Shown piece by piece: positions 1 to 64,000 of a stretch of 64,000 nt of DNA (its first letter is position 1; every line of letters begins with the position of its first letter). The notes below the pieces were generated by a model that saw only the letters and a list, made by a program, of their open reading frames with translations, ran no database searches and was not told where the DNA came from. This DNA comes from Bacteroidota bacterium (GTDB taxonomy: Bacteria > Bacteroidota > Ignavibacteria > Ignavibacteriales > Ignavibacteriaceae), in NCBI GenBank assembly GCA_021815405.1, contig JAKAGV010000009.1:124001-188000 (forward strand). Direction: 5' to 3'. The position numbers and the translations under genes are program-made.

Positions 1-61
1 TTGTTAAGTTTATTAAAACATCTTCCTCATCTTCAATTACTAAAATCTTTACTTCATCCAA
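1..61 (-). CDS. Response regulator receiver protein, N-terminal fragment at window edge
   Basis: Only the first 20 codons lie inside the window. The reading begins at a TTG codon (59-61) preceded by a GAGGG-type ribosome binding site. The peptide reads LDEVKILVIEDEEDVLINLT after the start codon is taken literally. A hydrophobic strand followed by an acidic E-D-E-E-D cluster is the classic start of a REC domain, where the acidic pair binds magnesium. It lies 121 bases downstream of the hybrid kinase at 183-3674 on the same strand, so it is probably its phosphotransfer partner or a further relay component in the same operon. The output domain cannot be seen. Confidence 0.7.
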   Translation of the reverse strand, partial: MDEVKILVIEDEEDVLINLT

Positions 62-182
62 TTTTCCCTCTGTAACTTTATTTCATTTTATTTTTTATTA
101 GATATAACAATATCTTTTCCCATTTAGACACAAAGCCGTATTAAAATACTTTTATAATTTTGATTATCCATAAAACATTTTT

Positions 183-3100
183 CTATAGTTTTAGCTTAAC
201 CGTGAAAATTGAACCCTCACCTAATTTTGAATTGACAGATATTTCGCCGTTATGTAATTCTACCGACTGTTTAACTATAGATAATCCCAACCCTGTACCT
301 GAAACCTCACTGGAATTTGAGCACCGGAAGAAAGGTTCAAAAAGATGCTGCCTATCATTTTCAGGTATTCCAATACCTTCGTCTCTTACTTCAAAAATCA
401 AATGATTTTCATATTTAAATACATCTAATTCGATCTTTCCATTTTGTAATGAATATTTACATGCATTTGAAAGCAGATTAGACAGAATAAATTTTAATAG
501 TTTTCGATCGACTTTAAATTCTTTTTCATCAGGCTGAAAATTAAAGAAGAAATTTCGATCATCTTTGTATATAGATTTAACATCATTAAATATTTCCGAA
601 CAAAACTCAAATAAGTTTATAAGTTCCGGTTGAAATATAATTTTGCCGCTTTCAACACGACTCATTGTTAATACTTCATCAAGCAATTTAGTTACATAAT
701 CTACAGATTTTTTTATCCTTTCTATATGATCATTAATTTTTTCCGGGCTCCATTTTTTACCGTACCTTTGAATTAATTCTGCTGATGAAAGGACTGAAGT
801 GAGAGGTGTTCTGAATTCATGAGACGCTGTTGAAATAAATCTTGTCTTCAGTTCATTAAGCTCTTTTTCTTTTCCAAGCGATTGCCTCAGCATCATTTCA
901 AGTTCTTTTTGTCTTTGAAGCTGTTCCATCAAATCCACATTCATTCGATCAAGTTCTTCAGTTCTTGATTCTACCAATTCTTCAAGATGTTCTCTGTATT
1001 TTTTCAGCTCATTCTCCACCGCCACCTTCTCAGTAATGTCTTCTTTAACGGCAATATAATGAGTAATTGCACCGGCTTGATTCTTTACAGGAGTAATAAT
1101 GGTAGATTCCCAATACAAGTCACCGTTTTTCTTTTTATTACGAAAGACGCCTGCCCAGCTTATTCCTGAAGTTAATTTTGTCCACATAGCCAAATATTCT
1201 TCAGCCGAAATTTCGCCGGATTTTAAGAACCGTGGATTTCGATTTAATACTTCTTCTTTTTTATAGCCGGTTACCTCGGTAAAATATGGATTCACGTATT
1301 CTATATTTGCGTTAACATCTGTAATTATTATTAATGACTGACTCTGTTCAACCGCTGTTGAGAGCTTCCTGATTTCCTCTTCAGAAATCTTTCGGTCTGT
1401 AATATTTCGATTAAATGCCTGAATTATTTTTTCATCACCAATAGAAATTAGACTTGTTGAAATTTCGACATTAATTATTTCACCATTTTTACAATAATGT
1501 TCCGCTTCAAATTTCAAAGATTCACCGGCTAAAATTCGTCGCATCCTTTCTTTGAAAAATTTTGCAGTTGAAGGTGTATTTAGTTCATTTAAATTTCTAT
1601 TTATAAGTTCTTTTACATCGTATCCATGCATTTTAGCAAAAGACTCGTTAACTGAAATCATCTCCCCTTTTGTTGATAAAATGACTATTCCATCGCCTGC
1701 TTTTGTAAACAAAGTTTCATAACGCAAATTACTAATGCGCAGTTGTTTCTCAGCAATCTTTTGATGTGTTATGTCATGTAAAAAAACAAGAATTTGCTGT
1801 AAGTCCTCTGAAAATGAAGCGCTGACCTCTACTTCAATTACTCTTCCATCTTTGCATTTATGCCGACTTTCAAATCTGTGAAAGCCTGTTTCTACTAAAT
1901 AATCGATGTGAAATTTAATTTCTTCAGAAGTTTCATTCGCCTCTAAATCATAAATATATTTATTAAGAATTTCCTCCTTCGAGTAACCTATCATTTGGCA
2001 ATAAACTTCATTTACATCAATAAATTTTCCAGCAGTATCAACGACGCAAAATCCATCGCCTGTTGTTGAAGTAAGTAAAGTAAATTTTTTGGAGTTTAAT
2101 TTTAATAATTCTTCGGCTTCTTTTATTTCAGAAACATCTTGAAAAATAACAGCGAAACGGTTTTGGGAATGCTTGAATGCACGAACATGTATATATCGCT
2201 TATATGATTCGGAATAATACTCAAATGATATTGGTTCTCCGGTTAAAGCTACTTTACCATAAGATTGGATCTGGCGTTTATCTGCATTAGGTAATATTTC
2301 AAGAATAGTTCGTCCAATAATCTTTTCCGGATTATGCCCTGTATGTTTTTCATAAGATGAGTTTGCATCAATAAATTTGAAATCAATTACTTCCCCATTA
2401 TTGTCGGTTATTATCTCGTTAATTGCTACTCCCTCATTCATATTTTCAAATAACAGTCTGTATTTATCTTCACTCTCTCGCAATGATTCTTCAGCGTGTT
2501 TACGTTCTGTTATATCTCTAGCTGCTCCAAAAAGACCAACAATATTATTTCTCTCATCAAATAATAACTGTCTATGATCTTCAATCCATAAATAATCTTC
2601 CCTAAATTTATGTTTCATTCTATAAATCATTATTTCAGATTTTTTATTTTCATACATGGATTTTGTTAGAGCGTTTACTTTATCTAAATCGTCGGGATGC
2701 GTTATTTTAAACCAGAATTTAGGATCTGATAAAAACTCTTCCTTATTATAACCAAGGATTTTATTAACCTGCTCACTTACAAAATTTACTTTATTATTTA
2801 AAAAATCTTTTGAAAAAGTGACGGAATAAATCATTTCATCAATATTATTAACTACTCTGCTTAATAATTCCTCTCTTATCTTAAGCTTGTTCTCAGCCTG
2901 TTTACGGTCGGTAATATCTACATTTGTTACTCTTCTGCCAAGATATTTATTATCATCTGAAATAATTGGATTACAAGTATGCCTTATAAATTTTAAATTA
3001 CCATTTTTATGAATAATTCTGAGTTCTAATTCTTTTACTGTTTCATTATAATTTTCAGAGTGATATTTGCTGGAATGGTCTTCAAACTTACCTTTATCTT

Positions 3101-3674
3101 CAGGATGAATTATATCAAAAAGAAGCTGAGGATTATTAATAAATTCTTCCGCTTTATACCCTGTTACTCTTTCGCAGGAAGGTGAGCAGTACTTAAATTG
3201 TAAGTCTGGCATAATCCAAAACTCCCATTCATAAGCAAAGTTGGCAACAGTCCTAAATAAAAACTCCTGTTCTTTAATCTTCTTATCGAGATAATGTTTG
3301 TATAAGGTTGTTTCTATTGCAACAAGAAGCTCGCGATTTTCAAATGGTTTAATTAAGTAACCAAATGGACCTATTTTCTTAGCTCTATCTACCGTGGAGG
3401 GATCCGAATATGCTGTAAGGAAAATAAATGGTATATCTGCGAATTTTTGAATCTCTTCAGCAGCATCTATTCCATCAATTTCACAATTGAGATTTACATC
3501 CATTAGAATAAGATCCGGCTTCTTTTCTAAAGCTAACTCTATAGCACTTTTGCCATCACAAGCAATACCGGCTATATTATAACCGGCTTTTTTTAATAAT
3601 ATTTTATTGCTTTCCGCAATAAGGATATCGTCATCAACTAAAAGAATAGAAGCCTTTGTACTCGAATTATTCAA
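183..3674 (-). CDS. Hybrid sensor histidine kinase: REC, six PAS domains, HisKA, HATPase
   Basis: This is a soluble 1163-residue kinase with no membrane segment. Residues 9-122 form a receiver domain: acidic cluster D14-D16, phosphoacceptor D59 in an LMDV context, T87 and K109. Six PAS/PAC units follow between about 135 and 885, each ending in a D-I-T-(D/E)-R-K type motif. A coiled coil at about 890-945 leads to the dimerisation/phosphoacceptor helix with H952 (SHEFRTPL) and an ATPase domain with an N box near 1070, DEGIGIP and GTGLGLS. The start is TTG, one base after the stop of the upstream kinase, so the two are certainly co-transcribed. An N-terminal receiver suggests that the upstream kinase phosphorylates this protein, which then senses through PAS and signals to the response regulator fragment downstream. 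That order of flow is inference. Confidence 0.93.
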   Translation of the reverse strand: MNNSSTKASILLVDDDILIAESNKILLKKAGYNIAGIACDGKSAIELALEKKPDLILMDVNLNCEIDGIDAAEEIQKFADIPFIFLTAYSDPSTVDRAKKIGPFGYLIKPFENRELLVAIETTLYKHYLDKKIKEQEFLFRTVANFAYEWEFWIMPDLQFKYCSPSCERVTGYKAEEFINNPQLLFDIIHPEDKGKFEDHSSKYHSENYNETVKELELRIIHKNGNLKFIRHTCNPIISDDNKYLGRRVTNVDITDRKQAENKLKIREELLSRVVNNIDEMIYSVTFSKDFLNNKVNFVSEQVNKILGYNKEEFLSDPKFWFKITHPDDLDKVNALTKSMYENKKSEIMIYRMKHKFREDYLWIEDHRQLLFDERNNIVGLFGAARDITERKHAEESLRESEDKYRLLFENMNEGVAINEIITDNNGEVIDFKFIDANSSYEKHTGHNPEKIIGRTILEILPNADKRQIQSYGKVALTGEPISFEYYSESYKRYIHVRAFKHSQNRFAVIFQDVSEIKEAEELLKLNSKKFTLLTSTTGDGFCVVDTAGKFIDVNEVYCQMIGYSKEEILNKYIYDLEANETSEEIKFHIDYLVETGFHRFESRHKCKDGRVIEVEVSASFSEDLQQILVFLHDITHQKIAEKQLRISNLRYETLFTKAGDGIVILSTKGEMISVNESFAKMHGYDVKELINRNLNELNTPSTAKFFKERMRRILAGESLKFEAEHYCKNGEIINVEISTSLISIGDEKIIQAFNRNITDRKISEEEIRKLSTAVEQSQSLIIITDVNANIEYVNPYFTEVTGYKKEEVLNRNPRFLKSGEISAEEYLAMWTKLTSGISWAGVFRNKKKNGDLYWESTIITPVKNQAGAITHYIAVKEDITEKVAVENELKKYREHLEELVESRTEELDRMNVDLMEQLQRQKELEMMLRQSLGKEKELNELKTRFISTASHEFRTPLTSVLSSAELIQRYGKKWSPEKINDHIERIKKSVDYVTKLLDEVLTMSRVESGKIIFQPELINLFEFCSEIFNDVKSIYKDDRNFFFNFQPDEKEFKVDRKLLKFILSNLLSNACKYSLQNGKIELDVFKYENHLIFEVRDEGIGIPENDRQHLFEPFFRCSNSSEVSGTGLGLSIVKQSVELHNGEISVNSKLGEGSIFTVKLKL

Positions 3675-3675
3675 T

Positions 3676-6600
3676 TCAGTTAATCCCCTTAAATTTTATT
3701 TCATATCGCAGTCCCTTTTCAGGGCGGATTATTTCAACATTGCCTCTTAACTGCAATGAAAGAAGCCGAATAAGTCTTAATCCAAGTGATTGAAGATTTT
3801 CAATATCCAAATCTTTTTTTAACCCGATACCATCATTTGATATATCAAGATAGAATATTCCATCTTTCTTTTTGAATGAAATATTAATTTGACCGGCAGA
3901 ATTATTAGGGAAAGCATATTTTATTGAATTGGTAAGAATCTCATTTATTATTAATCCGCAGGGGATGATGGAATCCAAACTAAGATTATGGTTTTCCAGA
4001 TCTAGTTTAAGCGTTATTTTTTTTGAGGAAGCATAAGTCTGAACTAAATAACTTGAAAGCTTTTCTATATAATCAGAAATATCCACCGCAACAAAATTTC
4101 CAGTACCATACATAAGCTCATGAATGAGCGACATTGCAAGCAATCTATGAGAAAGGTCGTCGAAAATATCCAGAATAGTTTTGTCTTCTATAAATTCAGA
4201 CTGTAATGATATTAAGGCAATAATTTGCTGAAAATTATTTTTAACTCTATGATGAACTTCTTTTAGTAATATTTCCTTTTCTTTTAGTGAGTTTTCAATT
4301 ATGCTTTGCGTTTCCATTCTTTCTGTAATATCTTGAATTGTACCAAACATTTTAATCAGTTTTCCGTTTGCATCGTACTCAAGTGAGCCTAAACCATGAA
4401 CCCATATAACAGAATTATTTTTGTTATTCCTTATTTTATATTTTTTATCGAATTCTTTTTGTTTTGTCAAAATATGGTCATTTAGATAGTCACTCATCTC
4501 TTCACGATCTTCCGGATCAATAATATTCAACCAGCCTTCTACATCACGCTTATAATTTTTATCGATTCCGAATATTTCATCAAGCATTTCCGAACTAACC
4601 CATTGACCGGTTGAAATTTCAAAAATATAATATCCTATCCGAGCTACTTTTTGCGATTGTTTTAACTGGGCTTCACTTTCCTCCAGAATTTTTTGTGCTG
4701 CTCTTTCTTTCAACTGGTCACGGAAAACAAGTACTACACCCTCGATTTCTCCTGATTCATTTCTAATAGGAGCTCCGCTGTCCGCAATAGGAATTTCAAT
4801 GCCGGATTTTGATAACAATATTGTATGGTTGGCTAAACCAATAATTTGACCATCCTTTAAAACTTTATGAACCGGATTCTCAACCGAATTTCTCGTCCCT
4901 TCATTTATTATTTTGAAGACTTCTTCTAACGGTTTGCCTTTGGCTTCATGTTCCTTCCATCCGGTTAAATTTTCTGCAACCGGATTCATCCGGTTTATCT
5001 TACCAAACTTATCTGTTGTAATTACACCGTCACCAATACTATATAATGTGGTTTTTAAACGTGCTTCGCTTTCTTTTAATGATTGCCCAATTTTATAAAT
5101 TTCTGTTATATCCTTTACAACTGTAAGCATAAATTTTTTCTGATTGATTGTAATTATTCTACCAGAAACTAAGGTATGGATTATTGTTCCGTTCTTCTTC
5201 TTAAAATTTATTTCCTTATTGTTATATAAACCATGCTGATGTAAATCAGATATCAATTCTTTTCGATCATTCTCATCCACCCAAATTCCGATTTCTAAAG
5301 ATGTTTTTCCTATTACTTCTTCCTGGCTAAAATCAAATACATTCTTGTAAGCTTCATTAACCTCAAATAAAAAACCAGTATCAATCTCCGAGATAGAAAT
5401 ACCATCTGGTGAAACACTATAAACAGTTCTAAATCTTTCTTCGCTTTCACGCAGCGAAATCTCTCCTTTCATTCTATCAGTGACGTCATTAAAGATAGAT
5501 ACTATTTCCCCGGTGTTTAATTTATAAATTATATTTTCACGCCATCCTTCAATTCTCTCATCATTATAATAAAAATTAATATATTCTGTTTTACCTGTAT
5601 GCCAAACTTTTCTCAAAGTATCAAGGAAACCAAGTTTCTCTACTGAAGGGAACATTACGCTTAGGCGTTTGCCAATAACTTGATTTATATTGAAATTATC
5701 TATCTTCTGAGCAGTTAGATTAAAATCCGTAAAGATGAAATCATTTCCATTATCCACTGCTTGATAGACCGCAATAGCTGCAGGGCTGTTGTTAAATAAG
5801 CTTTCCCACCTTTCTTTGTTTCTTAATATAGCTTCTTCTGCCTGCTTTCGTTCGGTAATATCACGCATGAAAACAAAAACTTTTTCATTTTCAGTCTTCA
5901 GATAATTTACACTTGCATCAACATCAATAATTTTACCGTCTTTTCGTCTATGTTTAGTTTCAAATCTATAAAAGCCTTTCGTTCGTATTATCTCAAGTCT
6001 TTCTCTTATATCATTCTCATTATCTATTACATCAATATCTTTTATACTCATGGTAAGTAATTCATTACGGCTGTAACCTACCATAGAACAATAAGAATCA
6101 TTTGTTTCTAAAATCTTTCCATTCATATCAACAAGATAGAAACCATCTATAGCTGTTCGAAGAATAGTTCTTATTTCTTCTTCTGCTTTCTTTCGATCAG
6201 TAATATCAAGTATCGCCCCAATAATACCTGCATTTTTATAATTATTGTTTGAGTATGTTGCTTTATAATTTATTACATCATGATTAGAACCGTTGGCATC
6301 TTTAAACTTTGATTCGTAAATCTGCAAGCCGCCAGAATTGATAAGTGCTTTATCTTGAGCAACATAAATCTGTGCTAATTCCGGCTCGTAAATATCGGTA
6401 ACTGTCTTTCCTTTTATTTGTTCTTTAGTATAGCCGAACAATTTAACAAAAGCCTCATTAGCACCTATATATTTTAAGTTGTTATCCTTGTAAAATACCG
6501 GAATCGGAATAGTATCTATAAGATTATTTAGGAAGGCTTCTCTTTCCCTTAGCGATTCTTCAGCTTTTTTACGTATGGTTACATCTTGAATAACTCCAAA

Positions 6601-8331
6601 AAGAATTTTGTTTTCTTTATCATATTCTGCAATGGAATAAATATCTTTTATTTCGCCGGTATCTATTGTTTTAATTTTAAATTCAATATTATATGAAATA
6701 TTATTCTCAATTAAATTTTTAAGCGCATTATCCATAATAGGACGATATTCAATCAAAGGAACTTTCTTAACCAATTCATAATCTACTTCTTTCCAATCTA
6801 CACCATAAATTTTAGCGGCGCCTTCCGAAGCAATCATAGTTTTTGAATCGAGATGAAGTTCCCAATTACCGGATTTGGAAGCAAGCTCTGCACGTCTTAA
6901 CCTTGCTTCATTTTGGCGAATAATTTTTTCTGTTTTATGCTCTTCGGTTTTGTCTCTAAAGATTAAAACAACGCCGTCAACTTTTCCACTGTCATCACGA
7001 ATTGGCGCACCACTATCAGAAATCGGTATTTCCTTACCATCTTTAGAAATTAATAGAGTATGATTTGCCAGACCAACTATTACTCCTTCGGTTAAAACTC
7101 TAAAAATCGGATTGTCTACTTTTGCTCTTGTTGATTCATTAATAATTTTAAAAACATCTTCAATTGGTTTTCCCACAGCATCGGCTTCATTCCATCCGGT
7201 TAAGTTTTCTGCGGTATGGTTCATTTTTTTTATTTTGCCGAAAGTATCTGCTGTAATTACACCATCGCCAATGCTGTATAGGATTGTTCTAAATTCTTCA
7301 TGATTCTCTCTCAGTTCTTTTTCTTTAGCAAACAATTCTTTAAAAAATATTTTTTGACGATACTGATATATCAGAACCAATCCAAATACTACCAACAGAA
7401 ATGCAAGCAATCTAAATGAAGTAACAAAGAAAACCTTTGCGGTAAGGTTTGAATAAATATCATTTTTATTCGCTTTTATTTCCAAAAACCAGTCAGTGCC
7501 CTTAATAGGTGCTACATATGATATTACTTTATTACCAAGATAGTCCACTCCATCAATGATGCCTTTATGACCGAGAACTGCCTGAACTGCCGGAATACTT
7601 GTTCGCTTTAGTGAAATCTTGAAATTTAATTGAGAGTTTGACCGGTCTTTTACTTCATTTAGGAAACATGCATTATCCCCTTCTCTTTTTATTAATACGG
7701 TAGTATATAGCGAGCTATTGGAACCATTCGATTGGATTAGAGGATATAGGTAAGTTTTAGGATTTATACGTAATATAATTGCCGCAATTACTTTATGATC
7801 TTTAGATATAATCGGGGCAACGTAATCAATGTTAATTTCCTTTAGAGTTTTAGAATAATAGATTTCTCCTGTTATTATTTTTTTGTCGGTGACAGCTTCT
7901 TTTACAAAACCAATAGCTTTAGGATTTATTCGGTCTAAGTCAGCATTAAAGGAAAAGAGTAATTTCCCATTTGGAGCTGCAAGAATTATGTCCTTGTAAA
8001 CTATGTTTGCCTTTAATAATGATAGTTGATCTTTAATTATTTTTTTATTAAATGTGTCACCTTTTCTTAAAAATAATTCAAGACTTTTTACGAAGCTTTC
8101 ATTACTTGTAATTGCATTAGCATCGGCTAATCTCTCCTTATTCCATTCTTGAATTTGATTTACTTTATAAACACCAAAAGTTCGTAAGTCATCTATCGTA
8201 TTACGGCGGATATCAGATTTTTCATAATAATAATAAAATATCGTAGCAAGAATTAACAGGATACTAAATACTGCAAATAAAGTTATTATATATCTTTTTT
8301 TAGATAAGATTTCGAAGGTACTTTTTCCCAT
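3676..8331 (-). CDS. Membrane sensor kinase with Cache-like sensor, eight PAS domains and HisKA_2 core
   Basis: I start this gene at the ATG at 8331, giving 1551 residues. A further-upstream ATG would add 33 hydrophobic residues with no family resemblance. Residues 14-36 are a membrane segment, 38-300 a periplasmic region resembling a Cache sensor (it contains two VAPI stretches), and 301-324 a second membrane segment. About eight PAS units occupy 340-1340. The kinase core is of the HisKA_2/HWE-like class: the E-V-H-H-R-V-K-N-N-F motif starts near H1360, with NEILTNS and NDGIGL in the ATPase domain. This class often signals to stand-alone receivers, which fits the REC-headed kinase one base downstream. 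The first and seventh PAS units are strikingly alike, indicating recent internal duplication. Confidence 0.92.
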   Translation of the reverse strand: MGKSTFEILSKKRYIITLFAVFSILLILATIFYYYYEKSDIRRNTIDDLRTFGVYKVNQIQEWNKERLADANAITSNESFVKSLELFLRKGDTFNKKIIKDQLSLLKANIVYKDIILAAPNGKLLFSFNADLDRINPKAIGFVKEAVTDKKIITGEIYYSKTLKEINIDYVAPIISKDHKVIAAIILRINPKTYLYPLIQSNGSNSSLYTTVLIKREGDNACFLNEVKDRSNSQLNFKISLKRTSIPAVQAVLGHKGIIDGVDYLGNKVISYVAPIKGTDWFLEIKANKNDIYSNLTAKVFFVTSFRLLAFLLVVFGLVLIYQYRQKIFFKELFAKEKELRENHEEFRTILYSIGDGVITADTFGKIKKMNHTAENLTGWNEADAVGKPIEDVFKIINESTRAKVDNPIFRVLTEGVIVGLANHTLLISKDGKEIPISDSGAPIRDDSGKVDGVVLIFRDKTEEHKTEKIIRQNEARLRRAELASKSGNWELHLDSKTMIASEGAAKIYGVDWKEVDYELVKKVPLIEYRPIMDNALKNLIENNISYNIEFKIKTIDTGEIKDIYSIAEYDKENKILFGVIQDVTIRKKAEESLREREAFLNNLIDTIPIPVFYKDNNLKYIGANEAFVKLFGYTKEQIKGKTVTDIYEPELAQIYVAQDKALINSGGLQIYESKFKDANGSNHDVINYKATYSNNNYKNAGIIGAILDITDRKKAEEEIRTILRTAIDGFYLVDMNGKILETNDSYCSMVGYSRNELLTMSIKDIDVIDNENDIRERLEIIRTKGFYRFETKHRRKDGKIIDVDASVNYLKTENEKVFVFMRDITERKQAEEAILRNKERWESLFNNSPAAIAVYQAVDNGNDFIFTDFNLTAQKIDNFNINQVIGKRLSVMFPSVEKLGFLDTLRKVWHTGKTEYINFYYNDERIEGWRENIIYKLNTGEIVSIFNDVTDRMKGEISLRESEERFRTVYSVSPDGISISEIDTGFLFEVNEAYKNVFDFSQEEVIGKTSLEIGIWVDENDRKELISDLHQHGLYNNKEINFKKKNGTIIHTLVSGRIITINQKKFMLTVVKDITEIYKIGQSLKESEARLKTTLYSIGDGVITTDKFGKINRMNPVAENLTGWKEHEAKGKPLEEVFKIINEGTRNSVENPVHKVLKDGQIIGLANHTILLSKSGIEIPIADSGAPIRNESGEIEGVVLVFRDQLKERAAQKILEESEAQLKQSQKVARIGYYIFEISTGQWVSSEMLDEIFGIDKNYKRDVEGWLNIIDPEDREEMSDYLNDHILTKQKEFDKKYKIRNNKNNSVIWVHGLGSLEYDANGKLIKMFGTIQDITERMETQSIIENSLKEKEILLKEVHHRVKNNFQQIIALISLQSEFIEDKTILDIFDDLSHRLLAMSLIHELMYGTGNFVAVDISDYIEKLSSYLVQTYASSKKITLKLDLENHNLSLDSIIPCGLIINEILTNSIKYAFPNNSAGQINISFKKKDGIFYLDISNDGIGLKKDLDIENLQSLGLRLIRLLSLQLRGNVEIIRPEKGLRYEIKFKGIN

Positions 8332-8408
8332 GGCGTGGCAATAATTGAAAAATATAACTGTAATTATGTATTTGAAATATATTATCGAAAAAATATCCAA
8401 ATAATTAA

Positions 8409-8717
8409 AGATATTCCGACATAAATGCAATCTCTGTCATTATTTTTTTTACTTATATTTATTTTAATACAGTTTTTTGTAAAAGTTTTCCAGTTACAAT
8501 TAGAATTTTTGATTTCAGCATGCACATTATAAGAACTATAATTCAAAATGCCAGAAGAGGAGGTACAATGCACAGCATCGATACTGAAGGCGGTGTAATA
8601 GATAACTGGGATGGAAGAAACGAGAGCGGCAGCATTGTTCCAAACGGTGTTTATTTTTACCGTGTTGACGCAGCCGGGATAAAGCCGGTATTCGGGAAAA
8701 TTTTGGTGGGACAATAA
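8409..8717 (+). pseudogene. Remnant of a secreted protein C-terminal (FlgD-like / T9SS-type) sorting domain
   Basis: An open frame bounded by an in-frame TAA at 8406 contains PVTIRIFDFSMHIIRT, then NWDGRNESG, then VPNGVYFYRV and GKILVGQ before the stop at 8715-8717. This order (beta strand, W-D-G-x-(N/D), xNGVYFY) matches FlgD-Ig-like C-terminal domains found at the end of large secreted proteins in this group. Here it stands without any large N-terminal part, and the region upstream of about 8480 reads as T/F-rich non-domain sequence. I therefore read it as the tail of a gene whose body was deleted, perhaps when the kinase locus arrived. A functional small protein from the internal ATG at 8520 is possible but less likely. 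Confidence 0.6.
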
Positions 8718-8956
8718 TAAAATCAGACTCCCGATGTCATTTTCAGATGCATATTTTAGGATAAAATACTTTCCCCTGCATTTGGTGAAAAATTAACTTT
8801 CTGCTTTTTAACTTTTCGTTGGCACTTTAGAAGACGCATTTGAAATCTTGAAGTCCTCGACAATAATGAATGGCTTTTTGAAGTATGTTAATATTGCCGT
8901 TTCTAACTCAAAATATTTTCAGTTATTGTGCAAAATATTTTTGTTTTTTTTACTCA
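8718..8956. other. Spacer without recognisable gene
   Basis: This 239-base AT-rich spacer separates the sorting-domain remnant from the convergent 3' end of the SpoIIE phosphatase gene. I see no open frame with family resemblance, no tRNA and no strong hairpin. Confidence 0.5.
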
Positions 8957-10900
8957 CTATAAAACATTCTTTACTTTGCATACTATGGAAGTTATATCAT
9001 CTTCCTGATTCGACATCTTCGAATGGAACCTTGTTCGGTTATAAATTTGCTCAATAATTTGTTTTGAACTTGAGTAACGGTACTTTTTAACAACTTCCAG
9101 AACTTCATTAGTCCCTAATTCAATTTCATTATTGTTTTTTGCTTCCAATATTCCATCTGTAAGAAACACTAAAATATTATATAGATTTAATTTTATTTTT
9201 TCGCTGGTTGAATATTTGTAATCACTCATAACACCAAGAGGTATCCCGTTACTCTCCATAATATTTTCAATCTCTCCGCAGCCATTCAGTAGATAAATAG
9301 GAATATGTCCAGCACTTGAGTAATCAAATAGATAATTATTTAAATCAAGCCTGCCGAATGCTAATGTTACAAAATGATTTTCATCTAAATCCAGATATAG
9401 TTCTTTATTTATTAAAGTAAGTATCTTACCCGGATCACGTTCAATCTTGGTTATGATTCTAAGAAATGCACGGGTTTCAGCCATCATTAAAGCAGCACTA
9501 ATACCATGACCGCAAACATCTGCAATAACAATTCCGAGGCTTCCGTCTTCCATTAAAATAAAGTCGAAATAATCCCCACCTGTTTTAACTGCAAAGTAAG
9601 TAGATCCGGCAATATCAAATCCCGGGAGGCGTATATCTGATTTCAGAAGCCGCTGTTGTAATTCATTCGCAATTTGTAATTCAAATTCCTGTTCCTGCTG
9701 CCTTTTTAGTTCTGTAATATCTCTAAGGACGCTGACAAAATTTGTAATCTTTCCGTACTCATCTTTCATTGGTGTTATGGTTTGATTACTGATATAACTT
9801 TCACCGTCCTTCTTTCTATTTACAATTATCCCCTTGTATGATTTTCCATTTAAAATTTCATCCCACAATTTCTTATAAAACTCTGTATCATGCTGACCTG
9901 ATTTTAGAATACGAGGTGTCTGTCCAATAACTTCATTCCTTTTGTAACCTGTAGTAAATTCAAATGCCGGATTTACGTATTGAATAATTCCCTGAGTATC
10001 TGTTATTACTACAGAGTCAGCAGTTTGTTCAATTGCATTATTAAGCATCTTCAATTTTCCCAAAGCTTGTGCATGCTCTGTAATATCTTCAGTGTGCACC
10101 AAGATTAAATCAGGTTCTATAAATACATAATTAAATATCAGTTCTTTTACTTCATGTGTCGCTAAAAATTTATATGGTCTTTCTCTTGTAAAATTTCTTT
10201 TCTCATTAAAGCATTTTAGCAAGTCGGAATAAATATCATTTAGATGAACCGAATCTTTGTACATTTCATTGAGATTCATTCCTATAAATTTTTGAAAGTC
10301 GTTCCCGGAAAATTGTTCGGCAGAATTATTAAAATCTATAAAAATAAAATTATCACCTTTATGCTGCCATACGTAGGATGGAATCGGAAAACCTTTAAAG
10401 AGCAGCTTAAATCTTTCGCTGTTTTTAATCAACTCTTTTTCAAGCGCTTTTTTTTCAGTTATATCATGAAGTATCGCAACTCCGCCATTTATATTTTCTT
10501 TATTGTCTTTTAAAGGGTATGAAGATACTGAAATGTAATTTCCTTTAGACTGCATTTCATTTTTTATAAAGATAATTTCATCAATAATCACTTTCCCTTT
10601 TAATGATAACGCTAATGGTAATTCCTCAGAAGGATATAAGTTATAGCTGCCTGGTTTATAGCATCCGTAAACATCCGACCATTCTAAAGATGATATGTTT
10701 CTGGCACCAATCCCCAATATTTTTTTAGCCGCTAAATTAAAATATGTAAACCTTCCCTCTTTATTAGTTACAATTACTCCCTCCGTTAAACTGTTCAGAA
10801 TTGAAGTAAGGATTTTATTTTCTTTTAATAATATTTGCCCCGAATTTTGGAGAGACCGAAAATTCAATAAAGTGTTGAAAATATTAGTAGACTTCCTCAT
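8957..10900 (-). CDS. PAS-containing SpoIIE/RsbU-type PP2C serine phosphatase
   Basis: The 647-residue protein has three PAS units at about 30-152, 162-275 and 286-398, a short coiled helix at 400-425, and a SpoIIE-type PP2C phosphatase domain from 425 to the end. Metal-binding motifs are present: GGDYFDF at 441-447, DVCGHG at 461-466, a FLTDGILEA stretch and a terminal QEDDITSIV. Such proteins dephosphorylate anti-sigma-factor antagonists in partner-switch systems or act as signal-regulated phosphatases. There are no membrane segments, so it is likely cytoplasmic. The ATG start follows an AAAGAG ribosome binding site. No antagonist or anti-sigma gene is adjacent. A 17-base palindrome lies 40 bases upstream of the start. 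Confidence 0.92.
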   Translation of the reverse strand: MRKSTNIFNTLLNFRSLQNSGQILLKENKILTSILNSLTEGVIVTNKEGRFTYFNLAAKKILGIGARNISSLEWSDVYGCYKPGSYNLYPSEELPLALSLKGKVIIDEIIFIKNEMQSKGNYISVSSYPLKDNKENINGGVAILHDITEKKALEKELIKNSERFKLLFKGFPIPSYVWQHKGDNFIFIDFNNSAEQFSGNDFQKFIGMNLNEMYKDSVHLNDIYSDLLKCFNEKRNFTRERPYKFLATHEVKELIFNYVFIEPDLILVHTEDITEHAQALGKLKMLNNAIEQTADSVVITDTQGIIQYVNPAFEFTTGYKRNEVIGQTPRILKSGQHDTEFYKKLWDEILNGKSYKGIIVNRKKDGESYISNQTITPMKDEYGKITNFVSVLRDITELKRQQEQEFELQIANELQQRLLKSDIRLPGFDIAGSTYFAVKTGGDYFDFILMEDGSLGIVIADVCGHGISAALMMAETRAFLRIITKIERDPGKILTLINKELYLDLDENHFVTLAFGRLDLNNYLFDYSSAGHIPIYLLNGCGEIENIMESNGIPLGVMSDYKYSTSEKIKLNLYNILVFLTDGILEAKNNNEIELGTNEVLEVVKKYRYSSSKQIIEQIYNRTRFHSKMSNQEDDITSIVCKVKNVL

Positions 10901-10939
10901 ACAATTACTCTTTAAAATTATTTATAAAAATGATTTTAC

Positions 10940-10956
10940 TTTTCCTTAAAGGAAAA
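10940..10956. promoter_or_regulatory. Palindrome upstream of the phosphatase gene, possible operator
   Basis: TTTTCCTTAAAGGAAAA is a perfect inverted repeat around a single central base, 40 bases upstream of the SpoIIE phosphatase start. A related TTTCCT-AA-AGGAAA sequence occurs at 47482-47495 upstream of the ClC gene. It could bind a dimeric regulator or simply be an AT-rich coincidence. Confidence 0.3.
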
Positions 10957-11268
10957 ATATTGAACCAAATCAATCGCCTTATGAAGCAGCGTTATTTATT
11001 CAGTATAAATTTTCTAATAAGATAGAATGAGGGGCGGGATGAATTGTTCTGAATGCAGACTTTGTAAATTCGATCTGAACATAAATAGAATTTAGTTTTA
11101 ATACAAGTCTGTTAAATAGAATATTTTATAATTCCAATTGTAAATAGAGTCGATTTTCATCACTAGAAATAATTGTATGTCTCAAACTCTTCTGAACAAA
11201 AATTTAATTGATATTGCTTCCAAATTAAATAGTAATCAAAACTAAATTAAGGCAGCGATTTCAATCAT
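10957..11268. other. AT-rich spacer without recognisable gene
   Basis: Together with the palindromic element at 11269-11394 this makes a gap of about 500 bases between the phosphatase start and the copA stop. It must hold the phosphatase promoter. I see no RNA gene or conserved open frame. Confidence 0.5.
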
Positions 11269-11394
11269 TAACTAAAGTTATGCAAAAACTTAAAATGTCA
11301 TGCTGAACTTGCTTTAGCATCTAAAGACAATGCAATAAGAAGAATCCGAAACAAGTTCGGAATGACAAAACAGTATTTTGTGAAACTTCAATTA
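11269..11394. repeat. Dispersed long palindromic element, copy 1
   Basis: The core at 11296-11367 opens with TGTCATGCTGAACTTG and closes with CAAGTTCGGAATGACA, which is nearly its reverse complement. Looser outer arms (TAACTAAAGTT at 11269-11279 and AACTTCAATTA at 11384-11394) extend the fold. A second copy with the same core and outer-arm architecture lies at 48270-48391. Both copies sit directly beyond the stop codon of a minus-strand gene, here copA 17 bases away. Confidence 0.75.
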
Positions 11395-11410
11395 TGAATA
11401 AAAAGATAAT

Positions 11411-13666
11411 TTAAATTTTCTTTCTTCTTAGCAAGAGTGAATTAGAAACAACACTGACTGAGCTGAAAGCCATAGCTGCTGCTGCGTAAATCGGGTTTAG
11501 CAATCCGAATGCTGCAACCGGAATACCGACGATATTATAAATAAATGCCCAAAATAGATTCTGCTTTATCTTCAGCAATGTTTTGTCAGACAATCTTATA
11601 GCTCTAACAACATCGGTAAGATCACCTTTAATTAGAGTTATATCAGAAGCTTCAATTGCTACATCTGTACCGGTGCCGATAGCTATACCTACATCAGCTT
11701 GAGCAAGTGCAGGCGAATCGTTTATGCCATCGCCAACCATCGCAACAATTTTTTCTTTCTGTTGAATCTCTTTAATGTGAGAAGCTTTATCTTGAGGAAG
11801 AACTCCTGCAATAACTTTGTCAATGCCAGCCTGCTTTGCGATTGCCTTTGCAGTTCTTTCATCGTCGCCGGTAATCATTACTACCTCAATGCCCAGCTTC
11901 TTAAGCTTCTCAACTGCATTGAATGAAGTCGGCTTTATTGTATCAGCAATTGCAATAATGCCGGAAAGCTCGCCATTAATAGAAATGAAAACTGTTGTCT
12001 TTCCTTCGTTTGATAAATTAATAGACGTATCATTTGAATTACTTAAGCTGATGGAATATTCTTTCATCATTGAAATATTACCGATTGCAACAGCATTTCC
12101 ATTTACAACTCCAGTTAATCCCAAACCTGTAACAGATTTAAAACCTTCAACATTTAACAAAGGAATATTTTTCACCTTGGCTTCCTCTACTATTGCGACG
12201 CCAAGAGGATGCTCTGATTTATTTTCAACAGAAGCCGCAAGCTGAAGTAGTTTTGTTTCATCAACTCCGTTAAGTGGTACAATATCGGTAACATCTGGTA
12301 AACCGGTAGTTATTGTGCCGGTTTTATCAAGCACGACTGTATTTATTTTATGAGCGCGCTCCAGGCTTTCAGCATTCTTAATTAATATTCCATTAGATGC
12401 ACCCAGCCCTGTACCAACCATTATTGCCGCCGGTGTTGCCAGACCAAGAGCGCACGGGCATGCTATAACAAGCACTGCAATGAAGTTTATCATAGCAAAG
12501 GTAAACGTAGCTCCTATGATTAAATACCAGATTAGGAATGTAACCAGTGCAATACCGATTACAACCGGAACAAATATCGATGCAATTTTATCTGCAAGAC
12601 CTTGTACCGGTGCTTTAGAACCCTGCGCTTGTTCAACCAATTTAATAATTTGAGATATTACTGTATCTTTGCCGATAGCAGTTGCTTTAAATTCTATGCT
12701 TCCGTTTTTATTAATTGTACCGCCGATAATTTTATCTCCGGCTATTTTATCCACAGGAATGCTTTCGCCGGTAACCATTGATTCATCAATGGAAGTAAAG
12801 CCGTTGGTAATTATTCCGTCAACCGGAATTTTTTCACCCGGACGAACAATTATGGTTTCTTCTTTTTGAACTTCGTTGATTGGTATATCAATCTCTTTTC
12901 CATTCCGAATTACTCTGGCTGTTTTCGGCTGCAGCCCCATCAGATTCTTAATTGCAATTGAAGTCTTGTCTTTAGCGCGGGCTTCCAGCAGCCTGCCCAT
13001 TAAGATTAGAGTAATGATTGTAACGGAAGTATCAAAGTATACGTGGTTCTGTGAATCTGCAATAGATAGAAGAGTGGGAAATAAAACTGCAATTGTGCTG
13101 TAGATGTAAGCTGTACCGGTTCCTACAGCAACTAAAGTATTCATGTCGGCAGAAAAATGTTTCAGCAGCTTCCAGGAAATGCTGAAGAATCTTTTGCCTG
13201 AGATAAATATTACAAGAGTTGCAGCAAGAAACAGCAACTTATTAATGTAATCCATCGGAATCGGAACAAGCGAATGGAACCAATAAGTCATGTCTGCCAT
13301 GCTTATGAACATTATTGGAATTGTCATAATCAGAGCAAAGATAAATTCCGACTTAAGCTGTTTATAAGATTTCTTCTGTTCCAGATCTTCGGGGATTTCT
13401 TCGTTTGAAGACATACTTATAGTCGTTTCATTTTCGGGGGCAGGTGGAATTAATTTATAGCCAGCTTCCTCAACAATTGCTTCAAGCTTGCTGATATCGG
13501 TAACAGATTCATCAAATGTGAATGTTGCTTTTTCAGATGCAAAATTTACATTAACATCACTTACGCCTTCAGTCCTCTTCAAAGCTTTTTCTACTCTTGC
13601 AACGCAGCTTGCACAAGTCATACCTTCAACAGGCAGCGTTAATGTTTTTAATTCTTTTGTTTCCAT
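11411..13666 (-). CDS. copA: Copper-translocating P1B-type ATPase CopA
   Basis: This is a membrane pump that exports cuprous ions using ATP. From the ATG at 13666 it has 751 residues. A GGTGG sequence lies 11 bases upstream; an ATG eight codons earlier has no ribosome site. One N-terminal heavy-metal domain carries GMTCASC (C18, C21). The core shows the actuator TGES at 299-302, the intramembrane CPC at 403-405, the phosphorylation site DKTGT at 447-451, an SEHPLG nucleotide-binding motif and GDGINDSP. The CPC plus DKTGT pattern is diagnostic of the Cu/Ag class. The copZ chaperone lies 73 bases upstream on the same strand and an HMA-AraC regulator further upstream, forming a copper resistance set. 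Confidence 0.96.
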
Positions 13667-13739
13667 CTCATAAAGTACCACCAAGCTCATATGGCTATGC
13701 GCATGGTGTTCTTCTCCGGTTTATTTTTGTGTTAAATTT

Positions 13740-13943
13740 TTAATTGACTAGCTTGTAGCCTGCTTCTTCAATTGCTGCAGCTAATTTCTTTTCATCTACT
13801 TTAGATTCGTCGTACTGAACTTTAGCGCTTCCGATTTGAACGTTTTCAACTTTTACATTTTCAAGCTTACCCAGTTCTTTCCTTACTGCCATCACGCAAT
13901 GATGGCAGGACATACCTTCTATTTTTAATTCTTGAGTTTTCAT
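13740..13943 (-). CDS. copZ: Copper chaperone, HMA domain (CopZ-like)
   Basis: This 67-residue protein consists of a single heavy-metal-associated domain. Its GMSCHHC motif (C13, C16) is the metal site and the rest follows the ferredoxin-like fold, ending AGYKL as in CopA's own N-terminal domain. It probably delivers Cu(I) to the ATPase encoded just downstream. The ATG is preceded by AAGGAA. A TAAATTTG promoter box lies 41-48 bases upstream, suggesting that transcription of the copZ-copA pair begins here. Confidence 0.93.
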   Translation of the reverse strand: MKTQELKIEGMSCHHCVMAVRKELGKLENVKVENVQIGSAKVQYDESKVDEKKLAAAIEEAGYKLVN

Positions 13944-13983
13944 TTCTATTCCTTTCGTCTTTAGTTTGATTTAATTAACGATA

Positions 13984-13991
13984 CAAATTTA
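13984..13991 (-). promoter_or_regulatory. Bacteroidota-type -7 box for copZ-copA
   Basis: Read on the minus strand the sequence is TAAATTTG, matching the TAnnTTTG consensus of the Bacteroidota housekeeping sigma factor. It lies 41 bases before the copZ ATG. I do not see a convincing TTTG -33 box at the expected distance. Confidence 0.45.
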
Positions 13992-14047
13992 ACGTAAGCC
14001 TTCAATATATGCGTTACAAAATTTTAAGAAAATGTTATAGTATTTGT

Positions 14048-14111
14048 AGGTATAAGGTATAATGGTATAAAGCCACGGACCAAGCCCTATACCTCTATAA
14101 CCATATACCTT
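14048..14111. repeat. Imperfect palindrome made of GGTATA words
   Basis: The left arm has three GGTATA-like words and the right arm carries their inverted counterparts (TATACC, ATAACC, TATACC) after a GC-richer loop. It lies between the HMA-AraC stop and copZ. It may terminate the regulator transcript or be a small repetitive element. Its architecture resembles the GGAGTA-word palindrome at 20821-20887. Confidence 0.5.
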
Positions 14112-14124
14112 AATATAGTTTGTT

Positions 14125-14739
14125 TCAGCTAAGGAGGTCGAGCGGCTTGCGGATGTTATCTGTAATATTCTTGAATTGGCTGGCGGTCATTCCGGTAACT
14201 TTTTTGAACTGGTTGGATAAATGCTGGACGCTGCTGTAGCCAAGCTTGTAAGCAATCTCGCTCAAGGTAAGTTCGCCGTAGCGTAAAAGCTCTTTGGCGC
14301 GTTCAATCTTCTGCAGAATTATGTAATGTTCAATTGTAATATTTTCAACTGAAGAAAAGAGAGTACTTAGATAGTGATAATCCATTCCAACTTTCTCTAC
14401 AATTAAATCGGAATAATTCTCTTCCAATGATTGTTCAATATCATCGCTCCGAACTAAACCTAGAATAGTCAGCTTTATTTCCTCTATAATTTTTGCTTTC
14501 CTATCTTCAATTAATTCGAAGCCGTTTTCTTCAAGTATAGTTTTAATCTTTTCTATTTGAAATTGATCTAGGCTGCCTTTTACTATAACCTCTCCAAGCT
14601 GAATATCCATGATAGTCAGACCAAGCTTCTCAAACTCCTCCTTTACAACTTTGATGCACCGGTTGCACACCATATTTTTTATATAAACAGTGGTTAAGAA
14701 ATTGTTGTTTTTAGATTTGTTTAATTCATCATCGGACAT
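14125..14739 (-). CDS. HMA-domain AraC-family regulator, probable copper sensor
   Basis: The 204-residue protein joins a degenerate heavy-metal-associated domain (about residues 14-76, with C25 and C28 in a CNRC motif where CxxC is expected) to an AraC/XylS double helix-turn-helix domain (about 105-200, with LSEIAYKLGYSS and QHLSNQFKKVTG). It is encoded immediately upstream of copZ-copA on the same strand. The simplest reading is that metal binding to CNRC alters DNA binding and controls the efflux genes. Architecture and context are seen; copper specificity is inferred. There are no membrane segments. Confidence 0.88.
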   Translation of the reverse strand: MSDDELNKSKNNNFLTTVYIKNMVCNRCIKVVKEEFEKLGLTIMDIQLGEVIVKGSLDQFQIEKIKTILEENGFELIEDRKAKIIEEIKLTILGLVRSDDIEQSLEENYSDLIVEKVGMDYHYLSTLFSSVENITIEHYIILQKIERAKELLRYGELTLSEIAYKLGYSSVQHLSNQFKKVTGMTASQFKNITDNIRKPLDLLS

Positions 14740-14799
14740 TTGATTTCTCTACCTTTTATTATTACTAGAGTTAATATAAAGATAAATCAATCTAAACTT

Positions 14800-15147
14800 T
14801 TATTCTTCCAGCACAATTCTATCGCCATGACTTTTAGGTTGAGAAACTACCAGGAAATGAAGTTCCGTTCCTGAATGATTACTTATCTTATGAGGACTCT
14901 TTGGAGGTATCTCAATTCCTTCGTGTTCTTTCAAAATAAAATTTTCTTCTCCCATTATTATCGATGCTTCACCGGAAAGAATATAAAAGAACTGTCTGGA
15001 CTTTTCGTGATAGTGTTTAACTTCAGAAGTTCCCGGCAGCATTTTTTCTTGGATTATACTTAACTGATCATTTTTGACGAGATGCCAGCCGACGCAATTT
15101 TCGCCCCAAAAATAATGTTCTGTATTATTTGTACTTACCGGTTTAAT
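14800..15147 (-). CDS. Small cupin-domain protein with probable ATT start
   Basis: The first ATG in this frame (15042) leaves an 80-residue protein missing the first strands of the cupin fold. In the same frame, 35 more codons read KPVSTNNTEHYFWGENCVGW and onward to IIQEK, back to an ATT at 15145-15147 placed five bases after a perfect AAGGAG ribosome site; a TAA lies just beyond. I therefore annotate an ATT start and 115 residues. The cupin core has HYHEKSRQFFY and later H-K-I-S-N-H, giving likely metal ligands. Single-domain cupins like this bind metals or small molecules; the substrate is unknown. It is encoded just upstream of the HMA-AraC gene on the same strand. Confidence 0.8.
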   Translation of the reverse strand: MKPVSTNNTEHYFWGENCVGWHLVKNDQLSIIQEKMLPGTSEVKHYHEKSRQFFYILSGEASIIMGEENFILKEHEGIEIPPKSPHKISNHSGTELHFLVVSQPKSHGDRIVLEE

Positions 15148-15287
15148 ATTAGCTCCTTAAATTTTTTCCACTTAAAAGTAAAGATGATCTAATTTTAATA
15201 ATTCCAGTCGAAATTTTTCAGCTTAGAGAATTCTGTTTAATTGAATATCTAATCTTACAGTTTCTAAGCTAAATCAAATATATTTAA

Positions 15288-15617
15288 TCAGATACGTTCG
15301 ATAACAACAGCAGTACCGTAGCAAAGAACTTCGCTTACGCCCTGGAGTACATCGGTTGTATCATACCTTGCGCCGATAACTGCATTTGCACCAAGAGTTT
15401 CTGCATGCTGAACCATTAACTCAAAGGATTCTTCACGCGTCTTTTCGCAAAGTTCGGTAAACAAAGAAATATTACCTCCAAATATGGTTTGTAATGTTCC
15501 GCCAATTGTCCCGAAAATATTTCTTGACCTGACAGTTATTCCTCTGACTATTCCAAGATTTTTTACGATGCGGTATCCATCAATCGTAAATGCCGTAGTA
15601 ACCATCGAACGATCCAT
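15288..15617 (-). CDS. YbjQ/UPF0145 family protein
   Basis: The 109-residue protein matches the YbjQ family in length and pattern: a G-I-V-R-G-I-T-V-R-S motif near residue 23, the HAETLGANAVIGARYD region near 72 and a terminal YGTAVVIE strand. Members form pentameric beta-rich assemblies and are sometimes called heavy-metal-binding, but the function is not established. The ATG follows a GAGGG ribosome site. Its closeness to the copper cluster is suggestive only. Confidence 0.9.
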   Translation of the reverse strand: MDRSMVTTAFTIDGYRIVKNLGIVRGITVRSRNIFGTIGGTLQTIFGGNISLFTELCEKTREESFELMVQHAETLGANAVIGARYDTTDVLQGVSEVLCYGTAVVIERI

Positions 15618-15698
15618 AATTATCCCTCTAAATTATTCTTATGATTTTTCAATTACGAACTTAAATAAAGAAAACTGATTCTTCAATCAATCTAAATA

Positions 15699-16271
15699 TT
15701 AATAAAGATTGAATTGAACACCAGCGTTTAAACTGAAGAAGGTTGCAGGAAGAGCTATTCCATTTATTTCTTCGTTGGAAGCTGCATTATACTTAAAATT
15801 TATGTCGAAATTAAGTGATGGATTTAATTTTATAATTACTCCGAATGCCGGCACAATACAAAATCTTGCAGCAGATATTTCATATACGCTGCTTGTAGCG
15901 CCGTAACTTGTTGTCCTGGTAAAATCAAGTGAGTTCATTCCGATTTCAAGACCAAGATAAGGATGTGCACTGTAATTGGATAAAGCATATCTTAATCCGA
16001 CAAGTACCTGCAAGCTGGAATAACTATCATTTGGTCCAAGATACCATGCCGTGTATGGTCCCCAATAACTATAACCAAGAGAAGCGGAAAGCGAGAGATT
16101 TTGATCTTGAGGGAAAGCTACTGTTGCAATGCCACCCAAGCCGTTATGGGCTTCTTGTGCAAAACTTCCGGAGGGAAATTGCATCCCTACTTGAAGAGAC
16201 ATTTTTGCCTGTCCGTAAACCATGCAGAAGCCGGAAATAAAAACGAGAATTAGTAGAATGTTTTTCTTCAT
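15699..16271 (-). CDS. Outer membrane beta-barrel protein
   Basis: This 190-residue protein has a typical signal peptide (MKKNILLILVFISGFCMVYG then QAKM). The remainder is a run of alternating hydrophobic/aromatic strands with short polar turns, ending in NAGVQFNLY, a terminal aromatic strand recognised by the barrel assembly machinery. It resembles small eight-stranded OmpA/OmpW-like barrels. Specific cargo cannot be deduced. It lies between YbjQ-like and fabF genes on the same strand, with spacers too long to claim an operon. Confidence 0.8.
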   Translation of the reverse strand: MKKNILLILVFISGFCMVYGQAKMSLQVGMQFPSGSFAQEAHNGLGGIATVAFPQDQNLSLSASLGYSYWGPYTAWYLGPNDSYSSLQVLVGLRYALSNYSAHPYLGLEIGMNSLDFTRTTSYGATSSVYEISAARFCIVPAFGVIIKLNPSLNFDINFKYNAASNEEINGIALPATFFSLNAGVQFNLY

Positions 16272-16541
16272 ATTATTATGCGCAAAATCTTTCCTACAAA
16301 AAATAAATAGAAGAGAAAACCGATGTCATTAAAATTTCGACGAACGGTGTTTTAAGCTAATAAGTTAAATAATAGAAAATAGTACTATCTAATGGAAATG
16401 TTCATTCAATGTTATCTTCATTTATAGTTATTCATTAAGCGTCATGCAGTTGTTACTTGTTGAATCATTTACCGCATAAAAACTATCAAATGACAATCTA
16501 GTGAACAATAAATGACAATATTTAAATATCTTTTCTTATAA
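16272..16541. other. Spacer without recognisable gene
   Basis: This 270-base AT-rich spacer lies between the barrel gene start and the fabF stop. A short direct repeat AATGACAAT occurs near 16490 and 16513. I see no RNA gene or terminator. Confidence 0.4.
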
Positions 16542-17801
16542 CTATTCAGCATACTTTTTAAAGATTACTGATGTATTGTGTCCTCCAAATCCGAAAGCAT
16601 TGCTCATTGCAATATTCACGTTTCTTGTTTGGGGTTTATTGAATGTATAGTTCAAATCGCATTCCGGATCCGGATTGACAAAGTTAATTGTAGGTGGAAC
16701 AAGATCATTTTTAATTGCCAGAATTGATGCAATAGCTTCGACTGCACCAGCCGCGCCTAAAAGATGTCCTGTCATGCTTTTAGTAGAAGAAACATTCATA
16801 TTGTAAGCATGATCGCCGAAAACTTTTTTTATTGCTTTGGTCTCTGCAATATCTCCAAGCTGCGTAGAGGTGCCGTGCATGTTGATGTAATCGACTTCAT
16901 CTTTCTTAATTCCGGCATCTTTAACAGCCATTTCCATTGCAAGTATAGCACCGGTTCCTTCCGGATGAGGCGCTGTAATATGATAGGCGTCTGCAGAAAG
17001 TCCCATACCTATAACCTCCGCATAAATTTTCGCGCCTCTATTCAACGCATGATGAAGTTCTTCAAGTACTAAAGCACCACCGCCTTCACCCATAACAAAA
17101 CCGTCCCTTGTTGCGTCAAATGGACGGCTTGCAGTTTCGGGTTCATCATTTCTAGTAGATAACGCTTTAGAAGCATTAAATCCACCAAGACTTATTTCAT
17201 TTATTGCCGCTTCACTTCCGCCTGTAATGATTACATCCGCAAAGCCGTTTTTTATAAGCATGAAGCCGTCAATCATATTGTTATTTGCGGTAGCGCAAGC
17301 AGAAACTATACAGTAATTCGGTCCTCTAAATCCGTAATGAATTGAAATAAATCCACTGGCAATATCCGGAATTAGCATTGGAATAAAGAATGGAGAAATG
17401 CGCTGGGGTCCTTCGGTATGGTTTATTACCGATTGGTTATAAAATGTTTCTATTCCCCCAATACCGCTTCCAAAAATTACACCTATCCTCGATTTTTCAT
17501 CATCAGATAATGACTCAGGATTTAGATGGCTATCGCTAACAGCCTGCATAGCTGCAGATGCAGCATATTGAGCATATTTATCAAGTCGGCGGGCACTTTT
17601 TCTATCCATAAATTTAGTAACATCAAAGCCTTTTAACTCGCAGGCAAATTTTGTATCCAATCTTGAGGTATCAAAACTAGTAATGGTAGCACAGCCGCTT
17701 TTTCCATTTATTAATCCATTCCAGAACTCTTCCACAGTCAATCCTATTGGAGTTAAAGCACCCATTCCAGTTACCACTACACGCCGTATTTTATCTGCCA
17801 T
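16542..17801 (-). CDS. fabF: 3-oxoacyl-[acyl-carrier-protein] synthase II FabF
   Basis: This is a condensing enzyme that elongates acyl-ACP with malonyl-ACP in fatty acid synthesis. The 419 residues match the family length. The catalytic triad is visible: C169 in SACATANN, H309 in NMHGTST and H346 in KSMTGHLLGA. GFGGHN near the C-terminus closes the active site. The ATG follows an AAGGAT ribosome site. The usual neighbour acpP is not upstream here; fabF instead diverges from tgt, with a promoter box on each strand in the 150-base spacer. Confidence 0.97.
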   Translation of the reverse strand: MADKIRRVVVTGMGALTPIGLTVEEFWNGLINGKSGCATITSFDTSRLDTKFACELKGFDVTKFMDRKSARRLDKYAQYAASAAMQAVSDSHLNPESLSDDEKSRIGVIFGSGIGGIETFYNQSVINHTEGPQRISPFFIPMLIPDIASGFISIHYGFRGPNYCIVSACATANNNMIDGFMLIKNGFADVIITGGSEAAINEISLGGFNASKALSTRNDEPETASRPFDATRDGFVMGEGGGALVLEELHHALNRGAKIYAEVIGMGLSADAYHITAPHPEGTGAILAMEMAVKDAGIKKDEVDYINMHGTSTQLGDIAETKAIKKVFGDHAYNMNVSSTKSMTGHLLGAAGAVEAIASILAIKNDLVPPTINFVNPDPECDLNYTFNKPQTRNVNIAMSNAFGFGGHNTSVIFKKYAE

Positions 17802-17837
17802 TCTTTATCCTTGATTTGTTTTAACAAAAATTACGGG

Positions 17838-17845
17838 CAAAGATA
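17838..17845 (-). promoter_or_regulatory. Bacteroidota-type -7 box for fabF
   Basis: On the minus strand this reads TATCTTTG, a full TAnnTTTG match, 37 bases before the fabF ATG. No clear TTTG -33 element is seen. An identical TATCTTTGC box precedes sucD. Confidence 0.45.
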
Positions 17846-17875
17846 AGAATAATTGAGAAATTATTATAACTTAAT

Positions 17876-17908
17876 TTTGGTTCTTGTTGCTAAATAAATG
17901 TAAATTTG
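17876..17908 (+). promoter_or_regulatory. Bacteroidota-type promoter for tgt-yajC
   Basis: A TTTG at 17876-17879 is followed after 21 bases by TAAATTTG (17901-17908), matching the TAnnTTTG -7 consensus. The tgt start lies 43 bases downstream of the box. The spacing is slightly longer than the usual 19-20. Confidence 0.5.
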
Positions 17909-17945
17909 TATTCCAAAGTTAAATTGATTCGATAAGTTTTAATAG

Positions 17946-19103
<1,158 letters not shown>

Positions 19104-19427
19104 TTGGAATATTTATTAGCAATGGCTCCCCCGCCAAACGGCGGCGGCGGTTCAAGTTTAATCAGCACCATAATTATGTTCGGTGCTATCTTTCTAATTT
19201 TTTATTTCATGATTATAAGACCGCAGCAAAAGCGAGCTAAGGAAAGAGAAAAGTTACTTTCCAATATGCAGAAGGGCGATAAGGTTGTTACAAGCGGCGG
19301 CTTGCATGGAACTATAGTTCATATTGAAGAAAAGACCGTAATGCTTCAGGTATCAGACAACGTAAAGCTTAAATATGAGCGCTCTGCGATTGCCACTATT
19401 TTACCTTCCGGCAAAGACGGAAACTGA
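19104..19427 (+). CDS. yajC: Preprotein translocase subunit YajC
   Basis: This 107-residue accessory subunit of the SecDF-YajC complex has a short glycine-rich N-terminus, one membrane helix (about 20-40), the signature IRPQQKRAKE and a cytoplasmic KVVTSGGLHGTI domain. The TTG start directly abuts the tgt stop and is preceded by GGAGG five bases upstream. The ATG six codons later would also give a functional helix but lies further from the ribosome site. secD/secF are not in the window. Confidence 0.95.
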   Translation: MEYLLAMAPPPNGGGGSSLISTIIMFGAIFLIFYFMIIRPQQKRAKEREKLLSNMQKGDKVVTSGGLHGTIVHIEEKTVMLQVSDNVKLKYERSAIATILPSGKDGN

Positions 19428-19506
19428 TTCTTAGTATTTTAAAATAGAATTTATGTAAAAATTATACTTGGAAAGATTTTCAAAAAAATTGCTGAAATTG
19501 GATTGA

Positions 19507-19536
19507 TGGAGTAATGAAATAAATCTTCTTACTCCA
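19507..19536. repeat. TGGAGTAA/TTACTCCA hairpin, copy A
   Basis: An eight-base perfect stem, TGGAGTAA at 19507-19514 and TTACTCCA at 19529-19536, lies between yajC and ribBA. The same arms recur at 20835-20864. It is not followed by a T-run strong enough to call an intrinsic terminator. Confidence 0.5.
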
Positions 19537-19601
19537 CTATTCTATAACTACAAAGTATTTTTACATATTTCTAAAGTTCGAATTTAAAAGGATAGATTAA
19601 A

Positions 19602-20798
19602 ATGTTTTGCTCTGTTGAAGAAGCTGTTGAAGACATTAAGAACGGAAAAGTCATAATTATTGTAGATGACGAAGACCGGGAGAACGAGGGAGATTTTATT
19701 TGTGCAGCCGAATATGTTACCCCTGAAATAGTAAACTTTATGACGAAGTATGGAAGAGGAATGCTTTGCGTTGCCGCAAGCGGCAAAAGGCTTGATGAAT
19801 TGGGATTGCCTCTTATGGTCGATTCTAATTCAGCACTTCACGGCACTCAGTTTACAATTACCATAGATGCAAAGGAAGGAACAACTACCGGCATTTCTGC
19901 CGCCGATAGAGCTCTTACCATAAAAAAAATAATTGATGATTCTACCAAGGTAGAAGACTTTGCCCGACCTGGGCATATCTTCCCGCTCCGCGCTTTCGAT
20001 GAAGGCGTGTTGAGACGTGCCGGTCATACAGAAGCAGCAGTTGACATTTGCAAGCTTGCAAATCTTAAAGCAGCAGGTGTTCTTTGCGAAATTCTTCATG
20101 ACAACGGCGAGATGGCGCGTGTACCTGACCTTGTTAAAATTGCAAAAAGATTCGATTTAAAAATTCTGACAGTCAAAGATTTAATAAAATACAGACTAAA
20201 AAAAGAAAGATTAATTGAAAAAGTTGCTGAAGCAAAACTCCCCACCAAGCATGGTAATTTCAAAGTAAAGCTGTACAAAAGCTTAGTGGATAATAAAGAA
20301 CATCTAGCCATGATTAAGGGGAAAGTAAGCCATGAAAAACCAATCTTAGTTAGGATGCATTCCGAATGCTTAACCGGCGACGTCTTCCATTCACTTAGAT
20401 GCGATTGCCATGACCAGTTGAATACATCACTTGACATGATTTCGAAAGAAGAAACTGGCGTTGTTGTTTATATGCGACAGGAAGGAAGAGGCATCGGATT
20501 AACTAATAAAATCCGGGCGTACAAATTGCAAGACGAAGGTAAAGATACAGTTGAAGCCAATGAAGCACTTGGATTCAAACCTGATTTAAGAGATTACGGA
20601 ATAGGCGCTCAGATACTTCTTGATCTTGGAATAAAAAAAATCCGACTTCTTACAAACAATCCTAAAAAAGTTATTGGTCTTGAGGGATATGGATTGGAAA
20701 TAGTTGAGCGGGTTCCGATTGAAATTCCACCAAATGAGAATAACGAAAAATATTTAAAGACTAAGCGGGATAAACTTGGTCATCTCATACTAAAATAA
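19602..20798 (+). CDS. ribBA: Bifunctional DHBP synthase / GTP cyclohydrolase II RibBA
   Basis: This 398-residue fusion makes the two precursors of riboflavin. Residues 1-200 are 3,4-dihydroxy-2-butanone-4-phosphate synthase with [11 protein letters not shown] and a GHTEAAVD motif. Residues 208-398 are GTP cyclohydrolase II with zinc cysteines C256, C267 and C269 in CLTGDVF/LRCDCHD, and RQEGRGIGL. An AGGA ribosome site precedes the ATG. No FMN riboswitch is evident in the 174-base leader, which instead holds a small hairpin. Other rib genes are not adjacent. Confidence 0.97.
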
Positions 20799-20820
20799 CT
20801 CTTCTCAAACTTTATTCTTG

Positions 20821-20887
20821 GAGTATAGGAATAATGGAGTAATTGAGAAACTTTGCTTACTCCACTACTCCACCACTCCTTTATTCC
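20821..20887. repeat. GGAGTA-word palindrome, copy B
   Basis: A TGGAGTAA/TTACTCCA stem (20835-20842, 20857-20864) is extended by outer words GGAGTA, GGAATA and their inverted partners TACTCC, CACTCC, TTATTCC. It lies in the convergent spacer between ribBA and the lipoprotein gene, where it could act as a two-way transcription stop. The same inner arms are found at 19507-19536. Confidence 0.55.
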
Positions 20888-20917
20888 AAAAAGATTTTTA
20901 GTTTAATAATAAAGGCT

Positions 20918-21961
20918 TTACAGTAATTCGAGAATGTTTGAAGTCTTAATTACTTCGTCCTTACTTCCCTTCTGCTTACCTTTAGGGGTCGGCGCTTCCA
21001 TTGTAAAGAAGATGTGAATGTTCGTTTTTAGGTTTGACTTTTGGATACATCCCTTTGTAACATCAAAATAGATTGTACCGCTTGCCGAAGTTTCCGGCTT
21101 CTTAAAATTATAAGTAGCTCCGCGTTCTTCATATTTTGTATTGCCGCTAACTACAGATTTTAATCCTGCATCAACTACAGCTAATGTATCGTTGTTATAT
21201 TTTTCCAGACCAGTAATCTTATAGAGATTTGTATTTTCTAATTTGAAAATCAGGAAAGATGCCGGCGGTTGGACGAAAGTCCATGAAGAATCTTGCCCAA
21301 CGGTATTTGACGGCAGCTCACGGAATATCTGATTTATTAGCGGCTTTAATACTGATTCAACAATATTGCTTCTTAAAGCGTTTTTTTGTTCCGGCGTTGG
21401 CTGATTCGGCAGCTTGCTTAGCTGAAGAAACTTGTCTACAATTCTATCTGCCCTGAATACCTCAAGAACACCGCCGTTTTTACCAACTCGCATACTGAAA
21501 GGATTATTTATCAAAGCTTCATACTGGGAATATTTTTTCAGTTCATTCGTATCTTTAGTTACGCCCGACTGATAAAAAAATCTTTGTCCGTTAGCATCTG
21601 CTGTTAACTTAATAGAAGGAATGGCGCACGAAAATTCCATTACTCCGTCACTATCAACGTTAGTCAAAGTAAGATTAAACAAATAAATTATACTTTGATT
21701 TAAATTTTGAGTAATACTTGTATCAGTTTTTAAGGTTAAATTATCCTCGGTACTCTGAGTCATCCTGTACTGGTAAGTTTTACCTTTTTGAAATTTATAC
21801 TGAAGATTAAATTGTTGATTTGCATTTGCAACTGGTACAGCTTTAATTGACGAAGTATCTGTGATCATTTTTGCTGAAAGATCTTCCGGTTTTTCAGCAG
21901 ATTTTTTCCCGCAGCCAAAGAATAAAATTCCTATGAGTACGGCAGCTAATATTTTTTTCAT
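20918..21961 (-). CDS. Lipoprotein, resembles DUF6263-type proteins
   Basis: The 347-residue protein has a lipoprotein signal peptide with lipobox-like LFFGCG, the cysteine being residue 17, so it should be anchored in the envelope. The mature part begins FNLQYKFQKGKTYQYRM and continues as a beta-rich domain with statements of quantity and repair typical of DUF6263-like proteins; no catalytic motif is visible. The ATG follows AAGGAAAT. It is encoded upstream of nothing obvious in function and converges with ribBA. Function unknown. Confidence 0.75.
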   Translation of the reverse strand: MKKILAAVLIGILFFGCGKKSAEKPEDLSAKMITDTSSIKAVPVANANQQFNLQYKFQKGKTYQYRMTQSTEDNLTLKTDTSITQNLNQSIIYLFNLTLTNVDSDGVMEFSCAIPSIKLTADANGQRFFYQSGVTKDTNELKKYSQYEALINNPFSMRVGKNGGVLEVFRADRIVDKFLQLSKLPNQPTPEQKNALRSNIVESVLKPLINQIFRELPSNTVGQDSSWTFVQPPASFLIFKLENTNLYKITGLEKYNNDTLAVVDAGLKSVVSGNTKYEERGATYNFKKPETSASGTIYFDVTKGCIQKSNLKTNIHIFFTMEAPTPKGKQKGSKDEVIKTSNILELL

Positions 21962-21979
21962 TAATATTTCCTTTATTTC

Positions 21980-22411
21980 TTAAAGACCGGAATTTTCCAG
22001 TAATTCTTTTCTTGAGAAGAAATGAGCGATTTCAATTGCAGCATTTTCATCAGAGTCTGAGCCATGGACTACATTTTCTGCTTTACTTGCAGCATAAAGT
22101 TTCCTTATAGTTCCTTCTGCTGCTTCAGCAGGATCGGTAGCACCAATAAGATTTCTGAAATCAGCAACTGCATTTTCTTTTTCCAATGCTATCGGCACAC
22201 ATGGACCAGAAGTCATATAATCAATTAAATCATTGAAGAATGCTCTTTCCTTGTGCACTTCGTAAAAACCGCCGGCAGAGTCTTTTGTTAATCTAACCAT
22301 CTTCATCGCCTTAATTTTGAAACCGGCTTCCGTTATCTTTGTTATAATTTGTCCTATTAAATTTTTTTTAACACCATCTGGTTTAATAATGGCTAATGTT
22401 CTGTTGTTCAA
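21980..22411 (-). CDS. ndk: Nucleoside diphosphate kinase
   Basis: This enzyme transfers the gamma phosphate between nucleoside triphosphates and diphosphates. The 143-residue length, the [10 protein letters not shown] opening and the active-site NVVHGSDS with catalytic H116 are all typical. The start is TTG, preceded by AGGAG six bases upstream. The stop lies 18 bases from the lipoprotein start downstream, so both could be on one transcript. Confidence 0.97.
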
Positions 22412-22453
22412 ATGTTTCTCCTATAATGAAGTAATGTTATTGTCTTAATTTTG

Positions 22454-22544
22454 TTCTTAATCGTAATCTTTCAGCCAGAGACTGATCCGCCTCCGGTGGA
22501 AATCGGATTTAAAATCCGAGTATAAGTAAGATTACGATTAAGAA
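22454..22544. repeat. Palindromic element with perfect 17-bp arms
   Basis: TTCTTAATCGTAATCTT at 22454-22470 is the exact reverse complement of 22528-22544. Inside lie a second palindrome CGGATTTAAAATCCG and a CCGCCTCCGGTGG stretch. It occupies the spacer between ndk and sucD. The nested structure suggests a mobile or repetitive palindrome rather than a simple terminator. Confidence 0.7.
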
Positions 22545-22567
22545 AAAATGCTAAGTAGTTAAGTAAT

Positions 22568-23548
22568 TTAATTTTTCTTTTTGCTTAAAGTACTTTTTGA
22601 TTTAATTGTACTCTTTTTCTTCAAAGCTTTTACAGCTTTCTTCGCCGGCTTTCTTATCGCGGCAGCTTTTGTCTTTAACGCTTCAATCGCCTTCAGCATT
22701 GTTGAACCGATTTCAGCTGGACTTTCCGCAACTTTAATTCCGGCTTTCCTCATGGCTTCCATCTTTTCAGCAGCAGTACCTTTTCCTCCGGAGATTATTG
22801 CACCTGCATGTCCCATTCTTCGTCCAGGAGGTGCTGTTCTTCCGGCTATAAATCCTACAACAGGTTTGTTCCCATACTTCTTTATGTATGCAGCAGCTTC
22901 TTCTTCTGCTGTACCGCCGATCTCACCAATCATTACGATTCCTTCGGTATCCGGATCTTCATTAAATAATTTTATAATATCTAAGAACTTTGAACCGATT
23001 ACCGGATCGCCGCCGATTCCAACACAAGTTGATTGACCAAGTTTAACATCAGTCAATTGCTTTACTGCTTCATAAGTCAATGTACCGCTGCGGGATACAA
23101 CGCCTATCTTTCCTTGCTTATGGATAAATCCCGGCATTATTCCAATCTTTGCTTTACCCGGAGAAATTACACCCGGACAGTTCGGACCAATCAAAACTAC
23201 ATCTTTATTCTTTATTGAATTATAAACCCTAACCATATCTGCAGCAGGTATTCCTTCAGTTATACAAATTATAACTTTAATACCTGCATTTGCAGATTCT
23301 AAGATTGCATCTGCCGCAGCTACCGGAGGTACAAAAATTACCGATGTATTAGCTTTCTGAATTTTTACCGCTTCTTCAACAGTGTTGTAAACCGGTACTG
23401 TTAAAAATTCTGTTCCGCCTTTACCGGGAGTAACTCCCGCAACTACTTTGGTTCCGTATTCAATCATTTGTTGTGTATGAAAGGAACCTTCGCCGCCTGT
23501 AATACCTTGAACTACGAGGCGCGTTTTTTTGTCAACTAAAATACTCAT
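22568..23548 (-). CDS. sucD: Succinyl-CoA synthetase alpha subunit with basic tail
   Basis: SucD carries the phosphohistidine of the TCA-cycle ligase. The Rossmann CoA-binding domain begins [19 protein letters not shown] marks the ligase domain, and the phosphorylated histidine is H247 in RMGHAGAII. Family proteins are usually about 290 residues; this one has 326. The extra 35 or so residues after LKAIEA are alanine- then lysine-rich ([10 protein letters not shown] and [11 protein letters not shown]), like histone-H1-type tails. sucC is not adjacent. A TATCTTTG promoter box lies 39 bases upstream. Confidence 0.96.
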
Positions 23549-23586
23549 TTAAAGATATTCCCAAATGTTTCGATAAATTTATCGTG

Positions 23587-23594
23587 CAAAGATA
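23587..23594 (-). promoter_or_regulatory. Bacteroidota-type -7 box for sucD
   Basis: On the minus strand this reads TATCTTTG followed by C, the same octamer as the fabF box, 39 bases before the sucD ATG. No convincing -33 box. Confidence 0.45.
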
Positions 23595-23628
23595 AGAAAA
23601 TTAGACAGCATTTATAAAAAAATTTGCT

Positions 23629-23660
23629 TTTGTAACACAATATTTTTACGATTATTTTTG
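23629..23660 (+). promoter_or_regulatory. Bacteroidota-type promoter for the APC permease
   Basis: TTTG at 23629-23632 and TATTTTTG at 23653-23660 are separated by 20 bases, matching the TTTG-N19/20-TAnnTTTG consensus. A 120-base leader would follow before the permease ATG at 23788. I looked for a c-di-AMP riboswitch in that leader and saw none. Confidence 0.55.
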
Positions 23661-23787
23661 TACCCGATGATTTTACAAAGAATAAATAAAATACTTATCT
23701 CTATTAATTCCTGGATCATTTCTGGAATCCTTGATCTCATTTCCGTCATCTCCAGAGCTATCTAAATAATAACAATCAACTTTACGA

Positions 23788-25776
23788 ATGGAAAACTCTT
23801 CTAACTTAAAAAAGATAAAATCAATTATTATCGGCGGCGCGAGAGATCCGCACGACCAGAAAATATTTCATAAGCTATCATTAATTGCCTTCTTAGCCTG
23901 GGTTGGTCTTGGCTCGGACGGACTTTCATCATCATGCTATGGACCTGCAGAAGCTTTCAAGGCTCTTGCCGGTCATCCTTATCTTGGAATCTTCGTTGCT
24001 ATTGGAACTGCTATTACAATTTTCATAATTGCCGCAAGTTACTCCCATATCATTGAACTTTTTCCATCCGGCGGCGGCGGTTATTTAGTTGCAAGTAAAC
24101 TGCTATCGCCAAATGTCGGTATGGTTTCAGGCTGTGCATTGTTAATTGACTACGTCTTAACTATAACAATTTCTATTGCAAGCGGTGCAGATGCAATCTT
24201 CAGTTTTCTTCCAGCAAACTTGTATAATTATAAACTTGAATTCGCAATCTTTGGCGTCATAGTACTGTTACTTTTAAATTTAAGAGGAATAAAAGAAGCA
24301 GTAATTCCATTAGTACCTGTATTTTTACTTTTTGTTTTCACTCACCTGTTCGCAATTGGATATGCAATTATTACTCATGCACTTAGGTTTCATGAAGTAT
24401 ATAATGCAACAGGACATGAATTGAATAGATCATTTAGTACGCTCGGCTTGTTCGGAGTGCTGTTCCTTGTTATGAGAGCATACAGTATGGGCGCGGGAAC
24501 TTTTACAGGAATCGAAGCAGTAAGTAATGGTCTTCCTATTTTAAGGGAACCAAGAGTTTCTACTGCAAAAAGAACCATGAATTATATGGCGTTCTCTCTT
24601 TCAATTACTGTTATAGGATTGATGATTGCATATCTACTTTTCGGTGTTAAAGATCAGCCAGGCAAAACACTTAATGCTATCTTGTTTCAAAATATGTCTG
24701 CTCATTGGAACGGACATATTGGATTTATTTTCGTGTTAGTTACTCTTCTATCGGAAGCTATTCTTTTATTTATCGCCGCTCAAACAGGATTTCTCGATGG
24801 TCCTAGAGTACTGGCAAATATGGCTCTCGATAGATGGTTCCCGACAAGATTTGCAATGCTGAGCGACAGGCTGGTTACTCAAAATGGAATCTTGATGATG
24901 GGCGGAGCTTCTTTTATCCTTATGCTTTTATCCAGAGGCTCGGTCGATTTTCTAATTGTCTTATATTCAATAAATGTTTTTATTACTTTTTCTCTTTCAC
25001 AGCTTGGAATGGTTAAACATTGGTGGCTGGTTAGAAAAACAGAAAAAGGATGGCTAAAAAAATTATTAATAAACGGTGTTGGATTATGTTTAACATCTTT
25101 TATTTTGATATCGGTTCTCATTATTAAATTCGGGGAAGGCGGCTGGATTACTCTGGTTATTACCGCAAGTCTGGTAGTGCTTACTTTAATAATCAAGAAA
25201 CATTACCGTATAGCAGCAGATCTACTTAGAAGACTTGATACAATAGTTGATTCTGTTGAAGCATCTATCTATAATATCCAGAATGAACAGGATACACCGG
25301 TCGAACCTCAGTTCGATCCGAAAGGAAAGACAGCAGCAATTTTAGTGAATGGATTTAACGGATTAGGCTTGCATACCTTGCTTAGCATTTTCAGATTATT
25401 CGGCGGCACTTATAAAAATTTTGTCTTTGTTCAGGCAGGCTCTGTTGACGCGGGAAATTTCAAAGGTGCAGATGAAATTGAAAACCTGACTAATCACATC
25501 AGCAATGAAGCAAATCGTTATGTAAATTATATTAAAGAGCATGGCTACTATGCAGAGGCTTTTACCTCAGTAGGTACCGATATAGTGGAAGAAATTAACA
25601 GCCAGGTTCCGGCAATTACAAAAAAATTCCATAACGTAGTTTTCTTTGGCGGTCAGCTTGTTTTCCCAGAAGAATCTTTTATGACTCGCTGGCTTCACAA
25701 TTATATTGTGTTTGCCGTGCAAAGAAAATTTTACCGACAGGGAATTCCGTTTGTCATTCTGCCGATTAGAGTTTAA
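23788..25776 (+). CDS. APC-superfamily permease, KimA-like potassium/amino acid transporter
   Basis: The 662-residue protein has about twelve membrane segments between residues 30 and 470 and a soluble C-terminal domain of about 190 residues. The start of the transport core, LAWVGLGSDGLSSSCYGPAE, and the unwound-helix motif PSGGGGYLVA match the APC family. The presence of a long cytoplasmic tail resembles KimA (YdaO) high-affinity potassium importers and related KUP-like proteins. Substrate is not certain; potassium is the leading guess. It diverges from sucD and precedes tRNA-Ala. Confidence 0.88.
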   Translation: MENSSNLKKIKSIIIGGARDPHDQKIFHKLSLIAFLAWVGLGSDGLSSSCYGPAEAFKALAGHPYLGIFVAIGTAITIFIIAASYSHIIELFPSGGGGYLVASKLLSPNVGMVSGCALLIDYVLTITISIASGADAIFSFLPANLYNYKLEFAIFGVIVLLLLNLRGIKEAVIPLVPVFLLFVFTHLFAIGYAIITHALRFHEVYNATGHELNRSFSTLGLFGVLFLVMRAYSMGAGTFTGIEAVSNGLPILREPRVSTAKRTMNYMAFSLSITVIGLMIAYLLFGVKDQPGKTLNAILFQNMSAHWNGHIGFIFVLVTLLSEAILLFIAAQTGFLDGPRVLANMALDRWFPTRFAMLSDRLVTQNGILMMGGASFILMLLSRGSVDFLIVLYSINVFITFSLSQLGMVKHWWLVRKTEKGWLKKLLINGVGLCLTSFILISVLIIKFGEGGWITLVITASLVVLTLIIKKHYRIAADLLRRLDTIVDSVEASIYNIQNEQDTPVEPQFDPKGKTAAILVNGFNGLGLHTLLSIFRLFGGTYKNFVFVQAGSVDAGNFKGADEIENLTNHISNEANRYVNYIKEHGYYAEAFTSVGTDIVEEINSQVPAITKKFHNVVFFGGQLVFPEESFMTRWLHNYIVFAVQRKFYRQGIPFVILPIRV

Positions 25777-25852
25777 TTGAAAATAAGATTCGGAATCTTT
25801 AAGTTTACATCATCTAATTATAAATTGTTATTTGTTAATTGAAAATTCTATT

Positions 25853-25928
25853 GGGGCTATAGCTCAGCTGGGAGAGCGCTTCGTTCGCAACGAAGAGGTC
25901 AGGAGTTCGATCCTCCTTAGCTCCACCA
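25853..25928 (+). tRNA. tRNA-Ala (anticodon CGC)
   Basis: A full cloverleaf is visible. The acceptor GGGGCTA pairs with TAGCTCC (one G-U pair). The anticodon stem CTTCG/CGAAG holds the loop TTCGCAA with anticodon CGC, reading GCG alanine codons. The T arm AGGAG-TTCGATC-CTCCT follows. The discriminator A (25925) is followed by an encoded CCA at 25926-25928. Confidence 0.97.
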
Positions 25929-26058
25929 GGCTTCGTTTAAGTGAAGCAAAAAACAAAGCCTGCAGCGGCGTAACGAAGTGAAGCCGTGAATAATTATCTT
26001 ATTTCCTACTGCTCAAAACTAAGCACCTTTAAATCAAGCGTTTTTTGTTTTTTAAACC

Positions 26059-26140
26059 ACTGTGTTCTCTGCGCCTTCTCTGTTTGCTCTGCGGTTAATT
26101 TACCGCTGAGTAAAAGGAGAATGCACAGAGTTAACAGAGA
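26059..26140. repeat. Imperfect 80-bp palindrome
   Basis: The left half CTGTGTTCTCTGCGCCTTCT and onward is matched at roughly three quarters of positions by the reverse complement of the right half, around a GCGGT-TAAT-TACCGC centre. It lies just beyond the stop codon of the papain-like protease, between it and tRNA-Ala. It could end the protease transcript but looks more like a member of a dispersed palindrome family. Confidence 0.55.
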
Positions 26141-26143
26141 TTT

Positions 26144-28507
26144 TTATTTGAGCAGTATCATCTTCCCAACCTTTGTAAACTCTTTATTTGAAACTTTCGA
26201 GCGTGCATCTATACTGTAAAAGTAAATGCCGCTGGAAAGATTATCCGCATTAAAAGTTTGGTTGTAAGTGCCCGCGCTTTTTATTCCGCTTTCCAAAACC
26301 TTTACTTCTCTGCCAAGCATGTCGTAAACTTTTAATGTTATGTAAGACTCTTCTGGAAGTTGATATGATATTGTTGTTGAAGGATTGAAGGGATTCGGAT
26401 AATTCTGATATAGTGCATATGAGATTGGATATTTGATAGATGCTATTTGCAGCTTTTCAATAGCCGAATTTGAAATTATTATACTTTGCCCATCCTCCAC
26501 TACTGCATTGATTATTTTTCCATTTATTCTGTCGCTCACCTTTAAATCTCCTCCTTCAACTTTCAAGGTTATAGGATATTCAGCGGAGTAAACCGACAAT
26601 GTTTTTACACCGCTATTTATTTCTTCCGTCAGTTGATTGCTATCCCATCGTACATCAAACACACCATCAGGCGGCAAAGGCGGTAAAGCAAAATTGTCAA
26701 AGTTTATCGGTTCAGCGGCTCCATAAACAATTCTTCTATCTCCTTTACTATCGGTTACAATTATTTTAATCCATTTAGGATTAATTTCTCCTCCCAAAAC
26801 AATTTTATTATTATTTTTTGCAAGCGCATTTTCTATATTAATAACACCGTCTTGACTTGCTCTTACCCAATAACTCTTACCGGCTTCCATTATGCCGATT
26901 ACCTCGTACTTATTATTATATCCATAGAAAGGCGAGTTTATTATGCCCCATGGTGTTGTCGTTGCCTGACTTATATTAACATTCTTTTCATAACCGCTAA
27001 TCAAGTTCCAGCCGGCTGTTATTGGTATTGAAGTACTGTTTACAATTCTTCCGGTTATGCTTACCGTATCAGTATTAGGATATCTTACCCAATATCCTTT
27101 TCCATTTTCCAGGCTCGTTACTACATTGTATTTATTGGTGTAATTATACATCGGTGAATTAGCACCGGTAAAAAGTAAACTTGAAGACATACTATCGGCA
27201 ATTACCGGAATAGATACAAGATTCCATCCCTGCAGCAGAGCTATAGTTGAAGTCGCAATATTACTTTCATGTGAAATCTTGAAATTCAGATTTGTAAAGA
27301 CACTTTGGTTATTATCCGGAATTACCTTTGGCGTTTCCGCTGAGGTTGAGGTATAACCTACCCTTAAATCAGTAACCGAGAAATTATTGACTGTCCCCTG
27401 AACAGTACTTTGTGTTTTTAAAAAAATATTATTAGTCTTTACAGTATCCAGATAAGTTAAACCGTCAGAAATATCAAAATCGATTTTACTATCCGGGAAA
27501 GCTCTTGGGGGAAGCCAAGGCATTGTATTCTCATAGAAATTAAAAAAATCTTTAGAATATAACGGCGCAGTATTTGTCCCGATTCCAATATTTAGATTTA
27601 GCAAATTCATATTTGAATGACTAATTTGCACCGAAGCGATAATAGACGGCTTGTAATTAATTTTGTCTGTTGTATAACAAACAATCCTTTGTGAAATAGA
27701 GGAATCCATAACAGCTTTATACGACATCCAGCAAAATCCGTTATCACCCCAATTAGTTCCCCATTGATTAACTAATTTAAAAGCTCCTGTACCATCATCG
27801 GTAACTTTATTGTCATCATATCCAACTAAAGTCAATGCATGTCCGCCTCTATTGTTTCCCATTGTATCTTTAACGCAATAAGTATTGTTATAATTTTTGA
27901 TGTTATCAAAATTGCCTCTAATAATAATACCGAGTACGGCTACATTTCCTTCTGCTAAGAGTTGTTTTACTTGGTTAATTCCATTGATATCATTTGTTTG
28001 AATATAGAACGCAGAGTCTGCCCTATAGTTTATTGCATCACGATAAACTGATTCATTCGGGAATAAAGTATAATCGCTCTGATAAGGAAATTCAGCAATT
28101 GTAGCGCACCCGTTGTCTAGAAGCAACTTCATTGCATCCGAAAAAAACGCCCCGCCGTCTACGCCGCCGTCTATATTATTATAAATAAATGATGGACTAA
28201 AGATATGATTAGGGTCTGTAACGCTCCAGCCATGTTCCTGCCATTCCTGATAAGTTTTATAGTAGTAGCCGAAAGCCCATGCAACGCAGCTGCCTTGATT
28301 TCCTTGGTTTCCAACCGGAGGCAAATGTGCTGAGTTATCAACACTAACGGCTATTTTTCTAAGAACCGGTTGAGGCATCGCTTTTTTTATCCATGATATT
28401 TTAGAAATATCCTGGTAAAGCAACCCTGTCTTATTTAATTGCTGACCTGAAATCTGAAAACTAAGACTATAAATAAATATTAGAATAGTTAGTAAACTTT
28501 TTTTCAT
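26144..28507 (-). CDS. Secreted papain-family cysteine protease with T9SS sorting domain
   Basis: The 787-residue protein has a signal peptide (about 1-21) and a C1A peptidase domain (about 50-270) with oxyanion Q71, nucleophile C74 in GNQGSCVAWAFG, H223 in GGHALTLVGYDD and N247 in VNQWGTNWG. A beta-rich middle holds two copies of a module reading GWNL(V/I)S and then GK(G/S)YWVR (about 420-560). The last 90 residues are a type A sorting domain with NYPNPFNPSTT and SGIYFYSI. It should cross the outer membrane by T9SS and be surface-attached or released as an extracellular protease. The ATG follows AAAGGT. The propeller gene lies upstream, 89 bases away, on the same strand. Confidence 0.93.
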   Translation of the reverse strand: MKKSLLTILIFIYSLSFQISGQQLNKTGLLYQDISKISWIKKAMPQPVLRKIAVSVDNSAHLPPVGNQGNQGSCVAWAFGYYYKTYQEWQEHGWSVTDPNHIFSPSFIYNNIDGGVDGGAFFSDAMKLLLDNGCATIAEFPYQSDYTLFPNESVYRDAINYRADSAFYIQTNDINGINQVKQLLAEGNVAVLGIIIRGNFDNIKNYNNTYCVKDTMGNNRGGHALTLVGYDDNKVTDDGTGAFKLVNQWGTNWGDNGFCWMSYKAVMDSSISQRIVCYTTDKINYKPSIIASVQISHSNMNLLNLNIGIGTNTAPLYSKDFFNFYENTMPWLPPRAFPDSKIDFDISDGLTYLDTVKTNNIFLKTQSTVQGTVNNFSVTDLRVGYTSTSAETPKVIPDNNQSVFTNLNFKISHESNIATSTIALLQGWNLVSIPVIADSMSSSLLFTGANSPMYNYTNKYNVVTSLENGKGYWVRYPNTDTVSITGRIVNSTSIPITAGWNLISGYEKNVNISQATTTPWGIINSPFYGYNNKYEVIGIMEAGKSYWVRASQDGVINIENALAKNNNKIVLGGEINPKWIKIIVTDSKGDRRIVYGAAEPINFDNFALPPLPPDGVFDVRWDSNQLTEEINSGVKTLSVYSAEYPITLKVEGGDLKVSDRINGKIINAVVEDGQSIIISNSAIEKLQIASIKYPISYALYQNYPNPFNPSTTISYQLPEESYITLKVYDMLGREVKVLESGIKSAGTYNQTFNADNLSSGIYFYSIDARSKVSNKEFTKVGKMILLK

Positions 28508-28542
28508 AAAATACCTTTGTATAAATTAACTGATCGTTGTTT

Positions 28543-28588
28543 TGGAGTTAAACTCCAGAACAGAAGCAGTGCGGCAGTTAAACTGCCG
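28543..28588. repeat. Pair of GTTAAAC-core palindromes
   Basis: TGGAGTTAAACTCCA (28543-28557) and CGGCAGTTAAACTGCCG (28572-28588) are two perfect inverted repeats with the same GTTAAAC core, set 14 bases apart in the spacer between the propeller stop and the protease start. They can form two adjacent short hairpins in RNA. Confidence 0.65.
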
Positions 28589-28596
28589 TACAACAG

Positions 28597-31362
28597 CTAC
28601 TTTAACAGTACTAATTTCTTCACCGAACGGAAAGTTCCTTTGCCTGTTTCCGAAGCAGCTTCTATAGAATAAAAATAAATACCCGATGCTTTGTTTGAAG
28701 CATCCCATGTTACTTCATGATAGCCTGCATTCTGAGTTCCATCTACTAATGTTTCAATCTCCTGACCTAATGAGTTGTATATTTTTATTCTTACATTACT
28801 GATAGATGGCAATCCATATTTAATTGTTGTCGTTGGATTAAATGGATTTGGAAAATTCTGCGATAAGCTAAAGACTGTTGGAGTAGATTGCTCAACCTCT
28901 ATTACGTTTGAATAATTTACAGATCCATTGTAATCAATTTGTTTAAGCTTGTAATATAATTTGCCTGTAGGCGGATTTGCATCTTTAAAATTATATTTGT
29001 GAATTTCTGTAGTTGTACCGTTCCCTTCTACAAAGCCAATTTTTTCATATACAGTTCCATCTTTACTCCTCTGAACTTCAAAACCCGAATTATTCTTTTC
29101 TGTTGCCGTCACCCAGGAAAGATTTACTTTATCATCAGATAAATTTGCAGCAAATGATGTAAGTTCTACCGGTGTACTTTGCTGAGAACTTATATATGTA
29201 ATTGCCAAAGTATTTATTCCCGTATTTATAAGAGTATATGAAGTGCTTGCCTTCATATCAATACTAACTAGTGTTCCGGAAATAACATCTTTCAAGAAAA
29301 TACTTCCCTGCGGCAGCTTTGTCGTATCCCAGGAAAAAGTAATAGGATACCCGCCGTCTCCAGGTTGAAATTTAATAGTCCACTCAACACTATCTTCAGA
29401 TGAAGGGCGGAAATCCTTCCATGAGTCATCCCCGGTTGGCAAATGAAATCTTACGTCATATCCAAAAGCGGGCGGCGGAAGCGGTGCCTCGCCTAAATTT
29501 GAATCGATACTATCCGTAGCTGCTGACGATTGACCAAATGAAAGCGAATGAGATATGTTACCATTATCTTTAATTGTAAGATTTTCTTGCCAAACATTGG
29601 ATAAAACTTCTGATATCGGTCGTCGCCAAACACGACCAATATAATCACCTGCAAAAAAATTTGTATTTGAAACAGCAAATGATTGTGCCATAAAATTATT
29701 AGGAAGCCCTAAATTAATTTGAGTCCACGTTTTTCCATTATTTGTAGAAAGGTAAATACCATCATAAGCTGCAACCAAAATATTCAAACCATATAATGTT
29801 ATGGAAGAAATACTTGGAAATGGTGTAAATTCAGTTGCGTCACTCCAATGTGCACCAAAATCCGTTGACAAAATTACCGTACTATTATTATAATTTGTTG
29901 CAGCTAAGATTGTTGACCCAGCAACCGCAATACTTTTTATCAGCATACTGTCTGCAGGTAACCCAGTATTTAACTTATTCCAAATAACGCCATTGTTTGT
30001 GGAAACAAAGATACCATTTCCAGTACCGGCAAAAAGATTTATTCCGCCAGCAGCATTCTTACCAACCGCTAAAGAGGCAACCCCTCCCCCGGGTGCGTTA
30101 CTGCATAATCGAGTCCAATTAGTTCCGTAATCAGTTGAAAGACATATACCATTTCCATAAGGTGGGTCACCATACGGTACGATAGCAGCATAAAAATCTG
30201 TTCCTGAAACGGCAAGTGCTTCGGCATCAAGAACACTATAACTACTTAAACCATTATTTACAGAAGTCCAATTTGAGCCATCATCAGTTGAAAGAAAAAT
30301 GCCACTGGTTGTGCCTGCAAATATATTATTACCTATTACCGCTAATGAATTATTTCCAATCCCGGTCAAACCGCTGTCAGCTTCATTCCAGCTACCCCCG
30401 TTATCGGTTGATAGGTAAACACCGCGATTATTCCCAGCAAGTAAATTAGTTCCTCCTATTTCATTAGGAAAAGCGGCAAGTGAATAGACCCAATAATTAG
30501 TCGGTAATCCATTATTTATTTGAGTCCAGTTTGCGCCATTATCGGTAGAAAGAAAAATACCGTTAGTACTAGTGCCGGCTAATATATTTTTACCTGAAAC
30601 TACTAAGCTATTACAAATTCCTGTCACTCCAATCGATGCATTCCAGCTTTTTCCATTGTTTGATGAATAAAAGACACTTGGAGAACATGTAAGGGCGGGA
30701 AATATTCCAGCAAAAATATTTGTGTCTGATATGGCAAGAGAATAAATAGTAGTATCCTTAAAACCGCAATAAGTCCAATTTTCGCCGTTATCTGATGAAC
30801 GATAGATACCATCTATTTGAGTTCCTATAAATATATTATTACCACTAACAGTCATTGCATTAATTCCATAATACACGGTTTCCGAGTCCAAACCATTATT
30901 TACAGTTGTCCAACTTAATCCATTGTTGGTGGAACGATAGACACCATTATTATATATAGTTCCCGCAAAAATAGAAGTTCCTGAAACAACAAGAGAAGAG
31001 ACAAAGGCATATTGAGGTAATCCATTATTAACACCAGTCCAACTTGAACCGTTGTTTGTTGAAAGATAAACTCCACCTCCATTAAGTCCAGCAAATATAT
31101 TGGTGCCGGATATAGCAATAGCATACACATTAGGAAGCCATCCTAAACCATTATTTACTGGCGCCCAAGTTCTACAATTATCTGTTGATAGAAAAACACC
31201 TCCTCCACGGAGGCCGCCACCTGTACCGGCAAAAATATTCTTTCCTGATACAGCTAAACATTTTATATTCCCTCCATACGGTCCATTAGTTTGCACCCAT
31301 TGTGCTTGTAACTGTGCAATTGTAAAAAATATACAAATTAAAATTGGTAAAAACTTTTTCAT
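28597..31362 (-). CDS. Secreted beta-propeller (BNR/sialidase-like) protein with T9SS sorting domain
   Basis: This is a 921-residue protein. After a signal peptide (about 1-20) come a dozen or more repeats of a 45-60 residue module: a strand reading (V/I)SG(T/N)NIFAGT, a (V/I)(Y/F)(L/R)ST(D/N)NG strand, then W, then NNGL. These resemble BNR/asp-box propellers. An Ig-like region and an FN3-like segment starting PVELTSF (about 735-835) follow, then a type A sorting domain with NFPNPFNPTTT. No catalytic residues of a sialidase are seen, so binding or adhesion is more likely. AAGGT precedes the ATG. A paralogue lies at 56894-58978. Confidence 0.9.
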   Translation of the reverse strand: MKKFLPILICIFFTIAQLQAQWVQTNGPYGGNIKCLAVSGKNIFAGTGGGLRGGGVFLSTDNCRTWAPVNNGLGWLPNVYAIAISGTNIFAGLNGGGVYLSTNNGSSWTGVNNGLPQYAFVSSLVVSGTSIFAGTIYNNGVYRSTNNGLSWTTVNNGLDSETVYYGINAMTVSGNNIFIGTQIDGIYRSSDNGENWTYCGFKDTTIYSLAISDTNIFAGIFPALTCSPSVFYSSNNGKSWNASIGVTGICNSLVVSGKNILAGTSTNGIFLSTDNGANWTQINNGLPTNYWVYSLAAFPNEIGGTNLLAGNNRGVYLSTDNGGSWNEADSGLTGIGNNSLAVIGNNIFAGTTSGIFLSTDDGSNWTSVNNGLSSYSVLDAEALAVSGTDFYAAIVPYGDPPYGNGICLSTDYGTNWTRLCSNAPGGGVASLAVGKNAAGGINLFAGTGNGIFVSTNNGVIWNKLNTGLPADSMLIKSIAVAGSTILAATNYNNSTVILSTDFGAHWSDATEFTPFPSISSITLYGLNILVAAYDGIYLSTNNGKTWTQINLGLPNNFMAQSFAVSNTNFFAGDYIGRVWRRPISEVLSNVWQENLTIKDNGNISHSLSFGQSSAATDSIDSNLGEAPLPPPAFGYDVRFHLPTGDDSWKDFRPSSEDSVEWTIKFQPGDGGYPITFSWDTTKLPQGSIFLKDVISGTLVSIDMKASTSYTLINTGINTLAITYISSQQSTPVELTSFAANLSDDKVNLSWVTATEKNNSGFEVQRSKDGTVYEKIGFVEGNGTTTEIHKYNFKDANPPTGKLYYKLKQIDYNGSVNYSNVIEVEQSTPTVFSLSQNFPNPFNPTTTIKYGLPSISNVRIKIYNSLGQEIETLVDGTQNAGYHEVTWDASNKASGIYFYSIEAASETGKGTFRSVKKLVLLK

Positions 31363-31390
31363 ATTATAATACCTTAGTTTTACTTAAGAA

Positions 31391-31419
31391 AGATGTCATC
31401 TTTCTGAAAGATGACATCT
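31391..31419. repeat. Perfect 29-bp palindrome
   Basis: AGATGTCATCTTTC and GAAAGATGACATCT are exact reverse complements around a single T. It sits between the stop of the FN3 gene and the start of the propeller gene. The hairpin is not followed by a U-run, so simple termination is doubtful. Confidence 0.7.
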
Positions 31420-31431
31420 CATATTTTATTA

Positions 31432-32043
31432 CTACTGCACCCTGCTAACCGCTTCACTCCAAGGACCTTCACCCGCAGTGTTTACCGCACGCACGCGGTA
31501 AAAGTAACGTACACCGCGCGCAACGTCGTCATCTACAAATGATGTCTTGCTTGTGTACTTAAAGAATTTCATCTCCGGTATTGTGTTAAGGTCTGCTGCA
31601 TTTGCCGACTGCCCCTTCTCCCACTCATAGTTGTTTGCAACCGGGTCTCCATTAGTACTAACGATAAATCCCTGTCCATCGGTGTCGTCTTTTAAGGCGA
31701 CAGTCTCCTGGGCTTCGGGTCTCGGTTTTGATACCGGTTCTTTAGGAAGCTTGATGCCGTAATCGAACATTTGTTCCCGACTATCGGCATGGAAGCCGCC
31801 TGCCATCTTTATAATCTTATCGGCAACAGCCTGGTATTGGGTTTCCATTTGACGCCCTTCTTTCTTCAATCTTGAAGATGTATTTTCGGCGGTCTTTATC
31901 TCTTCATTTTTACTGTTAAGTGCATCGATTATACCCTGCACAAATTCAGGCGTATAAATCTGGTTGCCCCACAGAGCAGCGTGGGTTGCTATGCCCTTTT
32001 TCAATCCGCCAAATTGATTGATTAGATCTTCTAAGTACTTCAT
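31432..32043 (-). CDS. Small cytoplasmic-looking protein with C-terminal fibronectin type III domain
   Basis: The 203-residue protein lacks a signal peptide and membrane segments. Its N-terminal half (1-90) is helical and charged, with LINQFGGLKKGIATHAALWG and a coiled stretch rich in K/E. The last 80 residues form an FN3-like domain: YEW, FVDDDVARGVRYFYRVRAVN and GEGPWSEAVS are the typical late strands. GGAGG is perfectly placed before the ATG, so it is well expressed in principle. Function is unknown. It lies directly downstream, on the minus strand, of the 21-bp tandem repeat array, which forms its upstream region. Confidence 0.75.
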   Translation of the reverse strand: MKYLEDLINQFGGLKKGIATHAALWGNQIYTPEFVQGIIDALNSKNEEIKTAENTSSRLKKEGRQMETQYQAVADKIIKMAGGFHADSREQMFDYGIKLPKEPVSKPRPEAQETVALKDDTDGQGFIVSTNGDPVANNYEWEKGQSANAADLNTIPEMKFFKYTSKTSFVDDDVARGVRYFYRVRAVNTAGEGPWSEAVSRVQ

Positions 32044-32100
32044 ATCTATCCTCCACTATTATGTGATTAATGTTACTGTTTAGAACAAAAAAGTGCGAAA

Positions 32101-32394
32101 TTCGAGAATTCCTGATGGAAATTCTAGAATCTCCAGCCAAGATTCCGGAATCTCCAGCCGGATTTCCGGAATTCCTGGCGGAACTTCGGCAATTTCCGCC
32201 GGAACTTGTACAATTTCCCGCCATACTTCTGGAATTTTCCGCCGGATTTCTAGAAGTTTGGCGAGGATTTCCAGAATCTTCAGCCGGAATTCTGCAATCC
32301 CGGCGAAGAATTCCCGAATCTCCAGCGAGAATTGTTAAACTCCTATCCGAAATTTTAGAACTTAGCCGCCAACTTGAGTTAAATTTTAAAAACT
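32101..32394. repeat. Tandem array of about 14 diverged 21-bp repeats
   Basis: The sequence falls into 21-base units starting 32101, 32122, 32143 and so on. The consensus is close to TTCYGGAATCTCCRGCCGGA, plus one base. The units are diverged but keep phase without a single insertion or deletion for 14 units; those at the 3' end are most worn. Each unit is an imperfect inverted repeat (TTCCGG ... CCGGAA). All six frames stay largely open because 21 is a multiple of three. The plus strand frame from 32070 to 32402 would encode a 110-residue heptad-repeat protein (I-P-E-S-P-A-G type) but has no ribosome site. It is not a CRISPR array because there are no unique spacers. Confidence 0.85.
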
Positions 32395-32818
32395 CACTTT
32401 AAATAAATACGTCTAAAAAGACTCGTTTGGGAAAATTTCTTAATTTTTTTAAAATAATTTCTATAGCTTCTTCAAAGAACAAAATTTTTTCAAATCTTCT
32501 TCTTATCGAATCTCAGCAAAACAAATCTTTTTTATCTAAGTCTTAAATGTCTTATCGAATTTTAATTATAATGGAAAAAATCTTTTTTGAGTAGAACCCC
32601 GGTTTCAAGAATTAATTGCCCCTATATGTCCCTGCTCTGCAATTAATCCTTAAAGTCAGTCCAAATTGTTTTTACAATTGGTAATTATAAGATGAATGTT
32701 CACTTTTAGAAAACCTTTCTAAAATTATTTAACTTCTGCATTTAACTTGGGTAAAATATTTTTAAAATACAATAAGGGAATTAAAAAAAATCAAAGCCTT
32801 CAGAAAGAAGAATTATTC
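32395..32818. other. AT-rich spacer with two small inverted repeats
   Basis: There is no open frame of interest. ATTAATTGC and GCAATTAAT face each other near 32612-32647 around a loop of about 20 bases. A CCAAATTG/CAATTGG hairpin lies near 32669-32690. Neither is followed by a clear T-run. It lies beyond the pdxH stop. Confidence 0.4.
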
Positions 32819-33466
32819 TTACGGCGCTAATCTCTCCTTCTTCCAGCCAGCATTCTCTTTTGTATAACAAATCCTGTCATGCAAACGGTTTTCTCTTCCC
32901 TGCCAGAACTCAAAGTAATCAGGTTTTAATTTTAATCCTCCCCAAAACGGCGGCAGCGGAATTTCTTTTCCGTCATACTTTTTTTTCAATTCATCATATT
33001 TTTTTTCAAGAAATTCTCTACCCGGAATTATGCTGCTCTGATCGGATGCACAGGCTGCAAGCTGGCTTTCATAAGGTCTGGAATGAAAATATTCTTCTGA
33101 TTCCCTTTGGGAAATCTTTTCAACTTTACCTTCTATTCTAATTTGCCTTTCCAGTTCCTTCCAGAAAAATAAAAGAGAAGCATTCGGATTTTCCAAAAGC
33201 TCTTTCCCCTTCCTGCTTTCATAATTGGTATAAAACACAAAACCATCGCTGTCAATTCTTTTAAGTAAAACTACCCGCACGCTCGGAATTGCATTTTTAT
33301 CTGATGTTGCTAAAATCATAGCGCTCGGGTCTATTAAATTTGACTCCAATGCGTCATTCATCCAGTTTGAAAACTGTATAAAAGGATCATTATTTGCGGA
33401 AGCCTCATCTAATCCGGTAAATAAATAATCTCTTCTAATATTTGAAATCTCTGTATTTCCCATCAT
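32819..33466 (-). CDS. pdxH: Pyridoxamine 5'-phosphate oxidase
   Basis: PdxH oxidises PNP/PMP to pyridoxal phosphate using FMN. The protein of about 215 residues has the family order: RVVLLKRID, FVFYTNYESRKGKELLENP, then HSRPYESQLAACASDQSS and the C-terminal FWQGRENRLHDR. I use the ATG at 33466, six bases after an AAAGA stretch; a TTG two codons earlier and an ATG one codon later are alternatives. It is a single gene, divergent from the KGD gene. Confidence 0.96.
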   Translation of the reverse strand: MMGNTEISNIRRDYLFTGLDEASANNDPFIQFSNWMNDALESNLIDPSAMILATSDKNAIPSVRVVLLKRIDSDGFVFYTNYESRKGKELLENPNASLLFFWKELERQIRIEGKVEKISQRESEEYFHSRPYESQLAACASDQSSIIPGREFLEKKYDELKKKYDGKEIPLPPFWGGLKLKPDYFEFWQGRENRLHDRICYTKENAGWKKERLAP

Positions 33467-33745
33467 AATCAATCTTTTTATAATTTAATAAGTTAAAACC
33501 GTCAAGAAGTTTTGCTATCTAATAATAAACACTGTAAAACTTTTAAGGCAAGTAAGATAAAAAATTAAGAACTTGCGTTAAAGGACTAAATTAATAATTA
33601 AGTTTTATTAAATTTAGGTGTCTATTTTACTAATACAAAAAAATAAAGCATTTCAGCCATTGATGAGTCCGCAAGGTGATTATTTCACTTTGTTGAACTA
33701 TATAAATTTAACAATAAAATATAATTAGAAAAAAATTAGGGTAAG

Positions 33746-36700
33746 ATGAAAGCAAGCGACCTAACAAAGGAACAGAAAGAAGAACTTGAAAAATTTGGTG
33801 CTAACACGTGGTTTGTTGAATACCTGCATAAGCAATACGAAGAGGATCCGGCTGAGGTTTCCGAACAGTGGCAGAACTTTTTCGGAAAAGTAACACCTAA
33901 GGAAAACGGCAACGGCAAATCCAACTTAGCTTCTGTACCGAAAAATCATCAATCAATTACCGGCATGCCTGCTGTAAGGGAGGATATTCCCATGCCGGTT
34001 CCCGGTGAGGATGACCGCGTTCAGATAATAGCCGGAAGCTCTGCAAAAATTTTAGATAACATGAGCAGCAGCCTTACAATTCCTGTTGCTACTTCTCAAA
34101 GAACTATTCCGGTTAAACTGCTTGAGGAAAATCGCTCGCTGATAAACAATTATCTCCAGAAAAAGAATCTTGGTAAAATTTCTTTTACTCATTTAATTGC
34201 CTGGGCAATAGTAAAAGCAGTTACTACCAATCCTTCTATGAATAATGCTTTTACCTTTATAAACGGAAGACCGAACGTTATAAAGAGAAGTAAAATTAAT
34301 CTTGGTCTTGCAATTGATATAGAGAAGAAAGACGGAAGCCGCTCGCTTATAGTGCCAAATATTAAAAGTGCTAACATAATGTCGTTTGAGGAATTTTATA
34401 AAGCCTATGACGATCTCGTAGCCCGCTCCCGCAAAGGTTTGATTGATCCGGCGGAATTTTTGGAAACGACCATTACATTAACTAATCCAGGCACTATCGG
34501 AACAGTAAGCTCCGTTCCAAGATTAATGCTGGGGCAAGGAACAATTGTTGCGACCGGTGCAATCCAATATCCCGCCGAATACCAGGCAATGTCGCCTTCA
34601 ACTATTTCTACACTTGGAATCAGTAAGGTAATGAACATTACCAGCACTTACGATCACCGCATTATTCAAGGTGCAGAGTCAGGTTTGTTCCTAAAAGAAA
34701 TTCATGATCTTCTTTTAGGCAGTAACTTTTTCTATGAAGAAATTTTTGAAGATTTAAAAATTCCGGCACAGCCGCTTACATGGAAAACCGATTACCAGCC
34801 CGCTACAATGGCAAAGGGAGGAAGCACCGAAGAATTTGAAAAGCAAGGAAGAGTACTTCAGCTAATAAATCTTTACCGGGTTCGAGGTCATTTAATTGCA
34901 GACCTCGATCCAATCGGCTCTCCAACACCTTATCATCCCGAATTAGACCCGGCTACTTACAAGTTAACTTTATGGGATCTTGATAGAGAATTTATTACAG
35001 GCGGCTTCAGCGGATTACGGACTGCAACTCTGAGAGAAATCCTAAACATACTCCAGAAAACTTATTGCGATAAGATTGGCGTTGAATACATGCATATTCA
35101 AAATCCCGCAGAGAAGATATGGCTTCAAAATAAAATGGAACCGGTGAAGAATATTCCCAACTTTAACCTTGAAATAAAACGTACAATATTAAACAAACTA
35201 ATTATTGCGGAAACATTTGAGCATTTTATTCATAATAAATTTATCGGTCATAAAAGATTTTCACTTGAAGGGTCCGAAACTTTGATTCCGGTATTAGACG
35301 CTTTATTAAATGATGCAAGCGATAATGAAATTCTCGAAGTAGTTCTCGGTATGGCTCACCGCGGAAGACTTAACGTACTTTGTAATATTATCGGCAAGTC
35401 TTACGAATCAATCTTCTCTGAGTTTGAAGATATTCCCGATCTAAATTCAATTGAAGGTTCCGGTGACGTAAAATATCACCTCGGCGCTGCAGGAAAATAC
35501 AAAACTCGTAACGGAAAAAGCATAACAGTTTCAGTAGCTTCTAATCCAAGTCATCTTGAATGGGTCGATCCGGTTGTGCAAGGTATAGTTAGAGCTAAGC
35601 AAAAAAGGCTTGGGGATAAAGAGCACAAAAAAATATTAGCGGTATTAATACACGGAGACGCAGCTTTTGCCGGACAGGGTGTGGTTGCGGAAACTCTCAA
35701 TCTTTCCCAGCTAAAAGGTTATCGTACCGGTGGAACAATACATATAATAATAAATAATCAAATTGGATTTACAACTACTCCTGAAGATGCTCGTTCTTCT
35801 CAGTACGCAACCGATGTTGCAAAGATGATTCAAGCACCAATATTCCATGTAAATGGTGAAGATCCTGAAGCTGCATTATGGGTAACAAAGATTGCACTCG
35901 AGTACCGGCAGCTTTTTAAGAAGGATATTGTTATTGATATGTTCGGTTTTAGAAGACATGGTCATAACGAAGGCGATGAACCCGGTTTTACTCAACCGCT
36001 GCTTTATGAGAAAATTAAAAATCATCCTTCGGTAAGAGAAACTTATTCTAAGATGCTTTTAGAAAGTAAAGCTCTTCATTCTGATGAAATAAATCAGATG
36101 AATTCTGAAATTTATAATCAGCTCAACGAAGCATTTGAAAAGACCAAAAGAAAAAGTATAGAGTTCAAAGCCGACGCACCACTTGCTGTTTCAAAGGAAA
36201 AAATTGAAGCTGCAACTCCCGTTAGAGATACCGGAGTTTCGGAAGAAGATATGAAAAAGATTTTACTTGGAATAACAAAAGTTCCGAAAGAGTTTTCAGT
36301 CCATCCGAAATTGAAAAAGTTTCTAGAAAAAAGATTAGACCTAATTGATGACAAGATACAAGCTGATTGGGCTTTGGCGGAATCTCTTGCTTTCGGCAGT
36401 TTGCTTCTTGAAGGTACACCGGTAAGATTAAGCGGTCAGGATAGTGTGCGCGGTACTTTTAGTCAGAGACATCTTGCATTAACAGATATTCATTCCGGTG
36501 CTGAATATGTTTCCTTAAATCATATTTCTCAAAGCCAGGCAAAGATAGAAGCGCTGGACAGTCTTCTCTCTGAAGCAGCAGTACTCGGCTTTGAATACGG
36601 CTACAGTACTGCTGATCCGCTTGCGCTTGTTATCTGGGAAGCGCAGTTCGGAGATTTTTCTAACGGCGCTCAAATTATTATTGATAATTTTATTGCTGCA

Positions 36701-37390
36701 TCTTATGAAAAATGGAAACTGCCCAACAGCACTGTCATGCTTCTGCCTCATGGTTTCGAAGGTCAAGGCGCCGAACATTCAAGTGCAAGACTCGAAAGAT
36801 TTTTAACTCTTTGCGCGAAGGATAATATGCAGGTTTGCAACGTGACAACTCCTGCCCAATATTTTCATCTGCTCAGGAGACAAATAAAACGCAGAATGAT
36901 GAAACCGCTAATAATAATGACTCCTAAGAGTCTGCTTCGTCTTCATGAAGCCCAATCTCCAAAGGAGGAGTTTATTAACGGCTGGTTCAATGAAGTAATA
37001 GACGATAAGACAATTGAGAAAAAAGATTCAGTGTCAAGAATAATTTTATGCAGCGGTAAGGTTTATTATGATTTATTAAGGTACCGCGCTGAGCAAAAAA
37101 TAAATGATACCGCTATAATTAGGTTTGAACAGCTTTATCCTTATATGTCTGGTAAAATAAAAGAAATTTTATCATCCTATGTAAAAGCTAAAAATGTTAT
37201 TTGGGTCCAGGAAGAACCGAAGAATATGGGTGCCTGGGGATTCCTTGTTCCTAGATTGCTTGAAGACCTTGCGGAAGGTCAGAGATTAAGATATGCTGGT
37301 AGACCTGAAAGTCCGAGTCCGGCTGTAGGATCGCATAAAATATCCGAAAGCCAGCAGAAGGAATTAGTAAAGCTAGCCTTCAGCGAATAA
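33746..37390 (+). CDS. kgd: KGD-type 2-oxoglutarate decarboxylase/dehydrogenase with fused E2 acyltransferase domain
   Basis: This 1214-residue protein has the actinobacterial Kgd/OdhA layout. Residues 1-50 are the E1o N-terminal helix segment (NTWFVEYLHKQYEEDP). About 85-330 is an E2 succinyltransferase catalytic domain without lipoyl domain, with the active-site pattern TYDHRIIQGAESG (H304). From about 355 on is the thiamine-diphosphate E1 with HRGRLNVL, GDAAFAGQG near 636 and RRHGHNEGDEP. It converts 2-oxoglutarate to succinyl-CoA with a lipoylated E2 and E3 supplied elsewhere, or to succinate semialdehyde alone. A length near 1220 matches mycobacterial Kgd. AGGG precedes the ATG. Confidence 0.96.
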   Translation: MKASDLTKEQKEELEKFGANTWFVEYLHKQYEEDPAEVSEQWQNFFGKVTPKENGNGKSNLASVPKNHQSITGMPAVREDIPMPVPGEDDRVQIIAGSSAKILDNMSSSLTIPVATSQRTIPVKLLEENRSLINNYLQKKNLGKISFTHLIAWAIVKAVTTNPSMNNAFTFINGRPNVIKRSKINLGLAIDIEKKDGSRSLIVPNIKSANIMSFEEFYKAYDDLVARSRKGLIDPAEFLETTITLTNPGTIGTVSSVPRLMLGQGTIVATGAIQYPAEYQAMSPSTISTLGISKVMNITSTYDHRIIQGAESGLFLKEIHDLLLGSNFFYEEIFEDLKIPAQPLTWKTDYQPATMAKGGSTEEFEKQGRVLQLINLYRVRGHLIADLDPIGSPTPYHPELDPATYKLTLWDLDREFITGGFSGLRTATLREILNILQKTYCDKIGVEYMHIQNPAEKIWLQNKMEPVKNIPNFNLEIKRTILNKLIIAETFEHFIHNKFIGHKRFSLEGSETLIPVLDALLNDASDNEILEVVLGMAHRGRLNVLCNIIGKSYESIFSEFEDIPDLNSIEGSGDVKYHLGAAGKYKTRNGKSITVSVASNPSHLEWVDPVVQGIVRAKQKRLGDKEHKKILAVLIHGDAAFAGQGVVAETLNLSQLKGYRTGGTIHIIINNQIGFTTTPEDARSSQYATDVAKMIQAPIFHVNGEDPEAALWVTKIALEYRQLFKKDIVIDMFGFRRHGHNEGDEPGFTQPLLYEKIKNHPSVRETYSKMLLESKALHSDEINQMNSEIYNQLNEAFEKTKRKSIEFKADAPLAVSKEKIEAATPVRDTGVSEEDMKKILLGITKVPKEFSVHPKLKKFLEKRLDLIDDKIQADWALAESLAFGSLLLEGTPVRLSGQDSVRGTFSQRHLALTDIHSGAEYVSLNHISQSQAKIEALDSLLSEAAVLGFEYGYSTADPLALVIWEAQFGDFSNGAQIIIDNFIAASYEKWKLPNSTVMLLPHGFEGQGAEHSSARLERFLTLCAKDNMQVCNVTTPAQYFHLLRRQIKRRMMKPLIIMTPKSLLRLHEAQSPKEEFINGWFNEVIDDKTIEKKDSVSRIILCSGKVYYDLLRYRAEQKINDTAIIRFEQLYPYMSGKIKEILSSYVKAKNVIWVQEEPKNMGAWGFLVPRLLEDLAEGQRLRYAGRPESPSPAVGSHKISESQQKELVKLAFSE

Positions 37391-37453
37391 ACTTCTTGAA
37401 TTAGTAGAGTCGGTTTCTTAATTTAGTTCAAAGAAATTATGTTTATTTTATTT

Positions 37454-37526
37454 GCGAGCGTAACTCAGTTGGCAGAGTGTCAGCTTCCCAAGCTGAATGT
37501 CGCGGGTTCGAACCCCGTCGCTCGCT
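37454..37526 (+). tRNA. tRNA-Gly (anticodon CCC)
   Basis: The acceptor GCGAGCG pairs fully with CGCTCGC. The anticodon stem TCAGC/GCTGA holds TTCCCAA, giving anticodon CCC for GGG glycine codons. The T arm GCGGG-TTCGAAC-CCCGT closes with one wobble pair. The discriminator is T and no CCA is encoded. Confidence 0.96.
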
Positions 37527-37533
37527 CTAGGGC

Positions 37534-37607
37534 AACCTTCAAGGTCACAAAATTAAAATACAAATGAAAATTTTATGTTATAGCTTTAATTAGCAACCTT
37601 GAAGATT
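37534..37607. repeat. AACCTTCAAGGT inverted repeat
   Basis: AACCTTCAAGGT (37534-37545) and ACCTTGAAGATT (37596-37607) are reverse complements with one mismatch, and the left arm is itself nearly palindromic. It lies between tRNA-Gly and the stop of the second PrkA-like gene, and could terminate either transcript or belong to the dispersed palindromes of this genome. Confidence 0.5.
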
Positions 37608-37620
37608 ACTTCTATTTTCA

Positions 37621-39903
37621 TCAATTAAAATTCTCAGCTATCTTATTCCTTATAACGTATAGGCAAACATGCTTTGCGCCTTCAGTAGAATAATTAAATT
37701 TAGAGATTAGATTCTGAATTAGAAACGTCACTTCTTCCTTTGTGCGGTTATCATAGACTTCAAATTTGGAAGTTCCATATTCTTTAATAGCCGCCTCAAA
37801 AGCAGGGAACTCGAGGAACGGCTGGAAGATATGCTCTCTCAAATTATTAATATAAGTCGAATAAAGATCCTTATAAATTTCAGTACCTGTAATATCATCT
37901 TCTTCCGTCATCTGCTGAATATTTACACCGAGCATTGTCGCGGTCTCTTCGCGATATTTTTTCTTAGCTCTTGCAGTAACTTCATTAGGCAGTAAATATT
38001 GTTCTATCGAGTTAAAGAATTGCTCGGTAATTTCAATCTTCTCCTTAGTGTATGGGCATATTAGTGTTTCACCAAAATCATAATTTGATGCAAACAAATA
38101 ATTCTGAATGTCTTTGCTTATCCGTTCTTCATTCTGATGGAATAGAGATTCTTTTATTTCTTCCATGATGTTATAGTTGTAAAGACGAATTACAGAGTCA
38201 ATAAAGCCTTTCGGAATTCTCTCATTATACTGTTCATGTTTTTTAAAAAACTTACGGATGTCTTCCATTGTAACTTGAAGCTCTTCCGGAGTACCGTTCT
38301 CTACTTGCTTCCGTGGTATCGAGTTATAGAATTCATTAAAAATATAAATAGATTCTCTTCCGCTGAAACCTGTCTTCCCTTCCTTATCTGATTCTCTTAT
38401 TATTTTTCTGCGGACATTCTTGTTAAAATTTTTATAGTCCTCATCGGTCAGCCAATCAGGAATTTTATTAGAATAAATCGACAGCTTAAGCAGAAGCATA
38501 TTTTCATCGCAGTAGTCCGCATAAATAGATGGATCCTCGATCCATTCTGAAATTGCCGGCGAATTTATATTTAGGCGGGAACTAATGATTATCTTTGCAA
38601 AATTTTCCAGCACTCCGGGAAGGAAGTGATTATTGATTTGCATCCCAAAAGAATGATAGTAAATTTTTACCTCTTCGGTATAATTAAGAATATAGTTTAC
38701 ATTGATTTCAATTATCCGGTCCTTGAAAGAATCTAACGAAACAATTTTCTGCTTATCTTCAGGATTCATTACAGAAAAGAAAAGTGAATTTACATTTTCT
38801 TCAATGTCTCCAATTTTATGCACACCTTCGCTGATAATTCCGTGAAGGTTAAGAAAGCGTTTTTCGTTCTCGCCTTTCACATCCATTATTGCAAATACAC
38901 CATTGTTAGTTTTTGCGTAACGTGAAAATACATACTGAATAAGATTGCTGTTACGAAACCTTAAGCTAAGCTGCCTCTGGAGCTCTTCATTTGTAAAGAA
39001 TAAACTTTCAGGCTCTTTATCGGCGGCATTAAAAACGCTTATTCCATAGCCAAGTCTTCTGTTGAAAGTGTAGCGCTTGGCAAACAGCATGTCAAATACT
39101 TCTGCCGGAGACCGTAAACGATTTATAAGAGCATCATAAAGCGACGTACAAATTGTGCACGCATTTTCTGTAAACAACCATTCATATTCTTTTTTGTAAA
39201 AGATTTTAAGCCGTGAATTATCTTTTACAAGTTTTTCAAGAATTTCCGCCCGGTATTCTTTCGGTATAATCAACACCGGATGATCGTGGCTTGGGCATGG
39301 CACTTCAAGTACATCTGAATTATTTAAATTCTGAGGCTTTATTAATGAACCTTTGTTAATATAATATTCTTCTATTGCTTCTTTTACCAGCGGAGAAAGT
39401 GAGTTGCCGATCTTTTGATGATCGAGCCTCCAAAGGACTTCGTAATTAATTCCTTCATGACTGTGTGTGAATTCTTCAAATCTTCTTAAAAGATTATTTA
39501 GAAAAGTGCTCTTGCCGCTGCCGGGAGGTCCGATAAAAACATAAATCTTATTCTGCTGAGTTCCTTCCCGAAAAGAATCGGCTAATCGGATAAGTCTGTT
39601 GGCAAGCGGGAGGTCTGTAAAGAATGGTGTATCGGTATTTTCAACAAACAGTCTTTCGCAATTAACTGTTTTGTAACTGATACTTTCCGGGTCGTCCTTA
39701 TATTCGTCTTCAATATCAATATAATGATAAACCATATCGCTGAATAACTGGAAGACGTTTCTGAAATAAAGCAGAGGGTCTTCCCGTGCTCTTGCCAAAA
39801 ACTCATGGAACGGAATTACCGATCCTTCATCCGATTTTTTTAGCTTTCGGTCAAGAAGATTTATAATATCGTGCGACTTATTGCCTGCGAATTTCGTTGT
39901 CAT
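37621..39903 (-). CDS. Second PrkA-family AAA+ ATPase / putative serine kinase
   Basis: The 760-residue protein has Walker A GPPGSGKS at 125-132 and conserved PrkA features after it: an SPLVKEAIEEYY segment, CPSHDHPVLIIPKEYR and a later CTIC pair that resemble the cysteine-containing insert of YeaG/PrkA proteins. The C-terminal half carries the PrkA kinase-like region with FYNSIPRK and NYNIMEEIKESLF. It is about 120 residues longer than E. coli YeaG. It is the last gene of the operon, 10 bases after the spoVR stop, with ACAGGAT before the ATG. It is clearly different in sequence from the PrkA at the operon head. Confidence 0.85.
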   Translation of the reverse strand: MTTKFAGNKSHDIINLLDRKLKKSDEGSVIPFHEFLARAREDPLLYFRNVFQLFSDMVYHYIDIEDEYKDDPESISYKTVNCERLFVENTDTPFFTDLPLANRLIRLADSFREGTQQNKIYVFIGPPGSGKSTFLNNLLRRFEEFTHSHEGINYEVLWRLDHQKIGNSLSPLVKEAIEEYYINKGSLIKPQNLNNSDVLEVPCPSHDHPVLIIPKEYRAEILEKLVKDNSRLKIFYKKEYEWLFTENACTICTSLYDALINRLRSPAEVFDMLFAKRYTFNRRLGYGISVFNAADKEPESLFFTNEELQRQLSLRFRNSNLIQYVFSRYAKTNNGVFAIMDVKGENEKRFLNLHGIISEGVHKIGDIEENVNSLFFSVMNPEDKQKIVSLDSFKDRIIEINVNYILNYTEEVKIYYHSFGMQINNHFLPGVLENFAKIIISSRLNINSPAISEWIEDPSIYADYCDENMLLLKLSIYSNKIPDWLTDEDYKNFNKNVRRKIIRESDKEGKTGFSGRESIYIFNEFYNSIPRKQVENGTPEELQVTMEDIRKFFKKHEQYNERIPKGFIDSVIRLYNYNIMEEIKESLFHQNEERISKDIQNYLFASNYDFGETLICPYTKEKIEITEQFFNSIEQYLLPNEVTARAKKKYREETATMLGVNIQQMTEEDDITGTEIYKDLYSTYINNLREHIFQPFLEFPAFEAAIKEYGTSKFEVYDNRTKEEVTFLIQNLISKFNYSTEGAKHVCLYVIRNKIAENFN

Positions 39904-39913
39904 TATAATCCTG

Positions 39914-41548
39914 TTAATTCAAGACTTCTTTTTTTACTTTCTTATTTTCTACCGAATACAAAACCTTTCTAAACATCTTCTCGCGCTGCCAGAAATCATC
40001 AGAGCTAATATTGTCTTCATCAAGTTTCATCTTATCCCAATCAAGCTCCATTGTTTCAAGATATACTTTATTTCCCCAGAGATATTCAATTCCAATTAAT
40101 GTATTTGGAATATAATCACGGTAAAGCTCTTTGCCTTCGAAGCGATGATTCAGATAAAGCGATCCATTCCGCTGCGTTGAAAATGTAATATAAGGCGGAT
40201 GATAAAGGCTGTTCAATATCATCGATTTGTAATCCTGTGCCTTTCGGCTCTTAACGTAATATTCACGTACATTTCTATCCGGATTTATCCGCTGCCCGAC
40301 AACCATCAGCTTATGCTTATCGATAAAATCCTGATCGATAAAAGTATTAAGAAAAGTTAGATCACAGTAATTTTCTCTTACGTGGAAAATAAAATCTCTT
40401 CCCTTTCCGGTTGAATCATTATAATTCTCCCGTTTATTAATGTCATCAAGTTTTCTAAAGTTATAAGAAAGCCTTCCCTTATCAGCCATCTCTTCAATGT
40501 ACATAAATAATCGCCAGCCGATTGCATAAGGATTTAATCCAACCTTTGAAATTGAAGTTACTTTTGCATTTACCTTTGCAAATGCAACTTCATGTCCGCG
40601 TATTCTTTCATCCATTAAAAAAAGTTTCTCATGCCAGTAGCTTGCCCAGCCTTCATTCATAATTTTAGTGCGTATCTGAGGAGAAAAATAGAGAGCCGTA
40701 TCCCGAATAATCGAGATTACTGTTTTCATCCAAATATTTTCGGGCTTATTCAAAAATGTGCTTTCATCAAAGATAAACTGAATTAGATCTTTAACTCCAT
40801 TTTGATGATTTTCTTCTTTATGCTTTCTGAATAGATCATCAAACTCAGGGTATTTCAAATAAATTTCCGTGAAGAAATTTTCTTCTTTTGATTTAGTTTC
40901 CGTCTCATCGGTTAAATTGTATCTTTCAATTTCTTCAAGATAATTCTGCATGCTGAACTGACTTCTATCCTGCAAAAAATGATTGAAATAAAAATCAATC
41001 TGTTCCGGCAGTTTAAACAAGTCTATATCATCTTTGTCTTTTAAGGAATCGAAATAACCGACAAGGTTATCAATGCCGCGTGTAAATTCAATTATGTAAT
41101 CAACAGCTCTTCCTTTCTGAGCATGCAGCTTGGAGATTATTCTCTTTTCAGTAAGAGCTTTCTCCTTAAAATCATAATCCCAGGTATGTTCAAAAAATTT
41201 GTTGTTCTGGAAGAAATCAATATGAGCAATTACATGATAAAAGATCATCACATTCATCCAGTCGGGATTCTCATTGTTATAAAACGAAATTGCCGGACGA
41301 GTGTTTATTACAGTCTCATAAGGATTATTCGGATAATACTCATACTCGCCTTTACTGCGTAAGACTTCTATTTCTTGAAGCCAGTAATCGTAAAGAGTTG
41401 GAATCATATTCTTTGGAGAAAGTTCGAGTAAATCAGTATTAGTAACCATATATTCAAGCGTAGCCTTATCGAACTTGAGCCCCGCATCCAGAGCGCGCTC
41501 CTTGCAGCCTTCCATTATTCGTTTAGTATGTTGATCTATTAATTCCAT
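39914..41548 (-). CDS. SpoVR/YcgB family protein
   Basis: This 544-residue SpoVR-like protein shows the family hallmarks: YYPNNPYETVINTRPAISFY region, HVIAHIDFFQNN, RTKIMNEGWASYWHEKLF with conserved E/W/H, GLNPYAIGWRLFMYIEE and a C-terminal Y-Y-V-K-S-R segment. Members are tied to sporulation cortex formation in Bacillus but are widespread in non-sporulating bacteria, nearly always next to PrkA and DUF444 genes; molecular function is unknown. It starts six bases after the DUF444 stop with GAGGAAG as ribosome site, implying tight co-translation. Confidence 0.95.
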   Translation of the reverse strand: MELIDQHTKRIMEGCKERALDAGLKFDKATLEYMVTNTDLLELSPKNMIPTLYDYWLQEIEVLRSKGEYEYYPNNPYETVINTRPAISFYNNENPDWMNVMIFYHVIAHIDFFQNNKFFEHTWDYDFKEKALTEKRIISKLHAQKGRAVDYIIEFTRGIDNLVGYFDSLKDKDDIDLFKLPEQIDFYFNHFLQDRSQFSMQNYLEEIERYNLTDETETKSKEENFFTEIYLKYPEFDDLFRKHKEENHQNGVKDLIQFIFDESTFLNKPENIWMKTVISIIRDTALYFSPQIRTKIMNEGWASYWHEKLFLMDERIRGHEVAFAKVNAKVTSISKVGLNPYAIGWRLFMYIEEMADKGRLSYNFRKLDDINKRENYNDSTGKGRDFIFHVRENYCDLTFLNTFIDQDFIDKHKLMVVGQRINPDRNVREYYVKSRKAQDYKSMILNSLYHPPYITFSTQRNGSLYLNHRFEGKELYRDYIPNTLIGIEYLWGNKVYLETMELDWDKMKLDEDNISSDDFWQREKMFRKVLYSVENKKVKKEVLN

Positions 41549-41554
41549 CTTCCT

Positions 41555-42919
41555 CTAACTAATTAAAAGCTTAATGCTCTGAATAATCCTATCTTCAGAA
41601 GCTTCTTCAGCTACAAAAGAATCGAGATGAAGAACATCAGGATATTTCTCAAGAAGCTTTGAATCCTTAATATAATTTTCTACAACAGTATCGTTTCTTG
41701 CCGAAGAATTGTTTTCGGCGATTGTAATTCCCACACGGCTTGCATACTTCAAAATTTTCTCAAGTTCTTTAACCGCTCGCATTTCGTCATCCTGCCAGTC
41801 GTCGCCGTCAGTTCCATGAAAAACGTAAATATTATAATCGCGTGCAAGATGTTCTTCCTCAACAATTTTATTTACAAGTTCGTATGCAGTGGATACATCA
41901 GTTCCTCCGGCAACTGACTTATTGAAATAAGTATAAAAATCGGGAACTTCTTGAGCCTCGGTATCATGAACAATAAACCTGCTTACGACCTGCTTCTTAT
42001 ATTGATATACAAGCCAGCTATTAATGTAAATATGCTGAGTTACTACAACCTCGGTCGGTTTTCCCTGCATAGAGCCTGAATAATCGCGCAGGAAAAAAAC
42101 TATAGCCTGAGATTCGAAATCTCTCTCGCGCGAAAGTATATGATAAATTCTATCATTAGGATTTATAATTAATTTAGTAGTATCCGGAGGCTCTTCTGTA
42201 GTTATGTTTCCTATGGCAAGATTTGTTTTAACTATCTGCTTTAATGTAGATTTCTTGTCCAGAATTTGCCCGTGACCGCGGTATTTATCTGTCAGCTCAT
42301 AAGAAAATTTTGTCAGTGAAGTCTTCTTTCCTTTTTCCTTGATGTTGGGAAGTTCAAATTGCTCGGTTAAAATCCGTCCGATTTCATATGCTTCCGCGCC
42401 CATTCCATGCTCTCCGCCTTTTCCCTGTCCAGCACCGGCTCCTTCACCTTCTTCATCGCGCAAAGGTTCTTCGCCAATAACTTCGCCTTCGGCTTCATCG
42501 CCGCTGCCGCCCGTCATTGAACCTTCGCCGCCGCTTGGCATTCCATTCCAATGGAAAAATTTTTCTTCACTCGTAGTTGGAACAATTATCGTTTTACCTT
42601 TACCATCTGGAGAAGGCTTTATAAGTTTTCCCAATTTAATCTTTCTTGGAAAACCGTCCTTCTCTCTAAGCTTGTCGCGCTCTAACAATTTATCGAGTGT
42701 GAATAATCTAGTCAAAGCATTTGAGTTAATAGAAAACTTTAATAAATGATCGGTATCCCTGAAATCATAAAATTCTAAATAATCCTTCGAGATATTCTTT
42801 AACAGAGATTGGTCATTGATTTCAGATTTAGTAAAAAGAAATTCTGCTTCACTTCCGGTATCTATTTTTGAATTATTTGTCTTCCCGGTATTACTACTTT
42901 TTTTTCCTTTGCCGTTCAT
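41555..42919 (-). CDS. DUF444 (YeaH/YhbH) VWA-like protein
   Basis: The 454-residue protein has a low-complexity glycine/glutamate-rich linker (about 130-175) between a helical N-terminus and a von Willebrand A-like domain. The metal-ion-dependent adhesion site is visible: DYSGSM near residue 280, GGTDVSTA and GTDGDDW. YeaH/YhbH proteins work with PrkA/YeaG in stress and nutrient-limitation responses. The order PrkA, DUF444, SpoVR is conserved widely; here the three genes and one more are packed on the minus strand. Confidence 0.95.
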   Translation of the reverse strand: MNGKGKKSSNTGKTNNSKIDTGSEAEFLFTKSEINDQSLLKNISKDYLEFYDFRDTDHLLKFSINSNALTRLFTLDKLLERDKLREKDGFPRKIKLGKLIKPSPDGKGKTIIVPTTSEEKFFHWNGMPSGGEGSMTGGSGDEAEGEVIGEEPLRDEEGEGAGAGQGKGGEHGMGAEAYEIGRILTEQFELPNIKEKGKKTSLTKFSYELTDKYRGHGQILDKKSTLKQIVKTNLAIGNITTEEPPDTTKLIINPNDRIYHILSRERDFESQAIVFFLRDYSGSMQGKPTEVVVTQHIYINSWLVYQYKKQVVSRFIVHDTEAQEVPDFYTYFNKSVAGGTDVSTAYELVNKIVEEEHLARDYNIYVFHGTDGDDWQDDEMRAVKELEKILKYASRVGITIAENNSSARNDTVVENYIKDSKLLEKYPDVLHLDSFVAEEASEDRIIQSIKLLIS

Positions 42920-43039
42920 TGCTGTACTTTAAACTTTTTATTACCTAAATAAATGTGAATTGGGTATTGAAATGTTCAATTACCAACCGCAATATTCAAT
43001 TTTCAATCGACTCTAACCTCTAATATTACAAGATTAGAT

Positions 43040-45103
43040 TTATGACTGATGATCCTGTGTGCAGAAGAACTCAATCGTCTTTTGAGCACATGTAGTACAA
43101 TATCCTAATTTATTTTTCATTGTTGATACAATCCGATTATAAAGCTTTTCGTTGTCTTCATTAGTACGGTTAGCAAGTGCACCTACTAATCCGCCGGCAG
43201 AAGCAATATCGGAATTCAGCCTTGTATCTGTTACGGCTTTAACCAGGTCAACATTATCCATAAAATCATAGTTCTTGTCTGTCTGAAGCCGCTGAGCATA
43301 AATTTTTCTAATCTGACCTCTAAATGATTCCTTCTGTTCTTGTGTTTTCATTTCAAGTTCATTCTCAACTGCACTGACAAAACGCTCATCAATTTTTATC
43401 GGCTGCATCTTTTTAGTTTGAGGATCGCGGTAAGTTATAATTTTATCCGGTCCCAGATCAGAACGACCCATGCCGACAATCATGTTTACGTACATCATTA
43501 CATCTTTTTTAATTGCTTCCGGTTCATCCATAAACGCATTAAACATTTCTGTTCTAATTCTCTTTCGATATAAATCCTTTGCAATCTTCAGGTCCTCAAA
43601 ATATTTTGCTCGTTCATTATTATCTTGAACATAATCAAGAATAACTTCCTCAGCAGCTTTGAATATATTCAAGGTGAACATACACTTGCCCTCATTGGTC
43701 TCTGAATAGCCACGTTGAGTGTTAATCATTCTTGCCAGATCGCGCTGTCCTAATCCTTTCTGTCCAAAACGTTTTGTTGTGTCGGATTCATGCTCAAGCT
43801 GATCGACAATCTCAGCTAATGTCTTTACACTCTTTTCACCAGCAACCTCACCTGCGGCAAGCTTCATCATTTCTATTGGAGTTAACTTGTCATCTGAACG
43901 TGGTAGACGGGTTAGAGTTACGATCACTGAAAGAGTGTAAGTTAAATTCGGATCAATGTGAAGTTTTTCTCCCATGAAAGTAGTCTTATCGCCTTCACCA
44001 AGTGCATACTTGGTTAAGTCTTCCTGAAGTTTGTAGTTGGTATTATGTGCAACATAACAAAATTTGCACCTATCCAGAATTGGCTTCTCTTCATCATTTG
44101 CTCTGTAGTTTTGAACGTCAGCATTGTTACTTGTTGCAATAATTAAAGTATCAATCGGCCATTTGAAAGCATCGATTTCAATTACTCGATTTTGAACGAC
44201 GCCGAGATATATTTTAAGCAGGTCAGTTTTATTCTTAAATATTTCATCCGCAAAGTGAATACCACCGCCACCTACTCTAGCCAATGCTCCTCGCCGTAAA
44301 TCAAACCTGTAAGGATTATTTGAGTTCGTAATGTGCAGAAGACGCTGGATGCTTTCTTCTCCGACAAGGTCAACACCGCTGCTGGTTAGTTTATCCTTTG
44401 CAGGATATTTACCTGTAATTGTTCCGAGTGTCTCGCTGATCGGCACCTTAACAATATCGATAGCTTCTTTTATTTTTTCAACATCACCATCGTAATAAGC
44501 TTTTAGATCGTTTAAAATAAATTCAGTATCTGCACCGAGTGAACGGTAATTTCTATAAAGGTCATCAATTTCATAATCAGTGAATCCATTAAGTATTAAA
44601 TATTCCTGGTTTTCTTCTTTTTTATTGAAGAGGTTCATCATCAAAATCATCGGATCTTCATAAGTCTGAGATTCGATTACTCTAATTTTCCCATAGCCGT
44701 CGAGGTCATCAGGTAAATTAAAACGGAATGTATATTTATTGTTCTCAGGAATGGAGATAAATTTTCTGTACATCACGGAAAGATAATCAACAAAGAAAGT
44801 TTTTCCGTTTCCTGGTTCGCCAACTAAAACAAATGCCATCTCTTTGCTTTCACCATTCTCAGCAGCATCTTTAATAAAGGCAACAAACTTATTAATAACA
44901 TCAAACAAGCCGATGATATGTTTCTTGCCCATCCTGAACTGAAGAAAGTCATAAGTATTTTTCCCGTTCACGATAACCGGTTTAATAAAGCTGGAATCAT
45001 TGAAAAGCATTCTTGCCAAAGATTCAAAAATATTTTCAAAATGATGCTGACCTTCTTTAAGTTCTTTAAGATATGAATCGATTGATTTGCCATTATTGTT
45101 CAT
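43040..45103 (-). CDS. prkA: PrkA-family AAA+ ATPase / serine protein kinase (YeaG-like)
   Basis: I start at the ATG at 45103, where GGAGG lies six bases upstream, giving 687 residues; an ATG six codons earlier lacks a ribosome site. Walker A is GEPGNGKT at 95-102. ALARVGGGGIHFADEIFKNK and TLIIATSNNADVQNY match the AAA core of PrkA. The C-terminal kinase-like half carries YVNMIVGMGRSDLG and ends in a cysteine cluster (YCTTC then FFC). PrkA/YeaG proteins phosphorylate serine targets and set stress responses; some have been assigned protease activity in Bacillus, so biochemistry is unsettled. Head gene of the DUF444/SpoVR/PrkA2 operon. Confidence 0.93.
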   Translation of the reverse strand: MNNNGKSIDSYLKELKEGQHHFENIFESLARMLFNDSSFIKPVIVNGKNTYDFLQFRMGKKHIIGLFDVINKFVAFIKDAAENGESKEMAFVLVGEPGNGKTFFVDYLSVMYRKFISIPENNKYTFRFNLPDDLDGYGKIRVIESQTYEDPMILMMNLFNKKEENQEYLILNGFTDYEIDDLYRNYRSLGADTEFILNDLKAYYDGDVEKIKEAIDIVKVPISETLGTITGKYPAKDKLTSSGVDLVGEESIQRLLHITNSNNPYRFDLRRGALARVGGGGIHFADEIFKNKTDLLKIYLGVVQNRVIEIDAFKWPIDTLIIATSNNADVQNYRANDEEKPILDRCKFCYVAHNTNYKLQEDLTKYALGEGDKTTFMGEKLHIDPNLTYTLSVIVTLTRLPRSDDKLTPIEMMKLAAGEVAGEKSVKTLAEIVDQLEHESDTTKRFGQKGLGQRDLARMINTQRGYSETNEGKCMFTLNIFKAAEEVILDYVQDNNERAKYFEDLKIAKDLYRKRIRTEMFNAFMDEPEAIKKDVMMYVNMIVGMGRSDLGPDKIITYRDPQTKKMQPIKIDERFVSAVENELEMKTQEQKESFRGQIRKIYAQRLQTDKNYDFMDNVDLVKAVTDTRLNSDIASAGGLVGALANRTNEDNEKLYNRIVSTMKNKLGYCTTCAQKTIEFFCTQDHQS

Positions 45104-45437
45104 AGAATTCCTCCACCCCATAACAAGGTAAATTTTCTTCAGTAATATAAATCGAAATATTTATTAACATATTATAAAATAAATTTTAGTTTATTTATTC
45201 CAATTTTCCAACGCAGAAATAGATACAGTCTTCAATCATCACTTTGGATAGAAATTTCATCTTATGTGCTGCAGGATAAGATAACATATTAACTTTCATC
45301 AAATTCTTGAGCTGAAAATAATATTTAGAAGACAGATTGATTTTGAAAAAATATCAATGCAAATGTTGATTTATTTTTTTCATAATTATTGTCTTAATTA
45401 AGATATTATTAAGTTTAGTTGCACACTTTGTTTTAAA
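45104..45437. other. Spacer without recognisable gene
   Basis: This 334-base AT-rich spacer must hold the PrkA operon promoter. I see no RNA gene, hairpin or TAnnTTTG box convincing enough to list. Confidence 0.4.
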
Positions 45438-47330
45438 TCAATTTGCATCCACTTTTTGTCTTTCGTTCTCTAACTCACTCTTCTTTTTTAACGTAGACCA
45501 CTTTATATATTTCTTGTAAAGGTTTTCCTGCTCAATATTTTTTCTCCTGGCTTTCATTATATCTTCCCGAGAAATTATGCCAATTACTTTAAAATTATCT
45601 TCATGTGAAACAACAGGAATCCTTGTCAGTTTATATAATGCCATCATATCAGCAGCTTCTCTCATGGTATTATCTTCAAAAACAACTACAATCGGATCTT
45701 TTATTAATTCATTTATTTTCATATCCGGCAGATATTTGGGATTTTCCAGTTCTCTTCTTGAAATTACGCCAACGAGTCTGTCGTTGTTTTCCACAACGGG
45801 ATAACCATGATGCAAAGTTCCTTCTGCACCGGACATAAGCCATTCTTGCACTTTACCTATTTTATCCTCAGCATTTAATGTACACACTTTGGAAGTTTCA
45901 TAATCCTTGACCTTAATTCTAGTTAGAAAATCTGCTTCATATTCACTTGGTACGTTTACTCCACGTCTTGCAATTTTCTCAGTCATAATGGTATTACGCA
46001 TCATTAAGCTTGATACTAAATAAGCAGAACTACAGCCAGCCAATAGGGGCAATAAGCCATAAGGCTGCATCGTTGTTTCAAATGCAAATATCATTGACGC
46101 AAGCAAAGCTCTCGCCGATCCTGCAAACATAGCCGCCATCCCAACCAATGCAGCTATTCGTATATCTACACCGGAATTAGGAAAGAAATTTAATACGATG
46201 GAACCTAATGCGGCACCGAGTCCGCCTCCAATTGTGAATAAAGGCGCCAGTGTCCCTCCGGATGTTCCGCTTCCAAGTGAAATTGCCCAAGAAATAAATT
46301 TTAAAATAAAAAGTAATACTAATGCCTGTCCTAAAATTGAACCATTCAATATATGATCTATATTGTCGTAACCTACTCCCATAGTATGAGGTGCAAAATA
46401 CCCGATAACTCCTACCGCAACAGCACCAATTGCAGGCCACCACATCCAATGTATCGGCAGCTTATCAAATGCATCTTCAACAAGATAAACTGATTTAGTT
46501 ACATAAACGGAACACACACCAATTACTAATCCCATCAATAAATAAATAACCAGGGCAAGTGAACCTGGTTGAGAAACATTTTTAAGCGCAAAGATCGGAC
46601 TGGTTCCGACAAAAAATATTCTAACTGCAGTTGCAGCCGCACTTGCTAATGTAACAGGAATTAAAGATTGCGGCTTGAATTCAAAAAGTAAAAGCTCAAC
46701 GGAAAGAAGTATTGCAGAAACCGGACTTCCGAAAGTGGCAGCCATACCAGCGGCAGCTCCTGCTGCTAAAAGAGTTTTTCTTTCATCGGCGCTAGTTTTA
46801 AGAATTTGTCCGATAAGTGAACCTAAGGCACCACCAGTTGCGATAATTGGTCCTTCAGCACCAAATGGTCCGCCGGTACCAATTGAAATTGCAGCAGAAA
46901 TAGGTTTTAAAAAAGTAAGACGTGGTTGAATTCTGCTTTCATTTAAAAGAACTTGTTCCATTGCTTCAGGAATTCCATGTCCTCTGATTCCTGCGGAGCC
47001 ATACTTTGCCATCAAACCTACTATTATGGAACCAGCAATAGGAACTAAAATTACCCAAAGCCCTAGATGATTTTGAGCGGGAGAATTAAAGTTGAATGAG
47101 AATACGCCGTAAAAGCATAGATTTGTTATAAGACCAATCAACCTAGTCAAAATTTGAGCGATTATTCCACCAGCTATACCTAACAAAATTGCGATAAATG
47201 ATATTTGAACTGAACGTGAATTATATCCGTTTTTATCTTCCGGTAAATAAATGGACTTTAATGCTGGTTCGATAGAAGGTGCAATCTGAAGTCGTTCTTT
47301 TCTTTTTCGACTCATCATTTTTATTTTCAT
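45438..47330 (-). CDS. ClC-family chloride channel/antiporter with C-terminal CBS pair
   Basis: The 630-residue protein has the ClC selectivity motifs GIRGHGIPEA, GPFGAEGPI (with the gating glutamate kept) and GGTLAPLF across a membrane domain of about 430 residues. About 465-595 forms two CBS domains (CTLNAEDKIGK..., MKINELIKDPIV...). The glutamate in GxEGP argues for gated chloride conductance or proton exchange; family members of this length do both. CBS pairs often sense adenine nucleotides. A basic N-terminus (KRKERLQ) precedes the first helix. The exact start is uncertain because no ribosome site is visible. Confidence 0.93.
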   Translation of the reverse strand: MKIKMMSRKRKERLQIAPSIEPALKSIYLPEDKNGYNSRSVQISFIAILLGIAGGIIAQILTRLIGLITNLCFYGVFSFNFNSPAQNHLGLWVILVPIAGSIIVGLMAKYGSAGIRGHGIPEAMEQVLLNESRIQPRLTFLKPISAAISIGTGGPFGAEGPIIATGGALGSLIGQILKTSADERKTLLAAGAAAGMAATFGSPVSAILLSVELLLFEFKPQSLIPVTLASAAATAVRIFFVGTSPIFALKNVSQPGSLALVIYLLMGLVIGVCSVYVTKSVYLVEDAFDKLPIHWMWWPAIGAVAVGVIGYFAPHTMGVGYDNIDHILNGSILGQALVLLFILKFISWAISLGSGTSGGTLAPLFTIGGGLGAALGSIVLNFFPNSGVDIRIAALVGMAAMFAGSARALLASMIFAFETTMQPYGLLPLLAGCSSAYLVSSLMMRNTIMTEKIARRGVNVPSEYEADFLTRIKVKDYETSKVCTLNAEDKIGKVQEWLMSGAEGTLHHGYPVVENNDRLVGVISRRELENPKYLPDMKINELIKDPIVVVFEDNTMREAADMMALYKLTRIPVVSHEDNFKVIGIISREDIMKARRKNIEQENLYKKYIKWSTLKKKSELENERQKVDAN

Positions 47331-47660
47331 TTTAAATTAAGTTTATTAAATGGCAATTGAATAAGAGAAATCTCTTAGGTTATCCGCAATGAATGAAATA
47401 TGTCCGCAAATGATTATCGTTAAGTGTACGATAAATGCAAAAGTAATCTTGCTCTTTTTATAACACAAATTTTTAGATTACTTTCCTAAAGGAAAAAGTT
47501 TCCAATCATTCAAATTGTGTTTTTAATAACAATCTTTGCAAAGAAGAAAAATTAGAGAGATAATTAAATGGTTGAAAATAAATAAAGATATAGTTTGGAT
47601 TTATTTTCAAAAAGTAGGATATTTGTCGAGCAAATTTTTAAGAATTATTCTTTAAAATTA
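47331..47660. other. Spacer between ClC and tRNA-Val
   Basis: There is no open frame of interest. It holds the TTTCCT-AA-AGGAAA palindrome at 47482-47495 and presumably the promoters of clc (minus) and tRNA-Val (plus). Confidence 0.4.
47482..47495. promoter_or_regulatory. TTTCCT-AA-AGGAAA palindrome
   Basis: It is similar to the perfect palindrome at 10940-10956 upstream of the SpoIIE phosphatase gene. Here it lies about 150 bases upstream of clc. It may be coincidence. Confidence 0.25.
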
Positions 47661-47735
47661 GGGCGCTTAGCTCAGTTGGTTCAGAGCATCTGCCTTACAA
47701 GCAGAGGGTCGGAGGTTCGACTCCTTCAGCGCCCA
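47661..47735 (+). tRNA. tRNA-Val (anticodon TAC)
   Basis: The acceptor GGGCGCT pairs with AGCGCCC. The anticodon stem TCTGC/GCAGA holds CTTACAA, giving anticodon TAC for GTA and other valine codons. The T arm GGAGG-TTCGACT-CCTTC follows. The discriminator is A; no CCA is encoded. Confidence 0.97.
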
Positions 47736-47993
47736 CAAACTTCTCTAAAAATCCAAATAGAAAAATCTAGATTTCAAATTATCTGAGTGCAGATAAAAAC
47801 ATTTTAATGAGAGCCATCTCATCACTTTAACAAGTAATTTTTTCTTCTACAAGAAATTTTTACCGCACAATTTCTTATAAGTGATTTTAAATTGTTTCAA
47901 TCTTTAAGATTTATGAAATTATTACTTTTGGTACGATTTTGGAAGAATCATATATTCTTAGTGTTATAAAAAATCAAAAAAAAAAACGAATTC

Positions 47994-48188
47994 ATGGGAG
48001 ATAAATTGCAGAACAAGCAGTGGTCTATTAAAAATGGAGATTATAAAAGAAGAAGCGATGATCATTATTTGAATATGGATGAAATTAGGAAAAGAGAAAA
48101 GATTAAGAGAATTATTGTTTTAACAATTCTTTTAATTGTTGCCTTCAGCGCAGAATTTTTTGTTCTGCGACAAATTGCTAAGATGTAG
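47994..48188 (+). CDS. Small single-pass membrane protein
   Basis: The 64-residue protein is polar and basic at the N-terminus (KNGDYKRRSDDHY, IRKREKIKR) and ends in one membrane helix (IIVLTILLIVAFSAEFFVLR), so it should be an inner-membrane protein with a cytosolic basic tail. I do not recognise a family. No good ribosome site precedes the ATG, but a strong intrinsic terminator 27 bases after the stop supports real transcription. It is a plausible regulator of a membrane complex; that is a guess. Confidence 0.55.
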   Translation: MGDKLQNKQWSIKNGDYKRRSDDHYLNMDEIRKREKIKRIIVLTILLIVAFSAEFFVLRQIAKM

Positions 48189-48214
48189 CTTCTCCATTTT
48201 TATATAGAAAAAAT

Positions 48215-48254
48215 AAAAAATCCGGAAAGTAAGATATACTTCCGGATTTTTTTT
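48215..48254 (+). terminator. Intrinsic terminator
   Basis: The stem AAAAATCCGGAAAGTA and TACTTCCGGATTTTT, with a five-base loop and a T-run of eight, is a textbook Rho-independent terminator. It follows the small membrane protein gene. Confidence 0.9.
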
Positions 48255-48269
48255 GAAAACAATTATTGA

Positions 48270-48391
48270 CTGAAGTTACTTAATTGTCATGCTGAACTTG
48301 TTTCAGCATCTATATACATTTTAAAAATAAAGATTCCGGAACAAGTTCGGAACGACAAATTAACCAATTTATTCATTTTGGGTAACTTCAG
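48270..48391. repeat. Dispersed long palindromic element, copy 2
   Basis: The outer arms CTGAAGTTAC (48270-48279) and GTAACTTCAG (48382-48391) are exact reverse complements. The inner core 48285-48357 opens TGTCATGCTGAACTTG and closes CAAGTTCGGAACGACA. The same core is found at 11296-11367. This copy ends at the base before the phosphatase stop codon. Confidence 0.75.
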
Positions 48392-49081
48392 TTATTGAAT
48401 ATCTCTCAGCTTCGTATCAACTGAAATTACTTCAAGCAGCTTATTATTATCTATAATTACGGCGCTTAGTTTATTGCCGCTGTATGCAGAAGTATCTATA
48501 TAAACCACGTTGCTGTACATATCAAACATAACTTCTTCACGCCTTGTATGACCAACTATCTGCAGCTTTCCTATATTCATTAACTCGCTTCTTGTCCATA
48601 AAATACCGCGTGTTTTATCCAAATCGTTCCTGAGAATATTCTCTAACTTTATAGTGTTGCTTAAAAAATTCTTAGGAAGGTTCGATTCATAAAATTTTGA
48701 GATTCCCGCATGCGAAATAAAACAATCAGGCAAATCGATAAATATAGGCGCACGAATAATAATATTTAGATGCTCTTCAATTTTGTTGAACCTATTGTTA
48801 TAGGAATCAAGTGTCTTTTCGTATCCGTTATAAATCCAGGCTTCGCCAAGTTCGCTTGCAGGATTATGAATAAAATAATAGAACATATAGTCATGATTCC
48901 CGGGTGTAAATTTTATTCCCTCTTCTTGGATAAAGTCCAATACTTCCAAACTGAAATTACCTCTATCTACAAGATCTCCAACGCTATAAATTTTAATCCG
49001 TGAATATTTAGCTCTAATTTTATCTACCAGTTCTTTAAGCGTTAAATAACAACCGTGTATGTCTCCTATTACTGCAATCAT
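48392..49081 (-). CDS. PPP-family metallophosphatase (diadenosine tetraphosphatase/serine phosphatase-like)
   Basis: The 229-residue protein shows the metallophosphatase signature in order: GDIHGC (near 6), GDLVDRGN (near 55) and GNHDYMF (near 92), plus a later SHAG and GHT. Length and motifs match bacterial PPP phosphatases that act on phosphoserine/threonine or bis-nucleoside tetraphosphates. It is soluble. No kinase partner is next to it, although PrkA-type kinases are encoded 3-10 kb away. Confidence 0.92.
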   Translation of the reverse strand: MIAVIGDIHGCYLTLKELVDKIRAKYSRIKIYSVGDLVDRGNFSLEVLDFIQEEGIKFTPGNHDYMFYYFIHNPASELGEAWIYNGYEKTLDSYNNRFNKIEEHLNIIIRAPIFIDLPDCFISHAGISKFYESNLPKNFLSNTIKLENILRNDLDKTRGILWTRSELMNIGKLQIVGHTRREEVMFDMYSNVVYIDTSAYSGNKLSAVIIDNNKLLEVISVDTKLRDIQ

Positions 49082-49217
49082 AATTATCGAAACATATAAA
49101 TAAATCTAGTGCAAAATGTAATCAAAAATTCTTTCTAATTTTGGTCAAAAGTAAAAGAATAAAATTAAATGGAAGCTGATAGGAGTTCACTTCCCTGGAT
49201 GAAACTTTAAAACTCAC

Positions 49218-50573
49218 TTAGATATACTTATTTTCTTTAGCGTATTCAAGAAGTTTATCCCGAAATGCCGGATGAGCAATGCTTATAAGTGCCTTTGCTC
49301 TCTCACTAATTGGTTTACCAAAAAGCTGAACACTTCCATATTCGGTAACTACGTAATGAACATCTCCTCTTGTTGTTACTACACCGGCACCAGGTTTCAG
49401 AAAAGGAACGATCCTTGATATCTTTGAATCCTTTGTGGTAGAAGGCAGAGCAATAATCGGTTTGCCGCCATCCGAACGACTTGCACCGCGAATAAAATCG
49501 AGTTGTCCGCCAAAACCGCTGTAAAGTTTTTGTCCGATTGAATCAGAACAAACCTGACCGGTAATATCGATTTCAATCGCAGAATTGATCGCCACCATTT
49601 TATAATTTTTTGCAATTACAAAAGGATCATTCACATATTCCTGCCTGTGAAATTCAATCATCGGATTATTATTTATAAAATTGTAAAGCTTCTTCGTACC
49701 AAGAACAAATCCGGCAACAATTTTACCAGGATGTAGTGTTTTCATTTCATTTGTAATTACGCCCTTTTCAACAAGTTCAATTGTTCCATCGGAAAACATT
49801 TCGGAATGAATTCCTAATGCTTTCCTGTCTGAAAGATATTTTAAAACAAAATCAGGAATTGCGCCAATTCCCATCTGAAGAGTTGAACCATCTTCTATAA
49901 GTTCAGAAATATTATAAGCAATCTTTTTATTTATCTCAACTACTTCAGGACTTGCATCCCGTTCACCTTGACGAAGCTCTGCAATTTCTTCATCTACTTC
50001 AACAATGTAATTAATTTTATTTATATGAATGAAGCTGTCACCGAGCGAACGTGGCATATTTTTATTCACCTGGGCAATAACTATCTTAGCTTTTTCCGCA
50101 CCGGTCTTTGTCAATCCAACTTCTACACCAAAACTGCAAAATCCATGCTCATCAGGTGGAGAAACGTGGATCAACGCAACATCAAGATTGATAAATCCTT
50201 TAGCAAACAATAGCGGAGTTTCATATAAAAATATAGGAGTAAAATCTGCTCTGCCATCGCGAACAGCTTCCCGGCTGTTTCCTCCTATAAAAAATGCGTT
50301 GTGCCTAAAGTGTCCTTCCATCTCAGGCTTCATGTAAGAAACATTCCCAACAGCCAGTGCATGCATAATCTGAACATCATTTAATTCATCTTTTCTTTTT
50401 ACAAGTGCATTGATTAAAGCAGTTGGGAAAGCACAGTTAGAATGTGCAAGTATCTTATCTCCTGATTTAATTACTTTAACAGCTTCATCGGCAGTGACAA
50501 TTTTTTGATTGTATGACTGCAAGATATTAAACGGTATCGTATTCTTTGACTTTATTTCTTCAATAGCAACCAT
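49218..50573 (-). CDS. Acetyl-CoA hydrolase/transferase family CoA-transferase
   Basis: The 451-residue protein belongs to the Cat1/4-hydroxybutyrate CoA-transferase family: PTALINALVKR, ALIHVSPPDEHGFCSFGV, QMGIGAIPD, catalytic glutamate in GIHSEMFSDG and GGQLDFIRGASRS. It moves CoA between acyl donors such as acetyl-CoA and butyrate, succinate or 4-hydroxybutyrate; substrate cannot be fixed here. The KGD enzyme in this window makes succinyl-CoA, so a succinate link is possible. It lies 54 bases after the alanine dehydrogenase stop on the same strand. Confidence 0.92.
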   Translation of the reverse strand: MVAIEEIKSKNTIPFNILQSYNQKIVTADEAVKVIKSGDKILAHSNCAFPTALINALVKRKDELNDVQIMHALAVGNVSYMKPEMEGHFRHNAFFIGGNSREAVRDGRADFTPIFLYETPLLFAKGFINLDVALIHVSPPDEHGFCSFGVEVGLTKTGAEKAKIVIAQVNKNMPRSLGDSFIHINKINYIVEVDEEIAELRQGERDASPEVVEINKKIAYNISELIEDGSTLQMGIGAIPDFVLKYLSDRKALGIHSEMFSDGTIELVEKGVITNEMKTLHPGKIVAGFVLGTKKLYNFINNNPMIEFHRQEYVNDPFVIAKNYKMVAINSAIEIDITGQVCSDSIGQKLYSGFGGQLDFIRGASRSDGGKPIIALPSTTKDSKISRIVPFLKPGAGVVTTRGDVHYVVTEYGSVQLFGKPISERAKALISIAHPAFRDKLLEYAKENKYI

Positions 50574-50627
50574 ATTGTTCCAAATTTTTCTTTGCTCTTT
50601 TGGAGCTAAGAAGTTTCTATTTCTAAT

Positions 50628-51749
50628 TTAATTCTTTGAAAATACTCTAAGCTTTCTATATTCAAGGCTAAAGACATTGGCAATCGCTTCGTTAGAACAA
50701 TATCCTTGATATGTACAGACTCCCTTTGAAAGTCCACTGTCGCCAAGCAGTGCATTAGCTAAACCATTTTCGGCAATGCACATAATATAACCAAGCGAGG
50801 CATTATTTAATCCGTAGCTTGCTGTTTTTGAAACAAGTGCCGGCATGTTTGGTACACAATAATGAATAACATCATGCATAACATAAATAGGATCTGAAAT
50901 CGTAGTGACGTGGCTTGTCTCTATACATCCCCCCTGATCAATCGAGACATCGATTAATACTGCACCTTTCTTCATCTTTGTCACCATTTCTTCAGAAACG
51001 AGATGTGGAGTTTTTTCTCCCTTAATTAAAACAGCGCCAATGAGGACATCAGCAAATTTTACACCTCGTGAGATGGTGTAAGGATTTGCCATCACTGTAG
51101 TAACTTTTTGTTTGAAAGTTGAATCAAGCTTTCTTAAGCGGTTTAAGTCTTTATCAATAACAATTACTTGCGCGCCTCGTCCTAATGCGGCTCTTGCAGC
51201 AGTCGTACCTACAACCCCAGCACCAAGTATAACAACAGCAGCTGGGGCAACCCCTGTAATCCCCCCCAACAAAATTCCTCTTCCACCTTTTACATAGCTT
51301 TCCAAATATCTTTCTGCAATCTGTATAGAAAGTTGACCGGCAATCTCACTCATTGAATGAAGCACCGGAAGTCCGGTTTCATTTTCGATAAGTTCGTATC
51401 CAATAGCAGTTACATTTTTTTGAAGCAGCTTTTCAATTGTATATTTGGTACTCACTGCAAGATGAAGAAAGGAAAAAAGTATTTGATTTTCCTGAAGTAA
51501 CTCTGTTTCGCCGTTCGATAAAGGAGATACTTTTGCAACAAGTTCCGAACGGTGATAAACTTCTTCTTTACTGTAAACGATAGTAGCGCCGGTTTGCGCA
51601 TAATCCTCATCGCTTAAGTTGCTTCCTTCTCCGGCACCGCTTTGAATGTAAACAGTATGCCCCGCTCTTATCAAAGCATCAACTCCAGCCGGCGCAAGCG
51701 CAACTCGCTTCTCTTCGAATATGTTTTCTTTTGGTATCCCTATTCTCAT
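50628..51749 (-). CDS. ald: Alanine dehydrogenase
   Basis: The 373-residue NAD-dependent enzyme interconverts L-alanine and pyruvate plus ammonia. Signature parts are MRIGIPKE with the RVAL lysine/arginine region, SMSEIAGQLSIQ, the Rossmann GAGVVGTTAARAALGRGAQV, and SIDQGGCIETS with CVPNMPALV. The length matches Ald and rules out the longer PntA transhydrogenase. It sits between the CoA-transferase and the D-hydroxyacid dehydrogenase on the minus strand. Confidence 0.96.
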   Translation of the reverse strand: MRIGIPKENIFEEKRVALAPAGVDALIRAGHTVYIQSGAGEGSNLSDEDYAQTGATIVYSKEEVYHRSELVAKVSPLSNGETELLQENQILFSFLHLAVSTKYTIEKLLQKNVTAIGYELIENETGLPVLHSMSEIAGQLSIQIAERYLESYVKGGRGILLGGITGVAPAAVVILGAGVVGTTAARAALGRGAQVIVIDKDLNRLRKLDSTFKQKVTTVMANPYTISRGVKFADVLIGAVLIKGEKTPHLVSEEMVTKMKKGAVLIDVSIDQGGCIETSHVTTISDPIYVMHDVIHYCVPNMPALVSKTASYGLNNASLGYIMCIAENGLANALLGDSGLSKGVCTYQGYCSNEAIANVFSLEYRKLRVFSKN

Positions 51750-51851
51750 ATAAAGAAAATAATTTATTTTACTTGATTAAACCTACCTATTAAGATTATA
51801 ATTTTCAACTGTTAGAATTGATATTATATGTTTTATGAAAAGCGAACCAAT

Positions 51852-52817
51852 TTAAACCGGAGTAATGGCGCCTTTGCCTGATAGAATTGAAATTACATTT
51901 CTAGCAGCAAGCAAAGCCATATTAGTTCTCGCTTCTTTAGTAGCGCTGCCGATATGAGGTAAGATAATTACGTTATCTAATTTCAACAAAGCCGGGTTTA
52001 TATTCGGCTCGTTTTCGAATACGTCTAAACCGGCACAAAATAGTTTCCTTTTCTGTAAATGCTTGATCAATCCTTCTTCATCAATTATCTCTCCGCGAGA
52101 AGTATTAATCAGAAAAGCTGTATTCTTCAGCAAACTCAATTTTTCTTTATTCATGAAGTGAAAAGTTTCTTTCGTCAACGGAAGATGTATTGAAAGAAAA
52201 TCTGAAGTTCTAAGCAGTATATTGGTTGAAACTTTTCTTGCCCCGGTTTGTATTTCAAGTTCTTTGTTTCTTCCTTTTGATGAGTAAATGACTTTCATTC
52301 CGAACGCTTTTGCGCGCAACGCAGCAGCCGAACCAATTCTACCTGCACCTAAAATTCCGAAGGTTTTATTTTTCAACTCTACTCCCAAAAGAAGATCGGG
52401 CTTCCAACCCATGTATTTACCTTCTTTCAGAAATTTTTCTGCTTCGATAATTCTTCGTGCACAGGTTAAAACTAATGCCATTGTAAGATCTGCAGTTGAG
52501 TCAGTTAAAACATCGGGAGTATTTGTCACAATGATTTTTTTCTTCTTAGCATATTCAACATCAATATTATTGTAACCTACTGCGTAATTAGCAATTACTT
52601 TGCAGTTTTTCATCTTATCAATTACATTTTTGTCGAACTTCTCTGTTAAGAGAGAGATGACCGCATCAGCTTGTATAATATTTTTGAGAAGAATTTCTTT
52701 GGGAATAACCGAATCCTTTTTATAAACAGAAACATCCAAACCGCTATCCATTAAAAGCTTAATGGCTTCGGATGGGATTTTTCTAGTTATAAAAACCTTG
52801 GCTGATAATTTTTTCAT
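51852..52817 (-). CDS. D-2-hydroxyacid dehydrogenase (glyoxylate/hydroxypyruvate reductase-like)
   Basis: The 321-residue protein has the family layout: an N-terminal catalytic half with NYAVGYNNID, the Rossmann GILGAGRIGSAAALRAKAFG near 150-170, NTSRGEIIDE, GLDVFENEP and the catalytic pair ending LPHIGSATKEAR. GyaR-type glyoxylate reductases are the nearest match by pattern; the substrate may also be phosphoglycerate-like acids. Its ATG lies eight bases after the SpmAB stop, so it is likely co-transcribed with that gene. Confidence 0.93.
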   Translation of the reverse strand: MKKLSAKVFITRKIPSEAIKLLMDSGLDVSVYKKDSVIPKEILLKNIIQADAVISLLTEKFDKNVIDKMKNCKVIANYAVGYNNIDVEYAKKKKIIVTNTPDVLTDSTADLTMALVLTCARRIIEAEKFLKEGKYMGWKPDLLLGVELKNKTFGILGAGRIGSAAALRAKAFGMKVIYSSKGRNKELEIQTGARKVSTNILLRTSDFLSIHLPLTKETFHFMNKEKLSLLKNTAFLINTSRGEIIDEEGLIKHLQKRKLFCAGLDVFENEPNINPALLKLDNVIILPHIGSATKEARTNMALLAARNVISILSGKGAITPV

Positions 52818-52825
52818 TTCAATTA

Positions 52826-54460
52826 TTAATGTCCGAATAACATTCTTACAATAAATACCGCACCGAGTATACCTGCAAGGTCTGCAATTAAACCAGCAGC
52901 TAGAGAATGGCGAACATTCCGAATATTTACAGCGCCGAAATAAACTGCAAGGACATAAAAAGTTGTTTCAGAGCTACCGTATAAAGTTGAAACAAGGATA
53001 CCGATAAATGAGTCAGGACCATGCACTGAGATTATTTCTGCCATAACTCCAAGCGAGCCGCTGCCAGAGAGAGGTCGCATCAAAGCCATCGGCACTGCTT
53101 CTGCTGGCATCCCGATTAAACTTGTAATGGGATGAAGTAGAGAAACCAACCAGTCCATCGCACCGCCTGCTCTAAAAATTCCTATTGCAACCAGCATTGC
53201 AACTAGGTAAGGAATTATTCTAACTGCTATGTTAAAACCTTCCTTGGCACCTTCCACAAACTTCTCATAAACTTTTACTTTCTTAATAGCTCCGTATCCG
53301 ATAAAAACTATAATCAATAATGGAATTGCTATGGTAGAAAAAATCTGAATAATATTTTTTATCAATTCAGGATTTATAAATCCAAGTGATGATCCAATCA
53401 ATTTTCCGGCACCGGAATAAACTATCAATAAAATAAAAAGCACTATGAACAAGAATATCGAAATGCCTTTAAAATTATTCTTGAACCAATCAACTATGCT
53501 TCCGTTTTTAATTGGAAATTTTTCAAGAGTCTTTGCCGCTATAATTCCGGCAATTGTAGCACAGAAGGAACCGAACAAAGATGTACCGATAATAATTGCC
53601 GGCTCACTGCTGCCTGCCGCCGCACGAATTGCAATTGCGGTAGCTGGAATCAAAGTCATCCCAGCAGTATTTATTGCAAGAAAAGTACACATTGCGTTTG
53701 TTGCTGTGCCTTTATTTGGATTCAATGCATCAAGCTCCTCCATAGCTTTTAAGCCGAAAGGCGTAGCTGCATTCCCGAGTCCCAAAATATTTGCCGACAT
53801 ATTCATTATCATAGAACCCATAGCTGGATGATCCGGAGGAACATCTGGAAATAATCTTTTAGTAATTGGTTTTAATAGTCTGGCAATAATAGCAATTAGT
53901 CCAGCTTCTTCGGCAACTTTCATAACGCCAAGCCAAAGTGCCATTATGCCGATAAGCCCGAGAGAAATTGTAACGGCAGTTCCAGCATAATCAAGAGCAG
54001 CATTTGTTACATCTTTTATTTTAACAAATGAGATATCTTCAAGCATTATCTCTGCTTTCGCTTCAGAAGGAGTAATAATGCTGTCTAATTTTATTTTTCC
54101 AGTTAAATCATCTTTGTTGCCGGAGGCAGCCGCCATTGTCTGCCAGATTTTTGGATCATCATTTCCTACCTTGAAATAAATGGTACTTGCATTTTTATTC
54201 CCATAGGTAGTAATGCTTACCGGAATTTCTATGTCAGATGAAATTTTTTCATTATAAAAATTATTGAATACAGATTTATTGACAAGGAGTGTTGCACTGT
54301 ATGTTTTTTGAGTACTTGAAAAGAAAGGCTCATTGAAATTAATAATTACCGGCAGCGGTTCATTGTTTCTAAATTTATTTTGGCTTTGGTCAATCAGGTC
54401 GGTAGTAACTGCTGCACCAATTCCCAAAAATAAAAGGGCAAGCCAGACATAATTCAGCAT
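52826..54460 (-). CDS. SpmA-SpmB fusion, nucleoside-recognition (Gate) domain membrane protein
   Basis: The 544-residue protein joins the two spore-maturation proteins SpmA and SpmB into one chain. Gate-domain motifs NILGLGNAATPFGLKAME (SpmA half) and ALMRPLSGSGSLGV with GSSETTFYV (SpmB half) are both clear, in about ten membrane segments. Between the first helix (about 1-20) and the SpmA core is a soluble region of about 130 residues not present in the stand-alone proteins. In Bacillus SpmA/SpmB affect spore core dehydration; in non-sporulating bacteria the transported substrate is unknown. Confidence 0.93.
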   Translation of the reverse strand: MLNYVWLALLFLGIGAAVTTDLIDQSQNKFRNNEPLPVIINFNEPFFSSTQKTYSATLLVNKSVFNNFYNEKISSDIEIPVSITTYGNKNASTIYFKVGNDDPKIWQTMAAASGNKDDLTGKIKLDSIITPSEAKAEIMLEDISFVKIKDVTNAALDYAGTAVTISLGLIGIMALWLGVMKVAEEAGLIAIIARLLKPITKRLFPDVPPDHPAMGSMIMNMSANILGLGNAATPFGLKAMEELDALNPNKGTATNAMCTFLAINTAGMTLIPATAIAIRAAAGSSEPAIIIGTSLFGSFCATIAGIIAAKTLEKFPIKNGSIVDWFKNNFKGISIFLFIVLFILLIVYSGAGKLIGSSLGFINPELIKNIIQIFSTIAIPLLIIVFIGYGAIKKVKVYEKFVEGAKEGFNIAVRIIPYLVAMLVAIGIFRAGGAMDWLVSLLHPITSLIGMPAEAVPMALMRPLSGSGSLGVMAEIISVHGPDSFIGILVSTLYGSSETTFYVLAVYFGAVNIRNVRHSLAAGLIADLAGILGAVFIVRMLFGH

Positions 54461-54568
54461 CGGCAGTTTCTCATAACTTTGTTATTTTGCTTAGCCGGAT
54501 GAACTAAATTGTATGTAATTTGAAAATTTCTATCCAGAGCATCCTCTGTTTATTTAAAATCAAAAAGA

Positions 54569-55033
54569 TTATCCGCCTGTCTCTTCCAGAGCCTGAATTT
54601 CTTCGGAATCAATTATTATAATATTTTCCAAGACAGAAAAATCAATATTATCGTTGTCATTCTTTTTATATTTCTGAATATATCCCTGTCGAAGTTCTTC
54701 TGCCAGTTTCTGATCATCCACTTTTCTTACTGCTCCACGTACGGTAATTGAAAAGACATTGTATGTTGGTTCGTAATCCATGCTTTTAGGCTTCTTTATC
54801 TTTCCAAACCTTAAAACTGAAAAAGAGACAATCGAGTCAAGATGAATGGAAGTTGCAATCTCATTTTCATCATTAAAAAAAACGAATATATTTTTATCCT
54901 TGTAAATATATGGTGTAACAAGCTGTATTAGCTTCTCATTTGTCAGGTTTACAGCAAGTACTCCTGCCATCGATGTCTGAAGTTCTTTTTCAATGAGCTC
55001 GATATCCCTAATTTGTACAATATCTTTTCGCAT
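54569..55033 (-). CDS. Flavin-binding split-barrel (PNPOx-like) protein
   Basis: The 154-residue protein has the short split-barrel pattern: AGVLAVNL, a central strand with FFNDENEIATSI and VSFSVLRFGKI, then V-F-S-I-T-V-R-G-A-V-R-K-V. Members bind FMN, F420 or haem; the cofactor cannot be read from sequence alone. It has no signal peptide. It is a single gene on the minus strand, 108 bases upstream of the SpmAB gene. Confidence 0.75.
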   Translation of the reverse strand: MRKDIVQIRDIELIEKELQTSMAGVLAVNLTNEKLIQLVTPYIYKDKNIFVFFNDENEIATSIHLDSIVSFSVLRFGKIKKPKSMDYEPTYNVFSITVRGAVRKVDDQKLAEELRQGYIQKYKKNDNDNIDFSVLENIIIIDSEEIQALEETGG

Positions 55034-55248
55034 GATTTTCTAATTTTACAAATTTTTAGTTTTAATTTTTCTAATGGTATCAACAATATAAAACAAACTA
55101 AGAAAATTTAAAATAGCAGGATAAAGAAAAATTTTATGAGGAAAATTTAACAAGCTGCTTTTAAAATTGAATTATAATTCATAAAAATATTTTTATATGT
55201 ATAACAAATAAATTATCTTTAGAAAGTCATTTGTTAAAATAAAGGGTT

Positions 55249-55263
55249 ACTTGATATTCAAGT
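55249..55263. promoter_or_regulatory. ACTTGA-TAT-TCAAGT operator candidate
   Basis: A perfect 15-base palindrome, ACTTGATATTCAAGT, lies 25 bases upstream of the AraC gene start, where an autoregulatory site would be expected. Confidence 0.4.
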
Positions 55264-55288
55264 ATTTTTATATAGCAAATCAATAGGT

Positions 55289-56095
55289 ATGGAGTCAATA
55301 TTTTTATTACCTTCGCCAAAGTGTTCACTTCTTGTTTTTCGATATATGTTTTTGAGGTCGGATAAAGAAGAAGATGCCATCAATGATGCTTTTGTTCCTA
55401 ACGAAGCTACAGCGATAGTATTTCATTTTAAATCTCAGGCATTTTTAATTGAAAAACATAAACGGGCGCTTCTTCCTTCTTTTTTTCTAGTTACACCGAC
55501 AATGAAACACCTAAAGGTAAGCATAAATAGTCCCTTTGATACTATGGTTATATTATTTAATGCTTCCATATTTTCGCGATTGTTTAATGTAGTGCTAAAT
55601 AAATCCTCAAAATCAAATTATAAAGTAATTGATCTTTTTAATGGTTATCCGATTCGTGATTACTTAGCAGAGCTGAGTTCATTTGAAGAAAGGGTAAACT
55701 TTTTTGAGTCCTATCTTTCTAAAAATATTATTCCTCAAAACTATCAACCCGACATAATTGATCAGGTATATAACAAAATTATGATTAACGGTGGAACTTT
55801 TGGTATAAGAGAAATTCTGAAAGATTTCTCAATTAATCCGCGAGTCTTTAGAAGAAATTTCAAGAAAAGAATAGGACTTAGCGCCAAAAACCTTAGCCGT
55901 ATTGTACGCCTGAATAATGTTTGGGATCAATTGGAAAGCAAATGCTCGCCGGATATTCAAGATTTAATTCTGAATTCTGGATTTTATGATCAATCACATT
56001 TCATAAATGATTTTAAAAACTTAACAGGCGAATCTCCTTTGAAATTCATAAATAAAAATTTGAGAAACATAAAACTACTTTCAGGCAAGCCTTAA
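55289..56095 (+). CDS. AraC-family transcriptional regulator
   Basis: The 268-residue protein has an N-terminal beta-rich ligand domain typical of Bacteroidota AraC regulators (about 1-150) and a C-terminal double helix-turn-helix (about 165-262) with FGIREILKDFSINPRVFRRNFKKRIG and GFYDQSHFINDFKNLTGESP. AGG lies three bases before the ATG. It could regulate the barrel and propeller genes that follow on the same strand, or itself through the palindrome upstream; both are inferences. Confidence 0.88.
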   Translation: MESIFLLPSPKCSLLVFRYMFLRSDKEEDAINDAFVPNEATAIVFHFKSQAFLIEKHKRALLPSFFLVTPTMKHLKVSINSPFDTMVILFNASIFSRLFNVVLNKSSKSNYKVIDLFNGYPIRDYLAELSSFEERVNFFESYLSKNIIPQNYQPDIIDQVYNKIMINGGTFGIREILKDFSINPRVFRRNFKKRIGLSAKNLSRIVRLNNVWDQLESKCSPDIQDLILNSGFYDQSHFINDFKNLTGESPLKFINKNLRNIKLLSGKP

Positions 56096-56259
56096 TTTTT
56101 CTTCCGACGTACATTTCCAAATTAATTTACCTGCAGCTTAACGAAGCTTATTAATTCAGTCCGTTTTTTACAATAAATAAAACTCATAAAATTTTAATTT
56201 TCATTTGTTATTCTATAAAAAATTATAATTCATCTTTTAAACAAAAAAAAGGAAAACTT

Positions 56260-56799
56260 ATGAAACGGAGACTTTCTATTTCTGTTGTGTTCATTTTACT
56301 TGTTATTGGGTTTTCAGTACAAACAGCAACTGCACAGTTCAGTAACGGTAAAAACTATGTCGGCCCACACTTAGGATTGAGCGGCATTGGCAGTACTCTT
56401 ACATTGGGGCTAGACTATGAACGCGCCATAACAAATCCCGGCGAAGCCGGACCTGGTATTATCGGAATCGGCGGTTTGTTTGATTACTACTCTTATAGCG
56501 AGGACTATTTTGCCGATGCCGGGACCTGGACATATATTGATTTCGGCATTTCAGGAATGTACCACTTTGTATTGGACAATAATAAGTGGGACCCATTCGT
56601 TGGACTTGTACTTGGATACGAAATAGCCAGCTGGAAATGGAAAAATTCTTATTATGGCAGCTATAGTCCTACTGCAGGTGGTTTCACTTTAGGTGGTAGT
56701 GCCGGCATTAGATATTTCTTTGATGATAATTGGGCTGCACAAGCTCGCATTGGATTTGGATTTTATATTTTAGCTGTGGGAGTGGACTACAAGTTCTAA
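56260..56799 (+). CDS. Outer membrane beta-barrel protein
   Basis: The 179-residue protein has a signal peptide ending AQF (about residue 26) and then strands with glycine/aromatic alternation (YVGPHLGLSG, GFTLGGSAGIRYFF), ending in GVDYKF, the C-terminal strand recognised for barrel insertion. AAGGAAAA precedes the ATG. It resembles small OmpW/OmpX-like barrels but no specific family is clear. Confidence 0.82.
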   Translation: MKRRLSISVVFILLVIGFSVQTATAQFSNGKNYVGPHLGLSGIGSTLTLGLDYERAITNPGEAGPGIIGIGGLFDYYSYSEDYFADAGTWTYIDFGISGMYHFVLDNNKWDPFVGLVLGYEIASWKWKNSYYGSYSPTAGGFTLGGSAGIRYFFDDNWAAQARIGFGFYILAVGVDYKF

Positions 56800-56893
56800 T
56801 ACAAAAGATTCTTTATCAATATTACTATTTAATAATTTTAATCGTTTCGATAAAAATCTAAATAAATTAAAACTAATTTAAAAAGGATGGAAA

Positions 56894-58978
56894 ATGGAAA
56901 AGAAATTCTTTATACTATTGACGGTTTTGCTATTTACATTTTATGTTCATAATGTTAAAGCACAATGGATACAAACAGGACCTAAAAGCGGTACGATAAA
57001 TGCATTTACTTGTAATTATGGGGTTGTTTACGGGGGTACAGAAAAGGGTTATTGCTATTCTACCGATAATGGATACACCTGGTGTACCTTTAACGATGGT
57101 CTAAGTACTTCCACCAATATTAGCTCGATTTTAGTTATAGACTCATGTGTATTTGCCGGGACTACTGATGGAGTTTATGAATTGTCCAAAGACAGTATGA
57201 CCTGGGAGCACAGAGGATTGACTGATCAGGATGTTACTTGTTTGACTTCGATTGGAACAATCATTTATGCTGGCACTTACAATAGCGGTGTGTTCAAATC
57301 CTTAGATAATGGTGAAAACTGGACGGAAGTAAATGATGGACTTGAATATCCAGGCATACGTTCGATGTTGATAAAAGGCTCAACGATTTTTGTCGGTACC
57401 GAAGGAGGTGTATATAAATCCACTGACCAAGGAATAAGCTGGATAGCAGCTAAAAACGGCTTGCCCGAAAATACAGTCCATGCACTTACTTTAAGCGGCG
57501 CCAATCTTCTTGCATCAGTCTGGGCATGGGGTATTTACATGTCTACAGATAACGGCGAGAGTTGGAATACCGTAAATAGCGGACTCCCTTCAGGCGATCT
57601 GCATCTCTATGCATTTGCTAATGTCTCGTCAACTACTGTTCTTGTCGGAGGAAGTGAAGGCACGTTCATTTCCACAAACAGCGGTCTATCATGGACTGGA
57701 ATCAATAATGGATTGCCTAATTCTCCTGAGGTATACTCTCTTGCTTACAGCGGCGGAAATTTAATTGCTGGAACTTCCAATTACGGAATATACGTTTCAG
57801 CGGATAACGGTGAGCATTGGATTCAATCTAATTTCGGCTTGCACCATAGTATGGTTTCTAATCTTACAATCAGCAATAACAAGCTATTTGCTGGAACCGG
57901 TGGAGGGCTCTTTAGCTGGGAAGGCGGCGAATCTGATTGGTCAAATAACTTTACTCCAGCACTTTCACAATGGGGAACAACTGCTATCGGAATCAATGGA
58001 ACTAATATGTTTGCCAGCAATATGAACGGAGAAATTTATCTGTCAACCGACATTGGAAATGAATGGTTAAGCCGAAGCAAAAGAACAGGTTATATTACAT
58101 CATTTGCCTTTTCCGGAACAAATATCTTCTTAACAACATCATTGGGAGAATTGTATCTATCTCAAGATAATTGCGCTACCTTTAATCGTGTAATAAATGG
58201 ATTACCTTCCGGCGATTTCGCTAAATCAGTTTCTGCAATCGGCACAAACCTTTATGCTGTTTTTTCCATTCACGGTTTTTATCTGTCAACAGATAATGGT
58301 GCAACGTGGACGGAGTCCAATCACGGATTGCCCTCTATATCACTGGGTTTATATATTACTTCATTTGCAGCAGGCAGTGAAAAGATCTTTGCAGGCACGG
58401 CTGGCTATGGGGTTTATAAATCCACAGATAATGGTTCAAACTGGATTTACATTGGATTATCTAACTCAAAAATTACATCTCTATTAATTAACGATACAAA
58501 TATTTTTGCCGGAACATCGAATGACGGACTTTTTGTATCATCAGTAATTGATTCTGTATGGCACCAGGTTGGTTTATCGGGCAGCGAAATTACTTCTCTA
58601 TCATTCTACAAAAATGAACTAATAGCCGGAACTAAAGGGAATGGAATCTGGCATCGTCCGCTCGCTCAATTAATAACAGATGTCAAAGTTGAAAAGGGAA
58701 GTCTCCCTTTGCATTTCTCGCTGTCTCAAAACTATCCTAATCCGTTCAATCCTGCTACAACAATTAAATATCAGATTACAAATTCCGGGCTCGTGGAATT
58801 AAAAGTCTTTGATATTTTGGGTAAAGAGGTTGCTGTGCTTGTTAATGAAGTGCAGAAAGCAGGAAGTTATAGTGTGCAGTTTGAAACTGGTAAATATAAA
58901 CTTGCAAGTGGGATATATTTATATCGATTGAAGTCTAATGGTCTTTCTTCAATAAGAAAATTGTTACTTTTAAAGTAG
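56894..58978 (+). CDS. Secreted beta-propeller protein with T9SS sorting domain, paralogue of 28597-31362
   Basis: The 694-residue protein has a signal peptide (about 1-23), about a dozen asp-box propeller repeats to about 605 with (V/I)FAGT, STDNG and W motifs, and an 80-residue type A sorting domain with NYPNPFNPATT and SGIYLYRLK, ending LLLLK. It lacks the Ig/FN3 segments of its longer paralogue. It probably acts at the cell surface in binding. AAGGA precedes the ATG. A bidirectional terminator follows the stop. Confidence 0.9.
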   Translation: MEKKFFILLTVLLFTFYVHNVKAQWIQTGPKSGTINAFTCNYGVVYGGTEKGYCYSTDNGYTWCTFNDGLSTSTNISSILVIDSCVFAGTTDGVYELSKDSMTWEHRGLTDQDVTCLTSIGTIIYAGTYNSGVFKSLDNGENWTEVNDGLEYPGIRSMLIKGSTIFVGTEGGVYKSTDQGISWIAAKNGLPENTVHALTLSGANLLASVWAWGIYMSTDNGESWNTVNSGLPSGDLHLYAFANVSSTTVLVGGSEGTFISTNSGLSWTGINNGLPNSPEVYSLAYSGGNLIAGTSNYGIYVSADNGEHWIQSNFGLHHSMVSNLTISNNKLFAGTGGGLFSWEGGESDWSNNFTPALSQWGTTAIGINGTNMFASNMNGEIYLSTDIGNEWLSRSKRTGYITSFAFSGTNIFLTTSLGELYLSQDNCATFNRVINGLPSGDFAKSVSAIGTNLYAVFSIHGFYLSTDNGATWTESNHGLPSISLGLYITSFAAGSEKIFAGTAGYGVYKSTDNGSNWIYIGLSNSKITSLLINDTNIFAGTSNDGLFVSSVIDSVWHQVGLSGSEITSLSFYKNELIAGTKGNGIWHRPLAQLITDVKVEKGSLPLHFSLSQNYPNPFNPATTIKYQITNSGLVELKVFDILGKEVAVLVNEVQKAGSYSVQFETGKYKLASGIYLYRLKSNGLSSIRKLLLLK

Positions 58979-58988
58979 AATTGAAAAA

Positions 58989-59030
58989 GTTAGTGCAACT
59001 CATATTTACAATGTGTTGCACTAATTTTAA
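58989..59030. terminator. Bidirectional intrinsic terminator
   Basis: TTAGTGCAAC (58990-58999) and GTTGCACTAA (59015-59024) form a 10-bp stem with a 15-base loop, followed by TTTT on the plus strand and by CTTTTTC on the minus strand. It separates the converging propeller and helicase genes and can stop both transcripts. Confidence 0.8.
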
Positions 59031-59043
59031 AGTTGCATTTTTA

Positions 59044-62000
59044 TCAAATATTCTCATTAGCGATACAATTTCCATAAATATCTGAGAAAGAGCATTTACT
59101 GCAATGATCTAAATTTTTTGAGAAGTTTTTCGCTCTGACGGTAAATACCATATTTTCTAATTCATTTTTTACCGATAAAATATCGTTCGTTTCCAATACT
59201 TTTTTAAAAGACTTTTCAGGAAGTTTAATAAAGATTAACTGAATCTCAAATCTTTTGATATTGCTATTCAGTTTACTCACAAGCAAGGTGTAGAATTCCA
59301 ATTGGGGCAAATAAGATTTTATTTTCTCTTCAATTTTGTCATCATCAATATCATCGGTTTTATAATCAACAATTATAGCTTTATCATTGTCGATAATAAG
59401 TTTGTCAATTATGCCGTAAAGGAAATAATTACTCTCTTCGGAATATATTTCAAATTCATTTTTATAATCGGGATATTTTTTCAACTCAGCAAAAATAGAT
59501 GATGAATAAAATGTAGTAAGATTATTTATAATTTCTTTTTTTAATATCCGAAGATTTTCGTCTTTCTTTTCCGAGAATTCCAGTTCGCTTTTCAGCAGTT
59601 CATCTGTTAAATTTTGCAATTGTTCTATTGTGGATTCAAGTTGAAGTAATTTATGAACAATTCTTCCTTTTACATCAGAGAACTCTTGCTTTCTTTCTTC
59701 TGAAGCATCTTCACGAAGGACAGCTAAATTTTTATTCTCACTTTCATTGAACTCATATCTTGAGCTGTCTCTTCTTTCTGCAAGCCAATTTTTGTACCGT
59801 CGATGGAGAGGTGCAAAACCAACATCATAGGTTAAATAATACTTAAGCGGGCATTGCTTATATACCGACAGCTTTGTCGCTGAAACTATTTCACCTTGTT
59901 GAATTTCTTCAATCTCATTTATATCAATTTTCTTAACTGCTTCGATCGGCTTAATATCTTCACTGTCAGCGTTAACTTGTTCAATTTCTTTTATTATCGG
60001 AATATCAAGTTTAATTTCTTTTGTCTGATATTCAAATCCATTTTCTTCAATTCTTAGGGATTTAAGTTCTCCATTAGTTGAAAATACGGCAGAGTTAAAG
60101 TCTATTCCTAATCCCATTTGGATTAAGCCTGCAAATGATTCTTCGCTGTATTTGTTTTCTTTTTTCTTATCAGCTGAAATAAATAAATAATTTTTTGCAC
60201 GTGTAATGCCTACATAAAGCAGCCGCTTAATCTCAGCTAATTCTTTCTTGCGGGTTATCCAATCGCTTATCCCGATAATCGGTGCCGATTCAGCCTTGCC
60301 GGAAAAATTATTTTTTAGAGGGACCTTAGTCATTAAGCCAAAATTTTTATTTACAACTACAGACTTAGATTTGATAATATTTTTTTGAGGTGTGTCATCA
60401 CTCTTATAAAGGAAGACTGCCGGATACTCCAATCCCTTTGATTGATGCAATGTCATTATAACTACTGCGTTGGACTCTTCTGCAATAGCTGCCTGAGATT
60501 CATCTCCAGCTTCTTCGATCGAATCTCGAAGAAAAACAACATAATCATATAAGGTCTTAAATCCTTGAGAGAATAGATTGATCGTAAGCTTCACAAGTTT
60601 TTCAATATTCGCAAGTTCCTGAGTCCCGCCGGGTTTCGATGCTATTACGGATAGGAAAGCCGATTCATCCAAGATTTTTCTAAGAAGTGAAACTATTCCG
60701 GAATTCTTCGCAAGTTTTAAATTCTCACTTAAAGTTTCAACAACATAATTAAGTCCGGGTAAAATTTTTTTATAATTACAAAACTTTACCCAAAAGCTGT
60801 AGCCTGACTGCAATGATATTTCATATATAACCGAGTCGGAAAGTGAAAAGAACGGAGATCTTAAAATCCCAACTAGTGAAGCATCGTTTTTCTCGTCGGC
60901 AAGGAATGAGAAATAATTATAAATATCATAGATTGCTTGACGCCTGTAAAAATCTTTTCCGCCGAGGATGATGAAAGGGATATTAAATTTCGTGAATGTT
61001 TTTTCTAATTCTGAAAAATGTTTTCTCTTGCGGCATAGGACTGCTATATCTTTCCAAGAAATTTTCTTTTCCGGATTTTCTTGATAAATTAATTTTAAAA
61101 TCCTTCGCGCAACTATTTCTGCCTCCAGAACATTATCTTCTGCGGTTTCTTCGCTTTCTTCTCTATCATTTTCTTTCGAAAGTAGAATCTCAATTCTTCC
61201 TGGCATATCATCCTGTCTTGCGCAAACAAGGTCAGAATGTACAACTTCATTAAATAAAATTTCCGGTTCAGCAAATAATTTCTTAAAAAGCAGATTTGTA
61301 AACAAGCATATTGCCGGAGCCATCCTGAAGCTATCCGGAAGAGTCAGCAAAGATTCTCTCCCCGAAGCAGATTCGATATTCCTCTTTGTCAAATTAAACA
61401 CTTCAAGTTCGGCATCCCGAAACATGTAAATGCTTTGCTTTTCATCCCCCACTACAAAAAGATTACCCTTCTTCAACTCATCAAGTATCGGTAGAAAAAT
61501 ATTGTACTGGATTTCGTTTGTATCCTGATACTCGTCAATCATTATGTATTTATACTTTTCAGAAATTGTATGCCTAACTTTTTCCTGTTCTAAAATTTTT
61601 TTTGTATAGAGAAGTATATCTTCGAAATCCAGGTATCCTTGTTCTGATTTTTTCTTAGAATAAATCTCAAGTGCCAGATTAAAATGGAAAATCATTTTCT
61701 TCCCGAACCGCGCAAGTTCAATCTCGATTTCGCCGGCATTTTCGCTCAAGTTTATTACTTTAAAATCCTTAAAGAATGAATTGATCAATAGAATTTCGTT
61801 TTCAAATCCTTCTTTTATTTTTGATGTATATCCCTGTGTTCGAACAACTCCATCTTTTAAAATGATTTGTTCCTCTATCTTCTTTAATGGGATGATAAGC
61901 TCAATAAATTTTGAGGAGGAAGAAAGCAATTCAATGCTAGCACGGACTTCAATCGCTCTTTGATTATCCTTATTTGAGGATAATACAGCCTCATTAACTT

Positions 62001-62679
62001 TCTTCAGTGCTTCTGCAAGTAAAGGGATTCGGTTTGTAAAAATCTTTTCCGTAAATTCATAAAAAGTTTTTTGAAAGAAAGCGGCAATTTCTTTTTCAGT
62101 CTTTGAATAAATTCGTTCTGCAATGCCGAGTACATTCTTCCTTTCTTTTATAAGTGAAATGACTTCTCTGGCAAAGAGGTTTTTCGATCCAAATAATCTG
62201 ATAAGATATTTTAGATCTTCCGAATTTTTTTCATCTTTGATTACACTCTTAATCATTTCTTCAACTGAAATCTCGATAAGCTCGCTTGATGTTCTTTCGT
62301 CTATCGCAGTAAAATTAGCATCAAGTCCTGCTTCCACCGGGTGTTCGCGTAATATATCAATACAGAAAGAATGAATAGTTGAAATATTAGCTGAAACTAG
62401 CTGACTCCGGATGTTTTCAAATTTCCTCTTTTCTCTTGAGTCTGTTGTAACAGAAATTTTTTCATCTATTTGTTTTGCAATCTTACCGTAAAGTTCGCCG
62501 GCAGCTTTGTCTGTAAATGTAATTGCAGCGATGCTGCGAAGTGAAATGTCTTCTTCAGTAACAATCTTCAAATACCTGGATGCTAAAACAAAGGTCTTGC
62601 CCGAGCCTGCATTTGCGGTTAAAGATATATGCCTTTTATAATCCAGTGCCTTAGCCTGGTAAGTCGTTAATGTAGCCAT
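59044..62679 (-). CDS. addA: AddA/RecB-like UvrD-family helicase with C-terminal PD-(D/E)XK nuclease
   Basis: The 1211-residue protein has Walker A ANAGSGKT at 22-29, the UvrD motifs DEYQDTN and VGDEKQSIYMFRDA, late motifs LHQSKGLEYPAVFL and LLYVGITRAKNYLFIS, and a RecB-type nuclease with GIIDKLI then IVDYKTDD. It differs from Bacillus AddA in carrying four cysteines framing the nuclease: one in KQCPLKYYL, and C1193, C1196 and C1205 near the C-terminus, the pattern that holds a 4Fe-4S cluster in AddB and Cas4. No addB lies in the window. The kinase stop is only seven bases upstream, so the two are probably co-transcribed. Confidence 0.88.
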   Translation of the reverse strand: MATLTTYQAKALDYKRHISLTANAGSGKTFVLASRYLKIVTEEDISLRSIAAITFTDKAAGELYGKIAKQIDEKISVTTDSREKRKFENIRSQLVSANISTIHSFCIDILREHPVEAGLDANFTAIDERTSSELIEISVEEMIKSVIKDEKNSEDLKYLIRLFGSKNLFAREVISLIKERKNVLGIAERIYSKTEKEIAAFFQKTFYEFTEKIFTNRIPLLAEALKKVNEAVLSSNKDNQRAIEVRASIELLSSSSKFIELIIPLKKIEEQIILKDGVVRTQGYTSKIKEGFENEILLINSFFKDFKVINLSENAGEIEIELARFGKKMIFHFNLALEIYSKKKSEQGYLDFEDILLYTKKILEQEKVRHTISEKYKYIMIDEYQDTNEIQYNIFLPILDELKKGNLFVVGDEKQSIYMFRDAELEVFNLTKRNIESASGRESLLTLPDSFRMAPAICLFTNLLFKKLFAEPEILFNEVVHSDLVCARQDDMPGRIEILLSKENDREESEETAEDNVLEAEIVARRILKLIYQENPEKKISWKDIAVLCRKRKHFSELEKTFTKFNIPFIILGGKDFYRRQAIYDIYNYFSFLADEKNDASLVGILRSPFFSLSDSVIYEISLQSGYSFWVKFCNYKKILPGLNYVVETLSENLKLAKNSGIVSLLRKILDESAFLSVIASKPGGTQELANIEKLVKLTINLFSQGFKTLYDYVVFLRDSIEEAGDESQAAIAEESNAVVIMTLHQSKGLEYPAVFLYKSDDTPQKNIIKSKSVVVNKNFGLMTKVPLKNNFSGKAESAPIIGISDWITRKKELAEIKRLLYVGITRAKNYLFISADKKKENKYSEESFAGLIQMGLGIDFNSAVFSTNGELKSLRIEENGFEYQTKEIKLDIPIIKEIEQVNADSEDIKPIEAVKKIDINEIEEIQQGEIVSATKLSVYKQCPLKYYLTYDVGFAPLHRRYKNWLAERRDSSRYEFNESENKNLAVLREDASEERKQEFSDVKGRIVHKLLQLESTIEQLQNLTDELLKSELEFSEKKDENLRILKKEIINNLTTFYSSSIFAELKKYPDYKNEFEIYSEESNYFLYGIIDKLIIDNDKAIIVDYKTDDIDDDKIEEKIKSYLPQLEFYTLLVSKLNSNIKRFEIQLIFIKLPEKSFKKVLETNDILSVKNELENMVFTVRAKNFSKNLDHCSKCSFSDIYGNCIANENI

Positions 62680-62686
62680 TAAATTC

Positions 62687-64000
62687 TTATTCTTTATTGT
62701 TGCACTGTGGAACTTTAATCTTAAATTTAGCGCCTGAGCCTTCGGATTCTTCGAGGCTTATGCTTCCATTAATCCCTTCGATAAACCTTTTTGCCAGAGT
62801 TAAACCAAGCCCCATTCCTTTCGATTTGGTTGTAAAATTGGAATCAAAGATTTTATCTTTTATGTTTTGTGGAATTCCGCTGCCGTTATCAGATACAGTT
62901 AAGATAAAGTTTTTGTCTTCCTCAACTAATTGCAATTTTATTGAATCAGCTCCGGCTTGAATTGAATTGCGAATAAGATTAATCAGCATACGTCTAAACT
63001 GGCTTTTATCTGTTTCTATATTAGCCTCGTCAAGTTGAGTATTCAGTTCAATTTTTATTTTTTCATGAACGAAAAGATTAACTGAATCCCGGATAACCGG
63101 AAGAAGATCGATCTTTTCGATTTTAAAGTTCGGCATCCTTGCGAACCTTGAAAATTCAGAAGCAATCAAGCTAAGATTTTCTATCTGACTTAATATTGTC
63201 GAAGATACTTTTTCAAAAATCGAGTCAAAGCTTTTACTCTTGTCATGATAAGAAACTATAAGCTGCTGCACCGCAAGTTTCATAGGAGTCAAAGGATTCT
63301 TTATTTCATGAGCAACCTGTTTAGCCATTTCCTTCCAGGCATTCTCGCGCTCAAGCTCAGCTAGCTCAATCTGATTTTTTTGAAGCTCGTGAGTCATCGA
63401 ATTGAAACTGGAGAACAATTCTTTTAATTCCCCTTTTACATTCTCATCAAGCTCAACATTGAAATCTCCGTTGGCAACCGATGCTGTAGCTTTCGTAAGC
63501 CGACGTATTGGTAAGGAGATTCTATTAGCTAAAAATGCGCTGAGCAAAATCATGATAATAGTTGCAAAAGTATAAATCCCAAAAATGAAAACATCAATAT
63601 CGGTAACAGAATAAGACAGTCTGACTTTGTTGAAAGCATCGTTGACTGATATTATCATAGGTATGCCGTCAATCGTAACCTTTTTATAGTAAGAATCAAA
63701 ATCAAAATTATCGATTTTTTCTTGGGTGAAATATTCTCTATAACTTAAGTAGCTTAGCTGGTAATAAGCTTCAGGATTTAGTTTATCTGTAAGCAACCCG
63801 GCTTTAAAATATTGATCTCTTGAGTTGTAAATCTGTGTACTTCCTTCGTAAACCGCAAATGAAACACCAAGGTCCTGCCCCGCATTGTTAAAGGCATCTA
63901 TGTAGTCATGAGAAGGACTTTCTGTCAACTCTTCTTTTATGATATTCTCAACATAGTTTAATCTTTCTCCCAATTCATTTTCGATTGCAGTCTGTGTTCG
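62687..64000 (-). CDS. NtrY-like sensor histidine kinase, 5' end missing at window edge
   Basis: The open frame continues to the last base, so the N-terminus lies outside. The visible 437 residues have the end of a sensor region, a membrane segment (IFGIYTFATIIMILLSAFLA), a HAMP domain (ISLPIRRLTKATASVANGDF), then the dimerisation helix with MAKQVAHEIKNPLTPMKLAV and the ATPase domain with NLIRNSIQAG, DNGSGIP and GMGLGL. HEIKNPLTPMKLA is typical of NtrY/WalK-like kinases. The partner regulator is not visible. Seven bases separate it from addA. Confidence 0.92.
   Translation of the reverse strand, partial: RTQTAIENELGERLNYVENIIKEELTESPSHDYIDAFNNAGQDLGVSFAVYEGSTQIYNSRDQYFKAGLLTDKLNPEAYYQLSYLSYREYFTQEKIDNFDFDSYYKKVTIDGIPMIISVNDAFNKVRLSYSVTDIDVFIFGIYTFATIIMILLSAFLANRISLPIRRLTKATASVANGDFNVELDENVKGELKELFSSFNSMTHELQKNQIELAELERENAWKEMAKQVAHEIKNPLTPMKLAVQQLIVSYHDKSKSFDSIFEKVSSTILSQIENLSLIASEFSRFARMPNFKIEKIDLLPVIRDSVNLFVHEKIKIELNTQLDEANIETDKSQFRRMLINLIRNSIQAGADSIKLQLVEEDKNFILTVSDNGSGIPQNIKDKIFDSNFTTKSKGMGLGLTLAKRFIEGINGSISLEESEGSGAKFKIKVPQCNNKE

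Follow-up and report, generated by a model that had tools for sequence, protein, structure and literature searches.

The association of PrkA, DUF444 and SpoVR proteins is a common, poorly understood bacterial stress module. Thermomicrobium, Sinorhizobium and Legionella have the order PrkA-DUF444-SpoVR, as described also for R. etli (PMC3188799). In E. coli yeaG and yeaH are together, and ycgB is located elsewhere; yeaG-yeaH functions in nitrogen starvation (PMC4664914). The locus examined here lies in a window of 64,000 nucleotides of Bacteroidota DNA (the whole stretch that was analysed). It comprises the same three families as the three-gene prkA-yeaH-spoVR module, yet with two PrkAs instead of one. 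What is the second PrkA for? We view the locus as a PrkA-DUF444-SpoVR module enlarged to four genes, two co-inherited paralogues having taken the place of the single PrkA. Judged from the sequences, these most likely assemble into one mixed AAA+ ring, a reading we favour with moderate confidence. By analogy with work on E. coli and Bacillus, the locus would have a role in stress or starvation.

Layout of the locus and family membership

All four reading frames are on the minus strand, and each is open:

43040..45103, minus strand: PrkA-type AAA+ ATPase A, 687 aa, predicted motor subunit (ORF; PF06798, PF08298, AAA_5)
41555..42919, minus strand: DUF444/YeaH-type VWA protein, 454 aa (PF04285, NF003712, MIDAS-type motif)
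39914..41548, minus strand: SpoVR-family protein, 544 aa (PF04293; HVIAH, NEGWA)
37621..39903, minus strand: PrkA-type AAA+ ATPase B, 760 aa, predicted ATP-binding, hydrolysis-impaired partner (ORF; PF06798, PF08298)

From the 687-aa gene to the 760-aa gene the intergenic gaps are 120, 6 and 10 bp. This confirms a preliminary description of four genes on one strand with gaps of 6 and 10 bases. The start of the 687-aa protein at 45103, with GGAGG six bases ahead of it, is preferred over an upstream ATG at 45121. Promoter-like sites (32 vs 26.7, sd 5.2, in shuffles) and terminator-like sites (4 vs 5.0, sd 2.1) are about as frequent as in shuffled sequence and are therefore uninformative.

The 454-aa protein matches PF04285 (121 bits) and NCBIfam NF003712 (606 bits, cut-off 421), and the SpoVR protein matches PF04293 (192 bits, cut-off 27). 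For the two ATPases the Pfam cut-off is 25 with both PF06798 and PF08298. The 687-aa protein scores 111 bits with PF06798, 50.8 bits with PF08298 (partial) and 25.2 bits with AAA_5. The 760-aa protein scores 132 bits with PF06798 and 30.2 bits with PF08298, the latter match covering only profile positions 296-352 of 358. PF06798 and PF08298 are found at E up to 0.001 in 11/11 members of each order-level set, and AAA_5 is matched by all 11 members of the 687-type set. The 760-residue protein, the membership of which had been named as one of two points on which the idea of a two-kinase module would stand or fall, is thus inside the PrkA family. Both ATPases are remote members, because E. coli YeaG reaches 624 bits with PF08298 compared to 50.8 and 30.2 bits. 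The NCBIfam PrkA equivalog NF011999 (threshold 576 bits) gives 29.7 bits with the 687-aa protein and no match to the 760-aa protein at E up to 1. Identity to the two single PrkAs compared is 15-20%.

A search of solved structures yielded a single sequence related to PrkA (9xip/9xiq/9xir), and for SpoVR and DUF444 none at E 0.01. AlphaFold2 models of the two ATPases, built from alignments of 11 sequences each, are poor (mean pLDDT 55.8 and 38.7), and Foldseek with the low-confidence 760-aa model, which returned no match below E 0.15, is given no weight.

Descent and inheritance of the ATPase pair

Phylogeny, proposed beforehand as a check on the age of the pair, identifies the two PrkAs as ancient co-conserved paralogues: each type forms a clade of its own (100/100 each), at about 15% identity between the types. 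A recent duplication is rejected on these grounds and by BLASTP, in which the best stretch is 28.5 bits over 54 residues. A profile comparison of 687-types against 760-types is weak (63.6% probability, E 6.7e-5), which counts against a mixed ring. A single origin of all second copies is neither supported nor rejected (AU p 0.469; p 0.515 when 687- and 760-types are grouped in a common clade).

Both ATPases are present in the same 11 of 59 genomes (that of the window and 58 relatives), with identical gene order and strand in 10/10 cassette-bearing relatives. When about 85,000 species genomes were scanned, 80 loci were retained, some of them in the genomes of these relatives. Of the 80, 57 are complete four-gene loci in one order, 19 are truncated where a contig stops, and the remaining 4 are exceptions. 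Each complete locus begins with a 687-type and finishes with a 760-type orthologue, and the median intergenic gap is 15 bp over 171 gaps. The hosts belong to 11 named bacterial phyla and to DPANN archaea. The four-gene arrangement exceeds chance, as it recurs in the same order and on the same strand in relatives and in other loci. For the four proteins the distances are correlated (rho 0.77-0.86, 50 loci).

In 20/20 pair-bearing genomes checked from the 80 loci, PF06798 matches the pair only; one of these genomes has two cassettes. In the phylum of Desulfonema magnum, 18 of 148 genomes carry PrkA, and no pair-bearing one has an additional PrkA match. The two ATPases are nearly always co-inherited and stand in for the single PrkA.

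Two separate homo-oligomers would yield identical co-inheritance. According to this alternative, each PrkA forms a homo-oligomeric machine of its own and both machines use the same DUF444 and SpoVR, e.g., sequentially or under different signals; the ATPases would be inherited jointly on account of these common partners. It accounts for the co-inheritance and for the single copies of DUF444 and SpoVR, and a single PrkA was described to oligomerise upon addition of ATP (PMC13001217). We nevertheless consider it rather unlikely in view of the motifs of the 760-types, discussed below.

Other routes and roles were considered separately. Phage or viral spread was set aside: a single-sequence search of viral_contigs, which reaches close relatives only, gave no relative of the 760-type, and the 687-type matches 7 Thermus phage records annotated as serine kinase at 19-22% identity. 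A plasmid-borne origin was discarded: each type has one weak plasmid match, which is the single PrkA of Thermomicrobium. A defence system was rejected as well, as PADLOC gives the 760-aa protein weak matches only (mad8 17.2 bits, mad3 13.0 bits) and none to the 687-aa ATPase, DUF444 or SpoVR.

Motifs of the four proteins and the predicted ring

The ATPase alignments comprise 66 687-type and 86 760-type sequences. The motifs lie as follows:

44798..44821, minus strand: Walker A of the 687-aa protein, GEPGNGKT, residues 95-102
44237..44260, minus strand: Walker B of the 687-aa protein with its Asp-Glu preserved, IHFADEIF, residues 282-289
43088..43099, minus strand: C-terminal CxxC of the 687-aa protein, residues 669-672
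39505..39531, minus strand: Walker A of the 760-aa protein, GPPGSGKST, residues 125-133
38875..38892, minus strand: Walker B of the 760-aa protein, altered by Asp replacing the catalytic Glu, AIMDVK, residues 338-343
39148..39297, minus strand: middle Cys/His motif of the 760-aa protein, CPSH (39286-39297) and CTIC (39148-39159)
within 41555..42919, minus strand: MIDAS-type motif of DUF444, DYSGS (42071-42085), GGT (41900-41908) and TDGDD (41798-41812)
within 39914..41548, minus strand: SpoVR motifs, HVIAH (41222-41236) and NEGWA (40643-40657)

The different Walker A contexts noted in the preliminary description are real. In 687-types each Walker A position is identical in 60/60 covering sequences, and the Walker B Asp and Glu are both present in 61/61. 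The 760-types retain the Walker A Lys and the following Ser (85/85) as well as the sensor Asn and an Arg (86/86 for both), the latter of which is the probable Arg finger, as in AAA+ proteins generally. The catalytic-Glu position, in contrast, is occupied by Asp in 86/86. At the level of sequence the pair combines complete ATPase motifs in the 687-type with a missing catalytic Glu, yet a preserved Walker A and probable Arg finger, in the 760-type. The exchange of Glu for Asp may lower hydrolysis rather than abolish it. Single PrkAs have the Walker B Glu in 15/15 aligned sequences; because 14 of these 15 lack an Asp immediately ahead of it, ATPase activity is unreadable from motifs alone.

The Cys motifs of single PrkAs, 11/15 of which possess both a middle and a C-terminal CxxC, are split in the pair. 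The C-terminal one is in the 687-type (within the last 50 residues in 56/57 full-length orthologues) and the middle one in the 760-type (CPSH-type and CTIC-type motifs both in 84/85 full-length orthologues). The PrkAs of E. coli, Sinorhizobium and Legionella have neither. In DUF444 the DxSxS and GGT elements are present in 68/68 aligned orthologues. Among 15 SpoVR proteins compared, HV..H occurs in 13 and NEG or HEG in all 15.

These data bear on the two separate machines: a catalytic Glu invariably replaced by Asp would be unusual in an independent motor, and the divided Cys motifs suggest shared work within one particle. They bear also on a further possibility, i.e., that the 760-aa protein is a PrkA relative outside the ring which caps, titrates or inhibits a 687-aa ring. 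Its altered Walker B and its lower conservation (median identity 48% among 760-types vs 67% among 687-types) would agree with such a role. However, all covering sequences retain the Lys of Walker A as well as the sensor Asn and the Arg, as is expected of a subunit inside a ring interface, and we judge a cap or inhibitor to be quite improbable.

We infer complex formation, ring asymmetry and the adaptor and effector roles as follows. In the mixed ring the 687-aa protein would be the motor which binds and hydrolyses ATP. The 760-aa protein would bind ATP and supply the neighbouring subunit with an arginine finger; because its catalytic Glu is replaced by Asp, it would hydrolyse little or no ATP and serve as a regulatory or coupling subunit. 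DUF444 may be the adaptor between ring and target via its MIDAS-type VWA domain, and SpoVR, which possibly binds metal, an effector or the partner that binds the client. The preliminary description suggested a hetero-oligomeric AAA+ machine that has the VWA protein and SpoVR as its partners; this fits the sequences, because there is a motor-type and a Walker-B-altered subunit, the Cys motifs are divided and the DUF444 MIDAS is intact.

MoxR-VWA pairs follow a similar logic of an AAA+ protein with a VWA partner. Magnesium chelatase likewise resembles the proposed mixed ring, with ChlI as motor, ChlD as non-hydrolysing AAA+ protein with a VWA domain and ChlH for client binding. ATPase activity of ChlD was not observed, and MIDAS mutants are inactive or about 5% active (PMC6604950). 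The likeness is one of logic only: the families differ, the VWA domain of the window is on a separate protein, and chelatase or MoxR Pfam families are absent at E 0.001 from 11/11 members of either set.

Are these proteins kinases? The database name is 'PrkA family serine protein kinase', and both ATPases could be serine/threonine kinases with different targets, as annotated. For E. coli YeaG kinase activity in vitro is stated, K426 is taken as catalytic, and K426A in the C-terminal domain fails to complement; the authors conclude that the kinase domain is needed (PMC4664914). In a low-identity and thus uncertain alignment, the K426 place is Lys or Arg in 20/20 687-types (Lys 2, Arg 18), yet Lys in just 8/20 760-types (Arg in 3/20) and in 5/15 single PrkAs. 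Further, kinase activity of a Bacillus PrkA was not detectable (PMC13001217). Two kinases appear very improbable; of the 'two-kinase module' considered earlier, the two ancient co-conserved PrkA members stand and the word kinase is doubtful. A mixed ring would favour an AAA+/VWA remodelling machine over the old name. It would also represent a natural separation of function, ATP turnover versus DUF444/SpoVR contact, and the two roles could be told apart by altering the partners individually.

Other two-PrkA clusters

Clusters with the order PrkA-DUF444-SpoVR-PrkA, designated type III, are found in G752 and G707 (phylum of a Pacearchaeota bin) and in G278 (phylum of Desulfonema magnum). Gene order is identical to that of the window, and the last copy has Asp for Glu in 3/3. 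The first copies, however, score as single-type PrkAs, unlike the 687-type of the window. The last copies cluster with the 760-type at 92/83 (not starred). In G650, G674 and G730, from the phylum of the Pacearchaeota bin, the PrkAs are adjacent and the sequences very different. Second copies of type IV have Asp, with no Glu at or beside the catalytic place, in 3/3. First copies have the Walker B Glu in 3/3 (type III) and 4/4 (type IV), an asymmetry resembling that of the 687/760 pair.

In haloarchaea two PrkA relatives were reported in 2011 as always found with DUF444 and SpoVR (PMC3102087). Compared by that description only, the haloarchaeal PrkA genes are adjacent, whereas those of the window flank DUF444 and SpoVR. 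In the passages retrieved from open-licence PMC literature, two PrkAs are described for haloarchaea only, and the four-gene order was not found.

Tentatively, and with somewhat less than even confidence, we suggest a widespread, cross-domain class of PrkA systems. Its ring would be split into a motor subunit and one dead for hydrolysis, with metal-binding motifs that complement each other. The resulting asymmetric, chelatase-like AAA+/VWA/SpoVR machine would stand in for the ring of a single PrkA, and its four genes would be gained or lost together as a block. A like division would exist in at least three arrangements, perhaps including the haloarchaeal one. The division of the Cys motifs is not universal, because G752, G707 and G674 keep both motifs in both copies and the last copy of G278 has neither.

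Composition of the cassette

The preliminary description of a four-gene operon on a single strand, with gaps of 6 and 10 bases between the last genes and PrkA-family ATPases of 687 and 760 residues at both ends, is confirmed by the open reading frames and by Pfam PrkA matches for both ATPases:

45103-37621, minus strand: open reading frames, in gene order, for a PrkA-type ATPase (687 aa), DUF444 (454 aa), SpoVR (544 aa) and a PrkA-type ATPase (760 aa)

The intergenic gaps are 120, 6 and 10 bp, and a GGAGG is positioned six bases upstream of the 687-aa start codon at 45103. Judged from profile matches, both ATPases can be considered members of the PrkA family, more clearly by the C-terminal part (111 bits for the 687-aa, 132 bits for the 760-aa protein) than by the AAA part, which scores weakly (50.8 and 30.2 bits, respectively, vs 624 for E. 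coli YeaG). Aligned against each other over 638 places, the two proteins are about 15% identical. The best BLASTP stretch comprises 54 residues (28.5 bits), and hhalign with order-level alignments of the two types yields 63.6% probability (E 6.7e-5). The 760-aa protein is present in 11 of 59 genomes, i.e., the window's own (assembly of 4.97 Mb) and 58 relatives, and the 687-aa protein in the identical 11. Thus, they are not recent duplicates lacking co-conservation, the case which the preliminary description had named against its own reading.

Distribution and genomic site

Cassette order and single strand are kept in all ten other cassette-bearing relatives. A collection of about 85,000 species genomes was scanned with a pattern from the alignment of 760-types (orthologues of the last ATPase; 687-types are those of the first). 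Of the 97 relatives the best 80 were kept; 57 of these carry all four genes in order and on the same strand, after pieces of a split gene were merged by position. In another 19 the sequence ahead of the first gene found is shorter than 700 bases; these were taken as contig-end cuts. Four loci are exceptions (L053, L058, L076, L109). Desulfonema magnum (L053) has kept all four genes, but spread, with the 687-type about 15.7 kb upstream; in the L109 genome it is present, apparently on a separate contig; in the L076 genome a search at E 1e-5 found no 687-type. Over 171 gaps the median length is 15 bp (maximum 443). A tandem pair of complete cassettes is seen in one Deltaproteobacteria bin (L066, 3707-19002).

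According to record titles, whose labels may be wrong as most loci are metagenome bins, the best 80 comprise Thermodesulfobacteriota (37), Bacteroidota (9), Ignavibacteriota (8), Fibrobacterota (5), Myxococcota (4), Lentisphaerota (2), one locus each in five more bacterial phyla (two with candidate status), three Archaea (two Woesearchaeota) and seven loci without a phylum name. Across 50 complete loci the pairwise distances of every two of the four proteins are correlated (six protein pairs, rho 0.77-0.86; permutations as high, 0/500), which is expected from linkage and alone is no proof of interaction.

Twenty genomes chosen from the best 80 loci have two PF06798 genes each, except for four in G241, accounted for by two tandem cassettes. 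Going by gene content, the cassette pair appears to be a replacement of the single PrkA, i.e., the sole PrkA of a three-gene PrkA-DUF444-SpoVR module. In the window's phylum the family occurs in 6/198 genomes, five with two genes and one with one. In the phylum of Desulfonema magnum it occurs in 18/148, part of them classed from scores and open-frame lengths: nine with one high-scoring gene, one with two of these, each on its own contig, six with the pair, one with a broken-up and one with a divergent pair. The phylum of a Yanofskybacteria bin has it in 2/239 genomes, that of a Pacearchaeota bin in 12/194. The latter comprise four 687/760 pairs, two clusters of what we call type III (PrkA-DUF444-SpoVR-PrkA with a single-type first copy), three of type IV (a neighboring pair of PrkA genes, then DUF444 and SpoVR), two genomes with one gene, and one with two adjacent pieces at a contig end. 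Thermus phage YS40_Isch (L163, 919-2769) has SpoVR, a 616-aa protein and PrkA in a row; the 616-aa protein did not match the DUF444 models used.

In the window the cassette is situated between two tRNA genes:

37454-37527: tRNA-Gly(ccc)
47661-47736: tRNA-Val(tac)

The intervening 10,133 bp contain the cassette and also a gene for a ClC-type channel. In two congeners without cassette (G004, G009) these tRNAs are 102 and 85 bp apart and adjoin the same oxoglutarate dehydrogenase gene. This is an empty site; because of this spacing the segment was gained or lost at the tRNA pair, in either direction. The flank of tRNA-Gly and dehydrogenase is common to the window and three relatives (G007, G003, G012); in G008 a tRNA-Asn adjoins the cassette instead, and, low-identity matches aside, the six more distant relatives have none of their flanking genes in common with the window. 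The neighboring dehydrogenase-type protein is fused (1214 aa, 33746-37390, opposite strand); by eye, its N-terminus is acyltransferase-like.

Motifs and phylogeny of the two ATPases

Motif counts refer to sequences covering each site; the full set of 687-types numbers 66, fragments included, and the sets of both types contain close relatives and are not independent. In 687-types the Walker A motif GEPGNGKT is invariant (60/60) and Walker B is DE (61/61). The 760-types retain Walker A Lys and Ser (85/85), the sensor Asn and a DR-motif Arg that is presumably the arginine finger (86/86), and have Asp at the position of the catalytic Glu (86/86). Glu occupies this position in single PrkAs (15/15) and in first copies of type III (3/3) and type IV (4/4); type III last copies have Asp (3/3), and type IV second copies have Asp at or beside the position and no Glu there (3/3).

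Cysteine motifs are divided between the two types. The middle CPxH-CxxC is present in 84/85 full-length 760-types and 0/57 full-length 687-types. The C-terminal CxxC is found in 56/57 of the latter; six of 85 full-length 760-types have a CxxC within the last 50 residues, all just upstream of the usual place. Single PrkAs carry both a middle and a C-terminal CxxC in 11/15, neither in three proteobacterial proteins and the middle one only in a truncated protein. The division recurs in two of the three type IV clusters. Both copies carry both motifs in G752 and G707 (type III) and G674 (type IV); in G278 (type III) the C-terminal motif alone is present in the first copy, and neither in the last. 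An extra pair, DRCxxC, directly follows the conserved Arg of the 687-type (window 44057-44074; 45/57 full-length orthologues) and was not seen in 15 aligned single PrkAs.

In an IQ-TREE phylogeny of 57 rows, a check the preliminary description had proposed, 687- and 760-types form separate clades (100/100 each). The 760-type groups with type III last copies (92/83, not starred), in a tree with long, weakly supported deep branches; IQ-TREE itself cautions that long branches join. Constraining 687- and 760-types together was not rejected (AU p 0.515, likelihood slightly better), nor was a clade of 760-types, type III last and type IV second copies (p 0.469). From these clades and constraint tests we conclude that the pair predates the spread of the cassette, with one origin or several.

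Proposed mechanism and known systems

The anatomy, as read from sequence, probably fits a mixed AAA+ ring in which the 687-type would be the motor and the 760-type an ATP-binding, hydrolysis-impaired partner, with DUF444 as putative VWA adaptor and SpoVR as candidate effector. The MIDAS residues of DUF444 are intact (68/68). SpoVR has two short motifs:

41222-41236: HVIAH
40643-40657: NEGWA

HV..H is present in 13/15 SpoVR proteins compared, NEG or HEG in 15/15. They may bind metal, which is a guess; we take the motifs to resemble the metal site of HExxH peptidases minus its catalytic Glu.

The nearest published logic is magnesium chelatase, in which ChlI is the motor, ChlD is an AAA+ protein with no ATPase activity observed, and the ChlD VWA domain links to ChlH (PMC6604950). 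In E. coli, yeaG and yeaH have a role in nitrogen starvation (PMC4664914). A Bacillus PrkA is described as required for sporulation and osmotic stress, with kinase and protease activities both undetectable and oligomers upon ATP addition (PMC13001217). In R. etli, prkA is the first gene of a three-gene operon whose other products are a VWA protein and a SpoVR-like one (PMC3188799). Two PrkAs with DUF444 and SpoVR are known already: all ten haloarchaea studied in 2011 have them, yet there the PrkA genes are adjacent and in the window cassette they are first and last (PMC3102087). Open-licence papers yielded no description of the four-gene order, its breadth or the proposed motor/impaired split. 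Three loci (L215, L216, L219) have the haloarchaeal arrangement, an adjacent PrkA-like pair followed by DUF444 and SpoVR; in L215 and L219 the first-copy Walker A ends GKN.
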